Below are positions 1 through 64,000 of a stretch of 64,000 nt of DNA, piece by piece (within the stretch, counting starts at the first letter, position 1; the number at the start of each line of letters is the position of its first letter). The position numbers and the translations under genes were made by a program. This DNA comes from Flavivirga eckloniae (lineage in GTDB: Bacteria > Bacteroidota > Bacteroidia > Flavobacteriales > Flavobacteriaceae). The DNA lies in the NCBI RefSeq assembly GCF_002886045.1, contig NZ_CP025791.1:248001-312000 (forward strand), given 5' to 3'. A model generated the notes under the pieces. The model made no database searches. It worked only from the letters and a program-made list of their open reading frames with translations, and had not been told where the DNA came from.

Positions 1-345
1 GCAAGTCCTCCTACTTGTAGCAGTGCAATAGCTAAAACTTCGGAAAAAATAGTCTCTGGAGTTTCAGAAAAAATGGAGCAAATTAATAATCCATCGCAAA
101 TAATGTTACAAGTAGCACCTAACCCAACACATCATACGATTAAAGTATTTAGTAATGCTAGTTTACAACATGCTACAATAAGAATACTAAGTCTTACTGG
201 TAGAGCTGTTATATATGAGAGTATAACCGATAATCAAAAAGAAAAAGCTATAAATGTTAAAGGGCTTCCGTCTGGTATTTATTTCTTAGAAGTTTTAAAT
301 GCTAAAACGGGTAGTATAACAAACAAAAAGTTTATAAAAAAGTAA
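1..345 (+). CDS. C-terminal part of a T9SS-secreted protein (5' end outside window)
   Basis: The reading frame is open from base 1, so the gene starts upstream and only about 114 codons are visible. The last ~75 residues form a type IX secretion sorting domain: it has the VAPNPT entry motif, the beta-strand pattern IRILSLTGRAV, the SGIYFLEV motif and a basic end NKKFIKK. Such domains send the protein through the outer membrane and are then cleaved, with cell-surface attachment or release. The catalytic or binding part lies outside the window, so the cargo function is unknown. A strong hairpin follows the stop codon. Confidence 0.85.
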   Translation, partial: ASPPTCSSAIAKTSEKIVSGVSEKMEQINNPSQIMLQVAPNPTHHTIKVFSNASLQHATIRILSLTGRAVIYESITDNQKEKAINVKGLPSGIYFLEVLNAKTGSITNKKFIKK

Positions 346-365
346 TTTTAAGACCTAAAGTAAAA

Positions 366-400
366 CAAAAGGAGAGCTAACTTAAAATGCTCTCCTTTTG
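366..400. terminator. Rho-independent terminator hairpin
   Basis: A perfect 12-bp stem (positions 366-377 with 389-400) encloses an 11-nt loop and ends in TTTTG. It lies between converging genes, 20 bp after the T9SS gene and 23 bp before the stop of the minus-strand porin gene, so it probably serves both directions. Confidence 0.75.
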
Positions 401-422
401 ATATTTACAACATGTAATATAC

Positions 423-1694
423 TTAAAACTTATAAGTAACATTCAATAAAAACCTCAAGTTATCTGCTGCTTCATAGTTTGTAACAACACCATAGGCATC
501 GTAACCCGAAATTTCTTCTGGAGTCTGCCCGTCAGGATTTTCTTTGTTATAGTTTACTAGTGAATATTCAATTTCGGTTCCGATAATGGTTTTCCCTGAA
601 ATAAACACGAGCCTTGGTGAACATCGCATCATATTTTTCACATTGCCCCATCTTCCCGTGTAGGTACTAACATCAACCTTTTTAGAAGCGCCAAGGTTTT
701 CAGAATAGCCAGCAAAGACGCCTGCCTTAAATTTCTTTCCATTAGTATGAACATCTAGCCAAGATGTTATGTCGTTGTAAGGAATGTATTCCACTATACC
801 TTTATCTATCTGATCTTGAGTGTAATCTTTATCAATAGTAGCATAGCCTCCCATCATAATCAGATTGTCGTTATTTTGCCCATAAATCGCATAAGCTTTA
901 ATGGTGAAATCTGTTAAAGTCATTTTTGCATATCCAAAAACAGTATTACTATGTACTTTTTCCTTTGTAATGTAATTATTGGCGGTTGCAATTTCGGGTC
1001 TTAGTATTTGATGACCAACACCTACACCTCCTAAAAATCTGTCACTTTTATATTGTGCCTGAAGGTGAAACTCTGGAATTAACGAGTTGGATTGCGAATC
1101 TGCAGCCCCTTTATTTGCAAAGTGACCATTTGTTAATTGTGTTAAGCTTACCGTTGTTTTTCCAAACTTATAAGAAAACTTAAATTGAGGGTTTCTCGCC
1201 AGTGGATTAAACGGTGATCCGGCGCTAAAAGAAACGGTACCGGGATAGCAATCTACAATAAACGTAGGATGCCAATACTGTCCCACTAATAGTTGGGATT
1301 TCTCCCAATCTAATTTTACAAAAGCATGACGTAACCTAAAGTTAAATCTCGATCCTGTATTTATTCCTAAAAAGTCGCCTTCTACCAATCCAGAAGTTTT
1401 TGCTCCAAAAGCATCAGGGCCTGTAATCTTTGCTCTGATTCTTGAATTAATCCCTATAAAATTAAAGGATGCGGTCTTGTTGATATCATTGCCATCATTA
1501 TCTAATAAAACAGGTTTCGGAGCCAATACAAATAAACCCTCGTCCCTTGCAGATATGGTTTGTCGTGTGTTTAAACTGGCATCGTTACTAATATACCCAC
1601 TAAATTTTATAAAAGAACTTAAACCCTTTTTCTGTGCTGTCATCAAAAAAGATGTTGATAACATTAATGCTATAATAACTATTTTTTTCATCAC
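423..1694 (-). CDS. Porin-like outer membrane beta-barrel protein
   Basis: This 423-residue protein starts with a clear signal peptide (MMKKIVIIALMLSTSFLMTAQ) and ends in a terminal aromatic strand (LLNVTYKF) typical of outer membrane barrels. Alternating amphipathic strands run throughout (for example FNFRLRHAFVKLDW, KFSYKFGKTTVSLTQL, FLLNVTYKF). The size fits a 14-18-stranded porin. The gene is 19 bp downstream of the DUF3360 membrane transporter-like gene on the same strand, so the two probably form an operon that moves one solute across both membranes. The solute cannot be read from sequence. The specific porin family is not recognised. Confidence 0.7.
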   Translation of the reverse strand: MMKKIVIIALMLSTSFLMTAQKKGLSSFIKFSGYISNDASLNTRQTISARDEGLFVLAPKPVLLDNDGNDINKTASFNFIGINSRIRAKITGPDAFGAKTSGLVEGDFLGINTGSRFNFRLRHAFVKLDWEKSQLLVGQYWHPTFIVDCYPGTVSFSAGSPFNPLARNPQFKFSYKFGKTTVSLTQLTNGHFANKGAADSQSNSLIPEFHLQAQYKSDRFLGGVGVGHQILRPEIATANNYITKEKVHSNTVFGYAKMTLTDFTIKAYAIYGQNNDNLIMMGGYATIDKDYTQDQIDKGIVEYIPYNDITSWLDVHTNGKKFKAGVFAGYSENLGASKKVDVSTYTGRWGNVKNMMRCSPRLVFISGKTIIGTEIEYSLVNYNKENPDGQTPEEISGYDAYGVVTNYEAADNLRFLLNVTYKF

Positions 1695-1713
1695 ATATAG
1701 ATATTATATATTC

Positions 1714-3168
1714 TTAAAATATACCGGGAATACCAGGTAACTGTCCCACTAATGCGAGCGACACAATACAAACTATAAACATAGCTCCGGGAATAATTAA
1801 TCGTTCTTTCAAGGTTAGCTTCTTAGCTCTCTCCCTATCTCCAATTAAGCCAAGATTATCGAGCAACATGGTTAAAGCCCAACCAAATACTGGATTTACA
1901 AAGGCACAAGCAAAAATACATGTACCCGCACTTAAAGAATCGTTGTGTTCCTTAACCATTTGCATCCCTGCTTCAAGTAATGGTAAAAACACACCAACAA
2001 TTAAGGCAACTCTTAGCACAGGCTCCCACATGGCTAAATCCATTGGATACCCAAAAACCGAAGCTAAAATGCACAGTATTGCCGTAAGGAGTGCGCCTCC
2101 TGGAATAGGTCGTTTTGCTATGGCAGCAGGAATCATATAAGTACCCCAAGACGATGCGATATTACCACCTCCTAAAAAGGCTCCAACTATCTGACGAATA
2201 GAAGCTACCGTCATAGTATCATCAACATCCATTAAAACATCTTTTGCTTTTTTAGGATAATTAAGTTCTTGAAAAACACGATGTCCTAAATAATCGGGAG
2301 ACCACATGGCAACAGCTAAAATTGCAAAAGGAATTACTGCAATATAATGTCCGAAATCAGGCCACCCTAATTGCCAACCCGTGTTTTCTCCCCACCACCA
2401 AAGTGGACTCATGTGTGGTAGTCCCGGCTCTGTGGTAAATTCAAAATTAACCCCCATGGCATAGGCAATTACACCTGCAATTGCCGAACATAATGGAATG
2501 GCTAACCACCTTTTTTTAATTCGGGCTAAATAGGCATAAATAAGGATAGTAATTCCAATAACTATAAATGAAACTGTACTGGCATTAGCATTGGAAGCCC
2601 AGGCTTCCAGCTTTGTAATTTGCCCTATAAGTCCAACGGCTCCTAGATAGATTAGTAAGCCACCACGTACCCCCACTCCGGTTAAGGACATGAGTTTAGA
2701 GCCTCCTTTGGTAATACTTAAAAGAAGTCCGAAAACACCAATTAAAATGCCCAATGCCAGCGGATGCCCCCCAGCTGCCGCAATGATTGGAATTAATGGT
2801 ATCATCGGACCGTGTGTACCAGCTAAATTAGCACGTGGATTTAAAATTGCAGAAAATAGGATTACAAAAATCCCGCCCGCTATAAGTAATTCGTATCTAA
2901 CATTCTCTGCTATAAATTCTGCCGAAAGCCCAAACTGTGAAGCAAATGCTGCTACCATAGCCGTTACCATAACCACTTTTCCTATTGTTGCAGCCAAGGC
3001 TGGTACCAAATCTTCAAATTCTACATGGAAATCCCTAAAAGGTAAATGGACGCGCCAACGGCGGAATTTCATGATTGATAATTCGTGCTTTAAGTAATCT
3101 TCTCTCTTTTCGAATTCGCTAGACTTTTTTCGTTGTTTTTTGTAGGAATTTTGATTGCTATTATTCAT
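1714..3168 (-). CDS. DUF3360 family multi-pass membrane protein (putative transporter)
   Basis: The product has 484 residues, a charged ~60-residue cytoplasmic N-terminus (rich in K/R/E) and roughly a dozen hydrophobic segments. The glycine/proline-rich stretch NPRANLAGTHGPMIPLIPIIAAAGGHP and the later MWSPDYLGHRVFQELNYP match my memory of DUF3360, a family distantly like SulP/xanthine permeases. It is the first gene of a pair with the porin-like gene. A role in anion or small-solute uptake is an inference. No STAS domain follows the membrane part. Start ATG at 3168 is preceded by a 318-bp intergenic region likely to hold the promoter. Confidence 0.7.
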   Translation of the reverse strand: MNNSNQNSYKKQRKKSSEFEKREDYLKHELSIMKFRRWRVHLPFRDFHVEFEDLVPALAATIGKVVMVTAMVAAFASQFGLSAEFIAENVRYELLIAGGIFVILFSAILNPRANLAGTHGPMIPLIPIIAAAGGHPLALGILIGVFGLLLSITKGGSKLMSLTGVGVRGGLLIYLGAVGLIGQITKLEAWASNANASTVSFIVIGITILIYAYLARIKKRWLAIPLCSAIAGVIAYAMGVNFEFTTEPGLPHMSPLWWWGENTGWQLGWPDFGHYIAVIPFAILAVAMWSPDYLGHRVFQELNYPKKAKDVLMDVDDTMTVASIRQIVGAFLGGGNIASSWGTYMIPAAIAKRPIPGGALLTAILCILASVFGYPMDLAMWEPVLRVALIVGVFLPLLEAGMQMVKEHNDSLSAGTCIFACAFVNPVFGWALTMLLDNLGLIGDRERAKKLTLKERLIIPGAMFIVCIVSLALVGQLPGIPGIF

Positions 3169-3486
3169 ATTGTATTTCTAGATCAATGCTTTATAACTTA
3201 TATGTTATTTTGAATGGATAAAAATACTTGCATAAATAACAATCAAACATGAGAATTATCAGCTTTAGATTATTATTTTGTTTTTATTAAGAAAAGAGTA
3301 ATTGGAGTGAAATATTTATCGCTTTTTTATAAAATAAGCAATCAAAAAAGAGAGATAGTATAATTGAAAAACGGATGTTTTAAAGCTTGCCAAACGGGCA
3401 TTCAACAGGAGATTGAACTAGCTTTTTTTAACATCCGCTTTTATTATTTAAGCCTCAAGGACTTTTATGTGATGAACATGTTGTTA
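3169..3486. other. Intergenic region with a branched RNA-like structure
   Basis: This 318-bp AT-rich stretch separates two minus-strand genes. It should hold the promoter of the DUF3360/porin pair near 3170-3300. It also holds the 3' structure of the metalloprotease transcript at 3372-3437, listed separately. No ORF of note is present. Confidence 0.5.
3372..3437 (-). terminator. Branched terminator/structured 3' UTR of the M4 protease gene
   Basis: Outer arms 3372-3379 and 3430-3437 pair over 8 bp (CGGATGTT/AACATCCG). A second stem pairs 3382-3387 with 3420-3425 (AAAGCT/AGCTTT). Inside lie two small hairpins, 3388-3391 with 3397-3400 (TGCC/GGCA) and 3401-3405 with 3413-3417 (TTCAA/TTGAA). 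Read on the minus strand the outer stem is followed by TTTTT, as expected of a terminator about 50 bp after the protease stop. The inner branching is more elaborate than a normal terminator. Confidence 0.55.
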
Positions 3487-6306
3487 TTATCGTTTTATGA
3501 TTTTTACAAATTTGGTTTTTCCTTCAGTGTTAACCTGTAAAATATAGATTCCTGTTTCAAATTGAGACATGTTTATTTGAGATTTTCCTTTTGCGTTTAT
3601 TAATAATTGCCCAGAAATATTCATTAATCTCAAATTGCTATTTTCTGGCAAGTTTTTAACATTTAGCATATGACTTACCGGAATTGGGAATATCTTAATA
3701 TCTTCTAAAACAGGCTCAGATACATCATTATTTGTATCGATAAGAGTATTTCCATTGGTAGCAGCAATAATGGAGGAAACACCATTTGAACAGCCTTCAA
3801 TTACGACATCATCTAAATAAGATCTATCGTTATTTACAGAGGCATTATGCTGAAATTTTAATTGGGTTGTTGTTGTGAATGGCCCCGAAATAGTTACTGT
3901 TCCAGTTTGCCTTACGTTATTTGATGGAAACTCACTTCCGCGAGCCCAAGACGCTTCTGTATTAAATGAAGCTCCACCATTTGTTGACATTTGTAATGAA
4001 AAGCCTTCCCCTATTTCCAAACCGGCAGTAATATAGCTGAACGTAACCGTAATTTCCTCAAACAGGGATAAGTCAAGGTTGTCTGTGGTAATATTGGCAC
4101 TGGCTTGATCGTCTCTAAGTCTAACACATCTAACACCTGAATTGGCATAGAATTGATCGCTAGTACTTATTCTTGCATCAGATCCTCCGTCATTCCATAT
4201 ACTGGAAGAGAACCCGCCTTCAAAATCGTCTGAGTTGTATGTTGTATCAGTACAACCTCCTCCGCTACCTTCTAATGTAGTAACATCTAAAGCACTACTA
4301 GAAGCAGACTGGTTGCCTGCTGCGTCTTTCGCAATTACTGTTACTGCATATGTGGTATTGGCACTTAGCCCGGAAGCACTATAAGATGTAGAGGCTGTTA
4401 ATCCATTACTAGAACCATCAATAAACACTTCATACTCTGTTACACCTACATTATCTGTAGAGGCTGTCCATGATACATCAAAACCAGACGCGGTAATATT
4501 AGAAGAAGCGAGCCCTGTTGGTACGGTTGGAGTTTCGGTATCTCCGCCTCCTCCAGAATAAGCAGCACCGACACCTACAGCGTACCAGGCATTGGTTACA
4601 GAGATTTCTTCTGGAGATCCAATACCATATAAATCTTGGGCTGCCTGAATTGTTACGACTCTAAAATCTGCGTATTGCGATGTGGGAGTTAAATCTGCAA
4701 GCGCAGCATAAACAATATCGCCTCCTTTATCTACACCAATAGCTGTTACAGCGTAGTTATCTCCATTATCGTTTGTGCCAGAGCCACCCAAGGTAAGTGT
4801 GTAGAACCAAAAATTACCAACACCACTATTAGTATGTACTCCGCAATAGTCGTTACCTCCTGCGCCTCCTTGAGGTGTAATACAGCCTTCTGATACCGAT
4901 GCAGGTACCCAGTTTGTTCCTTGGTATGTGTCTGGTTGACCATATAGATTTGGATTTGCCATCGATCTTATTGTATATCCAAAATCATTTCCTAATAAAT
5001 CAAGATCTTTATTAAGTCCATAATTTACATTGGCATAATGCTCTACACTCATGGCCCAAATGTCGCTTAAAGATTCATTTATAGCGCCTTGCTCTCTTTG
5101 ATACTGTAAATTAGCGGTGTATTTGGTAACTCCATGCCCTATCTCGTGAGCACCAACATCCAGAGATGTTAATGGATCTGATCCAAAAATACCATCGCCA
5201 TAAAGCATATAATCTCCATTAGCCCAACCTGCATTACCATAATTAAGGATGTTAACAAAATTGATTAATTCAGAACCAAGCCCGTCGTAGCTATTTCTAC
5301 CGTGTTCATTTATAAAATAATCATAAGTAACCTGTGAAGCAAAGTGTGCATCTAAGGCAGCATTGTCCTTAGTGCTATTGTCATGTTCTGCAAGAGTCCA
5401 ATTGTTATCGTTATCTGTATAATCATCATATACAAGTACTTGGCCAGATGATGAATTATTATAGTTAATAATTCCATTCCCTCTGGAGTAATCACGTAAT
5501 CGGTACTCACTTCCGGAACTATCTGTTGTTAAACTAAGTGTACCGCTATACCTTGTAGCCAAAGTTCCTGTTGCCGGAGCTAAAGGGCCTATTGCTTCTT
5601 GCATCAACAGACTAACAAAGCTTTTTTGTTCCAGTGTCGTGTTTGCTCCTAATTTTTTCAAGCGACTCGCATGGCTGTGTTTGCCTGAATGCTTTATGCC
5701 TTCCATTATTCTAATAACATCACCAGTTTTTGCATCAACATAAGTATTAACCTCTTCATAGAAGTTTGCGCCTTTAATATGTAAATTATAGGCTAATTTC
5801 CATACATTTTGATCTGGGTCGATCGATAAAATGATTAACTCGCTCGAAACTAGGTCTATGGTCTTAAAGTTAAGTTTCTGTTTTGCAGATTGCAAAGCAC
5901 CGTTAGTAGTAATAGAAGCTTTAACATCCATTTCTGGTAATACCATTTGATTGGTCGAAATCTTGGAGGCTTTTCCATTCTTGCTATGAATGGTAGCAAT
6001 CATACCATCTACTTTAACACCTTTATAGTAGCATTGGTATTTTTCATGCTTTCCGTAGTTATCAACTACAGATGTTATAGGTACTAATTTGTCATTATTT
6101 TCAAGCTTTAGCATACTTCGTAATAATGCTTTGTTTGCTACGGGCGCATCATCAATTTTATCGTTTGGTGATGTTGCTTGCGTTTGCTCTTTTGAAATTT
6201 TAATGATTCTTTCTTGGGATACCCCATGCATTGTAGTACCCAATAGCACCAAAATAATGGCAAAGTTTCTTGTAGTAAGTTTAAAATTGTGTAAAGTTTT
6301 TCTCAT
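3487..6306 (-). CDS. Secreted M4-family (thermolysin-like) metallopeptidase with FN3 and T9SS sorting domain
   Basis: This 939-residue zinc endopeptidase is secreted. Order of parts: signal peptide (~1-30); FTP/PepSY-type propeptide (~50-200); M4 catalytic domain (~255-585) with the zinc motif HEIGH at about residues 387-391 and the third-ligand motif NESLSDIWA; a fibronectin III domain (~595-680, starting TPTVPTGLASSNITASGFDVSW); a jelly-roll MAM-like domain (~690-840); and a C-terminal T9SS sorting domain ending FVKIIKR. The propeptide acts as inhibitor and folding aid in this family. The likely role is degradation of extracellular protein for nutrition. The gene stands alone, with its own 3' structure. 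The start ATG at 6306 is followed directly by a good signal peptide. Confidence 0.95.
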   Translation of the reverse strand: MRKTLHNFKLTTRNFAIILVLLGTTMHGVSQERIIKISKEQTQATSPNDKIDDAPVANKALLRSMLKLENNDKLVPITSVVDNYGKHEKYQCYYKGVKVDGMIATIHSKNGKASKISTNQMVLPEMDVKASITTNGALQSAKQKLNFKTIDLVSSELIILSIDPDQNVWKLAYNLHIKGANFYEEVNTYVDAKTGDVIRIMEGIKHSGKHSHASRLKKLGANTTLEQKSFVSLLMQEAIGPLAPATGTLATRYSGTLSLTTDSSGSEYRLRDYSRGNGIINYNNSSSGQVLVYDDYTDNDNNWTLAEHDNSTKDNAALDAHFASQVTYDYFINEHGRNSYDGLGSELINFVNILNYGNAGWANGDYMLYGDGIFGSDPLTSLDVGAHEIGHGVTKYTANLQYQREQGAINESLSDIWAMSVEHYANVNYGLNKDLDLLGNDFGYTIRSMANPNLYGQPDTYQGTNWVPASVSEGCITPQGGAGGNDYCGVHTNSGVGNFWFYTLTLGGSGTNDNGDNYAVTAIGVDKGGDIVYAALADLTPTSQYADFRVVTIQAAQDLYGIGSPEEISVTNAWYAVGVGAAYSGGGGDTETPTVPTGLASSNITASGFDVSWTASTDNVGVTEYEVFIDGSSNGLTASTSYSASGLSANTTYAVTVIAKDAAGNQSASSSALDVTTLEGSGGGCTDTTYNSDDFEGGFSSSIWNDGGSDARISTSDQFYANSGVRCVRLRDDQASANITTDNLDLSLFEEITVTFSYITAGLEIGEGFSLQMSTNGGASFNTEASWARGSEFPSNNVRQTGTVTISGPFTTTTQLKFQHNASVNNDRSYLDDVVIEGCSNGVSSIIAATNGNTLIDTNNDVSEPVLEDIKIFPIPVSHMLNVKNLPENSNLRLMNISGQLLINAKGKSQINMSQFETGIYILQVNTEGKTKFVKIIKR

Positions 6307-6582
6307 GGTCTTTGGTTTTAAATTAATATTTATGAGTTATTGCTTCTTTTAAAGTTATGAAGGATTTTTCATATTATTTTGTGGTTAAACCACAAAATAA
6401 TCATCCTGAATATGAGACCTATACAAGTTATTCTTAACTTAATTTTCTTTCAAAACCCACCTTAAATCAATTCTTTATTTCGTTACAGTTTAGTGTGAAT
6501 AATTTAACATTAGTTTTGAAGGAATTTACGCTCTTAATATTTATAATTGATTATATTGTGCTTCAAATCAATATTTTATAGA

Positions 6583-9500
6583 ATGACAGGTTTTTCAAAA
6601 ACAGGATTGAATTATTTTACGAATAGTAAAATATCTAAATACCATTTTCGATTTTTATTGGGGTTAGTTCTTATAATGGTAATTATTGGAAGTTTATGTG
6701 TTATACCAGGTATGATTGATTCTCCACAATTCACCACTAACTTATCCCCTAGTCAAGTTGAGGAGTTATTAATAGACAACCAATCCCTTTATGCGTACTA
6801 TGCTTATTTTATACTAGATTTTATTTTTGCTTTTTTATTGGTGTGGATCGTTTGGAAATTGGTATATAAATTTTACCAAAAATCGAAATTTACAAGGTTT
6901 GGAGAGCTCTGCTTTCATGTTTTTACAGGGGTAGCTATCTTGGCGTGGGTTTTCGATACTATTGAAAATGGCTACTATTTGTGTTTTGAATACAACGAAA
7001 CCATAGTCGCTATTAAAACAGGATTGTATGCTTTAATCTTTCTCTCTACTTTAATTGTTATTGCTTATCAATACTTCCAAAGTTTTTTTCCCACTTTTAT
7101 TGGGTTTTTAAAATCTTCTATATATAGCCTCCTTATTTTAGCGGTAATTGGTGTTTTTCTGCCTAGGGCTCCACAGGTAAACTCTATTGTTGTTAATCTT
7201 TATGAGAAACCGCTAAACCTTGTATTTTTACTTTTAATGGCACCTATATATGCTGTGGTTTTAGCACATTACCCCAGTTATTTCAATATTGATGGAAAAC
7301 TACGAGACTGGTACAAAGCTAAGATCAGACTTGGTTTGTTTAGTACTATTATGTACAAAAGCAAGGCAAAACCTCCAAATAGTGTTGAGCTTGCTAAAGA
7401 ACAAGAAAAAAAAGAGAAGCCGGTCGTTGTTGGGTATTTAAACTTTTTCTTTAGGCTGCTTGGCATCTTATTCTATTGTGCTTTATTTTATTTTGTGGGG
7501 TATACTTCTGAAATAAATTTTGATTGGAAAGTTTCTATTTCAAGCATTTGTATGGCTCTTTTTGGGGTTGGTACTTTATTACTTTACTATTTTAGAAAAG
7601 AAAAAAACAAATGGTTAGATGCTAATTATCACTATTTGTACGAAAGCTTACCGGATTTCTATGATGGAGATTATACGAGAAAGCAAGAGCAAATTATTCA
7701 GGACAACGGAAATGAAGTTCAAGATAAGACTTTAGAAAGTGAAAGTGACGAGAATACGCCTGACGCTGATGATAAACTTATGGCCATAAATAAATGGATA
7801 AACCAGTACTTAGTTGTTTTATTAATTACTTTTTTAGCTCATATTAGCCTGTTCGTTTTATTCTATACCTCTACCCCTAATTATTCCTGCACAATTGCAG
7901 TTGGCAGTCTTATTTGTATTGGAATGCAAATGATTACTTATGTTTATTATAGAACCTTCCGCTCGGTTTTTAGGTTTACTTTCTTTGACGAGAAGAATTC
8001 TGTTGTTCTAAACGCTTTTTATATTTTAAGGGTTATTGATGTTAAAACACATGTAGGCGAGAAAAAAGTAACCCAAGAACAAATAACAACGTATAAAAAC
8101 AAAATTACAGACTTTTTTGATAAACATGATTTCGTTAAAAACAATATATTGTTTAAGTTTTTTAGAGCGCTTTCCTTTGGTGCTTTAAGCAATAACATTG
8201 TGTACCTTCAAGTAACTGTTTTTATTGGTTTTCTTAATGCCATATTCATTCTTGTTATAAATATTAATGATTCGGCAGCGCTTATTTTCAATCCCATACT
8301 TATCATTCTGTCATATCTTTTCTTATTCTATGGTATCTTAGTTGGAATCACCAAAAACTTTATTTACTATAACTTCTCCCGCGAAAAGTTTGCGATTAGA
8401 AATAAATCGCGGTTTAATTTTTTACTCTTCATATCCTTTTTTGTGTTATTTGGTGCCAATAGATTAGGAAGAGCTTATAGTAATGAACTTTTTACTTTAA
8501 ATCTCATTGAAAATAGTAGTCTTGATGAACATGTTAGTTTAATGCAATATGTGGATAATCTTCCTAATGATGATTCTACCAGGTATTATATTGGAGCTTA
8601 TGGCGGCGGCATGAAAGCCAATGCTTGGACTTTAACTGTATTAAATGAGCTTTACGAAAAGGAAAATACATTTTTTGATAAAACTATAGGGATTTCTGGG
8701 GCTTCAGGAGGTACGATTGGCTTTATTAATATGGCTGCCATTATAAATGGCGTAAAAGATCAGCATAAATGGACAAATAGCATTGACAGTATATCTACAT
8801 CAGACATTTTATCATTAGATATTACTCATATTTTAGGAAGAGATTCTTTTAATCATTTGTTCGTGCCTTATTTTGATTTAAGGGGGTATGATCGTTCAAC
8901 CAAGGCAATGAATGTTTATGCTGAGCTTTCGGGAAATTGTGACCAAATTTGTAAACCGACCTCTTATAGGGAGTTTTGGAAAACTCTTTACGAGAAACAA
9001 GGTAAGCGTTTCCCCGTTTTAATAGCTAATTCAACAAATGTTTTGGGTAATCAAGGCATGGCAGTAAGTGTGAAAGTAGACGACTCTAACTTGGAATCGT
9101 TGCTTTATCACGGTGCCAACAATGTTTTAGACATTAAGAAAGATGGCGCTTATAAAACATTAAGTTATTATGATGCTGCATCGACATCTAATAGGTTTCC
9201 CGGAATAAGCCCAGCGGCTAAAATTGAAACAATCGGGCATTTTAACGATGGTGGCATCTATGAAAACTCCGGATTGCTTTCAGCTTATAAATTGTTTAAG
9301 GCCATTAATTGCTATGAAGATGTAAAAGATTATAAGGATTTAAATCAGAAAAATGTTTTTATAAATATAGTGAATGATAAAACCCAATATATAAAGTATA
9401 CTGTAGAGAAGTATGTGAAAGAAGATCCGGAATTAAAGGGTATTGCCGTTAATGAAACAAATGATAATACCGAAATTAATGCTATTTTAAACTCTGTAGC

Positions 9501-9861
9501 GTCTACAGAAATGATGCCTCTTTATATTAAGAATGAATTGCAACGTATTGCTGAGAAAGATTCTCTTATTAGTTTTGAAACAATTTATTTACCTCACAGA
9601 TTTACGGTAGAAGACATAAAATCAATTTACGGAAAATCGCTTGATTTTGGAAAAGGGGTTGATTCGACTAATATTACGATGCATAAATATGTCATTAGAA
9701 ATGATGACACAATTAGAACTTATATTGGAAAAAACACACCAATAATTGAGCCTCCAATGAGTAGAATGATTACTAAGAAAGCTCATGATTTTATGAAGAA
9801 AATGCTCAAGCATCCAACAACCAGTAAGGCTATAAATAAAATATTAGGCAAAAGTGATTAA
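6583..9861 (+). CDS. Large multi-pass membrane protein with C-terminal patatin-like phospholipase domain
   Basis: I start the gene at ATG 6583 (MTGFSKTG); a TTG at 6547 is in frame but less likely. The ~1090-residue product has about 10-12 hydrophobic segments in the first ~640 residues, with a charged cytosolic-type insert (~375-410, rich in D/E). A patatin domain follows. It shows the oxyanion glycine loop YGGGMKAN, the nucleophile elbow G-A-S-G-G (Ser about residue 708) and the dyad Asp in FNDGGIYENSG (Asp about residue 889). A Ser-Asp dyad of this type hydrolyses acyl esters of lipids. Membrane fusion suggests action on membrane lipids. A possible -7 box TAGTTTTG lies at 6511-6518. The stop abuts the convergent DUF4251 gene with no gap. 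Confidence 0.85.
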   Translation: MTGFSKTGLNYFTNSKISKYHFRFLLGLVLIMVIIGSLCVIPGMIDSPQFTTNLSPSQVEELLIDNQSLYAYYAYFILDFIFAFLLVWIVWKLVYKFYQKSKFTRFGELCFHVFTGVAILAWVFDTIENGYYLCFEYNETIVAIKTGLYALIFLSTLIVIAYQYFQSFFPTFIGFLKSSIYSLLILAVIGVFLPRAPQVNSIVVNLYEKPLNLVFLLLMAPIYAVVLAHYPSYFNIDGKLRDWYKAKIRLGLFSTIMYKSKAKPPNSVELAKEQEKKEKPVVVGYLNFFFRLLGILFYCALFYFVGYTSEINFDWKVSISSICMALFGVGTLLLYYFRKEKNKWLDANYHYLYESLPDFYDGDYTRKQEQIIQDNGNEVQDKTLESESDENTPDADDKLMAINKWINQYLVVLLITFLAHISLFVLFYTSTPNYSCTIAVGSLICIGMQMITYVYYRTFRSVFRFTFFDEKNSVVLNAFYILRVIDVKTHVGEKKVTQEQITTYKNKITDFFDKHDFVKNNILFKFFRALSFGALSNNIVYLQVTVFIGFLNAIFILVININDSAALIFNPILIILSYLFLFYGILVGITKNFIYYNFSREKFAIRNKSRFNFLLFISFFVLFGANRLGRAYSNELFTLNLIENSSLDEHVSLMQYVDNLPNDDSTRYYIGAYGGGMKANAWTLTVLNELYEKENTFFDKTIGISGASGGTIGFINMAAIINGVKDQHKWTNSIDSISTSDILSLDITHILGRDSFNHLFVPYFDLRGYDRSTKAMNVYAELSGNCDQICKPTSYREFWKTLYEKQGKRFPVLIANSTNVLGNQGMAVSVKVDDSNLESLLYHGANNVLDIKKDGAYKTLSYYDAASTSNRFPGISPAAKIETIGHFNDGGIYENSGLLSAYKLFKAINCYEDVKDYKDLNQKNVFINIVNDKTQYIKYTVEKYVKEDPELKGIAVNETNDNTEINAILNSVASTEMMPLYIKNELQRIAEKDSLISFETIYLPHRFTVEDIKSIYGKSLDFGKGVDSTNITMHKYVIRNDDTIRTYIGKNTPIIEPPMSRMITKKAHDFMKKMLKHPTTSKAINKILGKSD

Positions 9862-10419
9862 TTATTCAACCTCCTCTTCTTGAGGAATTGGCTCCAAACT
9901 TCCGGAGTAACTAATTGAAAATCGAGAGTTTCCATTTAAAGTCATATGTGTTTTTAAACTAGGAAATAGTTTAATGTACACTTGAAAACTTTCCGAGTTA
10001 CTTCTAGCCTGAAACGTAATAGCGTAACTGTTGTCCTTATTTTGAACTGCTTCATAGTTTTCTACAATACCTTTAAACTGTATGGCGCTATCGCCACCAT
10101 TATAAGCTATTTGCATCTGTCTTTCTCCAAAATATGGCAAAAAGGATGAGATGCTATCACCATTTATGGTCAAAAAATTATCGTTTCCAATTAAAGAAAT
10201 TGCATTCGCCGTACTGCCCGGTTGCAACAACCCGGAATTAAGAACTTGCTGCATCGCATTTGTTACTTGTGGGTAAGCCCAAATAGACTCGATATTAAAC
10301 TTTTTGTTTTTTACAGTAGTACTTAAAAAATCAATTTCTGCCTGGGTCGCTACAGTTTTAGATGACTTACAAGAGTAAGTCATGATAATAATGCCGATAA
10401 AAAAATAAACAAATCTCAT
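9862..10419 (-). CDS. DUF4251 domain lipoprotein
   Basis: The 185-residue product begins with a lipoprotein signal (MRFVYFFIGIIIMTYSCKSS) whose Cys at about residue 17 would be lipidated. The mature part (~30-175) has the DUF4251 pattern: an N-terminal stretch with FNIES, a central YFGERQMQIAYNGGDSAIQFKG and a C-terminal beta hairpin. The family is common in Bacteroidota and has no assigned biochemical function. Its stop codon directly abuts the stop of the patatin gene on the other strand, so no separate terminator exists between them. Confidence 0.8.
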   Translation of the reverse strand: MRFVYFFIGIIIMTYSCKSSKTVATQAEIDFLSTTVKNKKFNIESIWAYPQVTNAMQQVLNSGLLQPGSTANAISLIGNDNFLTINGDSISSFLPYFGERQMQIAYNGGDSAIQFKGIVENYEAVQNKDNSYAITFQARSNSESFQVYIKLFPSLKTHMTLNGNSRFSISYSGSLEPIPQEEEVE

Positions 10420-10475
10420 TTTTATTAGAAATTAAACTGTCTCTAAGTTACAAAATATTTACAGGAAAAAATATT

Positions 10476-11558
10476 TTATTCAATATCAGGATTGTTAAAT
10501 GTCTGTTTTACACCCTTTTTTCTATAGGCTGAAGGCGTGGTGTCTTCAAACTTCTTAAAGGCACCATTAAAGGAAGACAGGCTGCTAAAACCTATATCGA
10601 AAGCAATTGAAGCTATGGTGTAGTTTTGATGGTTTACATCTAAGAGCATTTTTTTTGCATCTTGAATACGGTAATAATTTATAAAGTCATTAAAATTTTG
10701 TTTAGCGTATTGGTTTATAACTTCGGAAGCTTTTTGTGTACTAACCCCTAGCCTTTTACTCAAACTTGAAAGCGATAAATCCGATTCAAGATATAATTGC
10801 TTTTCTACAATTAGTTTAGATATTCTGCCAAACAACGATTCATTATCGTTCTTTTTAAATACATCACCATCAATGTCGGTTATTTTTAATTGAAAGGCTT
10901 TATAACTCAGAAAGTAAACTGCAATGGAGTAAACAATAGGCCCTGTAATATAGGGGATTGTATTTTCTATAATATTTAAAAAATACGAAACCCAAATAAC
11001 AATAAAACCTATAATTAGCACATGCAACCATTCAAATATGGCTTTTTGGGATTTTGTTAGTACTACTGCTTTGTACCTCTTCTTAATTTTATACAATAAC
11101 CTACCGGATATAAATATATAGAAAGCAAAGTGCAGGTAAATAAATATAAGCACACTACCAAACACAATGATGGCCTGTTTGTTGTTTTCATCAAACCAGT
11201 TTTCCTTAATAAAAAAGCTCATTATAAATACCAAAGCAAAGGGTAACACTTCTAGTAAATAGCGGTTCGAAAATTTAAAACTAAAATGGGTCATTCCTAA
11301 AACATACCATCTTAATAAGGGGCCAATGAGCAATAAAAAAGCTAGTCCTGCGAAAATAAATAGAGGCTCTAAATCGTTGCCAAAATTAAGCATCACCGAT
11401 TTACCAATTCTAAAAGCCATAAAAATGAGAATTAGCCCCAGCAGAAGGTTTGGTAATGTTCTTTTCTTTTTAATAAAACATAAATAAACGGCAAATAGCA
11501 CCCCATGCAAAAGTCCTGCACTGCTTATAATAATAAGAAGTATTTCCGAAAACCCCAA
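10476..11558 (-). CDS. Membrane-associated AraC-family transcriptional regulator
   Basis: The 360-residue protein has about seven hydrophobic helices in residues 1-220 and an AraC-type double helix-turn-helix at ~245-350. The second helix-turn-helix carries the usual ending IASIAFDIGFSSLSSFNGAFKKFEDTTPSAYRKK. This membrane-sensor AraC layout is common in Flavobacteriia. The gene lies 35 bp downstream of the DJ-1/PfpI gene on the same strand, so the two are likely co-transcribed. The regulated targets and the signal are unknown. Confidence 0.88.
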   Translation of the reverse strand: MGFSEILLIIISSAGLLHGVLFAVYLCFIKKKRTLPNLLLGLILIFMAFRIGKSVMLNFGNDLEPLFIFAGLAFLLLIGPLLRWYVLGMTHFSFKFSNRYLLEVLPFALVFIMSFFIKENWFDENNKQAIIVFGSVLIFIYLHFAFYIFISGRLLYKIKKRYKAVVLTKSQKAIFEWLHVLIIGFIVIWVSYFLNIIENTIPYITGPIVYSIAVYFLSYKAFQLKITDIDGDVFKKNDNESLFGRISKLIVEKQLYLESDLSLSSLSKRLGVSTQKASEVINQYAKQNFNDFINYYRIQDAKKMLLDVNHQNYTIASIAFDIGFSSLSSFNGAFKKFEDTTPSAYRKKGVKQTFNNPDIE

Positions 11559-11593
11559 TTAGCTTATTTTTATCAAATTTAATTATATTTTTC

Positions 11594-12688
11594 TTATACG
11601 GAACTATGCTTTTTTGCGTAAGATGTTAAACCAATCATATCGAAAAAACGTCCGATATCTCCTTTCATAGCTGCAATTATACTATGTGATGCTATTAGTA
11701 CCCTTTTTATCTGTTTCTTTTCTTTTACAGACATGGTTTTTATCATGTCTTTAGCTTTATCTGTCCCTTCTGTTTCATAAACATGCAGAACTTTTACCGC
11801 ATTTTCTTCGGCAGTAATTTCCCGGTGTTTTGGTGTATAGCCTAATTGTTTAATCATAGTTTCTGCTAAACTCCAAGTAGACCAAGGGTTTTGACCTGTG
11901 ATAAGGTTTTTATGATGACTGATTTTTTCCAAATACATCGGGCCTTCATTAAAACGAGCCCCTTGAGAAACGAGTTTATCTTGCAAAAGAAAAGGAAATA
12001 ACGATTTTGCATCTGGTATGAGTAATAGTTCTTCATCGTTTGTAAAACTGCTTACCATTTTATTTTCTAATAACGGGGTACCATCATCTAAAGTCACATT
12101 AACCAATGCGGCTGGACCATGACAAACAGCTCCGACAACTTTATTGGATTGATAATAGTTGCGAACTATAGATTGGATGGCTTTGTTCTCTGGAAAATCG
12201 AACATAGCTCCCTTTCCACCTACGAAATAAACAGCTTCATAGTCTTCTGCTATCACATCTTTTGTTGGTATGGTGTTGCTTGTTTTAAATTGTGCAATCG
12301 AATCGTTTAAAAAGGCATAATCGAAAACTCCCATATCGTCGTCATCTATAATAACACGTGGTTTACCTCCTAACGGACTGGCTACATCTACTTCGAAACC
12401 ATTGGCTTGAAACACATAATAGGCACGTGATAGCTCTGTTAATTCGTAGCCTGTTTTCTTTCCTTCTGCCCCCATAGTATTTACACTGGTAACCACGGCT
12501 AAAATTTTACCTCGTTCGGGTTGAATGTTTTCAGAGAGGTATGGTAAATTTTTTGCTAAAGTAGTTTCTACATTAATCTCTTTTGAAGGTATTAAACTCA
12601 TAAACCATACTCCAAAAGAAACAACTATAAGGATTAAACAGGTTATAGAAATGAGGATCCATTTAAGAATGCGGTATTTTTTAAACAT
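11594..12688 (-). CDS. Membrane-anchored DJ-1/PfpI (type 1 glutamine amidotransferase-like) protein
   Basis: A single N-terminal transmembrane helix (~8-30) anchors a DJ-1/PfpI domain (~55-285). The nucleophile elbow is AVCHGPAAL with Cys at about residue 189 followed by His, as in the Hsp31/YhbO-type members. Those act as glyoxalase III, deglycase or chaperone-like enzymes. A ~70-residue helical tail follows that is not part of the core fold. It precedes the AraC regulator in one transcription unit. The exact reaction cannot be assigned. Confidence 0.82.
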   Translation of the reverse strand: MFKKYRILKWILISITCLILIVVSFGVWFMSLIPSKEINVETTLAKNLPYLSENIQPERGKILAVVTSVNTMGAEGKKTGYELTELSRAYYVFQANGFEVDVASPLGGKPRVIIDDDDMGVFDYAFLNDSIAQFKTSNTIPTKDVIAEDYEAVYFVGGKGAMFDFPENKAIQSIVRNYYQSNKVVGAVCHGPAALVNVTLDDGTPLLENKMVSSFTNDEELLLIPDAKSLFPFLLQDKLVSQGARFNEGPMYLEKISHHKNLITGQNPWSTWSLAETMIKQLGYTPKHREITAEENAVKVLHVYETEGTDKAKDMIKTMSVKEKKQIKRVLIASHSIIAAMKGDIGRFFDMIGLTSYAKKHSSV

Positions 12689-12850
12689 AACAGTTATTTT
12701 ATAATTATTGGGCTAAATAAGGCAAAGTACCCCGTAAACACTGTCGGAATGATAATTCCGTCAGAGTAAAATATGATTTTAAAGGTTTATTAAATCTTAT
12801 GAAGCGTATGTGTATTTAAAGATTTAACATAGATCAAACTAGCAGGCATA

Positions 12851-12967
12851 ATGGGAAAAAAGAATTTGCTGTTAAGTAATTTCAAGGGAATTACTACCCC
12901 ATAAATAACGCAAATTGATGGTGGGGTTAATATAGAATTTGAAGAAGGTCAAACTATAGATTTTTAG
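12851..12967 (+). pseudogene. Small interrupted reading frame, possible gene remnant
   Basis: ATG 12851 opens 17 codons ending at an in-frame TAA (12902-12904). The same frame then runs on for 20 codons with a protein-like composition (ITQIDGGVNIEFEEGQTIDF) to a TAG at 12965-12967. One substitution in the TAA would join both halves into a 38-residue protein. It fills most of the 301-bp gap between two minus-strand genes. I recognise no family. It could be chance. Confidence 0.25.
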
Positions 12968-12989
12968 TATACGATCTATAATGAACTAT

Positions 12990-14927
12990 TTAAAATCTGG
13001 CAGGAAACGTATGTATAGTCCATCCTTCACCAGATTCTTTCATTGTTGCACACATAATGGTTTCTCCATCAGTTCTTACATTTACCAAACCATAATGGTT
13101 TTTGGTTAAAATACGGGTCTTTTTAACTGGTTTAGTGCCATATTTAATGGAAAACAGTTTATGCACACTTTTATAATGGTATTGTGCATTGGTGTTAAAT
13201 ACTTGATGTGCCGTTTCTGTAGATAATAACAGTGCTTTTTCGCGATCTAAAATGTCTTTTTTAAATGCCTTTTTTTCATTTTTATCCATAATATCATCTA
13301 ACGTATCACGTTCATCTTCAGAAAGTAGTGCGCTGTTGGTAATGTTTCTCTTTTTTAAAGCTAATATGGCTTTGTCGGTAACCGAACCATCATTATTTGG
13401 GTGGTTCTGTATTTTTATATGACTAACCTTTCCTAGAGAAACCGAACGCTCAATTTCGGTCATATAGATTAATGGCGTTCTTAATCTATCGTTTTCCAAA
13501 TCGACATCCATATGCCCCGTTACTGCACTAGCAGCAACTATTTCTGGTCTGGGGTGTGAATAACCCTCAGCATCACCCGAAGAAATTATGGTAGCTCCAG
13601 CGTTGATGTGCTTTAAAAACTTATAAGATATATCATGACTGCCGTGATGACAAGCTTTGGCTACATCGCAATTAAAATTATCTATTCTGTCTCCATAAGC
13701 TTCAGAAAGCCAATTCATACTCGCTGTGTTTAAATCGCCTGTTAATAAAATACGTGCATTTCCGTAATCGAGACGCAAACATATACTATGTCCATTTTTA
13801 TTCTTACCAGTATCACCAAGATCTTTTAAGGCTATTTTTCCATTTTTATTCTGGGTTACAGGTCCTAAAACTTTAATGTTGCATGATACATCGTCTTTCC
13901 ATATTTCTGGTAATTCCTTATTATCTGCAAGATCTTCAGCCTTTACTCCTACTCTAAAAAATGGTGTTTGCTCTTCTAAGGCTAGAATTTTTTTTATAAA
14001 ACTCTTCCAATCACCATTTAAAGTATCTTCATTGGTTTTATTCATACAACGTTCGGCATCTTCCCTATCCTCTAAAAGTCTCACAAACCAACCGTCGTCG
14101 GTAGGTCCTAGTTTGTCCTTATGAGTATTGTCTTTTTTTACCCATGTAGACAATCCAGCATGATAAAACGCTTTGGCTTCAAAATCAATACAATCAATTT
14201 CCTCGTCAACTTCTGGATCCCGTTTAATCATATCCCAAAGCCCTCCATAATGGTCGGCGTCGCAATGAGAAGCCATCATAGCATCCAACCGAATACAATA
14301 ATCGCCGTAATCGAAAAAGAACTTCCAATCAACAAAATCTGCAGCATTTTTACCTGTCATTTGGTTGACACGTTCCAGACCACCATCAATTAGCATATGT
14401 TTCCCTTCGGGAAATCTTACCAGAAGACCATCGCCTTGTCCAACATCAATAAAACTAACATCTAGAATCCCATTTTCTTGTATAAGGTATGGAGCTAATT
14501 TACCATACCAGCCTCTAGCTCTAACGTGACATACATCGGCTTCTCGCTTTGTAATTTGAATTAAATCACCCCAAAGTAATTCCTTTTTATATTCTGTGTT
14601 TTTTAATTTTAATCTTGTTGTATATGGCGATTTATTATCGGAAGGATCTTTTGCCAAAAACCCAATTTCTACAAGGTGCCAGCGCCTAACGAATCCTTCC
14701 TGTCCATTATAAATTGTTTTTGTCCAAGAATCTGAACCAATGCCGTCTGGAAGTATAACTTCATCACCCCATTTTAAAGTTTTAAGAACTAAGGAATGCT
14801 CATCGGCTTGTTCGTATAGCACCGTGGTAAATGCTTTCCTGAAGATTGAACGGTCTTTTCGTTCGTGTTTTTTATTTTTAAAGAAACCATATTCATCACT
14901 ATAAGCTCTTATCCATCCTTTTGCCAT
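12990..14927 (-). CDS. ComEC-like metallo-beta-lactamase-fold hydrolase with SH3-like N-terminus
   Basis: The 645-residue protein has an SH3-like N-terminal region (~25-85, e.g. VILPDGIGSDSWTKTIYNGQEGFVRRWHLV) and then an MBL-fold domain (~145-470). Metal-binding motifs are visible: SFIDVGQGDG, the HCDADH signature (first His about residue 221), LLTGDLN and CHHGSHD. These match the ComEC/Rec2-type MBL branch, many of which are nucleases or phosphodiesterases. There are no membrane helices and no signal peptide, so it is probably cytoplasmic and is not the competence channel itself. A lipoprotein gene and a metallophosphoesterase gene lie on the same strand upstream, with long gaps, so they are not clearly an operon. 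Confidence 0.82.
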   Translation of the reverse strand: MAKGWIRAYSDEYGFFKNKKHERKDRSIFRKAFTTVLYEQADEHSLVLKTLKWGDEVILPDGIGSDSWTKTIYNGQEGFVRRWHLVEIGFLAKDPSDNKSPYTTRLKLKNTEYKKELLWGDLIQITKREADVCHVRARGWYGKLAPYLIQENGILDVSFIDVGQGDGLLVRFPEGKHMLIDGGLERVNQMTGKNAADFVDWKFFFDYGDYCIRLDAMMASHCDADHYGGLWDMIKRDPEVDEEIDCIDFEAKAFYHAGLSTWVKKDNTHKDKLGPTDDGWFVRLLEDREDAERCMNKTNEDTLNGDWKSFIKKILALEEQTPFFRVGVKAEDLADNKELPEIWKDDVSCNIKVLGPVTQNKNGKIALKDLGDTGKNKNGHSICLRLDYGNARILLTGDLNTASMNWLSEAYGDRIDNFNCDVAKACHHGSHDISYKFLKHINAGATIISSGDAEGYSHPRPEIVAASAVTGHMDVDLENDRLRTPLIYMTEIERSVSLGKVSHIKIQNHPNNDGSVTDKAILALKKRNITNSALLSEDERDTLDDIMDKNEKKAFKKDILDREKALLLSTETAHQVFNTNAQYHYKSVHKLFSIKYGTKPVKKTRILTKNHYGLVNVRTDGETIMCATMKESGEGWTIHTFPARF

Positions 14928-15341
14928 AACTTTTAATTTTTTAATAATTATTACACATTAGTTAGCAACTAATAATTATTTCTAAAAAAATATAGCTTTA
15001 AAGATAGTGATGATAAAAACGTCCTATGAAAGGGAATCATCAATATATGGTTATATTTTTTACAGGGAGACAGTAATCATTGTAATAAATAAACTACAAA
15101 ATCAAATATACGAAAAATATATAAGCCTTATGTTTTCAATGAATTACCCTGTAATACACATATTAACATACATAATGCCTCTGATACTATTTCGTTAAAA
15201 TCGTTTAAAGTAAAACGGATAGTTAACTTTAATGAGAAGTATATTAAGTATTAAGTATTATTTAAAATGCAAATGCCAGAGTAAATTTTACTCTGGCATT
15301 ATTAAAAACTAAATAAGTTTTTGATGCAATAAAGGCACTAA
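14928..15341. other. 414-bp intergenic region, no convincing gene
   Basis: This region is very AT-rich. A 63-codon open frame at 15007-15198 on the plus strand has no family resemblance, an unusual hydrophobic mix and no promoter context, so I do not call it. Near 15240-15260 the short unit TTAAGTAT is repeated. The only firm feature is the hairpin at 15272-15300. Confidence 0.5.
15272..15300 (-). terminator. Terminator hairpin after the lipoprotein gene
   Basis: A 29-nt perfect palindrome (arms 15272-15285 and 15287-15300, AATGCCAGAG/CTCTGGCATT) lies 42 bp past the stop of the minus-strand lipoprotein gene. It is followed on that strand by TGCATTTTAAAT, a weak U-tract. Confidence 0.65.
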
Positions 15342-16619
15342 TTAGTTATTAAGTGCAAATACGCTAGCTTTTACTTCAATTTCTACAGGATCGTATAGAT
15401 AGAAGTCGCTACCATTAATAGCACTGTTGGGATTATAAGTAATGATCTTTTCGTAATTAAACATCGTTCTAAACTGAACATTTACTGTATAGGTAGTAAT
15501 ACCAGGGTTGTATGGCGAAGGTGTCGCCCAAATTAAATTACCCGGAAAATTAGTTTGAATGTATAACCTTCCTTTTTCACCTGTATGAATATCATTGTCT
15601 CCTCGCAAGCTAATATGGGAATAATAGTTTATCGGATCTTTTTCTGGAGTTTTCGTAACTTCAATGTTATGGGCAATTACACGACTGTGTGTTATAGGGT
15701 AATTTCCTTGGTTTGTAAAGCCAATAACATTGTTGAAGGTATTGGTTCTAGATACTGGTTTTCCATCATTTATGGTTACGCTCGACTCATCAAAAACAAT
15801 AGGGTTTTTAATGTCTACATAAACATAATATTCATGATATTTAGATTTATCGCTATTGTAAACTCTAAAAAAAACTCGGTTTGGGTATTTGAAGTTTAAA
15901 ACAGTATCTTCTTTTAGTTCTTTAAAATCTGCATGATCTCCATTTATATCCGTATGGTATGTAATATAACTTCCTTCAAAGTCTACCGTTGCTACCAATT
16001 TGGAAAAATCGGTTCCATCTGGTACTGCTAATGCTGTAACAGAAGAATTAAAGTTACCGAAGTTTCGTTTTCTTATATCTGTAGTACTTACATCTTCATC
16101 AAAACCTTCATTTTTAGCTTTTAAAAAACTAATCTTACTAATTGAAATTTTTTCATCGGCTGGATCAATAACTATATCCTTTACAGTTACCAAAACGTCG
16201 TATTGCAGTAAAACGGAGTCATCTTTAGTAGATCTTATGGTATATGTTATCATTTCTCCTGCAACAATACTTTGTTCTCCTACTTTTGGAGAAATAGTAA
16301 AATCTGAAGTTTTAAAACCTACCGCTTTAAGGCTAAATTTAGTAATTGTAGTATAATCCAGTTCTATGGTAATCTTTCCTTTTTCTTGGGGTATACCGTT
16401 AGTTAATTTCGGATTTTTAATTGAAGTATCTTTATTGTGATGTTCATCTATTTCCGATAAAGTAAAGGTTTCAAATAAAGCTTCTTCAAAATTCACAGAG
16501 CTTCCAGAAGGGGTTTCTCCATCGGGATTGGGATTTGGGTTATCATCACTACTTTCACAGCTTAAATAGAATAAATTTATTGTGATTAATATTAAGGCAA
16601 TACATTTCTTTATTGACAT
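15342..16619 (-). CDS. Secreted lipoprotein with repeated DUF5018-like beta-sandwich domains
   Basis: The 425-residue product has a lipoprotein signal (MSIKKCIALILITINLFYLSCESSDD) with the lipobox Cys at about 21 followed by an Asp/Asn/Pro-rich linker. The body appears to be two beta-sandwich modules (about 45-150 and 155-270) of the type that carry SLKAVGF..DFTISP and DGTDFSKLVATVDFEGS strands. These resemble the DUF5018 surface-lipoprotein family. The C-terminal ~150 residues look unrelated. An acidic residue near +2 would favour surface display in Bacteroidota, where SusD-like lipoproteins reach the surface. Function is unknown. It sits between an MBL hydrolase and a phosphoesterase gene on the same strand. 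Confidence 0.6.
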   Translation of the reverse strand: MSIKKCIALILITINLFYLSCESSDDNPNPNPDGETPSGSSVNFEEALFETFTLSEIDEHHNKDTSIKNPKLTNGIPQEKGKITIELDYTTITKFSLKAVGFKTSDFTISPKVGEQSIVAGEMITYTIRSTKDDSVLLQYDVLVTVKDIVIDPADEKISISKISFLKAKNEGFDEDVSTTDIRKRNFGNFNSSVTALAVPDGTDFSKLVATVDFEGSYITYHTDINGDHADFKELKEDTVLNFKYPNRVFFRVYNSDKSKYHEYYVYVDIKNPIVFDESSVTINDGKPVSRTNTFNNVIGFTNQGNYPITHSRVIAHNIEVTKTPEKDPINYYSHISLRGDNDIHTGEKGRLYIQTNFPGNLIWATPSPYNPGITTYTVNVQFRTMFNYEKIITYNPNSAINGSDFYLYDPVEIEVKASVFALNN

Positions 16620-16841
16620 AGCATAAATAGGTTTTTAATTGAATGTTGGGTAAATTTTTGGTGCAAATTAAAGGAATTGACAAAGCTTTTTAAATAAATT
16701 ATGGTGAATTTGCGATTTTTGATGGTGAATAGGCTAAAATTCTAATTAAACTGAATATTGCTTGCATGGTTTCTATTATATTGAATTAAGAGCGTAGTAG
16801 GATTACATTTTACTCTTAAACTATTTTGAATAGCAGAAAAG

Positions 16842-18308
16842 TTAAGATTCGTTTTTACCTAAATGCTTTTGATACACCGGTTGTGCCTTTGAACTGGTAT
16901 CGTAAAATTGCTCTAAAATACTGTTAACAGCACCTCCATTGGACTTTAATGTAAGCATAGCAAATCCGTTATACAATTCTTTTGGTTTATCGGTTCGCTT
17001 ATTTTGGGCTCTCCAGGTAATTGGTTTGTCTTGCAAAGATTCTCCATCTCCATATGGTAGTGCGGCATGCCCCAAACAACGTGCATAAGTTGTTGTAGAA
17101 AAGCCATTGCCTTCTCCATTCTTATCTGGAATATGCATGGGCATATCGTAAACTATACCATTATGTACATGTCCCCAATACCAGGCAAATGGATCATCTC
17201 CTAGGACTTCTCTTATTTCGCTCCATAAAGGAGAAACCGAAGTACAATCATCTGCAAATCCGTTATGATGTGAGAAAACAATGGTTTTCTTTGGATCTAA
17301 TTTCAAATTCTTAATCCATTGACTTTGAAAACCAGAAGGCTTCCCTATACTCCCTATCATAAATGCATCTTTTACTTTTCCCATATAAGCAGTATCTAGT
17401 CCTAGCAACGTATATCCATCAAAATCTAACGCAAAACAACTTGCCCCATACTGTGCTACAAAAGGTGTTCCGGCTGATTTGAGTGCATCGATAAACAAAC
17501 CATTAGCGCCACTGTACATTTCATGGTTTGAATTGAGTGTAAATGATTTACCTACATAGCCTTTGGGCCATAAATCAAGTAGGTTTTTATACTCTTCTCC
17601 CAGAGAAAAATAATGTTTCCCTTTACTTGGTGTTCCCGAATAATAAACATCACCCAGATGCATTATGTAATCGGGTTTTAAAACCGAAATACGAGCCATC
17701 ACTTCTTTTGCTGCCAAATTTCCAGCACCCCAATCACCAAGCAAGGCTATGGAAACTGTATTTTTCTGTTTTCCTTCTATCTTGATACGCGGTGGTGGCG
17801 TGGTTGGAAATTTACCGTTATTATACCAAAGAAATCGAGAGGTCGTTTCAACTAGATTAATAAACGCAATAAACCATCCTTGGTCGTAGGTTGCATATTT
17901 TTCTATACTTAAAACACTCCCATCCAAATAAATTAATTCATCTCCATTCTTAAAAAAGTCATAATTCGTTTCATCTATTTTTGAATCTGCTAGCATATAG
18001 TTTAAAGCTGCTATAACAGCTAAAATTGCCAGAGCCTCACCAAGTGTAAAACTACTCAAATCTATCTCTTTCGGATTTTTAAGCCAATACAGAAATAATC
18101 CCAACTCTATACTACCACTTCCCTTCTTAAAATCTTTTGGTGGCTTTGGTCTATTTCCCTTCCATACTTTTTTCTCAATCATATAAATAATGAGCTCATA
18201 TTCACAATAAGGCAAATAATTCAATAGTTTCTCAATGTCAGATTTAATACTTTCATCAGATTCTATTAGCTTTTTAAATTCTTCGATTTGTTCTTTTGGT
18301 ATATCCAT
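16842..18308 (-). CDS. Calcineurin-like metallophosphoesterase
   Basis: The 488-residue protein has a calcineurin-type domain at about 185-460 carrying all five motifs: LLGDWGAG, HLGDVYYSG, NSNHEM (in place of the usual GNHE), FSHHNG and WGHVHN. These bind a two-metal centre that cleaves phosphomono- or diesters. The N-terminal ~170 residues are mostly helical and have a hydrophobic stretch (GEALAILAVIAALNYML, ~85-105) but no signal peptide. This region is not recognised. No gene is tightly coupled to it; the lipoprotein gene begins 222 bp downstream on the same strand. The substrate is unknown. Confidence 0.85.
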   Translation of the reverse strand: MDIPKEQIEEFKKLIESDESIKSDIEKLLNYLPYCEYELIIYMIEKKVWKGNRPKPPKDFKKGSGSIELGLFLYWLKNPKEIDLSSFTLGEALAILAVIAALNYMLADSKIDETNYDFFKNGDELIYLDGSVLSIEKYATYDQGWFIAFINLVETTSRFLWYNNGKFPTTPPPRIKIEGKQKNTVSIALLGDWGAGNLAAKEVMARISVLKPDYIMHLGDVYYSGTPSKGKHYFSLGEEYKNLLDLWPKGYVGKSFTLNSNHEMYSGANGLFIDALKSAGTPFVAQYGASCFALDFDGYTLLGLDTAYMGKVKDAFMIGSIGKPSGFQSQWIKNLKLDPKKTIVFSHHNGFADDCTSVSPLWSEIREVLGDDPFAWYWGHVHNGIVYDMPMHIPDKNGEGNGFSTTTYARCLGHAALPYGDGESLQDKPITWRAQNKRTDKPKELYNGFAMLTLKSNGGAVNSILEQFYDTSSKAQPVYQKHLGKNES

Positions 18309-18563
18309 GAGTGTTTTTGTTCAATTTACCTAAAAACGTTTACACAACGCTGTGGTTTATCCGCATATTTTGTGGTTATAAACATATAATTTATAACGAG
18401 ATTTTTTAATACCAGTTTACTTTAAATTGCTTTTTAAGCTCCCTTTTTTTTCGTATCTTAAAATGCTACTTTATAAGTATTTAGTTTATGTGAATACTTA
18501 ATGAATTCTGCTAGCTATTCGGGCTATAATGCAGCTAAAATTTTAGACTAAATTTTTATAATC

Positions 18564-19322
18564 ATGAATCCTATACAAATATTAAGTGTTGTTATTATTA
18601 TTTTCCTTTTTGCAGGAATACGTATTGTATACGAATATAAACGAGCTCCAAAATTTAGATTTGGTAAATACATCAAAACCTTGAAACCTGGTTTTAGGTG
18701 GGTTATCCCAATCATTGAAACGATTCAAATAGTAGATATTCGGGTTATTACCATTAACATCGTTTCTCAAGAAGTGATGACGGAGGATAACGTACCTTGT
18801 AGTATTGATGGGGTGTTATTCTTTAAAATTAACGACCCGGAGCGTGCTGTATTAGAGGTTGAAGAATACAAATTTGCTATTACCCAACTGGCACAGGCAG
18901 CTTTAAGGGATGTTTGTGGTAAGGTAGAATTGGATACTATTTTATCGAAGCGCGAAGAGATGGGTAAAAATATAAAAAGTATCGTTGAAATAGAGACGAA
19001 AGAATGGGGTATCGATATTAACGATGTTAAGATTAAAGATATTCAGTTACCAGAAAATATGAGGCGTATGATGGCAAATCAGGCTGAAGCCGAACGCTCC
19101 AGACGTGCCCGCATTATTTTAGCTTTGGCAGAGGAACAAGCGGCTGGAAAATTACTTGAGGCAGGTAAACTTATAGATCAATCGCCATCTGCGATTAAAC
19201 TAAGACTTTATCAAACTTTATCGAATATTGCGGCCGAAAAGAATTCTACCATCCTTTTTCCTTTCCCTGAGGAAGTGTTACCAAGGAAAGCAAATAATAA
19301 GAAGAAAAAGAAGAAGAAATAA
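18564..19322 (+). CDS. Slipin/stomatin-like SPFH (Band 7) membrane protein
   Basis: The 252-residue protein has an N-terminal membrane helix (~5-22) and an SPFH domain (~25-190) with the slipin signatures PGFRWVIPIIETIQIVDIRV, QEVMTEDNVPCSIDGVLFFKI and AQAALRDVCGKVELDTIL. A helical segment rich in Ala and Glu (QAEAERSRRARIILALAEEQAAGK) follows, which drives oligomerisation. The tail is an unusual run of Lys (NNKKKKKKK). Bacterial slipins organise membrane microdomains. The usual partner NfeD protease is not beside it. It converges on the GNAT gene with a 2-bp gap. Confidence 0.92.
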   Translation: MNPIQILSVVIIIFLFAGIRIVYEYKRAPKFRFGKYIKTLKPGFRWVIPIIETIQIVDIRVITINIVSQEVMTEDNVPCSIDGVLFFKINDPERAVLEVEEYKFAITQLAQAALRDVCGKVELDTILSKREEMGKNIKSIVEIETKEWGIDINDVKIKDIQLPENMRRMMANQAEAERSRRARIILALAEEQAAGKLLEAGKLIDQSPSAIKLRLYQTLSNIAAEKNSTILFPFPEEVLPRKANNKKKKKKK

Positions 19323-19324
19323 GT

Positions 19325-20149
19325 CTAATCCAAACTAAACGACATCTCATATTGATCTACTGTATTTTGTAGCCCTGCAATGTTTAGAGCATTAACTTTC
19401 GAGGTTAATTGCTCATCAACATTATTGATTTTTATGGCATTAGAAACATTGCTTATGGCTTCAAATAATCTATCCCAGTTTTTAGGACTATCATTTAAAA
19501 CATTAAACTGGGCTATATAGCCATTTTCGGGATTGATAATAAAATAGGACTCTGGTTTACCATCTGCGAGCACACTATAAAAATGATAATTCCCTCTAGC
19601 AATGGTATTAATATGATTGTCCCAAGAATAGGTGTCTTGATGTAGTTCTCCCCAGGTAAAATATGATGCGTCTACTTGTTTTAATTCAAAATTGCTCACG
19701 CCATCTTTAATACCTAAAGAACCGCTATAGCATTTATAGTTTTTAGTGATTTTAAAGCCAATACGTTCGTAAGTCTTTATGGCTATGGTGTTTTCCTTAA
19801 TAACTTCCAATGTACATTTAAAAATGCCTTTAGATTTTAATTCTGGAATGGCATGCTTATATATAGTATTGATGATGCGTTGCCCTCTATATTGCGGAAG
19901 AACTCCGGTGCCTGTATTAAAAGCGATTAATTCCCCATAGCGTTCGTCTATTGCATTGATGATAAACCCTACCAACGTTTCGTTGTCGAACATGCCATAA
20001 GATAAATCCAAACGTACTTTGGCCATTTTCCAACGTTCCTTATAAAATTGATGATCTGTTGGCATTTTTACAAAGTAGTTTTCGAATGCTTTTAAAAAAC
20101 ATGCCATAAGTTTAGAAAACTCGATATGATCTAAAGGTTTTACTTCCAT
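19325..20149 (-). CDS. GNAT-family N-acetyltransferase
   Basis: The 274-residue product has a GNAT domain in residues 1-140. It contains the acetyl-CoA loop VLPQYRGQRIINTIY (R-G-Q-x-I-like variant of Q/R-x-x-G-x-G/A) and the later TLEVIKENTIAIKTYERIGFK, the typical last helix and strand. The C-terminal ~130 residues form a second, unrecognised half that may be a degenerate GNAT domain (NDSPKNWDRLFEAI). Substrate unknown. Its start is 1 bp after the stop of the small lipoprotein gene, so the two are one operon. Confidence 0.8.
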   Translation of the reverse strand: MEVKPLDHIEFSKLMACFLKAFENYFVKMPTDHQFYKERWKMAKVRLDLSYGMFDNETLVGFIINAIDERYGELIAFNTGTGVLPQYRGQRIINTIYKHAIPELKSKGIFKCTLEVIKENTIAIKTYERIGFKITKNYKCYSGSLGIKDGVSNFELKQVDASYFTWGELHQDTYSWDNHINTIARGNYHFYSVLADGKPESYFIINPENGYIAQFNVLNDSPKNWDRLFEAISNVSNAIKINNVDEQLTSKVNALNIAGLQNTVDQYEMSFSLD

Positions 20150-20150
20150 A

Positions 20151-20540
20151 TTAAAATGATGCTTTTACATGGGTTTGAACTTTTAGAACCGACTCTTGAT
20201 GGAATAACCTTTTATAGTTGTTTACTAGATTAGCAATGTCTGTGCTATCTTTTTTGGTACCTTTATTTATATAGATTATCAATTTACATTTTTCTGAAAC
20301 GGTAATATTGCTAGGATTCGTCCAAAATCCATTACAATCCACCTCTGTATAGCCAGGCAATACGCTAAAGTATTTAGCTTTAAAATCTTTCCATTTATCT
20401 TCTGTTATTTCAACATTGCCTTCAGATAACCCGAAATATAATTCTGTTTTAACATAATTAAAATTAGATTTTGCTGAATTGCAAGAAACACCTATTCCCA
20501 CAAAAATAACAATAACAAATAGTGTTATACACCTTATCAT
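20151..20540 (-). CDS. Small DUF3574-like lipoprotein
   Basis: The 129-residue product has a lipoprotein signal peptide (MIRCITLFVIVIFVGIGVSC, Cys about 20). The mature part reads as an alpha/beta ferredoxin-like fold: TELYFGLSEGNVEITEDKWKDFKAKYFSVLPGYTEVDCNGFW, then KLIIYINKG and a helix with NLVNNYKRLFHQESVLKV. This resembles DUF3574, a family without known function. It is first in a two-gene operon with the GNAT gene, with a 1-bp gap. Confidence 0.6.
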   Translation of the reverse strand: MIRCITLFVIVIFVGIGVSCNSAKSNFNYVKTELYFGLSEGNVEITEDKWKDFKAKYFSVLPGYTEVDCNGFWTNPSNITVSEKCKLIIYINKGTKKDSTDIANLVNNYKRLFHQESVLKVQTHVKASF

Positions 20541-20618
20541 AAATACCTATTTCATTTACAATAAAGATAAATGATATTTCAATCTATACAAGAAACAAGA
20601 AGTAAATATTACATAAAA

Positions 20619-21722
20619 TCAATCTAAATGTTTGTTGAAAAAATTAACAATAACTTGGTAGGCCTCTCTAGATTCTGGTAATTCTGTATTAGCCAGAAAA
20701 ACATGCCCCAAACCTTCCCAAACATGGAGCTCTGCCTCTACTCCTAGTTTTACAAGTTGTGTATGGGTATAAACTACCGAACTGAGATGAAAATCGCGGG
20801 TGGAAACAATCAATAACGAGGGTGGGAATTTAGACAATATCTCTTTAGAATTTAAAGGCACCAATAGTGGATCTTCAAAATTTGGGTTGGTGCCGTAATA
20901 AGGTTCGAAAACGGTAAATGGTGCTATACCATTGTATCCAAGCGTAGCAGAAACCATATGCATGGAATCTGTTTTGGGACGTGGTTCTGCCGCTGCCATA
21001 CAAATAATTCCCACCGCCCCGGGAAGTGGCAGGTTTTCTTTTTTAAGAAACCATGCAAGTGCTTGTGTGGTTAATGCGCCACCAGCAGCATAACCGTAAA
21101 TTCCAATATTTTCAGGCTTGTACGTTTTTAAAAGTGCTTTATAAACTGCCGCTACGTCTTCGCTTGCTGCAGGAAACTGATGTTTTGGTCCCATCCGATA
21201 ATCAATACTAATAACCTTGATTCCTCCTATTGATGCTATGGGAATAGATTCTACCCGACTAGCGGTACGGGAACCGTATAAAAATGCACCAGAGTGTAAA
21301 CTAATTAAAACACGATCGCGGTTTTCTTCCTTAACACCTCCTGCGGGCGTAAACACCTCTGTATATACTCCGTTTATGGTATCTATTTCCATGTTAACAT
21401 CGTATCGATTTATAGCGTTACGATACAAAGCTGTTGTATAGAAATGTTCGCGACTACAATCCTCGTTTGCTAATATCTGTTCCTTACTTGGATTTTCGGG
21501 TAGCGGACAAACTACCGACCATTGTTTAGAGAGTTTCTTTTCTTCTTCCCGTTGCCTTTTTATAACGGCTCTACTCTCATCGCTAAGAAATGATGATTCG
21601 GGTAAAATGTATGCGGGTACATGAATGGTTCCGTTTTCCTTAATGGAAAATTCATGATGTTTATTTGAACATGCTCCAAGTGTAGCAAGTAAAAACAATT
21701 GTAAATAGATTTTAAGTTTCAT
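20619..21722 (-). CDS. Alpha/beta hydrolase fold lipoprotein lacking the nucleophile serine
   Basis: The 367-residue product has a lipoprotein signal (MKLKIYLQLFLLATLGACSN) and an alpha/beta hydrolase-3 (HSL-like) domain at ~130-367. The oxyanion motif HGG(G) is altered to HSGAF. The elbow normally reads G-x-S-A-G-G but here it is G-Y-A-A-G-G, with Ala at about residue 212 in place of the catalytic Ser. The codons at 21084-21089 are clearly GCT GCT. The acid (STRD) and the His (GLGHVF) are kept. The protein may be a non-catalytic binder or use another chemistry. Stop-to-start spacing of 20 bp places it downstream of the next lipoprotein gene in an operon. Confidence 0.8.
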   Translation of the reverse strand: MKLKIYLQLFLLATLGACSNKHHEFSIKENGTIHVPAYILPESSFLSDESRAVIKRQREEEKKLSKQWSVVCPLPENPSKEQILANEDCSREHFYTTALYRNAINRYDVNMEIDTINGVYTEVFTPAGGVKEENRDRVLISLHSGAFLYGSRTASRVESIPIASIGGIKVISIDYRMGPKHQFPAASEDVAAVYKALLKTYKPENIGIYGYAAGGALTTQALAWFLKKENLPLPGAVGIICMAAAEPRPKTDSMHMVSATLGYNGIAPFTVFEPYYGTNPNFEDPLLVPLNSKEILSKFPPSLLIVSTRDFHLSSVVYTHTQLVKLGVEAELHVWEGLGHVFLANTELPESREAYQVIVNFFNKHLD

Positions 21723-21742
21723 TTTTATGGTTTATTATTTAA

Positions 21743-22984
21743 CTAATGGACATAGCTTACTTTAACAGGATTTTTTAAGCACTTATAGTAGTGTTTTATG
21801 GTCTTTACAGGATCTTCTTCATCAACCTTAAAAACGATATAAGCATTTTTCTCACTGTATTTGCTACCTTTTGGAACGAACGTATTCTTACTGTCGATGA
21901 GTCTCCTGTTCCAATACCTTCCCGCATTAGCGCTAGCCGTAATTTTTGTGTGCTTATTCTGGGTAGGCGAAATTCCTCCATTAACGTTTTTATTATCATA
22001 GTACAGCCTTATAGAACCGTAAGCATAAGACTTTGTTTTGTTATAAAAGATTAGCCATGGTGCGTCGTCTGCTATTGGGCTGTTTTCCAAATGGCTTATT
22101 GTATTATCATCGTAAAGAGGCAAATCAATCACTTTACCACTGCGCCTAGGAAAAACAACATGGGTAAACAAGCTATCCATGGTCATTTCATCATTTCTTA
22201 AAAGATTTAAAGAGTCACTATCTTTAAAAATGATTTCACTATTAAAAATTAAATAAGGAAGCCCTGCATATAACTCGTAAGTTCCTTTTATGTAAATGTT
22301 CTCATGGTCTTTAACATAACCGTTCCTGGATAAACTAAAAAGATAGGGTCCTTTGGTAGACGCAAAAAGGGAATCTGGTGCCGTAATATGCGCCATAGTT
22401 TTATAGGTCATGCCTTCCTTGCAAAAATTTGGCGACCAGTGAATTTTAAGATTCGGAGATTTTCTCTCTAATACCACATCGTCCAACCCCTTTAATGAAA
22501 TACTGCTTAAATGACCTGCTGCTAATGTGTCTTGCTTATAACCGACAAATGCCTTAAAAGAAGCCGAAAAGTATTTATTATCGACTATAACATCTGGTAT
22601 ATCTCCAACGATCTTTAAGTCGGTGTCTGTTTGAATATGCTTATTCAATTCTGGCTTAATTGTATATTCCTTGGTTTCATTTTTCTTAATTGAAATTGGG
22701 AAAACAATTTGTGCCTCTTCATCTGTTGTACTTATAATTTGAGCACAAATTTTCTCTTTGCTCTCTTTAGAATAAACATATATTTTATACCCCTCTTCTT
22801 GGTAGTGTTTCTTAAACGGTAAACTTATTTTAATATACTCCAAAGATCTGTTTAGCCCTTTTAATTCAGCGACCTTTATGTTTAAAGGAACCGGACGATC
22901 TCTTTGGCAGCCTAATACCATAAAGCCTAGTAGAGTTGTAACTATAGCCACATAGTTTATCTTTTTAATACATCGTTTGTTCAT
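21743..22984 (-). CDS. Secreted lipoprotein of unknown function (beta-sandwich, possibly glycan-active)
   Basis: The 413-residue product has a lipoprotein signal (MNKRCIKKINYVAIVTTLLGFMVLGC, Cys about 26). The mature part is mainly beta: strands such as IYVYSKESKEKICAQIIS, YELYAGLPYLIFNSEIIF and SYAYGSIRLYYDNKNV. The aromatic and charged strand layout recalls large beta-sandwich domains of exo-polysaccharide lyases and glycoside hydrolases, but I cannot name a family and see no catalytic motif. It precedes the Ser-lacking hydrolase in the same transcription unit, which hints at work on one extracellular substrate. Confidence 0.5.
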   Translation of the reverse strand: MNKRCIKKINYVAIVTTLLGFMVLGCQRDRPVPLNIKVAELKGLNRSLEYIKISLPFKKHYQEEGYKIYVYSKESKEKICAQIISTTDEEAQIVFPISIKKNETKEYTIKPELNKHIQTDTDLKIVGDIPDVIVDNKYFSASFKAFVGYKQDTLAAGHLSSISLKGLDDVVLERKSPNLKIHWSPNFCKEGMTYKTMAHITAPDSLFASTKGPYLFSLSRNGYVKDHENIYIKGTYELYAGLPYLIFNSEIIFKDSDSLNLLRNDEMTMDSLFTHVVFPRRSGKVIDLPLYDDNTISHLENSPIADDAPWLIFYNKTKSYAYGSIRLYYDNKNVNGGISPTQNKHTKITASANAGRYWNRRLIDSKNTFVPKGSKYSEKNAYIVFKVDEEDPVKTIKHYYKCLKNPVKVSYVH

Positions 22985-23200
22985 TAGTATATTCTGTTTG
23001 TTATTGCCAAATCAAAAATAGACTGGGAATCGTTACGATATTTAATTAGTGGATTATTAGTCGGTTAACGCCATTAGAAAGAGCTTTTCGATCAATTTGT
23101 AGTTTTATATGCGTAAAGGCCTTATTTATCACCATCAAAAACAGTTTTGTCTATATTTACAATACAATGCCCCGTATAATCGTATTTTAGAAGATTAATC

Positions 23201-24271
23201 ATGGACAGATCAAAACCTAAATATTATTTTTTAAGCACACCTGTTTTTAGACATTTAGTGTTTTGGCTAGGAGTATTTTTATACTTTCTCTTCTTTATAA
23301 ATTTCTCTAATTATAGCGGTTACAGGCAATTATTCGAGTTTACTACTGCTATCGTTAGCTTGCAAATAATTACGGCTTATACCAGTATTTACTTTTTAAT
23401 TCCTCATTTTTTAAACAGAAAAAAAACAGTTTTATTCGTTCTTTGTTTTATCGTTCTCTTAATTACTATGTATGCCTTGTATATCTTATTTAAGTGGTAT
23501 TATTACGATCCAAGGTATTTTGATTATTACAACCCTATTCAAAAAGCGGAAGCTGAACAACCATTTTGGAAGCGGCTTACAAGTATTTCTGCTCTTTTAA
23601 GCAAATCGATTAAATTTTTAACACCTGCTGCTCTACTATTAATGGCTCGTTTTTACAAAAATCGTCAGAAATATTTAAAACTCAACGAGCAAAAAAGAAT
23701 AGCTGAACTAACGGCTTTGAGACACCAGCTAAATCCACATTTTCTGTTCAACACCTTAAATAATTTGTATGCTCTCGCTTTGAAAAAATCTGATGAAACC
23801 CCAGAGGTTATCGAAAAACTATCGGATATTCTAGATTATATGCTATATCGCTGTGAGGACACTTATGTTCCGCTTAACAAGGAAATTGAATTGATAAAGA
23901 ATTATTTGTCTTTGGAAAAACTGAGATATGGAAAACGAGTGAATATTACTTTTTCGGATCAAATTGATAAGGACGTAAAAATTGCTCCTTTATTATTGCT
24001 CACTTTTATCGAAAATGCTTTTAAACATGGCGTAGTTCAAGAATTGAATGAGGCTTTTATTTCAATAAAAATTAGTTTAGATGAAAATGAGATTATTTTC
24101 AATATTTTAAACTCCAAACCTAAGCTAGATATTGAAAAAGATACCATAAAGGGTATTGGTTTAAGCAATGTTAAAAAGCAATTGGAATTATTGTATGGCA
24201 ATGGGTATTCTTTGTATATTAATGATGAAAAGGAAACCTATGATGTAACCTTAAAACTTGAAAGTAAATAA
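23201..24271 (+). CDS. LytS-type sensor histidine kinase
   Basis: The 356-residue protein has four membrane helices in residues ~10-150, then a His_kinase (PF06580-type) domain. The phospho-acceptor motif is LRHQLNPHFLFNTLNNLYAL with His about residue 175. A HATPase-like region follows with ENAFKHGV (N box) and GIGLSNVKKQLELLYG. It has no periplasmic sensor domain, so it may read a membrane-linked signal or a partner protein. It overlaps the response-regulator gene by 1 bp (TAATG), so the pair is translated together. Confidence 0.92.
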   Translation: MDRSKPKYYFLSTPVFRHLVFWLGVFLYFLFFINFSNYSGYRQLFEFTTAIVSLQIITAYTSIYFLIPHFLNRKKTVLFVLCFIVLLITMYALYILFKWYYYDPRYFDYYNPIQKAEAEQPFWKRLTSISALLSKSIKFLTPAALLLMARFYKNRQKYLKLNEQKRIAELTALRHQLNPHFLFNTLNNLYALALKKSDETPEVIEKLSDILDYMLYRCEDTYVPLNKEIELIKNYLSLEKLRYGKRVNITFSDQIDKDVKIAPLLLLTFIENAFKHGVVQELNEAFISIKISLDENEIIFNILNSKPKLDIEKDTIKGIGLSNVKKQLELLYGNGYSLYINDEKETYDVTLKLESK

Positions 24272-24969
24272 TGTATAAGTGTTTAATTGTTGACGATGAA
24301 GAATTAGCCAGAGAGCTTATACAAACGCATTTAGCGCAGCTAAGCGATTTTGAACTAGTGGCTTCTTGTGCCAGTGCTATTGAAGCTAGTAAAATTCTGC
24401 AACAGGAACAGATTGATCTATTATTTCTGGATATTGAAATGCCTGTTTTAAAGGGTACCGATTTCTTTAAAAGCATGATTAACAAACCGAAGGTTATTTT
24501 TATAACGGCTTATCGAGATTATGCCTTGGATGGCTTTGAGCTAAATGCTGTTGATTATTTGTTAAAACCCATCACTTTTTCACGGTTTTTTAATGCCCTT
24601 GAAAAGTTTAAAGCGCATCATCTGGTAACTCTTAATTCAGAAAAGACGATTCAAAACGAACAACAAGCGGCACATATTTTTGTTTCAAAAAACAGAAAAA
24701 AAGTTAAGATTGCTTTTGATAACATTTTATATGTTGAAAGTATTAAAGACTATATAAAAATTCATTTAGCAGATGAGCTTATTACTATAAAATTCGGTAT
24801 TTCTGCCTTTGAAAAAGAATTGGATACTCGTTTTATACGTATTCATAGGTCGTATATCGTAAATCGTGATAAAATTACTGCTTATACTAAACATGATGTT
24901 GAAATAGGTAAAATAGAGCTGCCAATTGGTGATAATTATAAAAAGAATATACTTGATTCTTTTTTTTAA
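24271..24969 (+). CDS. LytTR-family response regulator
   Basis: The 232-residue protein has a receiver domain (~1-120) with acidic pocket DDEE at 9-12, phospho-acceptor Asp in FLDIEMP (about residue 54) and the conserved Lys in LLKPI. A LytTR DNA-binding domain (~135-232) follows, with the core FIRIHRSYIVNRDKI and ELPIGDNYKK. It is the partner of the LytS-like kinase directly upstream. Targets are not evident; the nearest divergent genes are the lipoprotein and altered hydrolase to the left. A strong terminator lies 13 bp downstream. Confidence 0.94.
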   Translation: MYKCLIVDDEELARELIQTHLAQLSDFELVASCASAIEASKILQQEQIDLLFLDIEMPVLKGTDFFKSMINKPKVIFITAYRDYALDGFELNAVDYLLKPITFSRFFNALEKFKAHHLVTLNSEKTIQNEQQAAHIFVSKNRKKVKIAFDNILYVESIKDYIKIHLADELITIKFGISAFEKELDTRFIRIHRSYIVNRDKITAYTKHDVEIGKIELPIGDNYKKNILDSFF

Positions 24970-24981
24970 CATCATAAAAAT

Positions 24982-25013
24982 ATTAAGCCGAGTAATGGCT
25001 TACTCGGCTTAAT
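24982..25013 (+). terminator. Terminator of the LytS/LytTR operon
   Basis: A perfect 14-bp stem (24982-24995 with 25000-25013, AGCCGAGTAA/TTACTCGGCT) closes a TGGC tetraloop. It starts 13 bp after the response-regulator stop. The downstream U-tract is poor (TCCTGACC), as is common in Bacteroidota. Confidence 0.7.
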
Positions 25014-25317
25014 CCTGACCTAATTATAAAATAAATAAAAAAGAATAATAAACAGCCGAAGATTATTTTCTTAGACCGTTTATTAACTTCTATTATATGT
25101 TCTTTTTATACAATAATAACAACGAAAGCTATTAATTGACCACGTAGATAATTGCCTGTTTATGATTATATTATGTTTAAGGCTTGGTTAATTTGGAAGA
25201 TTTCAAATATATAAAAAAAATCTGACAACAAATGTTTTATTTTTCTATAAATATTTTTGATTACTTAATTCCTTTTAAAAGCATCTTTTAAGTAATGCTT
25301 ACTGTTATTATAAACCA

Positions 25318-25367
25318 AAAAAGCTGTCTATAAAGTATATAACTGTATACTTTATAGACAGCTTTTT
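25318..25367. terminator. Long 22-bp-stem hairpin between convergent genes
   Basis: Arms 25318-25339 and 25346-25367 pair perfectly over 22 bp around a 6-nt loop (TAACTG). The stem begins with A5 and ends with T5, so it could terminate either strand. It lies 126 bp past the stop of the minus-strand dioxygenase-like gene and 349 bp past the response-regulator gene, which leaves its transcript uncertain. Confidence 0.6.
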
Positions 25368-25492
25368 ATTTTAAATATCTAAGTTGTAAATCAAGGATAG
25401 TTAAGCAATATCCAATATATACCTAAGCTCCTTTTAATATTTTGAAGCTACTCAATACTTTAAAACAAAGTCTGTTTAAGAAACGTTTGAGA

Positions 25493-26122
25493 TTAATAAG
25501 ATTCTACAATTTCTTTACCAAGAATAATATCTCTTTTGGCTACAAATAGTCCTTCTTTTTTATCCAATTTAAGGACTCTATCACTCTCTTTATCAACTTT
25601 AATACGTGTACGACGAGACGTATTTAATAAAGGGTCGTTATTAAAAAGAAATGATTCTATTTTGTATTCTGGTTTACCAGGTTCTTTAACTATTGGTAGT
25701 ATTTGTTTAAGCTCATTACCATATATATACTTACCAGGAATAAAAGTGTAAAATGTATAACGTCCGTCTGCATCGGTTTTTATCCAGCCTCTATGGTGTA
25801 CATAACGTTTCTTGTTATGTCTCTTTAATTCAAAATCCCCATTTTCATCGGCTTGATGTATAAAAAGAAGGACGTTCTTTGCTGGAGTTACCCCATCACT
25901 TTCGTAAATGGTACCAACTATTTTTAGTTTATTTCGCTTTGATACGAAATCTGGTATGGTATCTACATTATTTAACTTCTGCTCTGAGTAATCATAAATA
26001 GGACTACGCTTTTTAAAATTTTCAGGTTTTTCTTCTGCAATGCTAGCAGATTCTTGTGCAATAACTGTATTAGAAAAGCATGTAAAACATACTAAACATA
26101 AAAGTAAGATTAGATTTTTCAT
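25493..26122 (-). CDS. Secreted intradiol-dioxygenase-like protein
   Basis: The 209-residue protein has a signal peptide (MKNLILLLCLVCFTCFSNTVIAQ). A beta-sandwich domain (~65-170) has the intradiol ring-cleavage pattern: IVGTIYESDGVTPAKNVLLFIHQAD, then HHRGWIKTDADGRYTFYTFIPGKY. In true enzymes iron is held by two Tyr and two His, with the last pair in an H-x-H motif after the P..Y segment. No such H-x-H is present here, although HH occurs just before RGW. The protein may be a non-catalytic relative or a carboxypeptidase-regulatory-like domain. Function unknown. It is a single-gene unit. Confidence 0.65.
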   Translation of the reverse strand: MKNLILLLCLVCFTCFSNTVIAQESASIAEEKPENFKKRSPIYDYSEQKLNNVDTIPDFVSKRNKLKIVGTIYESDGVTPAKNVLLFIHQADENGDFELKRHNKKRYVHHRGWIKTDADGRYTFYTFIPGKYIYGNELKQILPIVKEPGKPEYKIESFLFNNDPLLNTSRRTRIKVDKESDRVLKLDKKEGLFVAKRDIILGKEIVESY

Positions 26123-26487
26123 AGGACAAATACTTAATAATTTTTTTTAAAATTAAGAGATTATATCCTAAAAAAAATAAAAATCATATGAACGCTTAAA
26201 TTACACGATGAAATGATTTTGATGGTAAAATTCATCGACGAAATGACCGTATTTTCAACAATTATAGCCGCTATTTTATAAACAACAAATTACAAAATTG
26301 ATGAATTTTGAGCGTATTTTAATTAAATAACTCATATAAAAAAGAGGTCTAAAAGTTAGGTTTGATGTCATAATTTAGTATACCCACTATCACTATAAAT
26401 TTGACAAATCAAATATTATGAACTTTTTTAGACCTCTTACGGTATTCGTTACATTTCTTTTAGTATAATTCCCTTATGTTTTTGTGA
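26123..26487. other. Intergenic region with an imperfect long hairpin
   Basis: This 365-bp AT-rich region holds the promoter of the dioxygenase-like gene and a long stem-loop at 26342-26438 described separately. No ORF is credible. Confidence 0.45.
26342..26438 (-). terminator. Long-loop stem (possible terminator) after the PKD protein gene
   Basis: Arms 26342-26357 (AAGAGGTCTAAAAGTT) and 26421-26438 pair over 16 bp with a two-T bulge. The 63-nt loop holds further partial self-complementarity around TTTGATGTCATAATTT. On the minus strand the stem is followed by TTTTTTATATG, a good U-tract. It lies 50 bp past the stop of the PKD-domain gene. Confidence 0.5.
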
Positions 26488-28332
26488 TTAATTTAAAACA
26501 ACCACTTTTTTCGTCTCTGTACCTTGGTCTGTATGAATAACAACAAGGTATACACCTTCATTAAATATACGGCCAGATACTTGTGTCTCATTTTCAATAA
26601 TTTTTTGTGTATGAATAACATTTCCTAAAATATCGAATACCTCAAGTTTTCCACGAACCAATTTTTGAGAAAGCACCACGGTTAAATCCTCCCCCGAAAC
26701 TAAAGGATTAGGATATGCCTTCAATGCATTTTCTAGATCAGTAGTGTCAACTCCAAGGGTAGAACAAGGGTCTGAACTAACTATGGGCATCGTATCATTA
26801 AGATGATATGGCCCATGCCAGAAAGGCGTATAAAGCGCTGAATATGCTGAATAACTTGACGGGTATGTTGTATAGAACACTGGGCGGGTCCAGACTGAAG
26901 GAAACTGATTTCCTCTTTCTATAATATTGTGCCCTAAAGTCTGTAAACCAACCTCTAACCCATCATCTTCATTACCATCAATAAATTGGTTGTTCTCTAT
27001 AATAATATCTCGAAGCCCTTCCACAGTAAGACTATTTCCATCATCTTGTGGTGCAACTTGAAGGTGCCAACTATATTGAGCTCCTGCTCTTCCAAATGTA
27101 TTATTGTGAATCCTTACGTATTGTGTGTTAGGCAATATCCTTGTGGTGGTTCCTGCATTGAATAAAGAATGATCTGCTGGCCAATGATCAATACCATTTG
27201 CCATTAATTTGAAATCGGTACGTATTAGTTCCGTGGCTGGTCCGGTAAGCAAATTATGACCAACAACCGATTTATAGGTGCCAAAGATTCTAAGTGTATG
27301 TTCTTTTGCTTGCTCAGACCTGTTACCCAATACGGCAACGTGATGTGCTAAACCTGCAATGGCATTTTGATAACCTGTTGGATCTCCTAACATATTTACA
27401 TGATTTTCTACTACGAATATAAAACCTGGATGTTTCCAATCTTCAGGAGAAGAAGCACCACGTTGCTGTCTAGCATATTGTTCATTAGCAGCTCCAAATA
27501 CGATATTAGCACCATCGCCAATAACATCATTTTGATATATTAACAGATTATTGAACATTAATCTTTGTGCGATAAATGGTGTATTTAATCCTTGTACTAC
27601 GCCATTTTCTGGTGGTGTAGCTGCATTGTCCTCATCCATATCAACCACTACCTGTGTTACTATTGGTTTTTCACCAGAACCAAAGCTTCCTAAATGAAAA
27701 TTACTGCGATGCATTATCCTTATTCTACCAAGGCTTGTAAAATCATCACCAGCTTTAAGTAAATACCGCTTATTACTTTCCCATACAGGCCATGAAGTAA
27801 CATTACTTATTTGCTGTGCACCACTTGGAGCGCCTGTAAAATCTGAGCCTGTTGATATCACAACAGTATTCGTATTTGCATAAAAAATATCTGAATCAAG
27901 AACTGTGATTGTCACGGATGCATCTGACGAGCTACCATTCGGATTAATAACACGAACATTTACAGTATAAACACCAGGAGTATCGAACACATGACTCGCA
28001 ATAGGTCCACCAGTTTCTCTATTCTTGCTTAGTCCACTATGAGTCCATGTACCACTAGAACTGTCATCAAAACAAAAGGAATACCCTAATTGTCTAAAGG
28101 TATCTAAAGAAGTATCTGTGTCAGTTGTCATAGTCGCGTCAAAAATAACAGATAAAGGAGCTGGCCCTGTTGATCTACTTGCAGTTATATGCGCTACAGG
28201 GTTTGCCTGTGCATGATATGACATAAACGTGCACAGTATAAAAGTAATAGATTTAATACCTATAAATTGATTTCTGGCATTGATAAGATAATTAAAGACT
28301 AAGGGTAGTCTTTTCAAAAGTAGGTTTTTCAT
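26488..28332 (-). CDS. PKD-domain/parallel beta-helix T9SS-secreted protein
   Basis: The 614-residue protein has a longish signal sequence (to about residue 43), a PKD domain (~47-147; ARVTASRSTGP-type start, then HVFDTPGVYTVNVRVINPNGSSS), a right-handed beta-helix region (~155-500; for example VRIHNNTFGRAGAQYSWH and RDIIIENNQFIDGNEDDGLEVG) and a C-terminal T9SS sorting domain (~540-614; YPNPLVSGEDLTVVLSQ, FDILGNVIHTQK). Beta-helix proteins of this kind bind or cleave polysaccharides. No catalytic residues can be named. It stands alone, with a 523-bp divergent intergenic region upstream. Confidence 0.85.
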   Translation of the reverse strand: MKNLLLKRLPLVFNYLINARNQFIGIKSITFILCTFMSYHAQANPVAHITASRSTGPAPLSVIFDATMTTDTDTSLDTFRQLGYSFCFDDSSSGTWTHSGLSKNRETGGPIASHVFDTPGVYTVNVRVINPNGSSSDASVTITVLDSDIFYANTNTVVISTGSDFTGAPSGAQQISNVTSWPVWESNKRYLLKAGDDFTSLGRIRIMHRSNFHLGSFGSGEKPIVTQVVVDMDEDNAATPPENGVVQGLNTPFIAQRLMFNNLLIYQNDVIGDGANIVFGAANEQYARQQRGASSPEDWKHPGFIFVVENHVNMLGDPTGYQNAIAGLAHHVAVLGNRSEQAKEHTLRIFGTYKSVVGHNLLTGPATELIRTDFKLMANGIDHWPADHSLFNAGTTTRILPNTQYVRIHNNTFGRAGAQYSWHLQVAPQDDGNSLTVEGLRDIIIENNQFIDGNEDDGLEVGLQTLGHNIIERGNQFPSVWTRPVFYTTYPSSYSAYSALYTPFWHGPYHLNDTMPIVSSDPCSTLGVDTTDLENALKAYPNPLVSGEDLTVVLSQKLVRGKLEVFDILGNVIHTQKIIENETQVSGRIFNEGVYLVVIHTDQGTETKKVVVLN

Positions 28333-28855
28333 GATTAATTAATATTTGGGATTAAAACTAGAACACATAAGGGGGCATCCTATATGATTCTAGAAGATTT
28401 ATTCTATAATTTGTTAATTTTTGAATGCATGCTTATTTATGTACTTCTTTCAAAGTATATAACAGCTTACTTTTATTTTTTCCTACCCCTGTATTAATAA
28501 CAATTTAAGAGCATCTTTTTTTTTCTAAAACACCTATCTGTTTTATATGTTGATATACAATATGTTATAAAAAAAATGCTTCACCCAATTAAGAACGAAG
28601 CAATTCATATAATACAAGTAAAAGCAAAATTGCTTTTATTTTCCCTTTTGAAAATTCACACTTTTAAAACAATCTTAATTTTTAGCTCTTTTTAATCAAT
28701 TAGTCTAAAATATTTCACGTTTTAACTAACATATTTCTCCTCTTTAAACTCTAACAGTATATTAACACGTGTTTCTAATATTTTTATATAAATTCGCCCA
28801 GCGAAAAATTAAAAGGCATAACAAGGCTATTTTTTGGAGGCATTGAATTTTTAAT
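28333..28855. other. Divergent intergenic region
   Basis: This 523-bp AT-rich region lies between the divergent PKD gene and the M23 peptidase gene and must carry both promoters. Two weak hairpins are visible: GCTTC/GAAGC arms near 28579-28602 and TAAAAGC/GCTTTTA at 28619-28638. No ORF or known riboswitch core is apparent. Confidence 0.45.
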
Positions 28856-29767
28856 ATGAAATTTCTAACGACTTTATTCTTCTTAGTTCTATCTATTTTT
28901 AGTTTCGGACAGGATTACCCAACATCGACTGAATTAACCGATTATTCAGATTTCCCATTTGCTAAAACAGCTACAAAGGTTAAACCTTCTAAAAGCACCC
29001 GTAGACTTTTAGATATAACTAAAAAACACTGGGACACTACAGTATATAACCCTTATAAGAATGTAAAGGTTGATTTTCCTGTAGAGATTAAATTTGATGA
29101 TAGTACATACTCCTCTCCTATTAATATTAAAAAAGTAGTAACATCCCGTTATGGTTGGCGAAGAGGAAGAGCCCATAGAGGTATTGATATAGATCTTGTT
29201 ACGGGAGATAGTGTGGTATCTATGTTCGATGGCATAGTGCGTTTATCCAGATATACCAGAGGACATGGAAGAACTGTAATAGTAAGGCATTATAATGGTC
29301 TCGAAACTGTTTATGCCCACTTATCCAAATATGCGGTTAAGGCTAATGATACCGTAAAACAAGGACAACTTCTTGCCTACGGAGGGGCTTCTGGTAATGC
29401 CCGAGGAAGCCATTTGCATTTGGTTATTAACTATAAGGGTAAATCGATAAACCCAGAGTATTTATTTGATTTTAGCGACGAAAATACTGTACGCGCCAAA
29501 AGTATTTGGGTAACAAGCAACTGGGCTAAGCCAGGACTTCACAGTTCTAAAAAACAGACAAAGCTTCAGGTTTTGCATACTAAAGAAGAAGCTATTGCAA
29601 GTTTAGATAAACGTAAGGAAGTTTATATAGTTAAGCGTGGTGATACCTTATCTGGAATTTCTTCAAAGAATAATATATCTGTTGCAACCATATGCAGAAC
29701 CAATCGTATTAGAAAAACTACTACCTTACGAATTGGCCAGAGATTAATTCTTGAATATACATTTTAA
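28856..29767 (+). CDS. M23-family peptidoglycan endopeptidase with C-terminal LysM
   Basis: The 303-residue protein has a signal peptide (MKFLTTLFFLVLSIFSFGQ), an M23/LytM domain (~90-200) with zinc motifs HRGIDIDL (His about 107, Asp about 111) and SHLHLVI, and one LysM domain (~255-303; YIVKRGDTLSGISSKNNISVATICRTNRI). Zinc endopeptidases of this type cut peptide crosslinks in peptidoglycan, and LysM binds the glycan. The usual role is cell division or envelope remodelling. It is monocistronic and converges on the next gene 10 bp away. Confidence 0.93.
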   Translation: MKFLTTLFFLVLSIFSFGQDYPTSTELTDYSDFPFAKTATKVKPSKSTRRLLDITKKHWDTTVYNPYKNVKVDFPVEIKFDDSTYSSPINIKKVVTSRYGWRRGRAHRGIDIDLVTGDSVVSMFDGIVRLSRYTRGHGRTVIVRHYNGLETVYAHLSKYAVKANDTVKQGQLLAYGGASGNARGSHLHLVINYKGKSINPEYLFDFSDENTVRAKSIWVTSNWAKPGLHSSKKQTKLQVLHTKEEAIASLDKRKEVYIVKRGDTLSGISSKNNISVATICRTNRIRKTTTLRIGQRLILEYTF

Positions 29768-29777
29768 AAGTTTAATA

Positions 29778-30518
29778 CTATTCGAGTAACCATTTAAATA
29801 CGCTTTGCATAAATTCTTGACATTGATAATTACTCACGTCTTTCCAAGTTGTCATATATAAAGAAATCATGCCATCACCCATCACGACTATTTTTCCTTT
29901 ACCAACCTCTTTATAAACTCCAAAAGGAAATGCTTTAGTTTGATTACCGTAACAGAAAGGTACACCACCTTTTACTATACGCCCTCCATGGTACGATAAT
30001 TTTAAAGATTCTTTTGTTATAGTTCCTTTAGTTGTATACCCTCCAGAAAGGGAGTCGGGTATTTTCCCTTCATAACTAATGTCAAAACCTTCTAATATGT
30101 CATTAACGTTTGTTTGCTTTAGCGACGACCAATAATCGACATCCATAGTTAAAAACAAACTCCCTCCTTTCTTAACATACTTTTGAATGCTCTTTACTTC
30201 TTTTTTAGAATATTGTGTAGATGGTATATGAATAAATAAAACATCTGTTTGCTTTAAATCATCATAGGCTATTTCATTTTGTGCATAAACTAATTCGCCA
30301 TTAAATTTAGAAACTGTTTTTATCAGTTCATCAGTCATATAATTCACCCTTTTTAACTGCCCGTCATTTTCATTCATCATTTTGGGGTCTTTCCAAAACC
30401 GCTGTCCATGCCCTACATCTATTAGTATTTTTGAAGACTCACCTCCTGTTTTTAGTATGCTTACATATGTAAAACACACTATTAATACTGCTGAGTAAAT
30501 AACTTTGATCATGTTCAT
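29778..30518 (-). CDS. Secreted GATase/DUF4350-like protein
   Basis: The 246-residue product starts with a membrane/signal helix (~3-20). A Rossmann-like alpha/beta domain of the class I amidotransferase-like superfamily follows: KILIDVGHGQRFW, then DVLFIHIPSTQYSKKEVKSIQKYVKKGGSLFLTMD, then GKIVVMGDGMIS. The YVKKGGSLFL turn is typical of DUF4350 and ThuA-like proteins. No nucleophile Cys is seen in the expected elbow. It is the second gene of a two-gene operon behind the LamG-like protein, with a 2-bp gap. Likely an extracytoplasmic binding protein; role unknown. Confidence 0.6.
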   Translation of the reverse strand: MNMIKVIYSAVLIVCFTYVSILKTGGESSKILIDVGHGQRFWKDPKMMNENDGQLKRVNYMTDELIKTVSKFNGELVYAQNEIAYDDLKQTDVLFIHIPSTQYSKKEVKSIQKYVKKGGSLFLTMDVDYWSSLKQTNVNDILEGFDISYEGKIPDSLSGGYTTKGTITKESLKLSYHGGRIVKGGVPFCYGNQTKAFPFGVYKEVGKGKIVVMGDGMISLYMTTWKDVSNYQCQEFMQSVFKWLLE

Positions 30519-30520
30519 AA

Positions 30521-31147
30521 TTAACCTCTTTGAATAACAACATTCTTAAACCATCCTTCTTCACTATCTATCCATAAACCTAATTTACCATCCGTTCTTT
30601 CACTTCTTTGATCAACTTCCAAAGATGGCGTTTTAGAGTCGTTTACATAGACTTTTATCTGTGGATATTTAATAACAATTTTTGCATGAAACCAATTGTT
30701 AGGATCTGGAACTGGAAATACTGAGTTTTCATACTTTTTAGGAAACTGTTTTCTTAAAACATGCCATGGCTCATTAGGTGCATTTATATATTGTATAGAG
30801 TGATCTTTCTTTTCTGGGTTTTTAAAGTTAAAAGGACGAAAATAAACAACATCAAAGTTTGTATCGTCAGAACCATGAAACGCCAAACCAACAAAGCTGT
30901 TACCTCTTTCATCTTTACCTTTAATATCTAATTCAATAGTTCCATTTTCAAAATTCATGTCATTAAGCCATAACACAGCACTTTTTTCTGTTGTCTTTTT
31001 TAAATGAATGATTTTGTCTTTATAAGTAGCTAGACTGTTAGATGTTGTCCAACTATCTGGTGTAGGCTTTACTACTATTCTTTGTCCGAAAGTATAATTC
31101 ACAAAGACAAAAAGTGCTAGTACATACATGTATTTTAAATATTTCAT
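30521..31147 (-). CDS. Secreted LamG/DUF1080-like concanavalin-fold protein
   Basis: The 208-residue protein has a signal peptide (MKYLKYMYVLALFVFVNYTFGQ). A jelly-roll domain covers ~40-208, with the 3-keto-disaccharide hydrolase (DUF1080)-like pattern: AVLWLNDMNFENGTIELDIKG, FVGLAFHGSDDTNFDVVYFRPFNF, NNWFHAKIVIKYPQIKVYVNDS and GKLGLWIDSEEGWFKNVVIQ. Such domains bind sugars or hydrolyse modified disaccharides. It is first in an operon with the GATase-like gene and divergent from a regulator whose C-terminal domain has the same fold pattern. Confidence 0.7.
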   Translation of the reverse strand: MKYLKYMYVLALFVFVNYTFGQRIVVKPTPDSWTTSNSLATYKDKIIHLKKTTEKSAVLWLNDMNFENGTIELDIKGKDERGNSFVGLAFHGSDDTNFDVVYFRPFNFKNPEKKDHSIQYINAPNEPWHVLRKQFPKKYENSVFPVPDPNNWFHAKIVIKYPQIKVYVNDSKTPSLEVDQRSERTDGKLGLWIDSEEGWFKNVVIQRG

Positions 31148-31266
31148 TTTTAGTTTTTTTTAGATTTCCCATCAAAACTATTCTACATCTGTTTTTAACA
31201 CTAAAAAAAAGGCGGTCAAACTTCGGTCATTTTAGCTTTTCAATAAAAAATTGTAGAAGATTGTAC

Positions 31267-31274
31267 TAAATTTG
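31267..31274 (+). promoter_or_regulatory. Candidate Bacteroidota -7 box
   Basis: TAAATTTG matches the TAnnTTTG consensus exactly. It ends 1 nt before ATG 31276. No TTG -33 element is found at the usual distance, so the match may be chance. Confidence 0.3.
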
Positions 31275-31275
31275 C

Positions 31276-32562
31276 ATGTCTATGGGATACAGTGAATCTG
31301 ACTATATTGAAATTTGCAAAAAACAGATTGAAGATAAGTTTTCTTTCGGAAACGGGCATGGCTACACACAAAAGGACCTAGAGCTTCTTTCTGTCTATAT
31401 AGAAGAGCAAATAGGAATAAGTATAAGTTTATCGACCCTAAAAAGGGTTTGGAAAAACAATTTTAAACAAGGACCGCAAATAGCAACCTTAAATGCTTTG
31501 GTTGGAATATTGGGCTACAATAATTGGCAACATTTTAAAATAGAAAATAAGAAAGAAGACCATATTCCAAGAAAAAAGCTTCTTAAGCCTTCCCTTTCAA
31601 AAAATAAGTTTATAGCTCTTATTGGCATAGGGCTTATTCTTTTAATTTTTGGTTTCTTTATCTTTTCTAAAGAGCAAACTCCAGAGAAAATTGATATTCT
31701 TGCTCCCGTTACTTTTAAAGCAGACAAAACACTAACAAAAGGAACTCCTAATACCGTTATTTTTAATTATGATGTAACCAATGTAAAAGCAGATAGTTTT
31801 TTTATTCAACAATCATGGAATTCATGGCGAAGAAAAAAGATAGATCCAACTAAAAATATACATTCAGAGATTTATTATGAAGCAGGCTACCATAGAGCAA
31901 AGCTAATTGCGAATGATAGCATTATTGCTAAACAAGCGATACACATTCTAAGCGATGGCTGGGAACCTCATATATATTATGATGAATCTGATGATTACTT
32001 TATTCATTTTAGAGGAGAATCATTCACTAATAATGGACATTTTAACATCTCTGAGGATTTATTAAGAAAAATGAACGTGGATTTAACCCGAAAGTTTTAT
32101 ACCCGCGTGAGTCACAGTAAAAAGTACAACATCTCCTCTAACAATTTTAGCTTTACAACTAAAGCGAAATTGGATAAAAACATTATTGAAGGTAGAAATT
32201 GTGCAAGGCTTAAAGTTTTTATTGTAACCGAAGCACATATTTTTTATGTGAGACTTATACAAAAAGGCTGCGAGGTTTATGGTCAATACAAATTAGGTGA
32301 AATTTACAAAGACGGTTCAAACCATGATCTTTCCTTACTAGGAAGAAATCTTTTTGAGTGGCAAAAAATGGAAATACGTGTGCGAGACAAAAGTGCTCAA
32401 ATTTTCATAAATGATTCTTTAACCTATTCTGAAAAATTTGAAAAGGATTTTGGTGATGTTGTAGGCTTATTTTATATGTTTGAAGGAACCGGTTCTATAG
32501 ATTATACCAAATTAACCGATGCCGATAACAACATAGCATTCGAAGATGATTTCGAGGAATAG
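31276..32562 (+). CDS. Membrane-spanning putative regulator with N-terminal DNA-binding-like and C-terminal LamG-like sensor domain
   Basis: The 428-residue product has a cytoplasmic N-terminal ~85 residues with a helical pattern (TQKDLELLSVYIEEQIGISISLSTLKRVWKN) like the small HTH domain seen at the start of many Flavobacterial membrane regulators. One transmembrane helix follows at ~116-132 (FIALIGIGLILLIFGFFIF). The extracytoplasmic part has an Ig-like segment (~145-235) and a jelly-roll domain (~275-428; FEWQKMEIRVRDKSAQIFIND, VGLFYMFEGTGSIDY). The layout fits a one-component membrane regulator that senses a ligand outside. It is divergent from the secreted LamG operon, its likely target. 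ATG 31276 sits 1 nt after a TAAATTTG box, so transcription may be leaderless or start at the second ATG, 31282. Confidence 0.6.
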   Translation: MSMGYSESDYIEICKKQIEDKFSFGNGHGYTQKDLELLSVYIEEQIGISISLSTLKRVWKNNFKQGPQIATLNALVGILGYNNWQHFKIENKKEDHIPRKKLLKPSLSKNKFIALIGIGLILLIFGFFIFSKEQTPEKIDILAPVTFKADKTLTKGTPNTVIFNYDVTNVKADSFFIQQSWNSWRRKKIDPTKNIHSEIYYEAGYHRAKLIANDSIIAKQAIHILSDGWEPHIYYDESDDYFIHFRGESFTNNGHFNISEDLLRKMNVDLTRKFYTRVSHSKKYNISSNNFSFTTKAKLDKNIIEGRNCARLKVFIVTEAHIFYVRLIQKGCEVYGQYKLGEIYKDGSNHDLSLLGRNLFEWQKMEIRVRDKSAQIFINDSLTYSEKFEKDFGDVVGLFYMFEGTGSIDYTKLTDADNNIAFEDDFEE

Positions 32563-32582
32563 TGTTTTTAACAAACTCTCGT

Positions 32583-33632
32583 TTAGTTAAGTATCCTATC
32601 TATCTCTTTAAGCCAATCATCAATGTTTGTCTCATTAGTATTTAAAGCCACACTACCATTGCCATAAGGCTCGTATATATTTTGATTCGTTACAGAAAAA
32701 AAGCCAACCGTAGGCGTTAAAGTGGCACTTGCCAAATGCATAACCCCATTATCTGCAGCAATAAATACGGCAGTGTTTTTAATAATAGCTCCCATTTCTC
32801 TAATATTCTTACTATAAAAGTTTGGCGACTTAAACGATATTTTAGAAATATTCTCAATAGGGAGCATTTCTATAACATTATAGTCTGTGTATTTTTCTTG
32901 TATACGTGTATATAAGCTTTTCCACCAGTCTTCGGAATAACACTTATTTCCTGTTGCATTGGTATAAATACAAATTGTTTTTTTATCATTTTTAATAATA
33001 CCGTCCAATATCTTTTTTCCGTTAGCTATTTCTGCCTCAGTTAATTTAATATCTAAAACAGGCACTTCGCTAGTGTTTTTGGGAAACCCTAACTTCTCTA
33101 AAAAAAATCTTAAATTATAAATAGGATATTTAGATATGTGCTCATAATCCTTATATGTAGCTTTAATGCTTTCGTCAATATCTCCAAAAACTTTATACGG
33201 CGCTCTAGCAAACTGGGTCGACAATCTGCCGGATGATGAGTTTCTATCACCGTTAATAACGAGGTCATAGCGTTTCTTTCTTATCTTTAGCCAGCAGCAT
33301 CCATAACTCAATAAATGGTTAAAAGGCTTTTTGGGTAATTGAATAATCTTATCGATATGCTTATAATTCTCAAAAACAGGATAAACCACACCTCCTCTTA
33401 CAAACAAATCAATTTTACAATCGGGGAAAGTATTAATAATTTCTTGTACCAACGGTGTTGATAATAATTGATTTCCCAGTCTGTGGTTTGGTCTGGAAAT
33501 AAGCACTCTTTTAATTTCAATTTTGCTATTAAAATCTATTTTAGGGTTAGAATAAGAATTTCCTATGTTTTTAGTCAGCCCGTTCATTATGAGCCTTCTA
33601 AGCTCATTTACCTTATTAGGTATCTTCATCAA
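32583..33632 (-). CDS. Glycosyltransferase family 9 (heptosyltransferase-like) protein
   Basis: The 349-residue protein has the GT9 architecture: an N-terminal Rossmann domain with RVLISRPNHRLGNQLLSTPLVQEI (~38-60) and KIDLFVRGGV, then a nucleotide-sugar half with ICIYTNATGNKCYSEDWWKSLYTRI and the conserved NGVMHLASATLTPTVGFF segment (preceded by AADNG). GT9 enzymes add heptose or similar sugars to lipopolysaccharide or other glycans from ADP- or GDP-sugars. It stands alone, away from an LPS cluster. The Gly/Asp-rich DNGVMHLA motif is intact, so it is likely active. Confidence 0.88.
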   Translation of the reverse strand: MMKIPNKVNELRRLIMNGLTKNIGNSYSNPKIDFNSKIEIKRVLISRPNHRLGNQLLSTPLVQEIINTFPDCKIDLFVRGGVVYPVFENYKHIDKIIQLPKKPFNHLLSYGCCWLKIRKKRYDLVINGDRNSSSGRLSTQFARAPYKVFGDIDESIKATYKDYEHISKYPIYNLRFFLEKLGFPKNTSEVPVLDIKLTEAEIANGKKILDGIIKNDKKTICIYTNATGNKCYSEDWWKSLYTRIQEKYTDYNVIEMLPIENISKISFKSPNFYSKNIREMGAIIKNTAVFIAADNGVMHLASATLTPTVGFFSVTNQNIYEPYGNGSVALNTNETNIDDWLKEIDRILN

Positions 33633-33748
33633 GTTAAGTTAAAATGGTTGTCAGTCGGGCGCAAATTACGAATAAGGTTACTGACAACCAAATTCGTATT
33701 AGTTTGATTATGCCTTATAAACATTATCGAACACAGCATATAAAAAAA

Positions 33749-33775
33749 GGCTTACAAGTGGTTGATTTGTAAGCC
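33749..33775 (-). terminator. Terminator of the RidA/OYE operon
   Basis: A 9-bp stem (33749-33757 with 33767-33775, GGCTTACAA/TTGTAAGCC) has a 9-nt loop and, on the minus strand, a run of seven T after it. It lies 45 bp past the stop of the OYE gene. Confidence 0.8.
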
Positions 33776-33819
33776 CTTTTAAGATATTTTTTATTTTGAA
33801 AACAGATCTAGACCTATTA

Positions 33820-34884
33820 TTAATAAGTAGTATAACCCTCTGCTTCTGGCGAGTAAAGCAAATCCATATTAGGATCAACCAATGTTTTATTTAGTTTAAT
33901 TTGCTCAACAAAATTTGGGTTAGAAATATATGGTCTACCCACATAAACCAAATCGTAGCCTCTATCTATAACAGCATCTGCTTTATTAATATTATTAACG
34001 TCTCCTCCAGTAATTACAGTACCATTAAATGTCGTTTTAATTGTTTCAAGAATATCTGCCATTAAATCTGCGTCAAATACTGGTCCTTGGTCCACAATGT
34101 GTACATAGGCTATTTTTAATTTTGAAAGCGTTTTAGCTACATAAGTAAACATTAGTTTTACTTCATCATGATGCGCTTCCATATCGTTAAATGCCCCATA
34201 AGGAGACAAACGAACACCTACTCTTTCTGCACCAATTTTTTCAACAACTTTCTTTACAATTTCTATTACAAACCGACTTCTATTTTCAAAACTTCCTCCA
34301 TAATCGTCGGTTCTCTTATTAGATCTTGGATTTAAAAACTGGTTTGGTAGATAACCATTGGCTGCATGAATTTCTATACCATCAACACCAGCTTCATTCA
34401 CTAACCTAATTGCAGCATTAGCATATTCGTTTTTAGCTATTCCTATGTCTTTAAGAGACATTTCCTTTGGGGTATCATGAGTAACCATCCCTGAGTCTGT
34501 AAAAATTTCCCCAGCAGCTTGAACAGCAGATGGCCCAACGGTAAAAGCTCCTTGTGGCAAATTAATCTTTCCAGAAATACGACCACAATGCATGAGTTGA
34601 ACAAATATTTTACCATCTACTTCATGTACAGCATCAGCTACTTTTTTCCAGCCAGCTATCTGTTCATCACTAAAAGCTCCGGGTATTCTAGGATACCCTA
34701 AACCATTAGGCGATGGTGATGTGCCTTCTGTAATTATTAACCCCGCTCCTGCTCTTTGCTTGTAATATTCTGCCATAAGCTCGTTTGGGATATTATTAAT
34801 AGCCCTACAACGGGTCATTGGAGCCATAACTACTCTATTTTTAAGAGTTAAGTTACCTAATTGATAAGATTCTAATACATTCAT
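33820..34884 (-). CDS. Old Yellow Enzyme family alkene reductase (NemA-like)
   Basis: The 354-residue flavoprotein shows the OYE TIM-barrel throughout: LTLKNRVVMAPMTRCRA, QLMHCGRISG, GVDGIEIHAANGYLPNQFLNPRSNKRTDDYGGS and, late, GGDVNN..YDLVYVGRPYISNPNFV. The active-site His/Asn pair (HAANGYL) and substrate His are kept. OYEs reduce activated C=C bonds of electrophiles such as N-ethylmaleimide with NAD(P)H via FMN. It is the second gene of an operon with the RidA-like gene (10-bp gap) controlled by the NemR-like regulator next door. A detoxification role against reactive electrophiles is well supported by this context. Confidence 0.93.
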   Translation of the reverse strand: MNVLESYQLGNLTLKNRVVMAPMTRCRAINNIPNELMAEYYKQRAGAGLIITEGTSPSPNGLGYPRIPGAFSDEQIAGWKKVADAVHEVDGKIFVQLMHCGRISGKINLPQGAFTVGPSAVQAAGEIFTDSGMVTHDTPKEMSLKDIGIAKNEYANAAIRLVNEAGVDGIEIHAANGYLPNQFLNPRSNKRTDDYGGSFENRSRFVIEIVKKVVEKIGAERVGVRLSPYGAFNDMEAHHDEVKLMFTYVAKTLSKLKIAYVHIVDQGPVFDADLMADILETIKTTFNGTVITGGDVNNINKADAVIDRGYDLVYVGRPYISNPNFVEQIKLNKTLVDPNMDLLYSPEAEGYTTY

Positions 34885-34894
34885 TTTTATTAAA

Positions 34895-35353
34895 TTATTT
34901 ATTAATAGTGAATGTGCAGGTTAAGCCTACACTTAAGTTACCGTAAAGTTTTTCTACGCCAAATATGGCTCTGGAATGTGTTCCTTTATCGCCTAATAGG
35001 CTTAGAAATAAATCTGAAGCGCCATTTACTACATCTGGAGCTTCATTCCAATCGCCATAAGATTGATAATACGCATCGAAATGGTTTAGGCCTTCAATAT
35101 TATTAAACCCAATTTTCTCATCTATTTGAGCTATAACGTTTAGGGCACACATTTGCATGGCTTTATAACCGTCTTCTGTGGTTAATTCGGCTCCCAATCT
35201 ACCTTTATAATGTAGTTCTCCGTTTATAATTGGAAACTGGATCGCTACATATACAATGCTACCTCTTACATTTACAGATACATACGAACCTCCAGGCGTA
35301 GATACCTTTGGAAGTTCAAGATTTAAGGTTTTTAATTTCTCTTTTATAGTCAT
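34895..35353 (-). CDS. RidA/YjgF-family protein
   Basis: The 152-residue protein has the RidA fold pattern: VRGSIVYVAIQFPIINGELHYKGRLG near the start, then MCALNVIAQIDEKIGFNNIEGLNHFDAYYQSYGDW and SRAIFGVEKLYGNLSVGLTCTFTI at the end. The canonical Arg of enamine deaminases (near the R-x-A-V-x-V-A-x-LP segment) is not clearly kept, so it may belong to a Rid subgroup without deaminase activity. It is the first gene of the operon with the OYE, under one operator at 35390-35404. Confidence 0.82.
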   Translation of the reverse strand: MTIKEKLKTLNLELPKVSTPGGSYVSVNVRGSIVYVAIQFPIINGELHYKGRLGAELTTEDGYKAMQMCALNVIAQIDEKIGFNNIEGLNHFDAYYQSYGDWNEAPDVVNGASDLFLSLLGDKGTHSRAIFGVEKLYGNLSVGLTCTFTINK

Positions 35354-35389
35354 TATTTATATTAACATTTAAGGTTCAGTAATTTATAA

Positions 35390-35404
35390 TAGACCGGTCG
35401 ACTA
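35390..35404. promoter_or_regulatory. NemR-like operator upstream of ridA-OYE
   Basis: TAGACCGGTCGACTA lies 36 bp before the RidA-like start. It matches the second site at 36004-36018 in 13 of 15 positions (TAGACC-R-GTCG-n-CTA). A site of this shape fits a TetR-type dimer. Confidence 0.65.
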
Positions 35405-35420
35405 GTAATGAGCAAAAAAA

Positions 35421-35996
35421 TTATAAAATTATTTCTTTAAGAAATTCAATATAAACATCTATAGGTTTACTCGATTTACACGATTTCATTCTTAAAACGG
35501 CACCTTCCCAACCAGAAATAACAAAACTAGCCATACTTTCAGGGTTTTTATTTTTTTTAATAACGCCGCTTTTCTGTCCTTCAGCTATACATTCTTCAAA
35601 ACTTATATCCCAAAGTTTCCACCCTAAATCAATGCCTGCTCTTAGTTTCTCTGATTGATCGGATAATTCTAAACTACAATTTGCCAACAAACACCCTTCC
35701 TTAAATTCATTTTTTACATAGTAGTCTCTCATATTTTCGAAAAAAGTAACGATCCGTTCTTTAGGGTTAAGATCGGGATTCTTTAAATAACTATCTAAAT
35801 TGCAGGAAGAGTTATTAGAATAGTAATTGATTAATTGCAATCCGAAATCTTCTTTACTTTTAAAATAGTAATAAAACGATCCTTTAGGGATATTAGCTGC
35901 ATCCAAGACCTCTTGAATACCTACATTGTTGTATCCTTTCTTTAATACTAGCTCTGCCCCTATTGCTAAAATATTATTAACAGTATCCTTTTTCAT
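35421..35996 (-). CDS. TetR-family regulator, NemR-like
   Basis: The 191-residue protein has an N-terminal TetR helix-turn-helix (IQEVLDAANIPKGSFYYYFKSKEDFG, ~26-52). The ligand part contains KEGCLLANCSLELSDQSEKLRAGID; the Cys in EGC (about residue 102) lines up with redox-sensing Cys106 of E. coli NemR, whose GCL motif it shares. A late Lys-rich segment (RMKSCKSSK) lies where NemR Lys175 would be. It therefore probably de-represses the RidA/OYE operon when modified by electrophiles or hypochlorite. Palindromes flank the gene on both sides, suggesting autoregulation. Confidence 0.87.
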   Translation of the reverse strand: MKKDTVNNILAIGAELVLKKGYNNVGIQEVLDAANIPKGSFYYYFKSKEDFGLQLINYYSNNSSCNLDSYLKNPDLNPKERIVTFFENMRDYYVKNEFKEGCLLANCSLELSDQSEKLRAGIDLGWKLWDISFEECIAEGQKSGVIKKNKNPESMASFVISGWEGAVLRMKSCKSSKPIDVYIEFLKEIIL

Positions 35997-36003
35997 TATA
36001 TAT

Positions 36004-36018
36004 TAGACCAGTCGTCTA
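36004..36018. promoter_or_regulatory. NemR-like operator upstream of the tetR gene
   Basis: TAGACCAGTCGTCTA is a near-perfect palindrome (TAGAC/GTCTA around 5 nt) 8 bp upstream of the regulator ATG. With the matching site at 35390 it brackets the gene and suggests autorepression together with control of the adjacent operon. Confidence 0.68.
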
Positions 36019-36167
36019 CAAAAGTAAGCTTTTTTTAAAACAACAATTTCTTTTTATAAAAAAACTTTTTTTATACCTAAATGCAACCCTTTATTAATTT
36101 TGTTGTCTATAATAGTAACTTAGAAAAATAAAAATATTTTTAAGGCAAACCAGAGCTAACAAGATAA

Positions 36168-36707
36168 TTGGAAACCAATATTTTATATACTCATAAACCA
36201 CTTGTAGAAAAAAGCAAGTTAGGTGACAGAAATGCGCAATACAAACTGTATGAGCTATATGTTGATGGTATGTATAATGTTAGCATGCGCATGATGCATA
36301 TAAAAGAAGACGCCGAGGATGTTGTACAAGATAGCTTTATTGAAGCCTTTAATAATTTATCGTCGTTTAGATATGAAAGCACATTCGGCTCTTGGTTAAA
36401 ACGAATTGTAATTAATAAAAGTATTAATCAACTAAAAAAGAAAAAAATACCGATTGTACCCATAGAAAACCAAATGTACCATATTAAAGAGGAAACAATA
36501 GATGTTCCGCAAGAACTGGACATAAAAAAAATAACTAAGGGAATTGGATTGTTGCCAACGGGTTACCAACAAATTATAACCTTGTATTTAATTGAAGGTT
36601 ACGATCATAATGAGATTTCGGACATATTGGGGATAACCCCCTCTACTTCTAAATCGCAATACCATAGAGCAAAGAAAAAACTAATAGAAATTATAAAGAC
36701 ATTATGA
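36168..36707 (+). CDS. ECF sigma-70 factor
   Basis: The 179-residue protein has region 2 (~11-80; RNAQYKLYELYVDGMYNVSMRMMHIKEDAEDVVQDSFIEAFNNL) and region 4 (~120-175; LLPTGYQQIITLYLIEGYDHNEISDILGITPSTSKSQYHRAKKKL). The frame is closed by TAA at 36165-36167, and the first ATG is only at codon 34 inside region 2, so the real start must be TTG 36168. A -7-like TAATTTTG lies at 36095-36102. Its stop overlaps the start of the anti-sigma gene (ATGA). It heads a surface-protein operon running to 40222. Confidence 0.9.
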   Translation: METNILYTHKPLVEKSKLGDRNAQYKLYELYVDGMYNVSMRMMHIKEDAEDVVQDSFIEAFNNLSSFRYESTFGSWLKRIVINKSINQLKKKKIPIVPIENQMYHIKEETIDVPQELDIKKITKGIGLLPTGYQQIITLYLIEGYDHNEISDILGITPSTSKSQYHRAKKKLIEIIKTL

Positions 36708-37258
36708 TGGATGATTTCGAAAAATATATAAAAGAGAACAAAACGCTCTTTGATGTACACAAAGCCGACAAAAGTAAGCTTTGGGCGAACATTGAATCCG
36801 GATTAAATAAACCGGAAACTAAAACCAAGACCATTAAATTATGGAATTCCTTCGTGTTTAAAGCAGCTGCCACCGTAGTTATTGCCTTAGGGGTGTTTTC
36901 TTTAATTAATACGGTAATGGTTAACAGAGTTAACGAGAACAGCCAAAACAGCTTAGCTATGCAAGAACTAAATGATATTGATTCCCACTACAAAGGTCTG
37001 GTAGCTTATCAAGTTAGACTTGTTAACAAGAGTACGCAATTATCCGTTGATGAGAAAAAAGAGTTTTTATCTTTTATGGACGAACTGGATGTTGAGTATG
37101 AATTGCTAAAACTGGAACTACAAAAAAATGTAGATAACGAAAGGGTTTTAGAAGCTATTGTAATTAATTACAAAAAACGAATTGAATTAATAGAGAACTT
37201 ATTAAAGCAAATTAATCGCTCTAAAAAATTGGACAATGATGATGTATACATTTTATAA
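36704..37258 (+). CDS. Membrane-bound anti-sigma factor
   Basis: The 184-residue protein has a cytoplasmic N-terminal ~45 residues (sigma-binding in this class), one membrane helix (~52-71; VFKAAATVVIALGVFSLIN) and a helical extracytoplasmic domain (~85-180) rich in Glu/Lys. This is the usual partner form for an ECF sigma factor in Flavobacteriia. It overlaps the sigma gene by 4 bp and the next gene by 15-23 bp, so translation is coupled. The signal it senses is unknown. Confidence 0.82.
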   Translation: MMDDFEKYIKENKTLFDVHKADKSKLWANIESGLNKPETKTKTIKLWNSFVFKAAATVVIALGVFSLINTVMVNRVNENSQNSLAMQELNDIDSHYKGLVAYQVRLVNKSTQLSVDEKKEFLSFMDELDVEYELLKLELQKNVDNERVLEAIVINYKKRIELIENLLKQINRSKKLDNDDVYIL

Positions 37259-38324
37259 AAAAATAGCCCCAATCATTTTATTGCTATTAAGTTTTTCAAT
37301 GTTTTCGCAAGAAGTTCTAACAAAAACTATTGAAGAAACACACAAAATGACAAATGCTGGGGAGTTGCATTTAGAAAACAAATATGGCAATGTTAACCTA
37401 AACGGTTGGGACAAAAACGAAATTTCTATAAAAATAGATATTAGTACCAACAATAAAAAAAGAGACAATGCAAAGGAGCTTCTTGATCGTATTACGGCTA
37501 ATATTAAAAAGGCAAGTGACTATATAAGCATTACTTCTGAAATTTCTGAAAAGAACCCTAGCCTCTTTTCCAAATACTTTAATAAAGTAAATCCTTTTGA
37601 ATTTGATAAAAGTAATGTTGAAATAAACTATACCATTTATTTGCCTATAAATGCGGAAATTGATATCACAAATAAGTTTGGGGATGTTATTATCGAAAAT
37701 TGGACTGGAAAATTAAAAGCCAATGTAGAACACGGCGATTTATGGCTTAACGATGCTATTACCAATGCAAGAATAGATATGAGATTTGGTAAACTACGAG
37801 GCAGATCGATTACTTACGGAACCATTAATTTAAAGAATGGTGATATAGACATTAAATCGTCTAAAGTCCTATTAATGAGAACTAGTGGTACTAAAATTGA
37901 AATCGATAATGTTACAGATCTAGAACTTATTTCCAGCAAAGATGAAATAATAATTCAAAATGTTGAAAAGATTCAAGGGGAACTAAACTTTTCAAACGTC
38001 CAAATAGAACATGTTAAGGAAAAGATAAGCCTTAACTTGAAAGTTGCCGAGCTACGTGTTGCCAACATAGAAACCCCCAATGCCTTTGTTACAATAGATC
38101 AGGAATCATCAGATATCAATATTGATATTACCGGACTATCTTTTACCTTCAATGCCACACTAGAACAAGGTTTATTAAGGTTGCCAAAAACGTTTTATAA
38201 TATTGAAAATAATGTTATCGACAAAGGCAAAAGAATACGTGAAATAAATGGTTCCTACGGAACATCTACTTCTGGAGTTTTCGCCTTCACTGGAAAAAAA
38301 GGTATCATTATTTTAAAAGAATAA
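37236..38324 (+). CDS. Secreted DUF4097-like adhesin-type beta-helix protein
   Basis: The 362-residue protein has a signal peptide (MMMYTFYKKIAPIILLLLSFSMFSQ; three ATG codons at 37236, 37239 and 37242 are possible starts). The mature part is built of short repeated beta-strands (GELHLENKYGNVNLNGWDKNEISIKIDI, AEIDITNKFGDVIIENWTGKLKANVEHGDLWLND) as in DUF4097 and related head domains. Such proteins are surface or periplasmic and are thought to be adhesin-like. The overlap with the anti-sigma gene places it in the same operon, likely under sigma control. Confidence 0.78.
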   Translation: MMMYTFYKKIAPIILLLLSFSMFSQEVLTKTIEETHKMTNAGELHLENKYGNVNLNGWDKNEISIKIDISTNNKKRDNAKELLDRITANIKKASDYISITSEISEKNPSLFSKYFNKVNPFEFDKSNVEINYTIYLPINAEIDITNKFGDVIIENWTGKLKANVEHGDLWLNDAITNARIDMRFGKLRGRSITYGTINLKNGDIDIKSSKVLLMRTSGTKIEIDNVTDLELISSKDEIIIQNVEKIQGELNFSNVQIEHVKEKISLNLKVAELRVANIETPNAFVTIDQESSDINIDITGLSFTFNATLEQGLLRLPKTFYNIENNVIDKGKRIREINGSYGTSTSGVFAFTGKKGIIILKE

Positions 38325-38648
38325 TCCCCTTTTCCAAAAAAAATAAAGCTTAAACAAAAACAGCTCAAAATACAATGAACATAAAAAGCATTAATGTTTC
38401 CTTTTATAAACATCCAAACTTATTAAGATCGATTAATGATATTGTTTTTTTTTATTGTTAGCGTTTTTTGAGAACTCCTGTTTTGGGTACTATCCAAGGC
38501 AGGAGTCATTTACAAAAAAGCATTATAGTTTTAAAAAGGAATACATATCTCATCAAAAAAATAGACCATTATTAAAAAAAATTATTTCCAGATGCAACCA
38601 ATTAAAAATTACGATGTCTATACATATAGAAACTTAAATAGGATTACA
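38325..38648. other. Intergenic region inside the sigma operon, with a hairpin
   Basis: This 324-bp gap separates the DUF4097 gene from the next gene. A hairpin pairs 38474-38480 with 38500-38506 (ACTCCTG/CAGGAGT) and an inner TTGG/CCAA. A 28-codon ORF at 38374-38460 and a 60-codon frame at 38455-38637 show no family features and I do not call them. It may hold a second promoter. Confidence 0.4.
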
Positions 38649-39311
38649 ATGAAACTCTCAACTACTATTCTTTTATTACTACTGTTTAGTATTCTAAATA
38701 ACTTAAACGCTCAAGAATCTAAAGATTATATAGAATTTAACGACCGTAGAAATATGGTACACGGCGTATACCTGGGTTTAAACCTTAACTATGGAGAAAT
38801 TGATAAAGCAGAAAGCTTCTCCTCTGCTTTTAAAGTGGCATATGTTGCCAATCAGCAATTTGAAGTCGGTTTTATTGCTGTTGGTTTTTATGGAGATTTA
38901 AACAGAGTTGGATTAGACGGAAACTCCAAAGATATAGGAGGGTTTTACGCTGGTTTACACTTAGAGCCCATACTATTTAGTAAATCTAAAGTAAACCTAT
39001 CGTTTCCATTACTTATTGGAGGCGGTGCTGCAGCCTTAATAGAAGATAATACTGAAGAAGAGGTTGTTCTTGAAGATGACGATTGGGAACATCTTTTTGT
39101 TGCCGAACCTGGCGTTAATGTACTTTATAATATAAACCGATATATACAAATAGAAGCTGGTATAAAATATAGACTTACTAGTAAATTAGACTTTGACCCC
39201 GAGTACAATATTAAGAGAATCAATGGATTTTCTGGCGGAATAGGATTAAAAGTTGGTGTGTTTAACATGGGCAGAAATCGCTACAAAAAGAAATTAAAAA
39301 ATGACAATTAA
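38649..39311 (+). CDS. Putative outer membrane beta-barrel protein
   Basis: I start at ATG 38649, which is followed at once by a signal peptide (MKLSTTILLLLLFSILNNLNAQ), and not at the upstream in-frame ATG 38592. The ~220-residue product reads as alternating beta strands (GVYLGLNLNYG, QFEVGFIAVGFYGDL, KVNLSFPLLIGGGAAAL, YIQIEAGIKYRLTS, GFSGGIGLKVGVF) as in 8-10-stranded barrels. An acidic loop (EDNTEEEVVLEDDDW) stands out. The basic tail NRYKKKLKNDN after the last strand is unusual. It overlaps the next small gene by 11 bp. Function unknown. Confidence 0.7.
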   Translation: MKLSTTILLLLLFSILNNLNAQESKDYIEFNDRRNMVHGVYLGLNLNYGEIDKAESFSSAFKVAYVANQQFEVGFIAVGFYGDLNRVGLDGNSKDIGGFYAGLHLEPILFSKSKVNLSFPLLIGGGAAALIEDNTEEEVVLEDDDWEHLFVAEPGVNVLYNINRYIQIEAGIKYRLTSKLDFDPEYNIKRINGFSGGIGLKVGVFNMGRNRYKKKLKNDN

Positions 39312-39459
39312 GAAAAAAACAAACGGCATGAATTCACAATATGTGCATTCCAAAAACAACAAAGTTTTTATAAAAATCGATAAAGAATCCAGTGAGTGGT
39401 ATCCCATAAACTTTCAATGGATTCCTATTGTTGAACTTAACAAAAACATGAATAAATAG
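39301..39459 (+). CDS. Small 52-residue protein of unknown function
   Basis: ATG 39301 overlaps the stop of the upstream gene by 11 bp in another frame and runs 52 codons to TAG at 39457-39459. The next gene starts 31 bp on. The product has a Lys-rich N-terminus (MTIKKKTNGMNSQYVH) and an aromatic middle (ESSEWYPINFQWIPIVEL). It has no signal peptide or membrane helix and is not a shadow of a gene on the other strand. The tight packing in the sigma-factor operon supports a real gene. I recognise no family. ATG 39328 is an alternative start. Confidence 0.55.
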   Translation: MTIKKKTNGMNSQYVHSKNNKVFIKIDKESSEWYPINFQWIPIVELNKNMNK

Positions 39460-39490
39460 TTTGAAAATCATATTAATATCATTAATTAAA

Positions 39491-40222
39491 ATGAAAAAAA
39501 TCAATTTTATAGCCCTGACGCTCCTTTTTGGATTCATGACTTTATCATCATGTACTATAGATGTTATACGGGTAGATTCAGACGACTACATAACTACTCG
39601 AGATATTGATATTACCAATTACTCATCGGTAGAAATAGCTAATGGGTTTACGGCTCGCATTAAATTTTCCAACACAGAAGAGTCTATCAAAATAGAGGCT
39701 AATCATAATTTACACAATTATATTGTAGCCACTAAAAGAGATAATAAGTTGGTTATTCGATTTAAAAACAATTATGTAATTAGAGGTGAAGAAACACTTA
39801 ATGTATATATTACCACAAAGTCTATTAATAATTTTACCGCAACTGCAGATTCTCAAATTTATTTAGACGATCTGTTAGTAGAAGATAACGTGAAAGTAAA
39901 AATAAGTGCAGATAGTGAGTTTTCTGGCGATATATATGCAGATTATTTATATTTATCGGCTACGGCAGATTCTAATATAGATTTAACCGGTTCGGTAAAT
40001 ATTCTGGATGCAAACCTTTCTGCAGATTCCAACCTTTATGGTTATGGTTTACAAGTTAAAGATTTAAAAATGAAAATGGTTTCAGATTGTGATACACATA
40101 TTACGATAAACAAAACGATCGATATTGAAGCTGTTTCAGGCTGTACGCTAAGTTATAAAGGTAATGCAACTATTGTTCATCAAATAGTAAAAGCTGATTC
40201 TAGGGTTATTAGAGTGGATTAG
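39491..40222 (+). CDS. DUF2807 (GIN-type) adhesin-head lipoprotein
   Basis: I start at ATG 39491, giving a lipoprotein signal (MKKINFIALTLLFGFMTLSSC), because the upstream TTG at 39461 adds only a poor extension. The ~243-residue product has the DUF2807 pattern: RDIDITNYSSVEIANGFTARIKF followed by repeated short strands with D/S-rich turns (TATADSQIYLDDLL, ISADSEFSGDIYADYLYL, ATADSNIDLTGSV). These form a beta-helix thought to be a putative auto-transporter adhesin head. It is the last gene of the ECF sigma operon; a bidirectional terminator follows. Confidence 0.85.
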   Translation: MKKINFIALTLLFGFMTLSSCTIDVIRVDSDDYITTRDIDITNYSSVEIANGFTARIKFSNTEESIKIEANHNLHNYIVATKRDNKLVIRFKNNYVIRGEETLNVYITTKSINNFTATADSQIYLDDLLVEDNVKVKISADSEFSGDIYADYLYLSATADSNIDLTGSVNILDANLSADSNLYGYGLQVKDLKMKMVSDCDTHITINKTIDIEAVSGCTLSYKGNATIVHQIVKADSRVIRVD

Positions 40223-40300
40223 AAATTCATTTTCTTGTTTCGAAATTATCCATCCAATTAAATTTAATTTGCTTTGTAATTTAGAAAACAAAATTTAAGT

Positions 40301-40336
40301 AGCCCTATCTTAATTTAAAACAAATAAGATAGGGCT
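40301..40336. terminator. Bidirectional terminator
   Basis: A perfect 12-bp stem (40301-40312 with 40325-40336, AGCCCTATCTTA/TAAGATAGGGCT) with a 12-nt loop lies between the convergent DUF2807 and EamA genes. AT tracts flank it on both sides. Confidence 0.75.
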
Positions 40337-40377
40337 TTAAATATGTTTTAACCGAAATAACAATGAAATTACGCTTG

Positions 40378-41226
40378 TTATTTTCTTTGTGATCTCCCTT
40401 TGTAAATGATATTAAGTATCAATCCTGTTACAATTAATGCAATACCTAATAAACTCCAAAATGTATAGTTTTCACTAAAAATAAAAACACCAAATAACAC
40501 AGTGTAAAGCACTTCTAAATATTTAAGTGGTGCTACCTGATTTGTAGATGCAACCTGAAAAGCTTTGGTCATGAACAGCTGTCCAAAATAACCAAAAACC
40601 CCTAAGCCAAAAAGCATTAGCCATTCAAGTCCTACAGGTGTTACCCAACCTTTTATAGATAAAAGACCTCCAACAATTGTTGAAATAATCATGAAATAAT
40701 TAACAATTACCACCGGATGATCATTCTTACCTATTTTACTGATGGTAATGTATACCAGCCCGCTAAAAATGGCGGAAATAAATGCAAGCAACAAACCATA
40801 AGTATTAATCTCGGTATCTAGACCTTTTAAAACCACCACACCGCCAAAGGCCATGGCAAAAAAGAGCCATTGTACAGGTTTTACCTTTTCACTTAATAAA
40901 AACACTGCAAAAATAGCAGCAAAAATGGGTGCCATATAACGTAATGAAACAGCAGTACCTATAGGCAAATGTTTTGTAGACATAAAGAAAAATGCCATAG
41001 AAGTCACCCCTACCAATCCTCTTATAACTAAGAGTTTTTTCTTGTTTCCGCCAAATGGAATCTTGTTTTTTATTAAAAAGGTAAAAGTAAACACCAGAGA
41101 ACTTACAGACCTGAAGAATACAATTTCGAAGGCATTAATATGTACAAGATGTTTAACAATAGCATTCATACATGCAAATGCTAATGTACTAATAAGCATA
41201 AATTTTATCGCTTGTTTAACTTCCAA
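40378..41226 (-). CDS. EamA-type drug/metabolite transporter
   Basis: The 282-residue inner-membrane protein has about ten helices in two EamA repeats (~8-135 and 145-275). Landmarks are ALAFACMNAIVKHLVH, the conserved RYMAPIFAAIFAVFLLSEKV (repeat 1) and LKYLEVLYTVLFGVFIFSENYT (repeat 2), and an EYTF-type helix end before IVTGLILNI. EamA proteins export small metabolites or amino acids with proton antiport. It overlaps the upstream EamA gene by 11 bp in another frame. The two paralogs may have distinct substrates or pair with each other. Confidence 0.88.
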   Translation of the reverse strand: MEVKQAIKFMLISTLAFACMNAIVKHLVHINAFEIVFFRSVSSLVFTFTFLIKNKIPFGGNKKKLLVIRGLVGVTSMAFFFMSTKHLPIGTAVSLRYMAPIFAAIFAVFLLSEKVKPVQWLFFAMAFGGVVVLKGLDTEINTYGLLLAFISAIFSGLVYITISKIGKNDHPVVIVNYFMIISTIVGGLLSIKGWVTPVGLEWLMLFGLGVFGYFGQLFMTKAFQVASTNQVAPLKYLEVLYTVLFGVFIFSENYTFWSLLGIALIVTGLILNIIYKGRSQRK

Positions 41227-42130
41227 TAGTTCTTGTTTTTATTTTTTTGCGTGAAGTAATAAAAAAGACGCCAGTTAAAAGGATACAAGCAGCAATAATA
41301 GTTTGTGTAGTAACAGTTTCATCAAGTATATACCAACCCAGTATAATGGCTACAACTGGATTAACATAAGCCGAAGTAGATGTCTTCTCTGTAGAAACAA
41401 CTTTAAGTAAATAATTAAAAGCCGTGAACGCTATAACACCCCCAAATAGAATTAAAAACAGTAAAGACCATTGTACATCTTGTGACCAATTAATAGGCAT
41501 AACCCATTTTTCGTCTATAAACAAGCTTATTATTATTAACAAGGCTCCCGAAATTGTCATTTGATATGCCGTACTCACAAAATAATTTGGTGGTAAATCT
41601 GCCTTAGCAACAAAAACGCTGGCATAACTCCAGCTTAAAACACAGGTAAGAATCATGAACATACCCAACAATGTTTCATCATTTGTAATTAGCTCTTTTT
41701 GGCTTACTAAAAGATACATACCAATCATACCCAATGCAACACCAATTAAGGATCTAGGTTGCATCTTTTTACCATCTATAAGTCTCATTAGTAATAACAC
41801 AAAAAGTGGTTGTGTAGAAGCTTCTAGAGCAGCAAAACCACTGTCTACATATCGCATAGCCCAAATAAAAACACCATTACCGTAAACTAAAAATAAAAAG
41901 CCAGCAATGGCACAATTAATAAATTGCTTTTTGTTAATAGATAGTCTAAGTTTTATAGACTTAGCAATTATAAACATGATAAATCCGGCAGAGGTAAAAC
42001 GTATGGCAGCCACGAAAAATGGTGGTAATTCGGTTACAGCAATTTTATTGCATAAATATGTAGAACCCCAAATAACATAAATGGCAAAAAACGCTAAAAT
42101 AATAAGAATCGTTTTTCGCGATATACTCAT
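41216..42130 (-). CDS. EamA-type drug/metabolite transporter
   Basis: The 304-residue inner-membrane protein has ten predicted helices and the EamA hallmarks IWGSTYLCNKIAVTELPPFFVAAIRF at the N-terminus, FAALEASTQPLFVLLLMRLIDGKK mid-repeat 1 and STEKTSTSAYVNPVVAIILGWYILDETVT in repeat 2. The first motif is typical of the YedA/RhaT-like branch. A basic tail (TSRKKIKTR) lies in the cytoplasm. It is the first of two overlapping EamA genes on the minus strand. Substrate unknown. Confidence 0.9.
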   Translation of the reverse strand: MSISRKTILIILAFFAIYVIWGSTYLCNKIAVTELPPFFVAAIRFTSAGFIMFIIAKSIKLRLSINKKQFINCAIAGFLFLVYGNGVFIWAMRYVDSGFAALEASTQPLFVLLLMRLIDGKKMQPRSLIGVALGMIGMYLLVSQKELITNDETLLGMFMILTCVLSWSYASVFVAKADLPPNYFVSTAYQMTISGALLIIISLFIDEKWVMPINWSQDVQWSLLFLILFGGVIAFTAFNYLLKVVSTEKTSTSAYVNPVVAIILGWYILDETVTTQTIIAACILLTGVFFITSRKKIKTRTIGS

Positions 42131-42191
42131 CTATGCTTAAGTTTTAACGAATACGAAGTATAAATATACTTTCTTGAAAATTTAGAGGCTA

Positions 42192-42644
42192 TTAAATCTT
42201 TTTAACCTGAACGGCATTCATACCTTTTGCCCCACGCTCTAACTCGTAAGTTACCTTGTCGTTTTCTGCAATAGGTTCAAGTAAACCACTTACGTGTACG
42301 AAGTATTTCTCTTGATTTGAACTGTCAATGATAAAACCGAAACCTTTAGAATTGTCGAAAAATGAAACCTTTCCTTCTTTGGCTACAGGTTCCTCTTCTA
42401 CTCTATCTTCTTTTTTAGGAATTCCTAACTCGATACTTTCGGCTTGAACTTTTTCACGCAGCGCTGGATCTGGTGGTGTATCTGTTAAATTGCCATTAAA
42501 GTCTACGTAAGCAAACTGAATACCTTTTGGGTTTTCTTTAGCTTCTGCTTTACGAGCTTCTTTTCTTTTTTGCTTTTCTTCTCTTTTCTTTAAGCGTTTT
42601 TTTTCTTTTTCAATTTTGTTAAAAGTTACTTGAGACTTTGCCAT
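42192..42644 (-). CDS. Cold-shock-domain protein with basic N-terminal extension
   Basis: The 150-residue protein has a long Lys/Arg/Glu-rich helical N-terminus (~10-38; IEKEKKRLKKREEKQKRKEARK), a linker, and a C-terminal cold-shock domain (~91-150) with both RNP motifs: RNP1 GFGFI and RNP2 KYFVHVS. The domain binds single-stranded RNA or DNA. The basic extension probably adds RNA affinity. This architecture is common in Flavobacteriia and the gene is a single unit. Expected roles are RNA chaperoning or anti-termination. Confidence 0.9.
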   Translation of the reverse strand: MAKSQVTFNKIEKEKKRLKKREEKQKRKEARKAEAKENPKGIQFAYVDFNGNLTDTPPDPALREKVQAESIELGIPKKEDRVEEEPVAKEGKVSFFDNSKGFGFIIDSSNQEKYFVHVSGLLEPIAENDKVTYELERGAKGMNAVQVKKI

Positions 42645-42774
42645 AGTTTATATTACTGTACTTGTTTGTTTAGTTGAGAATAGTAAAGCACAAAGATAAG
42701 CCTTATTTTAAGGTTGTTATAATTATATAGCAGTAAAATAACAAAAGAGTTTATAAACTTCTAAATAATAGGGA

Positions 42775-44328
42775 TTAATCTTCTGGTGGATGACCGTGTA
42801 TGGCTTCAAAAACATCATCAAAATTTGTTCGCAAATAAGAATTTAGCTTTTTTCTATAATCACCTTTTAGCCACTCTACAAAATTATAGGTACTCTTACT
42901 TATACACTTGGTATACCGTTGTATTCTAAAATCGATATCATCACCAAGCATTTTTGCTAATCCTAGAGCATCATAAACATCTTCGCTATTTTCAATACAA
43001 ATCTTGGCATGGTGTTCTATAGAACGCTCCAAAACAACTTTAGAAGATTCTCCATTTCTTATAGATTCTACATACGTTCTTTGTACATCGAAATAAACAT
43101 CTTTGGAGTTTGCGAATTCCTTGCGCAATTCATCTGGCATTTCATACCTAAAATTGCTCTCTAATTCCTCATCACTTAAAATAGAATCTAAATAATAATT
43201 AGGCGATTTAAAAATACGCTGCCAGTCTAAATTATCGCCCCAAGGTCCGAAACGATGGAAGTTATTTCCTAAATCGATAACACTAAAGGTACTTTTATCC
43301 TTTAAAATACGTGAACCACGACCTATCATTTGATAGTACAACGTTAATGATTTAGTAGCTCTATTTAAAATGATACTTTCAACCGTTGGCTCATCAAACC
43401 CAGTAGTTAAAATACTTACCGAAGTTAAAATAGCATCGGGTGTATTTTTAAACCATTTTAAAATAAGTGCACGTTCCTTTTTAGTATTCGTATTATCTAA
43501 ATGTGCAATAGGATATCCTGCTCTTCTAAACGTATCGTAAACATGTAACGACGTGTTAATTCCGTTATTAAAAATCAATGTTTTTTTTCCTTTCGAACGT
43601 TCCTCGTATGCTTGTAACAGCTTACTAAGCATATCGTTATCTGTATATAAATCTTCAGAAGATTTTACAGTATAATCACCATTAGCACCTACTACTAACG
43701 ATGTTAAGCCCACATTATAAGAAAACATTTCGGCACGTGCCAAAAAGCCGTTTTCAATTAAAGATTCAATACTTTCACCAACAATGAGTTCATCATAATT
43801 ATCCGTCATTGGTAATTCTATACTAGAACTTAAAGGTGTGGCCGTTACGCCAAGTATAAAGGATTGGCTAAAAAACTTAAAAAGTTTTGTAAATGAATTA
43901 TAATGCGCCTCATCGATAATAACCAAACCAATATCAGAAATGTCCAATTTATCATCATTCAACCTGTTATTCAAGGTTTCAACCATAGCAACAAAACAGC
44001 TATAATCTGCCTGGTCGCTTAAATCGGCCTTACTATCCACTACCTTGTTATTCACACCAAATTCCGTAAGCATATGAGACGTTTGCTTACACAATTCTAT
44101 ACGGTGAGTCATTACCAATACCTTTTTCTGATGGTGTTTAAGGTATTGTCTAACAATTTCAGAAAAAATAACGGTTTTACCACCTCCAGTTGGAAGTTGA
44201 TACAACAAATGATAATCTTGTGGAGACTCTTCAAAACTTTTAAAAATTTTATCTATAGCTCCTTTTTGATAACTATATAAGTCTTTACCAGTTTTCCTTT
44301 CTTCTAGCTCTGTTACTGAAATCGACAT
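42775..44328 (-). CDS. SF2 DEAD/DEAH-type helicase
   Basis: The 517-residue protein shows the SF2 helicase motifs in order: Walker A PTGGGKT (Lys about 51), motif Ia TTHR-type VMTHRIELC, motif II VIIDEAHYN, motif III GVTATP, then motif IV/V TTGFDEPTVESIILNRATKS and motif VI QMIGRGSR. It resembles the RadD/YejH- and UvrB-like type III restriction helicase branch. A helical C-terminal ~130 residues follow without a nuclease. It is followed on the minus strand by the cold-shock-domain gene 130 bp away. A role in DNA or RNA metabolism is likely. Confidence 0.9.
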   Translation of the reverse strand: MSISVTELEERKTGKDLYSYQKGAIDKIFKSFEESPQDYHLLYQLPTGGGKTVIFSEIVRQYLKHHQKKVLVMTHRIELCKQTSHMLTEFGVNNKVVDSKADLSDQADYSCFVAMVETLNNRLNDDKLDISDIGLVIIDEAHYNSFTKLFKFFSQSFILGVTATPLSSSIELPMTDNYDELIVGESIESLIENGFLARAEMFSYNVGLTSLVVGANGDYTVKSSEDLYTDNDMLSKLLQAYEERSKGKKTLIFNNGINTSLHVYDTFRRAGYPIAHLDNTNTKKERALILKWFKNTPDAILTSVSILTTGFDEPTVESIILNRATKSLTLYYQMIGRGSRILKDKSTFSVIDLGNNFHRFGPWGDNLDWQRIFKSPNYYLDSILSDEELESNFRYEMPDELRKEFANSKDVYFDVQRTYVESIRNGESSKVVLERSIEHHAKICIENSEDVYDALGLAKMLGDDIDFRIQRYTKCISKSTYNFVEWLKGDYRKKLNSYLRTNFDDVFEAIHGHPPED

Positions 44329-44524
44329 TCCTAAATTAATTTTGTGACGTGCAAAAATAACATCTTTAATGGGTTTATGACGAATGTTTAACGTGAAAAT
44401 TATAAATGATTTTTATTTTTATTGAAAATGAATGTATTAAAAGGCATTAAACCTTTTTGTTTATTTTTAGTCTTAGCCTATAAAACATAGTGCTTTTCAC
44501 CTTATAGTTAAAAACTTACAATCT

Positions 44525-45832
44525 ATGATTCGTTATATATTTTTTTGCATTTTTATATTGTTATTTTTCGCTTGCGATAATACAACAGAAGTGATCGATT
44601 TTAATGAAAAAGATACAGATAACACCAAAAACACTGCTCCAAATATTTTGTTGGTTATAGCAGACGATATGGGTTTAGATGCTACTCCGGGATACAATAT
44701 TGGAAGTATTAAACCAAATATGCCAACCCTGGAAAGTTTAACAAATTCTGGTATTAAGTTTACAAACCTATGGGCCAACCCAACATGTTCCCCTACGCGG
44801 GCTACCATTTTAACTGGGAAGTATGGCTTTAGAACAGGTGTACTTACGGCTAGCGATATACTATCTACATCCGAAATGGCCTTGCAAACATATATCGATA
44901 CCAATTCCAGCACCACATACAATCATGCAGTAATTGGAAAGTGGCACTTATCAAATAACGCCACACACCCTAATACGATGGGGATAAACCATTTTGCAGG
45001 GCTTTTAAATGGCAGTGTGCAATCGTATTGGAACTGGAACTTAACAATAAACGGAACCACGACAAGTTCAACAGAATACACAACATCCAAGTTTACCGAT
45101 TTGGCGATAAATTGGATTAACGAACAAACAAGCCCTTGGTTTTTATGGTTGGCCTATAATGCACCCCATACACCATTTCATTTACCTCCAGACCATTTAC
45201 ACTCGCAAGGTGCTTTACCATCAGATGAAGCAAGTATAAATAGTAATCCACTCCCCTATTATATGGCTGCTCTTGAAGCTCTGGATAGCGAAATGGGCAG
45301 ATTGATTAATACAATGTCTCAAGAAGAAAGAGATAATACAATTATCATTTTTATAGGAGATAATGGTACTCCAAATCAAGTGGTTCAAGTACACCAGTCT
45401 ATAAGAGCTAAAGGTAGTGTATATCAAGGGGGTGTTAATGTCCCCATGATTATTTCCGGAAAAGATGTTACTCGCGTGAATGTTACCGAAGATGCGCTAA
45501 TAAATACTACAGACCTTTTTGCTACAATAGCCAATATAGCTGGTACATCTACTACCGAAATACATGATAGTAAAAGCTTTAAAACGTTACTTAGCAGCAC
45601 AGATAATATTAATAAGAGAGATTACGTATATACCGAGAGTGAAGATTTCACCATTAGAAATGCAACGCATAAATACATTTATTTCAATGATGGCACCGAA
45701 GCTTTATTTAATTTAAGCGACAATCCTCTAGAAAAACCAAACCTCTTAAATGCCAATCAACTGCCATTAAGTGCTACCGATAATACTATGAAAGATGCTT
45801 TAACCACTAAACTAGCAGAGATTAGAAATTAG
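44525..45832 (+). CDS. S1-family sulfatase lipoprotein
   Basis: The 435-residue protein has a lipoprotein signal (MIRYIFFCIFILLFFACDN, Cys about 17). The sulfatase domain (~35-435) has the first metal-binding segment NILLVIADDMGLD, the formylglycine site C-S-P-T-R (Cys about 88) with ATILTGKYGFRTG, the GKWHLS loop, and IIIFIGDNGT with the second metal Asp/Asn. The Cys is converted to formylglycine by an anaerobic or FGE-type maturase encoded elsewhere. Sulfatases release sulfate from sulfated glycans, common in marine Flavobacteriia. It stands alone and is not in a polysaccharide locus here. Confidence 0.92.
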   Translation: MIRYIFFCIFILLFFACDNTTEVIDFNEKDTDNTKNTAPNILLVIADDMGLDATPGYNIGSIKPNMPTLESLTNSGIKFTNLWANPTCSPTRATILTGKYGFRTGVLTASDILSTSEMALQTYIDTNSSTTYNHAVIGKWHLSNNATHPNTMGINHFAGLLNGSVQSYWNWNLTINGTTTSSTEYTTSKFTDLAINWINEQTSPWFLWLAYNAPHTPFHLPPDHLHSQGALPSDEASINSNPLPYYMAALEALDSEMGRLINTMSQEERDNTIIIFIGDNGTPNQVVQVHQSIRAKGSVYQGGVNVPMIISGKDVTRVNVTEDALINTTDLFATIANIAGTSTTEIHDSKSFKTLLSSTDNINKRDYVYTESEDFTIRNATHKYIYFNDGTEALFNLSDNPLEKPNLLNANQLPLSATDNTMKDALTTKLAEIRN

Positions 45833-46093
45833 CTATTTCGTAAGAAAATTTATTTTTTTTCAATAAATCTGTAACAAACTCTAATCTTTTTCTTCTAACT
45901 AAATATCTGTACCTTGTAGTGCGGTAATTCGTTATTTGAAATAATGTGAATTCAATTTAGAATAAGCACCACTAATATCATTATTTATCTACCTTGAATA
46001 CAGCCAGAAGGCTCTACCCTACATGCCATGGTAAAAAGCAAACTTTAAATTAATTCACATCAGAATAATCATTTTTTAATCTATATCAATCAA

Positions 46094-48400
46094 ATGAAAA
46101 CTACTATTTTAAAACTAAGCGGTGCATTGGTGCTTTACTTGTGTACAGCTATTCAAACAAATGCCCAAGACATTGTTGGTTCTTGGAAAGGAAAATTATC
46201 TGTTCAAGGCACAGAAGTCCCGCTACTATTTGATATTAAAACTGACGAAAACGGCTATACATCAACCATGGATAGTCCTTCTCAAGGTGCTACAGGCATC
46301 CCCATGGACAAAACACTTTATGAAAATGGTACGCTTACAATAAAGTATAATCAAGCAGGTATAAAATATGTTGCAACTTTAAAAGAAAATGCCTTATCAG
46401 GTACATTTTACCAAGGTGGTGGTGAGTTCCCGCTTACGCTATCGAAAACGGTAAAAACACTTCCCGGTAACACGGCTTTACCAACTTCTGACGAAGACTT
46501 GGAAAAATTAGCCAATTGGAATCCTACAAATTATAAATATTCTGTTGAAGATTATTTTGCAAGACCAAAAGCCAGATCTTTTAGTTTTTCGCCTAATGGC
46601 ACCTATTTATCATATCGCGAAAAAGACGAAAATGCCAAAAATCATGTATATGTAAAAAATCTAGAAACAAATAAAGTTACGAAAGTTATTGAAGAAAAAG
46701 ACGAGCTTATTCGTGGTTTTGGTTGGGCTAATGAAGAACGACTTGTATATGTTATGGATAAAGGTGGTAACGAAGATTATCATTTATTTGCCGTTAACGT
46801 AGATGGCAGCAATTCCAAAGAGTTAACACCTTTCGAAGGTGTAAAAGTTAATATCCTGGAGATTCTTAAGGAGGATAAAGATCATATGATTATTTCTATG
46901 AATCAAAACAACCCTCAAATATTCGAGCCTTACAAAATCAATATTGAAACCGGTGCTTTAGAACAATTATATAAAAATGAAGATGCTGCGAATCCAATTA
47001 ATAGTTATGTATTTGATAAAGACGGTAAATTACGTGGGTTTGCTAAGCTACGTGATGGTGTACACATTGACCTGTATTACAATGTAGATGGTGAAAACTA
47101 TGAGTTAAAGAAACAATTAAACTGGAAAGACAACTTTAATATAGCTTCGTTCAATTATGCATCCGATAACCCTCATGATGCTTACGTAACATCTAATCTA
47201 GACAGTGATAAAACCCAGATTTATTTATACGACCTTAAGGAAGACAAAATCGTTAAAAAACTGTTTTCTAATGAGAATTACGATGTTTCTGGATTAGGGT
47301 TATCTAGAAATAGAGGTTACGAATTAGACTATTTTCATTATGAAGGTGAAAAAAGACATATTGTTCCAGTAAGTGACTATTATAAAAAGTTACATGATAA
47401 AATAGTTACTAAGTTTTCAGGCTATAATTATACCATAGCAGATGCAACAGACGATGAGAGTAAATATTTAATTTTTTTACAAAGCGATAAGTTATACGGT
47501 ACCTATTATTCCTATGATGCCAAAACAGAGGTATTTAAATTGCTTTATAATCTCATGCCAAACCTCATTGAAAAAGATATGGCAGAAATGCGCCCTATAA
47601 CTTTTACAAGTAGAGATGGTAAAACAATTCATGGTTATATTACACTCCCTAAAGAAGCTCTTAATGGAAAAAAGGTTCCGGTTGTTGTAAACCCACATGG
47701 AGGTCCGCAAGGTATACGAGACTCTTGGGGCTTTAACCCAGAAGCGCAACTATTTGCAAGTCGCGGTTACGCCACATTACAGGTAAACTTTAGAATTTCG
47801 GGAGGTTACGGAAAGGAATTTTTAGAATCTGGCTTTAAGCAAATTGGTAGAAAAGCCATGGACGATGTTGAAGATGGTTTGCAATATGTGGTAGATCAAG
47901 GCTGGGTAGATAAAGACAATGCAGCCATTTATGGGGGCAGTCACGGTGGATATGCTGTACTTCGTGGCTTAACAAAAACACCAGATTTATACGCATGCGG
48001 GGTGGATTATGTTGGTGTTTCTAATCTATTCTCTTTTATGAAAACCATTCCACCATACTGGAAACCATATTTAAAAATTATCAAGGAAATTTGGTATGAC
48101 GAAGATGTTGCAGAAGAAAAAGTCATTATGGAAGAAGTGTCTCCAGTATTTCAGATAGACAAAATTAAAAAGCCTCTATTCGTAGTTCAAGGCGCTAACG
48201 ACCCAAGGGTTAATATAGATGAGTCCGACCAAATTGTAAGTGCCTTACGGGCTAAAGGTTTCGATGTACCTTATATGGTTAAATACGATGAAGGTCACGG
48301 ATTTGGTAAAGAAGAAAACAGAATTGCCCTTTATAAGTCTATGATGGGCTTTTATGCCAAACACTTAAAAAAGGAAATTACGCAACCATTGAAAGATTAA
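46094..48400 (+). CDS. S9-family prolyl oligopeptidase/dipeptidyl peptidase
   Basis: The 768-residue protein has a signal peptide (MKTTILKLSGALVLYLCTAIQTNAQ), a small N-terminal beta domain (~25-120), a beta-propeller region (~135-480) and an alpha/beta hydrolase domain (~510-768). The catalytic triad is visible: Ser about 616 in YGGSHGGYA, Asp about 703 in GANDPRVN and His about 735 in DEGHGFG. S9 peptidases of this type cleave short peptides in the periplasm. The N-terminal beta domain (SWKGKLSVQGTEVPLLFDIKTDENGY) is an addition not in plain S9 enzymes. A REP palindrome follows the stop. Confidence 0.93.
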   Translation: MKTTILKLSGALVLYLCTAIQTNAQDIVGSWKGKLSVQGTEVPLLFDIKTDENGYTSTMDSPSQGATGIPMDKTLYENGTLTIKYNQAGIKYVATLKENALSGTFYQGGGEFPLTLSKTVKTLPGNTALPTSDEDLEKLANWNPTNYKYSVEDYFARPKARSFSFSPNGTYLSYREKDENAKNHVYVKNLETNKVTKVIEEKDELIRGFGWANEERLVYVMDKGGNEDYHLFAVNVDGSNSKELTPFEGVKVNILEILKEDKDHMIISMNQNNPQIFEPYKINIETGALEQLYKNEDAANPINSYVFDKDGKLRGFAKLRDGVHIDLYYNVDGENYELKKQLNWKDNFNIASFNYASDNPHDAYVTSNLDSDKTQIYLYDLKEDKIVKKLFSNENYDVSGLGLSRNRGYELDYFHYEGEKRHIVPVSDYYKKLHDKIVTKFSGYNYTIADATDDESKYLIFLQSDKLYGTYYSYDAKTEVFKLLYNLMPNLIEKDMAEMRPITFTSRDGKTIHGYITLPKEALNGKKVPVVVNPHGGPQGIRDSWGFNPEAQLFASRGYATLQVNFRISGGYGKEFLESGFKQIGRKAMDDVEDGLQYVVDQGWVDKDNAAIYGGSHGGYAVLRGLTKTPDLYACGVDYVGVSNLFSFMKTIPPYWKPYLKIIKEIWYDEDVAEEKVIMEEVSPVFQIDKIKKPLFVVQGANDPRVNIDESDQIVSALRAKGFDVPYMVKYDEGHGFGKEENRIALYKSMMGFYAKHLKKEITQPLKD

Positions 48401-48410
48401 ATAATATAGT

Positions 48411-48500
48411 GTCATTGCGAAGGAGACACGACTGTGGCAATCTGTTTAATCAAAACTAAAATTGAATAGATTACCACGTCGCTTCTCTCCTCGTAATGAC
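48411..48500. repeat. REP-like palindromic element
   Basis: A 90-bp imperfect inverted repeat has ends GTCATTGCGA and TCGTAATGAC with matching internal GGAGA/TCTCC and further arms around a GATT loop region. Elements beginning GTCATTGCGAGGAG are frequent intergenic palindromes in Bacteroidota genomes. It follows the S9 gene directly and can serve as its 3' structure. It differs from the REP sequences at 62.2 kb. Confidence 0.6.
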
Positions 48501-48592
48501 ATCGTATTTTACCTTTACTATTTCCTTTTTATTCACAACCAAATCTAAAAACTAATTTATACATTTACGTTTTATAATTAGTTACCTAGAAT

Positions 48593-49606
48593 ATGCAAAT
48601 CAACGATAAATCCGGAACGACAAGTTACCAAGCATCAAACCAGAGATACGATACCATGACGTATAATAGATCAGGAAAAAGCGGTGTGCTTTTACCTGCT
48701 ATCTCATTGGGACTGTGGCATAATTTTGGGTTTGTCGATAATATCCAAAATGGAAGGGATATTATTAGATGCGCATTCGATCTGGGTATCACACATTTAG
48801 ATTTAGCGAATAATTACGGCCCTCCATATGGATCTGCCGAAGAAAACTTTGGTACCATCCTTAAAAAGGATTTTAAATCGTATAGGGATGAATTATTTAT
48901 AGCCACAAAAGCGGGTTACGATATGTGGCCGGGACCATATGGTAACTTAGGCTCAAGAAAGTATTTAATATCTAGTCTAGACCAAAGTTTAAAGCGTATG
49001 GGCTTAGATTATGTGGATATTTTTTATCACCATAGACCAGACCCCGAAACACCATTGGATGAAACCATGGGAGCGCTGGCAGACATTGTACGACAAGGTA
49101 AGGCATTATATGTTGGTATTTCGAATTACCAACCTGAAGACACTCAAAAAGCTGCCGAGATTCTTAAAAACTTAAATGTTCCTTTTATTTTACACCAAGC
49201 GAGATATTCTATGTTTGATCGTTGGGTTGAAAATGGACTTTTAACCACTTTAGAGCAAAACGGTGTGGGCTGTATTGCATTTTCACCATTGGCTCAAGGG
49301 ATGTTGACTGATAAGTATTTAAAAGGCATTCCAGAAGGTTCCAGGGCAGCAAAAAACCTTACTTATTTAGATGAAAATACCGTAACTAGTAATATTGAAA
49401 AAATTCAGCACTTAAATGCCATTGCCCAAGAACGTGGACAAAAACTGTCGCAAATGGCTATTGCCTGGATTTTACGCCAACCACAGGTGGCATCGGTTTT
49501 AATTGGAGCAAGCTCGCCTAATCAATTAAAAGAAAACGTAAAGGCTATTGATAATCTAAACTTTACTGAAGAGGAATTAGAGTTGATTGATAAGATTGTT
49601 ATTTAA
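48593..49606 (+). CDS. mgrA: L-glyceraldehyde 3-phosphate reductase (aldo/keto reductase, YghZ-type)
   Basis: The 337-residue protein matches E. coli YghZ/GPR along its whole length: YNRSGKSGVLLPAISLGLWHNFG, NNYGPPYGSAEENFG, TKAGYDMWPGPYGNLGSRKYLISSLDQSLKRMGLDYVDIFYHH, VGISNYQPEDTQ, GCIAFSPLAQG and the nucleotide-binding SVLIGASSPNQLKEN. The catalytic Tyr (NNYG) and Lys (TKAGYD) of aldo/keto reductases are kept. It reduces L-glyceraldehyde 3-phosphate and probably methylglyoxal with NADPH. The C-terminus is shorter than in E. coli. The N-terminal ~20 residues also align, so start 48593 is kept over ATG 48656. Confidence 0.93.
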   Translation: MQINDKSGTTSYQASNQRYDTMTYNRSGKSGVLLPAISLGLWHNFGFVDNIQNGRDIIRCAFDLGITHLDLANNYGPPYGSAEENFGTILKKDFKSYRDELFIATKAGYDMWPGPYGNLGSRKYLISSLDQSLKRMGLDYVDIFYHHRPDPETPLDETMGALADIVRQGKALYVGISNYQPEDTQKAAEILKNLNVPFILHQARYSMFDRWVENGLLTTLEQNGVGCIAFSPLAQGMLTDKYLKGIPEGSRAAKNLTYLDENTVTSNIEKIQHLNAIAQERGQKLSQMAIAWILRQPQVASVLIGASSPNQLKENVKAIDNLNFTEEELELIDKIVI

Positions 49607-49619
49607 TTTCCTTTTGGAA

Positions 49620-50348
49620 TTATTTTACAAACCTCTTAGTTACTACATTTCCAATGTTACTCTTAATTTGAAGAAAATAAACACCTTTAGATAGGTTTTC
49701 AATATTGATCGGTTTAGATTTTACTTTTTGTTCTTTTGCAATTACTTTTCCACTAAGATCAAAAATTGTAAATTTCAAATTTTCTAAGTTGATTGTAGAC
49801 GAAATATTTAATTCTTCTTTTGCGGGAATTGGGTAAATTGAGAAATCTAAATTTGAAAATTCATTAGTCGATAACACAGCATTATTGAAAATAGCCTTAT
49901 TACCATTAGCATCTGTAATAATTAAAGTTTGTGAAGTCGTTGAAGTTTCTTCAATTATTTCATAACTATAAATATTACCATAGTTAAAAAAGTTATACCA
50001 TTTTATTTCAAAATCCGTTACCAACTGAGGTGAAACTATATTTGCATCAAATGTGCAGCCACCTAAAGTAATACCTTTGCTTATTATTGAAAAACTAGGG
50101 TTTTCTGAATCAAAATCTAGACTACATTCCATAGTGTCGCATACCCATGTATTAAAACCTTTCTTGTCATTGGCCAAAGTAGAAAAAGTGCCATCAATTA
50201 CTCTATTAGCACTGTTAATAGGAAAAGGATGTTCTTCACTATTAATAATCAAATTATGTAAATACCATGTACCGTCTTTGATTATGGGACTTTGTGAAAA
50301 ACTGCTATATGATACAATAAAAATAAAAAGAGGAATGATATACTTCAT
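49620..50348 (-). CDS. T9SS-secreted protein of unknown function
   Basis: The 242-residue protein has a signal peptide (MKYIIPLFIFIVSYSSFSQ), an N-terminal lipocalin-like beta region (~22-150; DGTWYLHNLIINSEEHPF, then IIEETSTTSQTLIITDANG), and a C-terminal T9SS sorting domain (~168-242; FSIYPIPAKEELNISSTIN, FDLSGKVI, LSKGVYFLQIKS, KRFVK). The middle part has two Cys in CDTMECSLDF plus one in GGCTF. The cargo function is unknown. A bundle of such secreted proteins occurs here. Confidence 0.82.
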   Translation of the reverse strand: MKYIIPLFIFIVSYSSFSQSPIIKDGTWYLHNLIINSEEHPFPINSANRVIDGTFSTLANDKKGFNTWVCDTMECSLDFDSENPSFSIISKGITLGGCTFDANIVSPQLVTDFEIKWYNFFNYGNIYSYEIIEETSTTSQTLIITDANGNKAIFNNAVLSTNEFSNLDFSIYPIPAKEELNISSTINLENLKFTIFDLSGKVIAKEQKVKSKPINIENLSKGVYFLQIKSNIGNVVTKRFVK

Positions 50349-50395
50349 GGAATATGATAAACTACAAATATAGAACCCCTAAGGTATCAAAAACA

Positions 50396-51070
50396 TTACT
50401 CTTTAACAACAATAATAGTAGCTTTAACATCAATAGAAAGTGCCCATAAATCTGAAGCTAAAATATTATTTTGGTCATCTATTATTCTAAAATGTGCTGT
50501 ATTAGGTAAGGTGTATCCCTCATGTAAAGCTAAAAAGTCTATTTTATTAAACCCTTCTTTTAAAGTCAATTTAAAACCACCAAATCCGCCTGATAATGAA
50601 ACACGATATTCAACAATTTCGTCATTTACTGAAACTCGAATTAAATCGCCATCAACTTGACCATAATCCCTGTATTGAACATAAACATATTTAGATTTTG
50701 TTTTAATATCTCCAAAATACAAATCTACCTTACTTCCTTTTGTACCTAGCCCCTGCTCTTCTTTAATAGCATTAACCTTTCTCTTTATTTGTTCTTCATA
50801 GAGTTCTCCCGGATTGCCAAACTCTTCTTGCGGAAACATGGAAAACTTCTTTTTTGGCATATTAAGATTCTTATATGTACGAGGTGTATTTATATTATTT
50901 ATACCTGTATTGTTATTAATGGGTTTGGATGGCAGTAAGGATTTAGAATCTAACGAGTCCTTATTACTTTTTATAGCAGGAATAGCTATAGATTTCTTTT
51001 TCGAATCAACCTGGGCATACGTTGATAACGAGAAAAGGAAAAGAATAAAAAATGAAATATAAAGTCTCAT
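50396..51070 (-). CDS. Secreted protein of unknown function
   Basis: The 224-residue protein has a signal peptide (MRLYISFFILFLFSLSTYAQ). A low-complexity Lys/Asn/Pro-rich region follows (~22-85), then a compact Ig-like beta-sandwich (~110-224; KVDLYFGDIKTKSKYVYVQYRDYG, RVSVNDEIVEYRVSLSGGFGGFKLTL, FRIIDDQNNILASDLWALS). It has no T9SS domain. I recognise no family. It is divergent from the small-peptide array, whose first ATG is 271 bp away. Confidence 0.6.
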   Translation of the reverse strand: MRLYISFFILFLFSLSTYAQVDSKKKSIAIPAIKSNKDSLDSKSLLPSKPINNNTGINNINTPRTYKNLNMPKKKFSMFPQEEFGNPGELYEEQIKRKVNAIKEEQGLGTKGSKVDLYFGDIKTKSKYVYVQYRDYGQVDGDLIRVSVNDEIVEYRVSLSGGFGGFKLTLKEGFNKIDFLALHEGYTLPNTAHFRIIDDQNNILASDLWALSIDVKATIIVVKE

Positions 51071-51341
51071 TTGTTTTACTTATTCATTGAGTTTATGGGC
51101 ATAATACGATCCAAAGATATTTTTTTATCTAAAAACATACTCACTCCGATGCAATTTTTTGTATTCATTTAACACAATAATCATTCCTAAAAGGCTTAAA
51201 AGGTCTAAAAAATGAGTTATTACTTACCAATACCCTACCAAAATAGTTAAAATATGTTAATTTATTACTTTGTTATACATAGTACTGTAACAATTTACAT
51301 TTATTGTCGTCTATCTAGTATAATCAAATTAAATAACTATT

Positions 51342-51428
51342 ATGAGAACTTTAAACAACAATCAAATAAGTGGAACTTTAACTGGTACTAAAAGTAACCA
51401 ATGGAATAAAAAAAGACGTTTTAGATAA
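51342..51428 (+). CDS. 28-residue basic peptide, copy 1 of a tandem array
   Basis: ATG 51342 to TAA 51428 encodes 28 residues beginning MRTLN and ending W-N-K-K-R-R-F-R. It is too short for standard gene calling. Copy 2 starts exactly 163 bp later. The two differ at 4 of 87 bases; three of the changes alter a residue. Copy 3 has much different DNA but the same pattern. Upstream sequence differs from that of copies 2 and 3. There is no signal peptide or Gly-Gly leader. It is not a family I recognise. Function may be a regulatory, membrane-active or transported peptide (inference). Confidence 0.6.
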   Translation: MRTLNNNQISGTLTGTKSNQWNKKRRFR

Positions 51429-51504
51429 TTGAAAATCAAAAATGACTTCAGGGATTTAGACTATGCTCAATCCCCACTAATCAATCAAAAATCAAACAGA
51501 AATT
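51429..51504. repeat. 76-bp spacer repeat of the peptide array, first copy
   Basis: This spacer and that at 51592-51667 differ at two bases only. Both carry GGGATT/AATCCC arms that can form a short hairpin around TAGACTATGCTC or the equivalent, followed by the leader CAATCAAAAATCAAACAG. The exact 163-bp period (87-bp ORF plus 76-bp spacer) marks a recent tandem duplication. Confidence 0.8.
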
Positions 51505-51591
51505 ATGAGAACATTAAACGACAATCAAATAAGTGGAACTTTAATTGGTACTAAAAGTAGCCAATGGAATAAAAAAAGACGTTTTAGATAA
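51505..51591 (+). CDS. 28-residue basic peptide, copy 2 of a tandem array
   Basis: ATG 51505 to TAA 51591 encodes a 28-residue peptide nearly identical to copy 1: N6D, T14I and N19S differ, and the rest of the protein is the same. The 76-bp spacer after it is 74/76 identical to the spacer after copy 1, showing that an ORF-plus-spacer unit was duplicated. The leader sequence CAATCAAAAATCAAACAG lies just before the ATG here and before copy 3, hinting at a common translation or control signal. Confidence 0.6.
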   Translation: MRTLNDNQISGTLIGTKSSQWNKKRRFR

Positions 51592-51667
51592 TTGAAAATC
51601 AAAAATGACTTCAGGGATTTCGACTATGCTCAATCCCCACTAATCAATCAAAAATCAAACAGAAATC
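51592..51667. repeat. 76-bp spacer repeat of the peptide array, second copy
   Basis: 74 of 76 bases match the first spacer. Differences are one base in the hairpin loop (TTTCGAC in place of TTTAGAC) and one base just before the ATG. The motif GACTATGCTCAATCCC resembles degraded intergenic repeats that occur widely in Flavobacteriia. Confidence 0.8.
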
Positions 51668-51754
51668 ATGAGAACATTAAACACTAATCAATTAACCAAT
51701 ACCCTACCCCATACAAAAAGCTACAACTGGAATAGTAAAAGACGTTACAGATAA
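51668..51754 (+). CDS. 28-residue basic peptide, copy 3 of a tandem array (diverged)
   Basis: ATG 51668 to TAA 51754 is again exactly 28 residues and 163 bp from copy 2. It shares 18 of 28 residues with copy 1, plus I/L, S/T and F/Y exchanges: MRTLN, NQ, TL, TKS, W-N and K-R-R-[FY]-R are fixed. Conserved Thr3, Thr12, Leu13, Thr16 and Ser18 use different codons from copy 1, so selection appears to act on the peptide. The last codons and stop are folded in a perfect hairpin (51738-51765). Confidence 0.58.
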   Translation: MRTLNTNQLTNTLPHTKSYNWNSKRRYR

Positions 51755-51765
51755 GTAACGTCTTT
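51738..51765 (+). terminator. Hairpin overlapping the end of peptide copy 3
   Basis: A perfect 11-bp stem (51738-51748 with 51755-51765, AAAGACGTTAC/GTAACGTCTTT) has the last codon and stop codon in its 6-nt loop. The poor downstream U-tract (AAGACAAAAAAA) makes simple termination uncertain. It could act as mRNA 3' stabiliser or attenuator ahead of the fourth small ORF. Confidence 0.45.
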
Positions 51766-51852
51766 AAGACAAAAAAATTCATCAATCAATCTATGCCGAA
51801 CTCGCCCGTACAGAACTTGTTTCAGCATTTCACTATCAAAAATCAATCAAAA

Positions 51853-51987
51853 ATGAAATCAACAGTCAAAATATCTAAATACATAAATACTATCACTCAA
51901 GAAAATTTACTGACCAATAGAATCGTACCAAATCTTAGCTATTCGTATGAAGATGACTGGAGACGGTTAAAACACTATGCTTACTAA
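51853..51987 (+). CDS. 44-residue peptide gene following the array
   Basis: ATG 51853 to TAA 51987 encodes 44 residues ending D-D-W-R-R-L-K-H-Y-A-Y. An in-frame ATG at 51793 would add 20 residues, but ATG 51853 is preceded by AATCAATCAAAA, the same leader seen before copies 2 and 3, so I prefer it. The C-terminal W followed by basic and aromatic residues echoes the 28-residue copies, though overall similarity is weak. It may be a diverged member of the same set. No family is recognised. Confidence 0.45.
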   Translation: MKSTVKISKYINTITQENLLTNRIVPNLSYSYEDDWRRLKHYAY

Positions 51988-52433
51988 ATTAACTTTATAA
52001 CCTTTTAATTTACAAGTTAATAAGGCTCTTCGCTTTAGCTTATCTTAAGTACTTCTATTAAGCTCAGCATCAACTAAAGTCGAAAGGCTTTAAATGACAA
52101 AATGAATTACTCTTATTTTATTCACTAATTATAGCCTAGATTAGCTAGTTTTCTTTTTATTATGTCTTTTAGAGACTCTTAAAAAACGAACAGTAGCAGC
52201 ATACTATAGCCTAACGAGATCAATTCGTATAACTTTTAGAAATACAAGTAGTTATAATTTTGTAAGGCTTACTGCTACACTCACATTTAAAGTATTTGAA
52301 AAACTAAGTTGTTCGAACAATTCATTAACCATTTTGAATAATTTACCCACTTTACTTCCTTGGTTTATTGACTAATTTTGATTGCCCCCACGACTAAAAG
52401 TCATTCAAAATTAACTTAAAGTAAAGCCCTTTT
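51988..52433. other. Intergenic region upstream of the ECF sigma gene
   Basis: This 446-bp non-coding region has no credible ORF. It contains a 12-bp perfect palindrome TTGTTCGAACAA at 52309-52320, distant arms GTAGCAG/CTGCTAC (near 52194 and 52270) and the 8-mer AATTCGTA at 52222-52229, which recurs at 53104-53111 before the FecR gene. These are candidate regulatory sites for the sigma/FecR locus. Confidence 0.4.
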
Positions 52434-53015
52434 ATGAAAAAAGACTTGTTTATTCTAAATAGTGATAGAGCTTTAGTGGAAAGTCTTAAAGAAGGAAAAA
52501 TAAAAGCATTTGAAAAGTTATTTAATAAATATAGTAAGAACCTATATGGTTTTGCTTTAGGATATTTAAAGTCTCCTGTAGAAGCAGAAGGTGTTGTGCA
52601 GGATGTCTTTTCAAAAGTTTGGGAAAAAAGAGCTGATTTAAAACCAGAACATAGTTTCAAATCTTACATTTTTACCATAGCATTAAACTTGATAAAAAAA
52701 ATATTTATTAAAAGAAATAAAATTCGAACCTATTTAAATTCAAAAGAAAAGGTCATTGATTTTGATCAATCCACTTTAAGTCAAATTGATTATAATTTTA
52801 TGATGAAACGAGTTATGGAATTGGTTTCTAAAATGCCGGATCGCAGGCGAGAAACATTTATAAAAAGCCGTTTTGATGGACTGTCTGTAAAAGAAATAGC
52901 TAAAGAAATGAATGTTAGCCCTAAAACTGTAGAAAACCAAATTACTTCTGCCCTAAGGTTTATCAAGCTCAATTGGGATTTTAACGAACCTCAAGAAAAA
53001 GCACAAATAGTATAG
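52434..53015 (+). CDS. ECF sigma factor (FecI-like, RpoE type)
   Basis: The 193-residue protein has sigma region 2 (~20-85; KAFEKLFNKYSKNLYGFALGYLKSPVEAEGVVQDVFSKVWEKR) and region 4 (~130-185; MPDRRRETFIKSRFDGLSVKEIAKEMNVSPKTVENQITSAL). It belongs to the Bacteroidota family-1 type that pairs with FecR and SusC(STN) proteins in trans-envelope signalling. It is followed by FecR 294 bp downstream, then SusC and SusD. It likely drives transcription of the downstream SusC/D genes when the receptor binds ligand. Confidence 0.94.
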   Translation: MKKDLFILNSDRALVESLKEGKIKAFEKLFNKYSKNLYGFALGYLKSPVEAEGVVQDVFSKVWEKRADLKPEHSFKSYIFTIALNLIKKIFIKRNKIRTYLNSKEKVIDFDQSTLSQIDYNFMMKRVMELVSKMPDRRRETFIKSRFDGLSVKEIAKEMNVSPKTVENQITSALRFIKLNWDFNEPQEKAQIV

Positions 53016-53309
53016 AGCTTATTAGTATCAAAAACTATTTACTTTAGTACATTTCACTTTAAACTTCTAAAAACATTTGGCTCGAATTATATGAATTCGT
53101 ACTAATTAAGTTTTACAATCTCTAGTCTTTTATATTTCGGTATTTCTCTTTACAAACTTTCAGCCTTAAAATGAGTGTCAGTCCTATTACCGTAAGGTCA
53201 ATGCGTCTTAATTAACATAATAAACTTATTTAGGTTAGTAGGGGAACTCTTTAGTTTAAGGATATTACCACCAAGCATTTTGTTTGCCCTCATAAATAAC
53301 ATTTTTTTG
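53016..53309. other. Non-coding gap between sigma and FecR genes
   Basis: This 294-bp gap is larger than usual between FecI and FecR. It contains the inverted repeat CGAATT/AATTCG (53093-53098 with 53104-53109) and may hold a separate promoter for FecR. Confidence 0.4.
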
Positions 53310-54350
53310 ATGAAACAAAACATTGATAGGAAAAGAATAAAAAACTATTTCTCTGGCAATTATGACCAAAAAGATAGTTTATATATAGAAAAATTGTTTT
53401 CAAATACAGAAGTAGAAGAAGAATTGAAAGCATTTCTTGAGCAAAATTGGAATGAATCTCATAACCAATATGATATACCAGACCACGACTTAGATCATAT
53501 ATTACTTAGACTTTATGAGGAAATAAATCAAAAAGAGCAAAGTAACTCACAAAAAAATATCTTCATTAAAGTATGGAAAGCTTATGCTCGCATAGCCGCT
53601 ATATTAATACTACCTATAGCATTTATGTGCATGATTTATTTTAATGTAGTACAAGAAGAATATACAAATGAAGATTCTTATGTAGAAGTTAGCGCGCCTT
53701 TAGGTTCTAGGGTTCAATTCACACTTCCAGATAGTAGTATGGGTTGGTTAAATAGTGGTTCTAAAATTAAATACCCGGCAAAGTTTGGTAAAACCAGAGA
53801 TGTTGAATTAACTGGTGAGGCTTGGTTTGATGTTAAAAAAAATGCGAGCAAACCTTTTAATGTATATGCCTCTAATGTTAACATCTCTGTTTTAGGAACG
53901 CAATTCAATGTTTCAGCCTATCAAAATGAAAAAGTAGATGTTGTTTTAGAAACTGGAAAAGTGAAGTTAAAACAGCTAAATACTAGTGAAGAGTTGGAAA
54001 TGGATCCACAAGATAGAGTTGTAATAAATACCGAAGATAATAGCGTAGATAAAACAAAACTAGAAGAAGCCTATAAGTATTCTAGTTGGAAAGAAGGTAA
54101 ACTTATTTTTAGAAACGACCCCATTAATGAAGTCGCAAAAAGATTAAGTAGGTGGTACAATGTATCGGTTGATATCGAGAATAAAAATGATAAAGATTTA
54201 CGGTTAAGAGCAACATTTGTAGATGAAGATATTGAAGAAGTGCTACGTTTATTAAAGATGAGCTTCCCTATTGATTATAAAATAGAATCGAGAGAGAAAG
54301 ACGAAAATAATCAATTCAGTAAACGTAAAATAGTAATTAAAGTTGAATGA
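53310..54350 (+). CDS. FecR-family anti-sigma factor
   Basis: I start at ATG 53310 (MKQNIDRKRI), since the upstream TTG at 53280 gives an ill-fitting extension. The ~346-residue product has a cytoplasmic N-terminus (~1-85), a membrane helix (~93-112), a FecR domain (~125-225; VEVSAPLGSRVQFTLPDSSMGWLNSGSKIKYPAKFG, GEAWFDVKKNASKPF) and a DUF4974 C-terminal domain (~265-346). It relays a signal from the STN domain of SusC to the sigma factor. It has the usual Bacteroidota order. Confidence 0.93.
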   Translation: MKQNIDRKRIKNYFSGNYDQKDSLYIEKLFSNTEVEEELKAFLEQNWNESHNQYDIPDHDLDHILLRLYEEINQKEQSNSQKNIFIKVWKAYARIAAILILPIAFMCMIYFNVVQEEYTNEDSYVEVSAPLGSRVQFTLPDSSMGWLNSGSKIKYPAKFGKTRDVELTGEAWFDVKKNASKPFNVYASNVNISVLGTQFNVSAYQNEKVDVVLETGKVKLKQLNTSEELEMDPQDRVVINTEDNSVDKTKLEEAYKYSSWKEGKLIFRNDPINEVAKRLSRWYNVSVDIENKNDKDLRLRATFVDEDIEEVLRLLKMSFPIDYKIESREKDENNQFSKRKIVIKVE

Positions 54351-54495
54351 AAAATATACAAAAACAACTAACTAAATATAAATATATGCCTATGTGAATT
54401 TGAGATAAAAAAGAACAGGAATGTAGTTGCAATACATCCCTGTTAAAAATTATTAGCAGAATTAACAAATTAAAAAACTACTAAATAACAAAAAT

Positions 54496-57400
54496 ATGAA
54501 AAAAAAAGCAGAGCGGTGTGATCTACAATCGCGCCGTATTAGAAATATCTTGAGAATTATGAAAATATCGGTATTCCTGTTTTTAGTTACAGTTACAAGT
54601 GTTTTTGCAAATGGTTCTTATTCCCAGAATAAAAAAATGACCTTAAACATGACGAATGTAAAACTGGGATCTGTACTAGATGCTATTGAAGAAAAGAGTG
54701 AATTTTATTTTCTTATCAATAAAGACCTTATCGACGAAAACAGCATTGTTAGCATTAATGTAACAAAGACTAAAATAAGCAATATTTTAGATCTATTATT
54801 AAATAAGAACAAAATTGAATACGTCATTCAGGATAAGCAGATTGTTTTCATAAAACGTGAGCTTCAAAAAATGAAAGGTGTTACTAATCAAGGGGTAACA
54901 ACTAGTGACCTTTCTGTGAATTTAGAAACATCTCTTGTAAACATAAAAACTGTTCAAAATAAAATTAGAGGTAAGGTCACAGATGCCAATGGTGTGGCAC
55001 TTCCAGGTGTTAATGTTATAGTAAAGGGAACCAGTATAGGAGCACAAACTGACTTTGATGGAGATTACTCTTTAAATGTGCCTAGTGATTCTACTATATT
55101 GGTTTTTTCTTATTTAGGTTTTAAGACGCAAGAAGTAGAAATTGCCAATAAAACATTAGTAAATATCTCTTTAATTGAAGACATAGCAAAATTAGAAGAA
55201 ATTGTTGTTGTGGGTTATGGAGGTGTTAAAAGGAGTGATTTAACAGGTTCCGTTTCATCTGTAACTCAAAAAGACATTCAGGAGATCCCAACGAATACGA
55301 TTAGTAATTTGCTACAAGGTAGAGCCGCAGGAGTACAAGTAACCACTGGTGATGGAGCACCCGGAGGAGGAATCAATATTAGAATTAGGGGAAATAGTAC
55401 CATCACTGGATCTACAGAACCTTTGTATATAATAGATGGATTTCCTGTTAATAGTGATAACGATGACCTTTATGTAGGTGGTGGTTTTAATGAAGGAGGA
55501 GATGATAATAAAGTACGTGCAAATGCATTATCTTTTATAAACCCTGCCGATATAGAATCCATTGAAATATTAAAAGACGCCGCAGCCACAGCTATTTATG
55601 GTAGCAGGGGGTCTAATGGTGTTGTACTTATTACTACTAAAGGAGGCGCTATTGGTAAAACAAAAGTAAGCGTTAATTATTCTACAGGTGCCCAAACTGT
55701 TATTAAAAAAATTACCACATTAGATGGACCAGCTTGGGTAGCAGGATTAACAGAGGCAGAAATTAACAACAATATAGCTCCTGCAGATGTAAGGTATAAC
55801 GGTTCTGACGAGTTTCATCCATTAGCACAAAATGCCGAAACCCATAATTGGCAAGACATTTTATATAGAACAGCATTAATACAAGATGTTTCAGTGACTT
55901 TTTCTGGAGGAACAGATAAAACCAAATATTTTTTATCTGGAAAATATTATGATGCTGAAGGTATCATGGTAGGGTCTAACTATGAGGACATGCAAGCGAG
56001 ATTCAACCTAGATCAAGAAGTAGGTTTTCTTAACCTAAAGAGTAACTTTTTGGTGAGTCACAATATTAATAATAGAGTTCCCGCAGGAGCAGGATTCAAT
56101 TATAATGTAGTTAGAGAAGCTTTAAGTTTTTCTCCAGCCATTAACCCAGATTGGTTTAATGATGCTGCTGGGCTTTGGTACACAGATCCAAAAACATCTG
56201 GGCCAAATGTTTATACCAACCCCCTTAGGATAATTGAAGGAATACACGATGAGATTGCAACCAATCGTCTTTTGGGAAATGTTCAAATGGACTTAAAACT
56301 TCATAAAACATTGAAGTTAACAGGAAGTTATGGTATAGATTATTCAAATGCTACAAGAGATACTTATATTGATAGAACATTAACATTCTCAGGAACCCCT
56401 AATAACAATGGTACTGCTAGAATTAATAATGTTATATCTACTAGAACTAATGCCAATACCTACCTAACTTACAATCAATCTTTTGGTGAGCATAATTTAA
56501 ATGGAATTGTTGGTGTAGAAAGAGTTAAACAGGTTAATGAGTTTTTAAATGTTTCTATATCCGATTTTTTAGCAGATGACTTAAGAACAGATAATATTGG
56601 AGGTGGAAATTCTGAGCTTCTTGGAGCAAGTAATGGTAAGCGCCAATGGCAAACAGAAGGGTATTTTGGGCGTTTAAATTACGATTATCAAGGTAAATAT
56701 TATATAAGTCTTAACGCAAGATATGATGGATCCTCGGTATTTGGAAAAAATAATAAGTGGGCATTTTTCCCATCACTTGCATTAGCATGGAAACCTACAA
56801 AAGAAAATTTTCTACAAAATCAGAATGTTATTTCAGATTTTAAAATAAGAGGAAGTATTGGTCAGACTGGTAATGGAAATATAGATGCATATAGTTCATT
56901 AGGAGTATGGTCAATTGGTCCCAATAGATATAGTTATGGCAACGGAGAGTTAGTAAATGGGGCAAGTTTGTCTCGTATTCAAAATGACAACTTAAAATGG
57001 GAAACAACAACTCAATATAATATTGGTTTTGATGCCAGATTTCTTAATGGTAAACTAGGGCTTACTTTTGATTATTATTTAAAGGACACAGATGATTTAA
57101 TATTGGATGTAGTTATACCTAAAAGTTCAGGTTTTAAGTCATCAAGGCAAAATCTTGGAGCACTAAGAAATTCAGGAGTTGAACTTGCTGCAGATTATGC
57201 TGTATTTAGGAGCAAAAATTTTAGTTGGGATGTAAACGCCAATGCAACATTTATGAGTAGTGAGGCTACAGATGTAGGAGAAGGTACTACTATAGATCCA
57301 AATACTAATGAGCCATATATTGAAGTTTCAGAATGGCAAAGAAGAGGTGGATTAAGACTTTATGAAGGAAAACCTGCAGGACAAATTTATGGTTTCGTTA

Positions 57401-58026
57401 CCGAAGGTGTTTTTGATAATCAAGAACAAGCAGATAATTGGCCGGTAGATATGGATTCTAATAGAAATAATAATAAAGCAGGATATTGGATATATAAAGA
57501 CATTAATGGAGATGGTATTATTACAGATGACGATCAACAATCTCTAGGTACTGGCCAGCCAAAAATGATTTTTGGTTTTACCCATCGTCTTAAATATAAA
57601 GCTTTAGATTTATCACTATTTTTTCAAGGAACCACAGGAGGAAAAGTTGTCATGTTTTATCCAGGTGATTCAGATGATCCATTTTATTCAGATTTTTGGA
57701 CACCAGAAAATCAAGATGCGCAAGTAGCAAGAAGAGGTGATAATGGCTTTAGACACAATAGATTTCATAGTAGAGATGTGCAAAACGGAAACTACCTGCG
57801 TTTAAAAAATGTACGATTGGGGTATACAGTTCCAACTAAATCCATTAGTTTTTTAAGCGGTCTTAACCTATACATGAATATATCTAATTTATTTACAATT
57901 ACAGGATATAAAGGATATGATCCCGATGTAAGTTCTGGTGGTACAGTACCATTTAGTCAAGGTTTTGACACAGGAGTATATCCAAAAGCTAAGACATTTA
58001 CTTTTGGTTTAAATGCTAATTTTTAA
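54496..58026 (+). CDS. SusC/RagA-family TonB-dependent outer membrane transducer with STN domain
   Basis: The 1176-residue protein has a basic N-terminal extension and signal helix (~20-44), an STN domain (~45-100; MTLNMTNVKLGSVLDAIEEKSEFYFLI), a carboxypeptidase-D-like domain (~155-235; KIRGKVTDANGVALPGVNVIVKGT), a plug (~240-380; IVVVGYGGVKRSDLTGSVSSV) and a long beta-barrel ending with FTFGLNANF. The STN domain marks it as a signal transducer for the FecR/sigma pair upstream. SusC proteins import ligands captured by SusD, using TonB energy. It overlaps no gene; SusD follows 19 bp later. The ligand may be glycan, peptide or other. Confidence 0.95.
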   Translation: MKKKAERCDLQSRRIRNILRIMKISVFLFLVTVTSVFANGSYSQNKKMTLNMTNVKLGSVLDAIEEKSEFYFLINKDLIDENSIVSINVTKTKISNILDLLLNKNKIEYVIQDKQIVFIKRELQKMKGVTNQGVTTSDLSVNLETSLVNIKTVQNKIRGKVTDANGVALPGVNVIVKGTSIGAQTDFDGDYSLNVPSDSTILVFSYLGFKTQEVEIANKTLVNISLIEDIAKLEEIVVVGYGGVKRSDLTGSVSSVTQKDIQEIPTNTISNLLQGRAAGVQVTTGDGAPGGGINIRIRGNSTITGSTEPLYIIDGFPVNSDNDDLYVGGGFNEGGDDNKVRANALSFINPADIESIEILKDAAATAIYGSRGSNGVVLITTKGGAIGKTKVSVNYSTGAQTVIKKITTLDGPAWVAGLTEAEINNNIAPADVRYNGSDEFHPLAQNAETHNWQDILYRTALIQDVSVTFSGGTDKTKYFLSGKYYDAEGIMVGSNYEDMQARFNLDQEVGFLNLKSNFLVSHNINNRVPAGAGFNYNVVREALSFSPAINPDWFNDAAGLWYTDPKTSGPNVYTNPLRIIEGIHDEIATNRLLGNVQMDLKLHKTLKLTGSYGIDYSNATRDTYIDRTLTFSGTPNNNGTARINNVISTRTNANTYLTYNQSFGEHNLNGIVGVERVKQVNEFLNVSISDFLADDLRTDNIGGGNSELLGASNGKRQWQTEGYFGRLNYDYQGKYYISLNARYDGSSVFGKNNKWAFFPSLALAWKPTKENFLQNQNVISDFKIRGSIGQTGNGNIDAYSSLGVWSIGPNRYSYGNGELVNGASLSRIQNDNLKWETTTQYNIGFDARFLNGKLGLTFDYYLKDTDDLILDVVIPKSSGFKSSRQNLGALRNSGVELAADYAVFRSKNFSWDVNANATFMSSEATDVGEGTTIDPNTNEPYIEVSEWQRRGGLRLYEGKPAGQIYGFVTEGVFDNQEQADNWPVDMDSNRNNNKAGYWIYKDINGDGIITDDDQQSLGTGQPKMIFGFTHRLKYKALDLSLFFQGTTGGKVVMFYPGDSDDPFYSDFWTPENQDAQVARRGDNGFRHNRFHSRDVQNGNYLRLKNVRLGYTVPTKSISFLSGLNLYMNISNLFTITGYKGYDPDVSSGGTVPFSQGFDTGVYPKAKTFTFGLNANF

Positions 58027-58045
58027 CAAAAAAATCTTAAGAGAA

Positions 58046-59638
58046 ATGAAAAAATATATTTATAACCTTTTTTTAATGCTTATAGTTGTTCTCCCAATAG
58101 TTGGTTGCGATAGCTACTTAGAAGAAGAACTTCACGATACGTATGGAGAAGGAAATTTTCCAACAGAGGCAACAGTTGAAACGATATTAAATACAGCACA
58201 CAGTGATATAGGTAAAGCCGTATTAAATGCCAATTGGATGCATTGGGCTGTTGGGTTTCCTACACCATCTTTACATTACAGGTACCGCCAGGTACATCAA
58301 AGAAACAACCTGTCATCATGGACATGGAATACAACCCGAACAGACCCTGCTTATTTTGATATATTAGAATTTATGTGGGATGCAGTCAGGTCTTCAAACG
58401 AAATAATTGACAAAGTTCCCGATATTGAAATGAAAGACACCAAAAGGCAAGCAGAAATTATTGCTGAAGCTAAATTTATAAGAGCTATGTGTTACTTTTA
58501 TGCGGTTAGACTTTGGGGTGGCATGCCCATTATAGACAAACCACAAGGACTTAGCGACGATTTGTACCCCAAAAGAGCCACTACCACAGAGACCTATGCG
58601 TTCTTAACTAAAGATTTAAAGGAAGCTATTGTTGATTTACCTACTAGAAGTGAATATATTTCTAGAGGCATTCCTTTGGGGCATATAACTAAAGGAGCTG
58701 CCAAAGGCACTTTGGCTAAAGCTTACATAACGATGGCTGGGAAACCATTAGAAGATAATTCTAATTTAACAGAAGCAAGGACGTTATTGGAAGAAGTAAT
58801 CAACTCAGGTGAGTATAGCTTGGTTGGTGTAGGAGCATCAAACCCTTATGAGTTACTTTTTGATTGGCAAAACGACAATAACGAAGAGTTTTTATATGCC
58901 ATCCAGAAAGAAGGCCCATCCCAAAATTATAGAGGAATATTTGGATATTTCACACCTAAACATGCTACTTCTGGAATATGGACTAGCGGAGAGGGTGACA
59001 AATTTTCCAAAGGAGCTGGTCTTGATGGCGTACCTCCAGAATTTGTAGATTGGTATGCTTCTCATGATTCTGGACCAAGATTCCAATGGAGTATTGTTAC
59101 TGAATATGTTTTACAAGAAGATATAAACGGATTTAACGCTGGTGAAATACTTAGATACGATGCAGGGCCTGATGCACAAGGACATGTAGGAAAATGGAGA
59201 GCTCGAGGAGCTGAACTTACAGGGAATTTCAATAACCCGAATAACTTTCCAGTATTACGATATGCAGACATTTTATTATTACATTCTGAAGTTACTAATG
59301 AGTTAGATACTCCAGACTATTCAGGAATTAATGCCGTTAGAGAAAGAGCTGGCTTACCACTTTTAGGAGGATTGTCTAAAGAGGATTTTAGAGATGCCGT
59401 GTTTTTAGAGCGAGATTTAGAGCTTACTTTTGAACATAATATGTTATTTGATATGCGTAGAAGAGGTTTAGAGTATACAAAGTCAAAACTAGTAGGCTTT
59501 TATAACCCTAATCAAAACAATTATCCAAATTCTTTCGACATTCAAGATATTGAACCACATAGGCTATTATTCCCTTATCCACAAAGAGATTTGGAATCTA
59601 ACCCTAATTTAGAGCAAAATCCTGGATATCCGAGATAA
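58046..59638 (+). CDS. SusD/RagB-family outer membrane lipoprotein
   Basis: I start at ATG 58046, since it gives a lipoprotein signal (MKKYIYNLFLMLIVVLPIVGC, Cys about 21); the upstream ATG at 58013 overlaps SusC. The ~530-residue product has the SusD TPR-like helices (IIAEAKFIRAMCYFYAVRLWGGMPII, ITKGAAKGTLAKAYITMAG) and C-terminal hallmarks NAVRERAGLPLL, FRDAVFLERDLELTFEHNMLFDMRRRG and FPYPQRDLESNPNLEQNPGY. It captures the ligand as a lid on the SusC barrel. No hydrolase follows, so this is an orphan SusCD pair. Confidence 0.94.
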   Translation: MKKYIYNLFLMLIVVLPIVGCDSYLEEELHDTYGEGNFPTEATVETILNTAHSDIGKAVLNANWMHWAVGFPTPSLHYRYRQVHQRNNLSSWTWNTTRTDPAYFDILEFMWDAVRSSNEIIDKVPDIEMKDTKRQAEIIAEAKFIRAMCYFYAVRLWGGMPIIDKPQGLSDDLYPKRATTTETYAFLTKDLKEAIVDLPTRSEYISRGIPLGHITKGAAKGTLAKAYITMAGKPLEDNSNLTEARTLLEEVINSGEYSLVGVGASNPYELLFDWQNDNNEEFLYAIQKEGPSQNYRGIFGYFTPKHATSGIWTSGEGDKFSKGAGLDGVPPEFVDWYASHDSGPRFQWSIVTEYVLQEDINGFNAGEILRYDAGPDAQGHVGKWRARGAELTGNFNNPNNFPVLRYADILLLHSEVTNELDTPDYSGINAVRERAGLPLLGGLSKEDFRDAVFLERDLELTFEHNMLFDMRRRGLEYTKSKLVGFYNPNQNNYPNSFDIQDIEPHRLLFPYPQRDLESNPNLEQNPGYPR

Positions 59639-59701
59639 TATTTAGATTGATTAGTCCTAAAGTAACCGTTACAGCTTTTATTTAGGATTAAATTATTAAA
59701 C

Positions 59702-59729
59702 CCCTCAACAAACCATATTTTGTTGAGGG
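59702..59729 (+). terminator. Terminator of the SusC/SusD operon
   Basis: A perfect 11-bp stem (59702-59712 with 59719-59729, CCCTCAACAAA/TTTGTTGAGGG) with a 6-nt loop is followed by ATTTTATTTT. It lies 63 bp after the SusD stop. Confidence 0.85.
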
Positions 59730-59792
59730 ATTTTATTTTGGTATTACTCTGTTTATGTATTATGCCTTTGCTATTAGTCAATTAATACAAAC

Positions 59793-60764
59793 TTACTTTT
59801 TAGATTTAAGTAACTTTTTGACCAACAACTTCAATTTAAAAATTTCCTTTTCTTGTTTATCTATTCGAGTATTCTGCGTTTTCAATTTTTGAATTTCTTT
59901 TTCCTGTTGGATGGTGTAAAGTGTTAACTCTTCTATTTTTTGAAGTAATTTCGAATCCATTTCTCCAAGGAAAATTCCATTTTCACCCACTTCTTCTGCA
60001 CTTGGAATATCTTTTAAATGTCCCTTTTCTTTAATATGGTTTTCCACTTCTTGAAGGGTTGGTAATTTGTAATCGTTATAGAAAACAAAATCCGACCAAC
60101 TAGTTTCTACTTTGATTTCTTTAGCTCTAATCTTTCCATTTACTGCTAATTTCCAAGAACCAGGGTTTATTGTTCCTATTCCTACTCCTGTATTTTCACC
60201 AGGTAGAATAACTATTCTTCCACTTGAGTTAGCAGATGCATCAATTTTGAGTTGATTTGTCAAACTACTCGTATAAATATCAAAAGTTCTTTTAGCATCT
60301 TCCCAATTCGAATGGATACTTCCATAAAATTGACTGCTATTATCATAACCATATACTCGTATTTGTCTTCTCTCACCATTTTTAGAGACTTCCTCTCCTA
60401 AATAAAAATCTCCACCTTCTATATCCAGTTTTGCTTTTGGAGAAACTGTACCTATTCCTACGTTTCCATTTAATAAGTTTAACAAATTTGTATTTACTGA
60501 GCCAGATTTATAAATATTAAGCGCCCCTGAAAAACCTGTTTCTTTTATAGAAAAACTCCCTGATGAATTAGTAACAAATCTCCATGAATCTGAGCCATTT
60601 CTAACTCTTATTGCCCCATCTATATCTAGCTTTTCTGAAGGATAAGTAATTCCTATACCAACATTATCAGTAGTCGTTAAATTAGTTCCATTATCATTCC
60701 ATTGTGCAAATGATGATAAGTTAAAAATAAATGTGATCGTAATTAATAGTGCTATTTTTTTCAT
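59793..60764 (-). CDS. Secreted tail-fibre-like protein with conserved C-terminal module
   Basis: The 323-residue protein has a signal peptide (MKKIALLITITFIFNLSSFAQ). The N-terminal ~190 residues carry repeats like NVGIGITYPSEKLDIDGAIRVRNG and GNVGIGTVSPKAKLDIEGG, typical of tail-fibre and surface repeat proteins. Then comes SWKLAVNGKIRAKEIKVET, a conserved module (~205-290; ENHIKEKGHLKDIPSAEEVGENG) and a coiled coil (~285-323; QKIEELTLYTIQQEKEIQKL). Its paralog lies directly upstream with ATGA overlap, so the two are co-translated. Likely a trimeric fibre at the cell surface. Confidence 0.78.
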   Translation of the reverse strand: MKKIALLITITFIFNLSSFAQWNDNGTNLTTTDNVGIGITYPSEKLDIDGAIRVRNGSDSWRFVTNSSGSFSIKETGFSGALNIYKSGSVNTNLLNLLNGNVGIGTVSPKAKLDIEGGDFYLGEEVSKNGERRQIRVYGYDNSSQFYGSIHSNWEDAKRTFDIYTSSLTNQLKIDASANSSGRIVILPGENTGVGIGTINPGSWKLAVNGKIRAKEIKVETSWSDFVFYNDYKLPTLQEVENHIKEKGHLKDIPSAEEVGENGIFLGEMDSKLLQKIEELTLYTIQQEKEIQKLKTQNTRIDKQEKEIFKLKLLVKKLLKSKK

Positions 60765-61642
60765 TTTTTAGATTTTAATAATTCTTCAACCAATATCTTC
60801 AATTCAGAGATCTCTCTTTCTTGCTTTTTCAACTTTTGAATTTCTTTTTCCTGTTGAATGGTATAAAGTGTTAATTCTTCTATTTTTTGAAGCAATTTCG
60901 AATCCATTTCTCCTAGAAAAATGCCATTTTCTTCCACTTCTTCTGCGCTTGGAATATCTTTTAAATGTCCTTTTTCTTTAATATGATTTTCTACTTCTTG
61001 AAGAGTTGGTAATTTATAATCGTCATAGAAAACAAAATCCGACCAACCTGTTTCTACTTTTATTTCTTTAGCTCTAATTTTCCCATTAACAGCTAGTTTC
61101 CATGAGCCTGAATTAGTTGTTCCTATTCCAATATTACCATCCAGAACATTTAAATTTCCAGTATAAAGGTGACTATAGTTGGGCAATTTATCATATATTT
61201 TAAGATAACCTCCATTGTCGGATAAATCTAAGTCACTAGTAGCTCCTAAATTTAATGTTGCATATTTTGAGTTAATTACCTGAAAAGTGCCAGCGTTCGT
61301 CCCTACAGTAGATTTGATCCATAATTCTGAAGTACCTCCTTTGTTTATTACAGCAAATTGTGGCTGATTATGTGATCCATACCCCATGGTTTGATGCCTT
61401 TGAATTATATATGTTTTGGCATTAATAAATTGAATTTCGCCTTTTGCTATTGAAGGATTATGTGCCGTTGTATGGTCATATACATAATCTATATAAGCAT
61501 GCCTCCCTCCTATAGTTGCTATTAAATACCATTTGCCATCACTCGGTAAGGTAAAGCTTTGAGAAAACACACTAAAACTTGAAAATGATACAATTAAAAA
61601 GAGGAAAATTTCTCTAGCATTTATTTTGATTTTTTTATTCAT
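60761..61642 (-). CDS. Secreted tail-fibre-like paralog
   Basis: I place the start at ATG 61642 (MNKKIKIN), which gives a good signal peptide, rather than the longer in-frame option up to 61693. The ~293-residue product has a unique N-terminal ~150 residues (WYLIATIGGRHAYIDYVYDH, TFQVINSKYATLNLGATSDLDLSDNGGYLKIYD) and then the same module as its neighbour: about 93 residues with only three differences (S/G, N/D, G/E). A coiled coil ends it. Different N-termini with nearly identical C-termini suggest that the head is variable and the C-terminus is a common assembly or anchor unit. Confidence 0.75.
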   Translation of the reverse strand: MNKKIKINAREIFLFLIVSFSSFSVFSQSFTLPSDGKWYLIATIGGRHAYIDYVYDHTTAHNPSIAKGEIQFINAKTYIIQRHQTMGYGSHNQPQFAVINKGGTSELWIKSTVGTNAGTFQVINSKYATLNLGATSDLDLSDNGGYLKIYDKLPNYSHLYTGNLNVLDGNIGIGTTNSGSWKLAVNGKIRAKEIKVETGWSDFVFYDDYKLPTLQEVENHIKEKGHLKDIPSAEEVEENGIFLGEMDSKLLQKIEELTLYTIQQEKEIQKLKKQEREISELKILVEELLKSKK

Positions 61643-61814
61643 GATAAGGTTTTTAAAATAGTTTGATTTTTTTAACACATAAAATAACCACAATGTGCTG
61701 ACATTAAAATTAGGATATGTTCTTGAAAACCTTGTTAAGGTTTCCCTTATAATTGGTAAGGCAAACCACTTTTTTTAATAAGGGATAATTAAAACTTTTA
61801 TAGATTTTAAACTA

Positions 61815-61841
61815 TTTTTCCTTATTCTAAATAAGGAAAAA
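61815..61841. promoter_or_regulatory. 12-bp-arm palindrome upstream of tail-fibre-like operon
   Basis: Arms 61815-61826 and 61830-61841 pair perfectly around CTA. A related sequence at ~61736-61750 (TAAGGTTTCCCTTAT) can pair with the right arm region through ATAAGG..AACCTTA, giving alternative folds. It lies 170 bp before the start of the minus-strand operon and may be an operator. Confidence 0.4.
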
Positions 61842-61886
61842 CCTTAGTTTGATAAATCGGTTAGAACTCATAAACATAAAAATGCA

Positions 61887-61918
61887 AAAAAGCTTCTGCA
61901 TGATTGCAAAAGCTTTTT
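61887..61918. terminator. Terminator-like hairpin downstream of RAYT
   Basis: Arms 61887-61895 and 61910-61918 (AAAAAGCTT/AAGCTTTTT) plus an inner TGCA/TGCA, separated by one mismatch, form a stem with a 4-nt loop (TGAT). It is flanked by A and T tracts on both strands. It lies 335 bp past the transposase remnant stop, so its transcript is uncertain. Confidence 0.5.
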
Positions 61919-62163
61919 AATTTATTATTTATCAATTTTATTTGCTTACTACGGATAGTTTAGCGGGAGCGGGTAATTTTTTAAAATAGCTTTTGTTTAT
62001 TTACTTAATTCGCTAGAAAGAATATCATTTCTTTAAATTATTTTATTAAATATTACCTGATTATCAACTAGTTTTGACGGTTATGTTAATCCAAATTAAA
62101 ATCTAAGTCATAAATATTCTGTATTACTTTATTAGTATCGAGAAAAAACAATGCTACTCTCCT

Positions 62164-62211
62164 CGCTAGCGCTCGTTTGTAACGAGTGCCGTACTTGTAT
62201 AACCCTACCCC
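62164..62211. repeat. REP unit 1 (tandem)
   Basis: A 48-bp unit with the stem-loop GCTCGTTTGTAACGAG (GCTCGTT/AACGAG-type stem, TGT loop) followed by GTGCCGTACTTGTATAACCC. Unit 2 repeats it at a 48-bp spacing. Confidence 0.82.
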
Positions 62212-62259
62212 CGCTAGCGCTCGTTTGTAACGAGCGCCGCACTTGTATAACCCTACCCC
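62212..62259. repeat. REP unit 2 (tandem)
   Basis: It differs from unit 1 at only a few bases (GAGCGCCGC in place of GAGTGCCGT). Its right end contains the stop codon of the RAYT remnant (62253-62255). Confidence 0.82.
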
Positions 62260-62810
62260 AAAAACCCTGCAGAATCAATCTCTAAAACAGTATTGTCTTC
62301 CTGAAAGTTTCTCGCACTAGAATATTTCCAGTCAATTGGATCGGTTACAAAACCTGCTTCTACCGGATTGTTGTGAATATAATCTATTTTCTGTTTGATT
62401 ACTTTCTCAGTCCACAACTCAATTGGTTTATTGTGATGTTGCCAAAATTGATGTTTAGAAATGTTGCTCTGTTTTTTACCAGCTCTTTCAAACATCCATA
62501 ACAGCCACTCTTTTCTACTCTCTTGAGGATTATTCTCTATTGCTTTAATTACTTTTTTAGCTGTATGTTTTTTAAAGGATTGTATCAATTCCATTGGTTT
62601 TTCATCGCTCTATCTAAATATAAAGTGAATATGACTTGGCATAAAACAATAGGCATATAGTTCCATTCCCTTTTCTGCTCTACAATAATCAATACTTTCT
62701 GTTAATATGTCATAATATATTTGCCTAGTAAATACATCCAACCAATATACGGTAGCAAAAGACACAAAATATAGCCCTGATTTATTATAAAACTTATATT
62801 TTCTACTCAT
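62253..62810 (-). pseudogene. REP-associated tyrosine transposase (RAYT), interrupted by in-frame amber codon
   Basis: Two parts lie in one frame. The N-terminal part (62613-62810, 66 residues) has the Y1/HUH transposase motif PSHIHFIFR. An in-frame TAG lies at 62610-62612. Downstream, the same frame continues from 62609 with SDEKPMELIQSFKKHT, RKEWLLWMFERAGKK, QFWQHHNKPIELW and the RAYT hallmark YIHNNPVEAGF. Together they make ~185 residues, the normal RAYT size. A single substitution would restore it. RAYTs act on REP palindromes as single-strand nucleases. The flanking REPs fit. It is likely decayed, or translated by read-through. Confidence 0.88.
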
Positions 62811-62823
62811 GTTTTACAAAATA

Positions 62824-62859
62824 CAAAAAGCTGATCTATTACTTTAGAACAGCTTTTTG
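62824..62859 (-). terminator. Terminator of the small-gene pair
   Basis: Stem 62824-62833 with 62850-62859 (CAAAAAGCTG/CAGCTTTTTG, 10 bp) with a 16-nt loop and a T-rich minus-strand tail. It lies between the RAYT start and the upstream minus-strand small genes. Confidence 0.65.
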
Positions 62860-62880
62860 TTTTATAATTTATACTCTTAA

Positions 62881-62907
62881 CGGCACTCGTTACAAACGAG
62901 CGCTAGC
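62881..62907. repeat. Inverted REP copy on the other side of RAYT
   Basis: These 27 bp are the exact reverse complement of positions 62165-62191 in REP unit 1. With the tandem units at 62164-62259 they bracket the RAYT remnant, forming a REPtron-like arrangement. Confidence 0.82.
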
Positions 62908-62939
62908 TAGGGACATACTGTACCCGAGCGGGGGCTGTT

Positions 62940-63377
62940 TTAAAGCTTCTTCAAAACTTTATTATTCCCAGTATATATAACGTATTTGTTTTTAATAAAT
63001 TCAATATTTAAATAACTAGCACTTAAACATGGCATATCACTTTCGAGTAATTTGTTATCGTTAGGAACGCAATCATAAATAATAGAAACTTCATTTACAT
63101 TTGAATCATCATTTTCAATAACATAAAATATATTTTTATTTAGTATCTTCTCCTTTAGATATTTAATAGCGGAAACATAATTTTCACTATTATTGTCAAT
63201 AGATTTAGTTTCATGCATACAAGCTAAAAAAACTACTCCATCGGCTAAATTTTCTATCATAAATCTATTTGTATCAATTATTTCGGTAATTGTACCTCTT
63301 TTAAATTTCTGAGCTTGTGTACTAAAAGTAAATAAGAAAATTACAATTGATAATGATATTTTAATAAAACTAGTCAT
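62940..63377 (-). CDS. Small secreted protein of unknown function
   Basis: I start at ATG 63377, which gives a signal peptide (MTSFIKISLSIVIFLFTFSTQAQ); a longer frame to 63485 overlaps the neighbour by 116 bp and is unlikely. The mature ~120 residues include GTITEIIDTNRFMIENLADGVVFLACMHET and repeated charged/aromatic segments, with Cys in ACMH, DCVP and PCLS. No family is recognised. It overlaps the upstream gene by 8 bp (ATGACTAG), so the two are coupled. A putative terminator follows. It may protect against the product of the truncated gene upstream (inference). Confidence 0.55.
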   Translation of the reverse strand: MTSFIKISLSIVIFLFTFSTQAQKFKRGTITEIIDTNRFMIENLADGVVFLACMHETKSIDNNSENYVSAIKYLKEKILNKNIFYVIENDDSNVNEVSIIYDCVPNDNKLLESDMPCLSASYLNIEFIKNKYVIYTGNNKVLKKL

Positions 63378-63810
63378 TATCCCATTTACTTGATTCATAC
63401 CATAGTTTTTTCCATTCTTTTGGGAAATATTTACTGTTTCTTGTCTCATTTGATAATCTTGTATAAAAATATTTAGTTTTCGCACCTTGTTTTGTGATTA
63501 AATAAACAAAGTTTTCATTTTCCATCTTGATAATACTATCACCAGTATTAGCTTTTAAAACAATTTCTTGATTTGGACTGATTTCAATAAAACCATACTC
63601 GTTTTTAATTCTTAAATGTGTCGGAGGTGTATTTCTAACTGAAAATTTCTCAACTATAACTCCTTCAAACTTCTCTTTAATTTCGTTTATTTTTAGTTTT
63701 ACATTATTCCTTTTTTTAATCTCCTTTAAAATTAAAAAACTTCCAAACAAAAATATAAGTACCAGTAAATACCGGTACTTATACAATTTATTATTTTTCA
63801 CTTTGTACAA
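63370..63810 (-). CDS. Small membrane-anchored protein of unknown function
   Basis: The 146-residue product has one N-terminal hydrophobic helix (~13-30; YLLVLIFLFGSFLILKEI) flanked by Lys/Arg, and a ~110-residue extracytoplasmic beta-rich domain (RIKNEYGFIEISPNQEIVLKANTGDSIIKMENENFVYLITKQG). No family is recognised. It starts 4 bp after the stop of the truncated gene at the window end, and overlaps the next gene, so all three lie in one transcription unit. Confidence 0.6.
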   Translation of the reverse strand: MYKVKNNKLYKYRYLLVLIFLFGSFLILKEIKKRNNVKLKINEIKEKFEGVIVEKFSVRNTPPTHLRIKNEYGFIEISPNQEIVLKANTGDSIIKMENENFVYLITKQGAKTKYFYTRLSNETRNSKYFPKEWKKLWYESSKWDND

Positions 63811-63814
63811 ATAA

Positions 63815-64000
63815 TTAATTTAATTGCTTTAAAATTTTTGATTTTCCCCAAAATATTTTGGCTCCTACCTCTCCTCCTCCATAACCTGAACCAACAGTAT
63901 TTGTTTCCCAGCTTGTTGTACTTTTTTGACCAGGATATAATTCTCCTCTAGCATTATCTTCATTAGACCACTGGTATTCTCCAGAAACACCAAGACCTGC
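63815..64000 (-). CDS. 3' end of an unidentified gene (cut by window edge)
   Basis: The frame is open to the window edge; the last 61 codons and stop (63815-63817) are visible. The end is rich in Gly, Asn and aromatic residues (GVSGEYQWSNEDNARGELYPGQ, GSGYGGGEVGAKIFWGKSK) and looks like the end of a large secreted or modular protein. It is followed at 4 bp by the small membrane gene. The layout (large protein with distinct C-terminus, then small partner genes) recalls polymorphic toxin plus immunity loci, but the part visible is not enough to call. Confidence 0.5.
   Translation of the reverse strand, partial: AGLGVSGEYQWSNEDNARGELYPGQKSTTSWETNTVGSGYGGGEVGAKIFWGKSKILKQLN

What the first reader, a model, noticed from the sequence alone, without database searches (positions are those of the whole stretch)
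51342..51987. Tandem array of 28-residue basic peptides with exact 163-bp period, plus a 44-residue relative
Three ORFs of exactly 28 codons lie at a strict 163-bp period (51342, 51505, 51668). Copies 1 and 2 are near-identical in DNA, while copy 3 has very different bases yet keeps the peptide pattern (MRTLN start, NQ, TL, TKS, then W-N-x-K-R-R-[FY]-R at the end; 18 of 28 residues identical to copy 1). At the conserved Thr3, Thr12, Leu13, Thr16 and Ser18 the codons differ, which argues for selection on the protein. Repeats of a non-coding element would not keep the frame, the length and the synonymous drift. The peptides have no signal peptide, no Gly-Gly leader and no modifying enzyme nearby, and I recognise no family. 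A fourth ORF (44 residues) follows with the same leader and a W-R-R-L-K end. This is the strongest candidate for an undescribed small-peptide family in the window.
Basis: partly seen in the sequence, partly recalled or inferred. Interest (0 to 1): 0.88.

Follow-up and report, generated by a model that had tools for sequence, protein, structure and literature searches.

The report
Stress-promoter arrays of tiny basic peptides
Many marine flavobacteria carry overlooked tandem genes for tiny, strongly basic peptides that mostly share one tail motif and one unusual promoter, probably switched on by cell-envelope stress; they appear to be an undescribed peptide family.

Summary
Three 28-codon ORFs at 163-bp spacing and a 44-codon ORF lie where stated. 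Relatives occur in 60 of 199 sampled genomes of the family (E<=0.01), mostly exactly 28 codons long, and evolve as protein (median dN/dS 0.31). The 163-bp period is not conserved (115-318 bp). No convincing match in Pfam, NCBIfam, PHROGs, PDB or Rfam.

Two things are new. The same repeat lies upstream of padR in 30 of 30 PadR loci read, so it is probably the PadR operator of a PadR-PspC operon. Second, in flavobacteria without the 28-mer this promoter drives tandem arrays of other small basic peptides; most share a C-terminal box W-x3-[RK]-x-[YF] (23 of 30 promoter-found sites; background 20 of 5810 ORFs).

Best reading: PadR-repressed, ECF-dependent cationic peptides made in bulk under envelope stress, acting through the C-terminal box. 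Translation and regulation are inferred from sequence; the target is unknown and the cognate sigma factor is not settled.

The parts
51246..51260 (+). conserved upstream AT-rich element GTTAAAA-N3-GTTAA in front of the inverted repeat
   Evidence: read by eye in the 90 of 116 upstream regions that one search printed; not counted
51266..51284 (.). 19-bp inverted repeat TACTWTGY-NNN-RCAWAGTA, probable PadR operator
   Evidence: 0 mismatches; the 22-base pattern is expected 0.02 times per window at 2 mismatches; <=2 mismatches in 100 of 116 arrays; also at 30 of 30 PadR loci read
51286..51291 (+). TGTAAC, probable -35 of an ECF-type promoter
   Evidence: GTAAC-N16-CGTC in 98 of 116 arrays; 107 of 116 with N13-19
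51308..51311 (+). CGTC, probable -10 of an ECF-type promoter
   Evidence: a CGT box at -10 is the SM6 ECF motif of F. psychrophilum (PMC9723704)
51342..51428 (+). 28-aa peptide, copy 1 (type A)
51505..51591 (+). 28-aa peptide, copy 2 (type A)
51668..51754 (+). 28-aa peptide, copy 3 (type A)
51853..51987 (+). 44-aa peptide (type B), with a similar C-terminal W / basic / aromatic box
51429..51504 (+). spacer 1, no significant RNA fold; holds a repeat-like TTAGACTATGCTCAA
51592..51667 (+). spacer 2, no significant RNA fold; holds TTCGACTATGCTCAA

Best explanation
The locus is a stress-inducible operon of small, soluble, strongly basic peptides. SHOWN by sequence: the ORFs are conserved as protein; they sit about 30-60 bases behind a promoter made of an inverted repeat directly abutting an ECF-type -35/-10 pair; the same inverted repeat lies upstream of padR in a DUF4870-PadR-PspC operon; and most peptides with other N-termini behind the same promoter share the C-terminal box W-x3-[RK]-x-[YF]. 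INFERRED: PadR binds the repeat and blocks the -35 in unstressed cells; envelope perturbation sensed through the PspC/ToastRack partner releases PadR while an ECF sigma factor is set free; the operon is then transcribed and tandem copies raise the yield. INFERRED and least certain: the peptides stay in the cytoplasm and work stoichiometrically by docking their C-terminal Trp-basic-aromatic box onto an abundant anionic target, most likely RNA/ribosome or the inner membrane surface, much as small arginine-rich DUF1127 proteins bind RNA or a sensor kinase.
For: Protein-level selection: dN/dS 0.31 (A, 173 distinct DNA sequences) and 0.46 (B, 36). Ten of 67 neighbouring copy pairs have identical peptides, all ten with differing DNA. 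Promoter: 99 of 116 arrays carry both elements; the joined 26-base pattern is in 93 of 199 family genomes, against 1 genome for the reversed control. PadR link: 30 of 30 PadR loci read have the repeat at <=2 mismatches, about 550-810 bp upstream of padR; 8 of 300 shuffled loci (one strand only) did as well. In the own genome the repeat (<=2 mismatches) is found at the array, the PadR operon and one other gene. That operon's PspC protein holds PspC, LiaI-LiaF-TM_PspC and ToastRack domains, part of the HAAS-PadR membrane-stress dyad proposed in PMC11237479 (passages). C-box: 276 of 465 same-strand small ORFs against 5 of 488 control ORFs (partly circular because many sites were fetched by type A); in sites fetched by the promoter pattern and not already seen, 23 of 30. 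Profiles A-C, A-B and B-C align on the box (hhalign p 0.0031, 0.026, 0.0044). Median net charge +6 for A and for B (K+R minus D+E).
Against: No expression, ribosome or peptide data were seen. The sigma factor is not identified: the candidate with a similar promoter is present in 50 of 83 promoter-bearing genomes and not found in 33, is present in 30 of the 116 others, and its own promoter has one base more between the boxes. TGTAAC-N13-20-CGTCT is not enriched over its reversed control in the own genome (18 against 31); the N16 form is only mildly so (13 against 6), and 5 of those 13 lie inside genes. 17 of 116 arrays lack one or both promoter parts. PadR occurs in 186 of 199 genomes, far more than the arrays. 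Six of the 22 genomes with type C peptides show no matching promoter or only the PadR-operon form; their arrays were not read. Some peptides behind the promoter lack the box or carry it away from the C-terminus. hhalign probabilities are low (2-10%) because the profiles are short. AlphaFold gives B only a low-confidence two-helix model (pLDDT 69.7, pTM 0.30). No test of a target was possible.
Confidence: 0.55

Rival explanations
1. The peptides are feedback connectors: they bind the PadR/PspC (HAAS-ToastRack) sensor or the ECF/anti-sigma pair that controls them, tuning the stress response, rather than acting on RNA or membrane.
For: The PadR operon and the arrays share the repeat. Small DUF1127 proteins bind the sensor kinase PhoR (PMC12501420, passages).
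Against: Multi-copy arrays and a net charge of +6 suggest a stoichiometric rather than a regulatory partner. No interaction data. PadR is present in many genomes without arrays (186 of 199, against 60 of 199 with type A at E<=0.01).
Confidence: 0.2
2. The transcript acts as a small regulatory RNA and the ORFs are incidental.
For: Short transcripts outside annotated genes are common in flavobacteria (85 newly described Rfp RNAs in PMC9723704, passage).
Against: dN/dS 0.31-0.46 with most variation at third positions; frame and length kept; no Rfam match in the window at gathering scores; spacer folds not significant (z -1.39, -0.56, 0.00).
Confidence: 0.04
3. The ORFs are tandem leader peptides (attenuator or arrest peptides) of a downstream gene, with Trp at a fixed distance from the stop.
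For: Trp is followed by 7-9 residues in types A, B and C; an ExbD-like gene follows on the same strand in many loci.
Against: The next ORF of >=80 aa is on the opposite strand in 26 of 80 contexts, absent in 1, and otherwise 45-843 bp away; its identity varies; the N-terminal half is conserved too.
Confidence: 0.06
4. The peptides are toxins: type I toxin-antitoxin toxins or secreted antimicrobial peptides.
For: Short, cationic, Trp-containing, multi-copy.
Against: By eye no hydrophobic segment or signal peptide; among the recurring neighbour clusters printed none looks like an immunity, peptide-export or modifying gene; no match in the phage or plasmid collections (one composite 28-mer, E<=1). 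An antisense antitoxin RNA was not searched for.
Confidence: 0.08
5. The inverted repeat is bound by a regulator other than PadR; its presence at the PadR operon is that regulator's doing.
For: PadR binding is not measured; a third own-genome site precedes another operon with a winged-helix-like protein (L182, read by eye).
Against: The repeat lies upstream of padR in 30 of 30 loci read; PadR repressors commonly regulate their own operon at ATGT/ACAT repeats (recalled, not from a call).
Confidence: 0.2

Closest known systems
DUF1127 small proteins (CcaF1 of Rhodobacter, SDPs of Agrobacterium, YjiS)
   Same: About 47-71 aa, arginine-rich and positively charged; several per genome in alphaproteobacteria; CcaF1 acts on RNA, the Agrobacterium proteins on PhoR (PMC12501420, passages).
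   Different: No Pfam match at all for types A and B (E<=10) or for types C, D, E, F (E<=0.01); different motif; other bacterial group; PadR/ECF-type promoter; tandem near-identical copies.
PSP-type membrane stress systems with HAAS-PadR-PspC-ToastRack (PMC11237479)
   Same: The own-genome operon DUF4870-PadR-PspC resembles this kind and shares its inverted repeat with the arrays; HAAS is below its cut-off there.
   Different: In the passages read the paper names no small-protein target; its text has no word beginning with Flavobacteri or 'small protein'.
SM6 ECF promoters of Flavobacterium psychrophilum (PMC9723704, one section read whole, passages)
   Same: CGT box at -10, ECF-type, several secretion and membrane genes behind it.
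   Different: The section read describes no inverted repeat. No record titled Flavobacterium is among the 79 loci shown (the best 80 of 276 stretches); whether that genus has arrays was not tested by name.

Membership tests
DUF1127 (PF06568, accession recalled) | Pfam DUF1127 profile match | tested here: not met
   0 Pfam families for the A and B copies of the window at E<=10 and for types C, D, E, F at E<=0.01
DUF1127 (PF06568, accession recalled) | short, arginine-rich, positively charged protein | tested here: met
   median net charge +6 for 194 A and 40 B copies
DUF1127 (PF06568, accession recalled) | RNA or sensor-kinase binding | not testable with these tools
   no binding data
Type I toxin-antitoxin toxin | hydrophobic transmembrane peptide with antisense RNA | tested here: inconclusive
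   no hydrophobic stretch by eye in the alignments; antisense RNA not searched for
RiPP / bacteriocin precursor | leader (e.g. Gly-Gly) and maturation or export genes nearby | tested here: inconclusive
   no Gly-Gly leader in the alignments; none of the 18 neighbour clusters printed looks like one by eye; most neighbours were not put through a family search
PadR regulon | PadR operator in the promoter | tested here: inconclusive
   same inverted repeat at 30 of 30 PadR loci read and in 100 of 116 arrays; binding not measured
ECF sigma regulon | ECF-type -35/-10 at fixed spacing | tested here: met
   GTAAC-N16-CGTC in 98 of 116 arrays; cognate sigma not identified
Known RNA family | Rfam covariance match | tested here: not met
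   0 matches in the window at gathering scores

The most novel reading that the evidence does not exclude
A flavobacterial superfamily of 24-44-residue basic peptides, encoded as tandem arrays with interchangeable N-termini and one shared C-terminal docking box, is the output arm of a PadR/PspC plus ECF envelope-stress switch: a mass-produced cytoplasmic peptide that directly protects or silences a universal anionic target (ribosome, RNA or inner membrane) and has no counterpart in other phyla.
Probability: 0.3. Interest if true: 0.9.

Novelty: new variant of a known kind. Interest (0 to 1): 0.8.

Why it matters
ORFs this short are often skipped by gene finders, so a conserved, multi-copy and tightly regulated gene family may have stayed unseen in a large marine bacterial group. 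The shared promoter ties it to a PadR/PspC-type stress system, which makes the targets of that system in flavobacteria directly testable. The shared C-terminal box on otherwise different peptides predicts one conserved binding partner that can be fished for.

Tried and rejected
Known families: Pfam, NCBIfam, PHROGs, PDB and Rfam gave no convincing match. The best were, for B peptides, an NCBIfam aminoglycoside-phosphotransferase model at E 0.041 (13.4 bits, cut-off 625) and a PHROG of unknown function at E 0.016, and for A a PDB chain at E 0.16.

Conserved partner gene: rejected. A 224-aa secreted protein gene has relatives in 77 of 80 contexts, but the chromosomal region as a whole is conserved, immediate neighbours change (for example in the Winogradskyella and Lacinutrix loci), and extra arrays sit elsewhere.

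Structured RNA and attenuator readings: see rivals.

Sigma identity: the ECF gene at G000:C1:1378461-1378916 looked like the cognate sigma because of its own TGTAAC-CGTC promoter, but spacing differs by one base and co-occurrence is only partial. Left open.

Wider spread: searches with the 28-mer profile at E<=0.01 gave matches in 9 of 296 order genomes and 8 of 296 phylum genomes (family members included). Outside the family there were only partial, weak matches (1 genome; 3, one with a stop), taken for chance and not read.

Structure: the AlphaFold model of B was judged too weak for a fold search. The PadR-operator literature search returned nothing. Three peptide-tail strings and one N-terminal string are in no held paper.

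First scripts missed arrays on the minus strand; one search repeated them on both.

Full report
WHAT IS THERE. The window (G000:C1:248001-312000 of a 5.67-Mb genome) holds three 28-codon ORFs at 51342, 51505 and 51668 and a 44-codon ORF at 51853-51987, all on +. The first two 163-bp units are 94% identical, and copy 3 is 71% identical over 103 bases. Copy 1 against copy 3: 60 of 84 bases and 18 of 28 residues, pS 0.60 and pN 0.21. These three are the only matches in the genome.

A CONSERVED FAMILY. A search of 199 family genomes (198 genera) with copy 1 gave matches in 69 at E<=1, 60 of them at E<=0.01. A scan of species genomes found 276 stretches encoding a relative; the best 80 became 79 loci, with titles such as Flavivirga, Algibacter, Lacinutrix, Winogradskyella and Hyunsoonleella. 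In my collection of 116 arrays there are 194 type-A copies, 173 of 28 codons and 15 of 29 (when several ATGs share a stop the one nearest 28 was taken). In 28 aligned peptides M1 R2 T3 L4 N7 W21 R25 R26 R28 are invariant. The 44-mer (type B) is likewise conserved, with M1, W36 and K40 invariant in 34 sequences. It is found at E<=1.1e-8 in 28 of 199 genomes, and all 28 are also in the type-A list. Median dN/dS is 0.31 for A (8691 pairs with pS<0.6 among 173 sequences) and 0.46 for B (180 pairs among 36); these are simple pairwise counts and the pairs are not independent. Arrays hold one to five A copies. Spacing varies from 115 to 318 bp, so the 163-bp period only marks a recent duplication.

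SURROUNDINGS. In 77 of 80 contexts a relative of the divergent 224-aa secreted protein is nearby, usually adjacent, and an ExbD-like gene, a keto-acid dehydrogenase gene and others follow (names read from sequence). These belong to a syntenic region: in several genera the immediate neighbours differ, the next ORF is on the opposite strand in 26 of 80 contexts, and some genomes carry extra arrays elsewhere (for example G005 with nine matches on four contigs). So no neighbour explains the array.

A SHARED PROMOTER. Reading the upstream DNA of 90 of the 116 arrays side by side showed one strongly conserved block: GTTAAAA..GTTAA, then the inverted repeat TACTWTGY-NNN-RCAWAGTA, then CTGTAAC, 16 bases, CGTCT. 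The ATG follows 29-60 bases after CGTC in 101 of the 107 arrays that have it. The repeat is within 2 mismatches in 100 of 116 arrays, GTAAC-N13-19-CGTC is present in 107, with N16 in 98, and both occur in 99. In the window the repeat is 51266-51284, TGTAAC 51286-51291 and CGTC 51308-51311; the 22-base repeat pattern is expected 0.02 times per window. TGTAAC..CGTC has the form of an ECF-sigma promoter (general form recalled); a CGT box at -10 is the ECF motif SM6 in F. psychrophilum (PMC9723704, one section read). Eight arrays without the repeat keep the -35/-10 (L092, L094, L135-L138, L155, L156; in L136 it is 223 bases from the ATG), which suggests two separate elements.

THE PADR LINK. In the own genome the repeat (22-base pattern, <=2 mismatches) occurs at the array, at G000:C1:4700872 and at G000:C1:1477554 (reversed control 1). 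The second lies between a DUF4442 gene and a divergent operon of DUF4870, PadR and a PspC protein (DUF4442, DUF4870 and PadR named by Pfam on a relative). The own-genome PspC protein also holds LiaI-LiaF-TM_PspC and ToastRack domains, with HAAS below cut-off. PadR is in 186 of 199 family genomes. All 30 PadR loci read, the best-scoring of those, have the repeat within 2 mismatches, about 550-810 bp upstream of padR; 8 of 300 shuffles (ten per locus, one strand only) reached 2 mismatches or fewer. The gene order with DUF4870 at the head of the operon was read in five loci. PMC11237479 (passages) proposes PadR with HAAS, PspC and ToastRack as a membrane-stress signalling system. The repeat lies one base from the -35 in the arrays, so a bound repressor would block the promoter. 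PadR binding itself is inferred.

THE SIGMA FACTOR IS OPEN. One ECF sigma gene (G000:C1:1378461-1378916) has TGTAACC..CGTC in front of it. My script found the strict motif in 16 of 30 orthologues, with spacing one base longer than in the arrays; of the other 14, six genes were not located by the script, four were given an evidently wrong start, and in four TGTAACC is followed by TAGTC instead of CGTC. The gene is present at E<=1e-30 in 50 of 83 promoter-bearing and 30 of 116 other genomes. GTAAC-N16-CGTCT has 13 hits in the own genome against 6 for the reversed pattern; 8 of the 13 are outside ORFs and several precede membrane or secreted proteins. The looser spacing is not enriched (18 against 31).

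OTHER PEPTIDES BEHIND THE SAME PROMOTER. The 26-base pattern (repeat plus TGTAAC, <=2 mismatches) is in 93 of 199 family genomes, against one genome for the reversed control. Ten of the 93 were set aside as the PadR-operon form (four read, six judged from letters). Of the remaining 83, 24 have no type-A hit at E<=1. I read 34 loci, mostly of such genomes. Three of the 24 (G078, G105, G114) have a divergent A-like 28-mer after all. Others have tandem arrays of different basic peptides: type C (36-39 aa, consensus MKxxxxxTPTESRxxxxFSNFKxSKRVRWxExRNYxx; 22 of 199 genomes at E<=1e-4, a profile built from some of these genomes), a 24-mer that is only the tail of C (L220), single-genome peptides (L210, L222, L224, L229), and GFGW peptides (L201, L215, L217, L218, L227). 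Six of the 22 type-C genomes are not among the 83 promoter genomes, and their arrays were not read.

Most of these peptides share W-x3-[RK]-x-[YF] close to the C-terminus. Exceptions include some last C peptides, the 44-mers beside the A-like peptides of L198, L208 and L223, and the GFGW peptides, in some of which a similar string is central. Across 141 distinct promoter sites, 132 have at least one ORF with the box within 700 bp; 276 of 465 same-strand ORFs have it against 5 of 488 antisense or upstream ORFs. This count is partly circular because many sites came from the type-A search. Among sites fetched by the promoter pattern and not already seen, 23 of 30 have the box, 26 of 30 if His is allowed for the aromatic; the background is 20 of 5810 ORFs. 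Profile comparisons align A with C, B with C and A with B on the box (p 0.0031, 0.0044, 0.026), though hhalign probabilities are low (2-10%) for such short profiles. Four sites in three loci (L200 twice, L225, L226) instead drive a secreted-looking protein of 134-188 aa.

HOW IT MOST LIKELY WORKS. Shown by sequence: protein-level conservation, array structure, promoter anatomy, the shared repeat with the PadR operon, and the shared tail. Inferred: repression by PadR, ECF-dependent induction under envelope stress, dosage by tandem copies (10 of 67 neighbouring pairs encode identical peptides by different DNA). The peptides look soluble and are basic (median net charge +6). The best guess for their action is stoichiometric docking of the C-terminal box on an abundant anionic partner. 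DUF1127 proteins are the nearest working analogue (PMC12501420, passages), but the peptides fail the DUF1127 profile test. I give translation about 0.93, PadR/ECF control about 0.75, and the specific mode of action about 0.3; these are judgements.

NOVELTY. Neither the family libraries nor the paper searches turned it up: exact strings, and text searches on small proteins, PadR/PspC and flavobacterial transcriptomes (listings seen, a few papers opened for passages). Global small-protein catalogues (PMC11364881, passages only) may contain the sequences without naming them; their data files were not searched. The family lies outside every known family tested; the general kind, stress-linked small basic proteins, is known.

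Noticed in passing
51456-51470, 51619-51633 and 51813-51827: Spacers hold short sequences resembling dispersed flavobacterial repeat elements (TTCGACTACGCTCAA-like; GAACTTGTTTCAGCA). The first has 2 matches in the window against 0.06 expected, the second 1 against 0.22. That they are dispersed repeats is recalled.
   Followed up: partly
L200, L225, L226: The same repeat-plus-ECF promoter drives a secreted-looking, glutamate-rich 134-188-aa protein, twice in tandem in L200: a possible acidic partner in the regulon of basic peptides.
   Followed up: no
L050, L053, L061, L069: A 113-aa secreted-looking protein without a Pfam match follows some Algibacter-type arrays on the same strand.
   Followed up: no
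L215, L217, L218, L227 and L201: Peptides with a central GFGW motif stand first in type-C arrays (second in L201).
   Followed up: no
50396-51070 (-): Divergent 224-aa secreted-looking protein gene with relatives in 77 of 80 contexts; function unknown.
   Followed up: no
52434-58026 (+): ECF sigma factor, FecR-like and TonB-dependent (SusC-like) receptor genes directly downstream (read from sequence); their clusters (c93-c95) do not appear beside the other arrays listed.
   Followed up: no
G005 (contigs C3, C4, C14, C16): One genome has nine type-A matches on four contigs, so arrays can multiply within a genome.
   Followed up: partly
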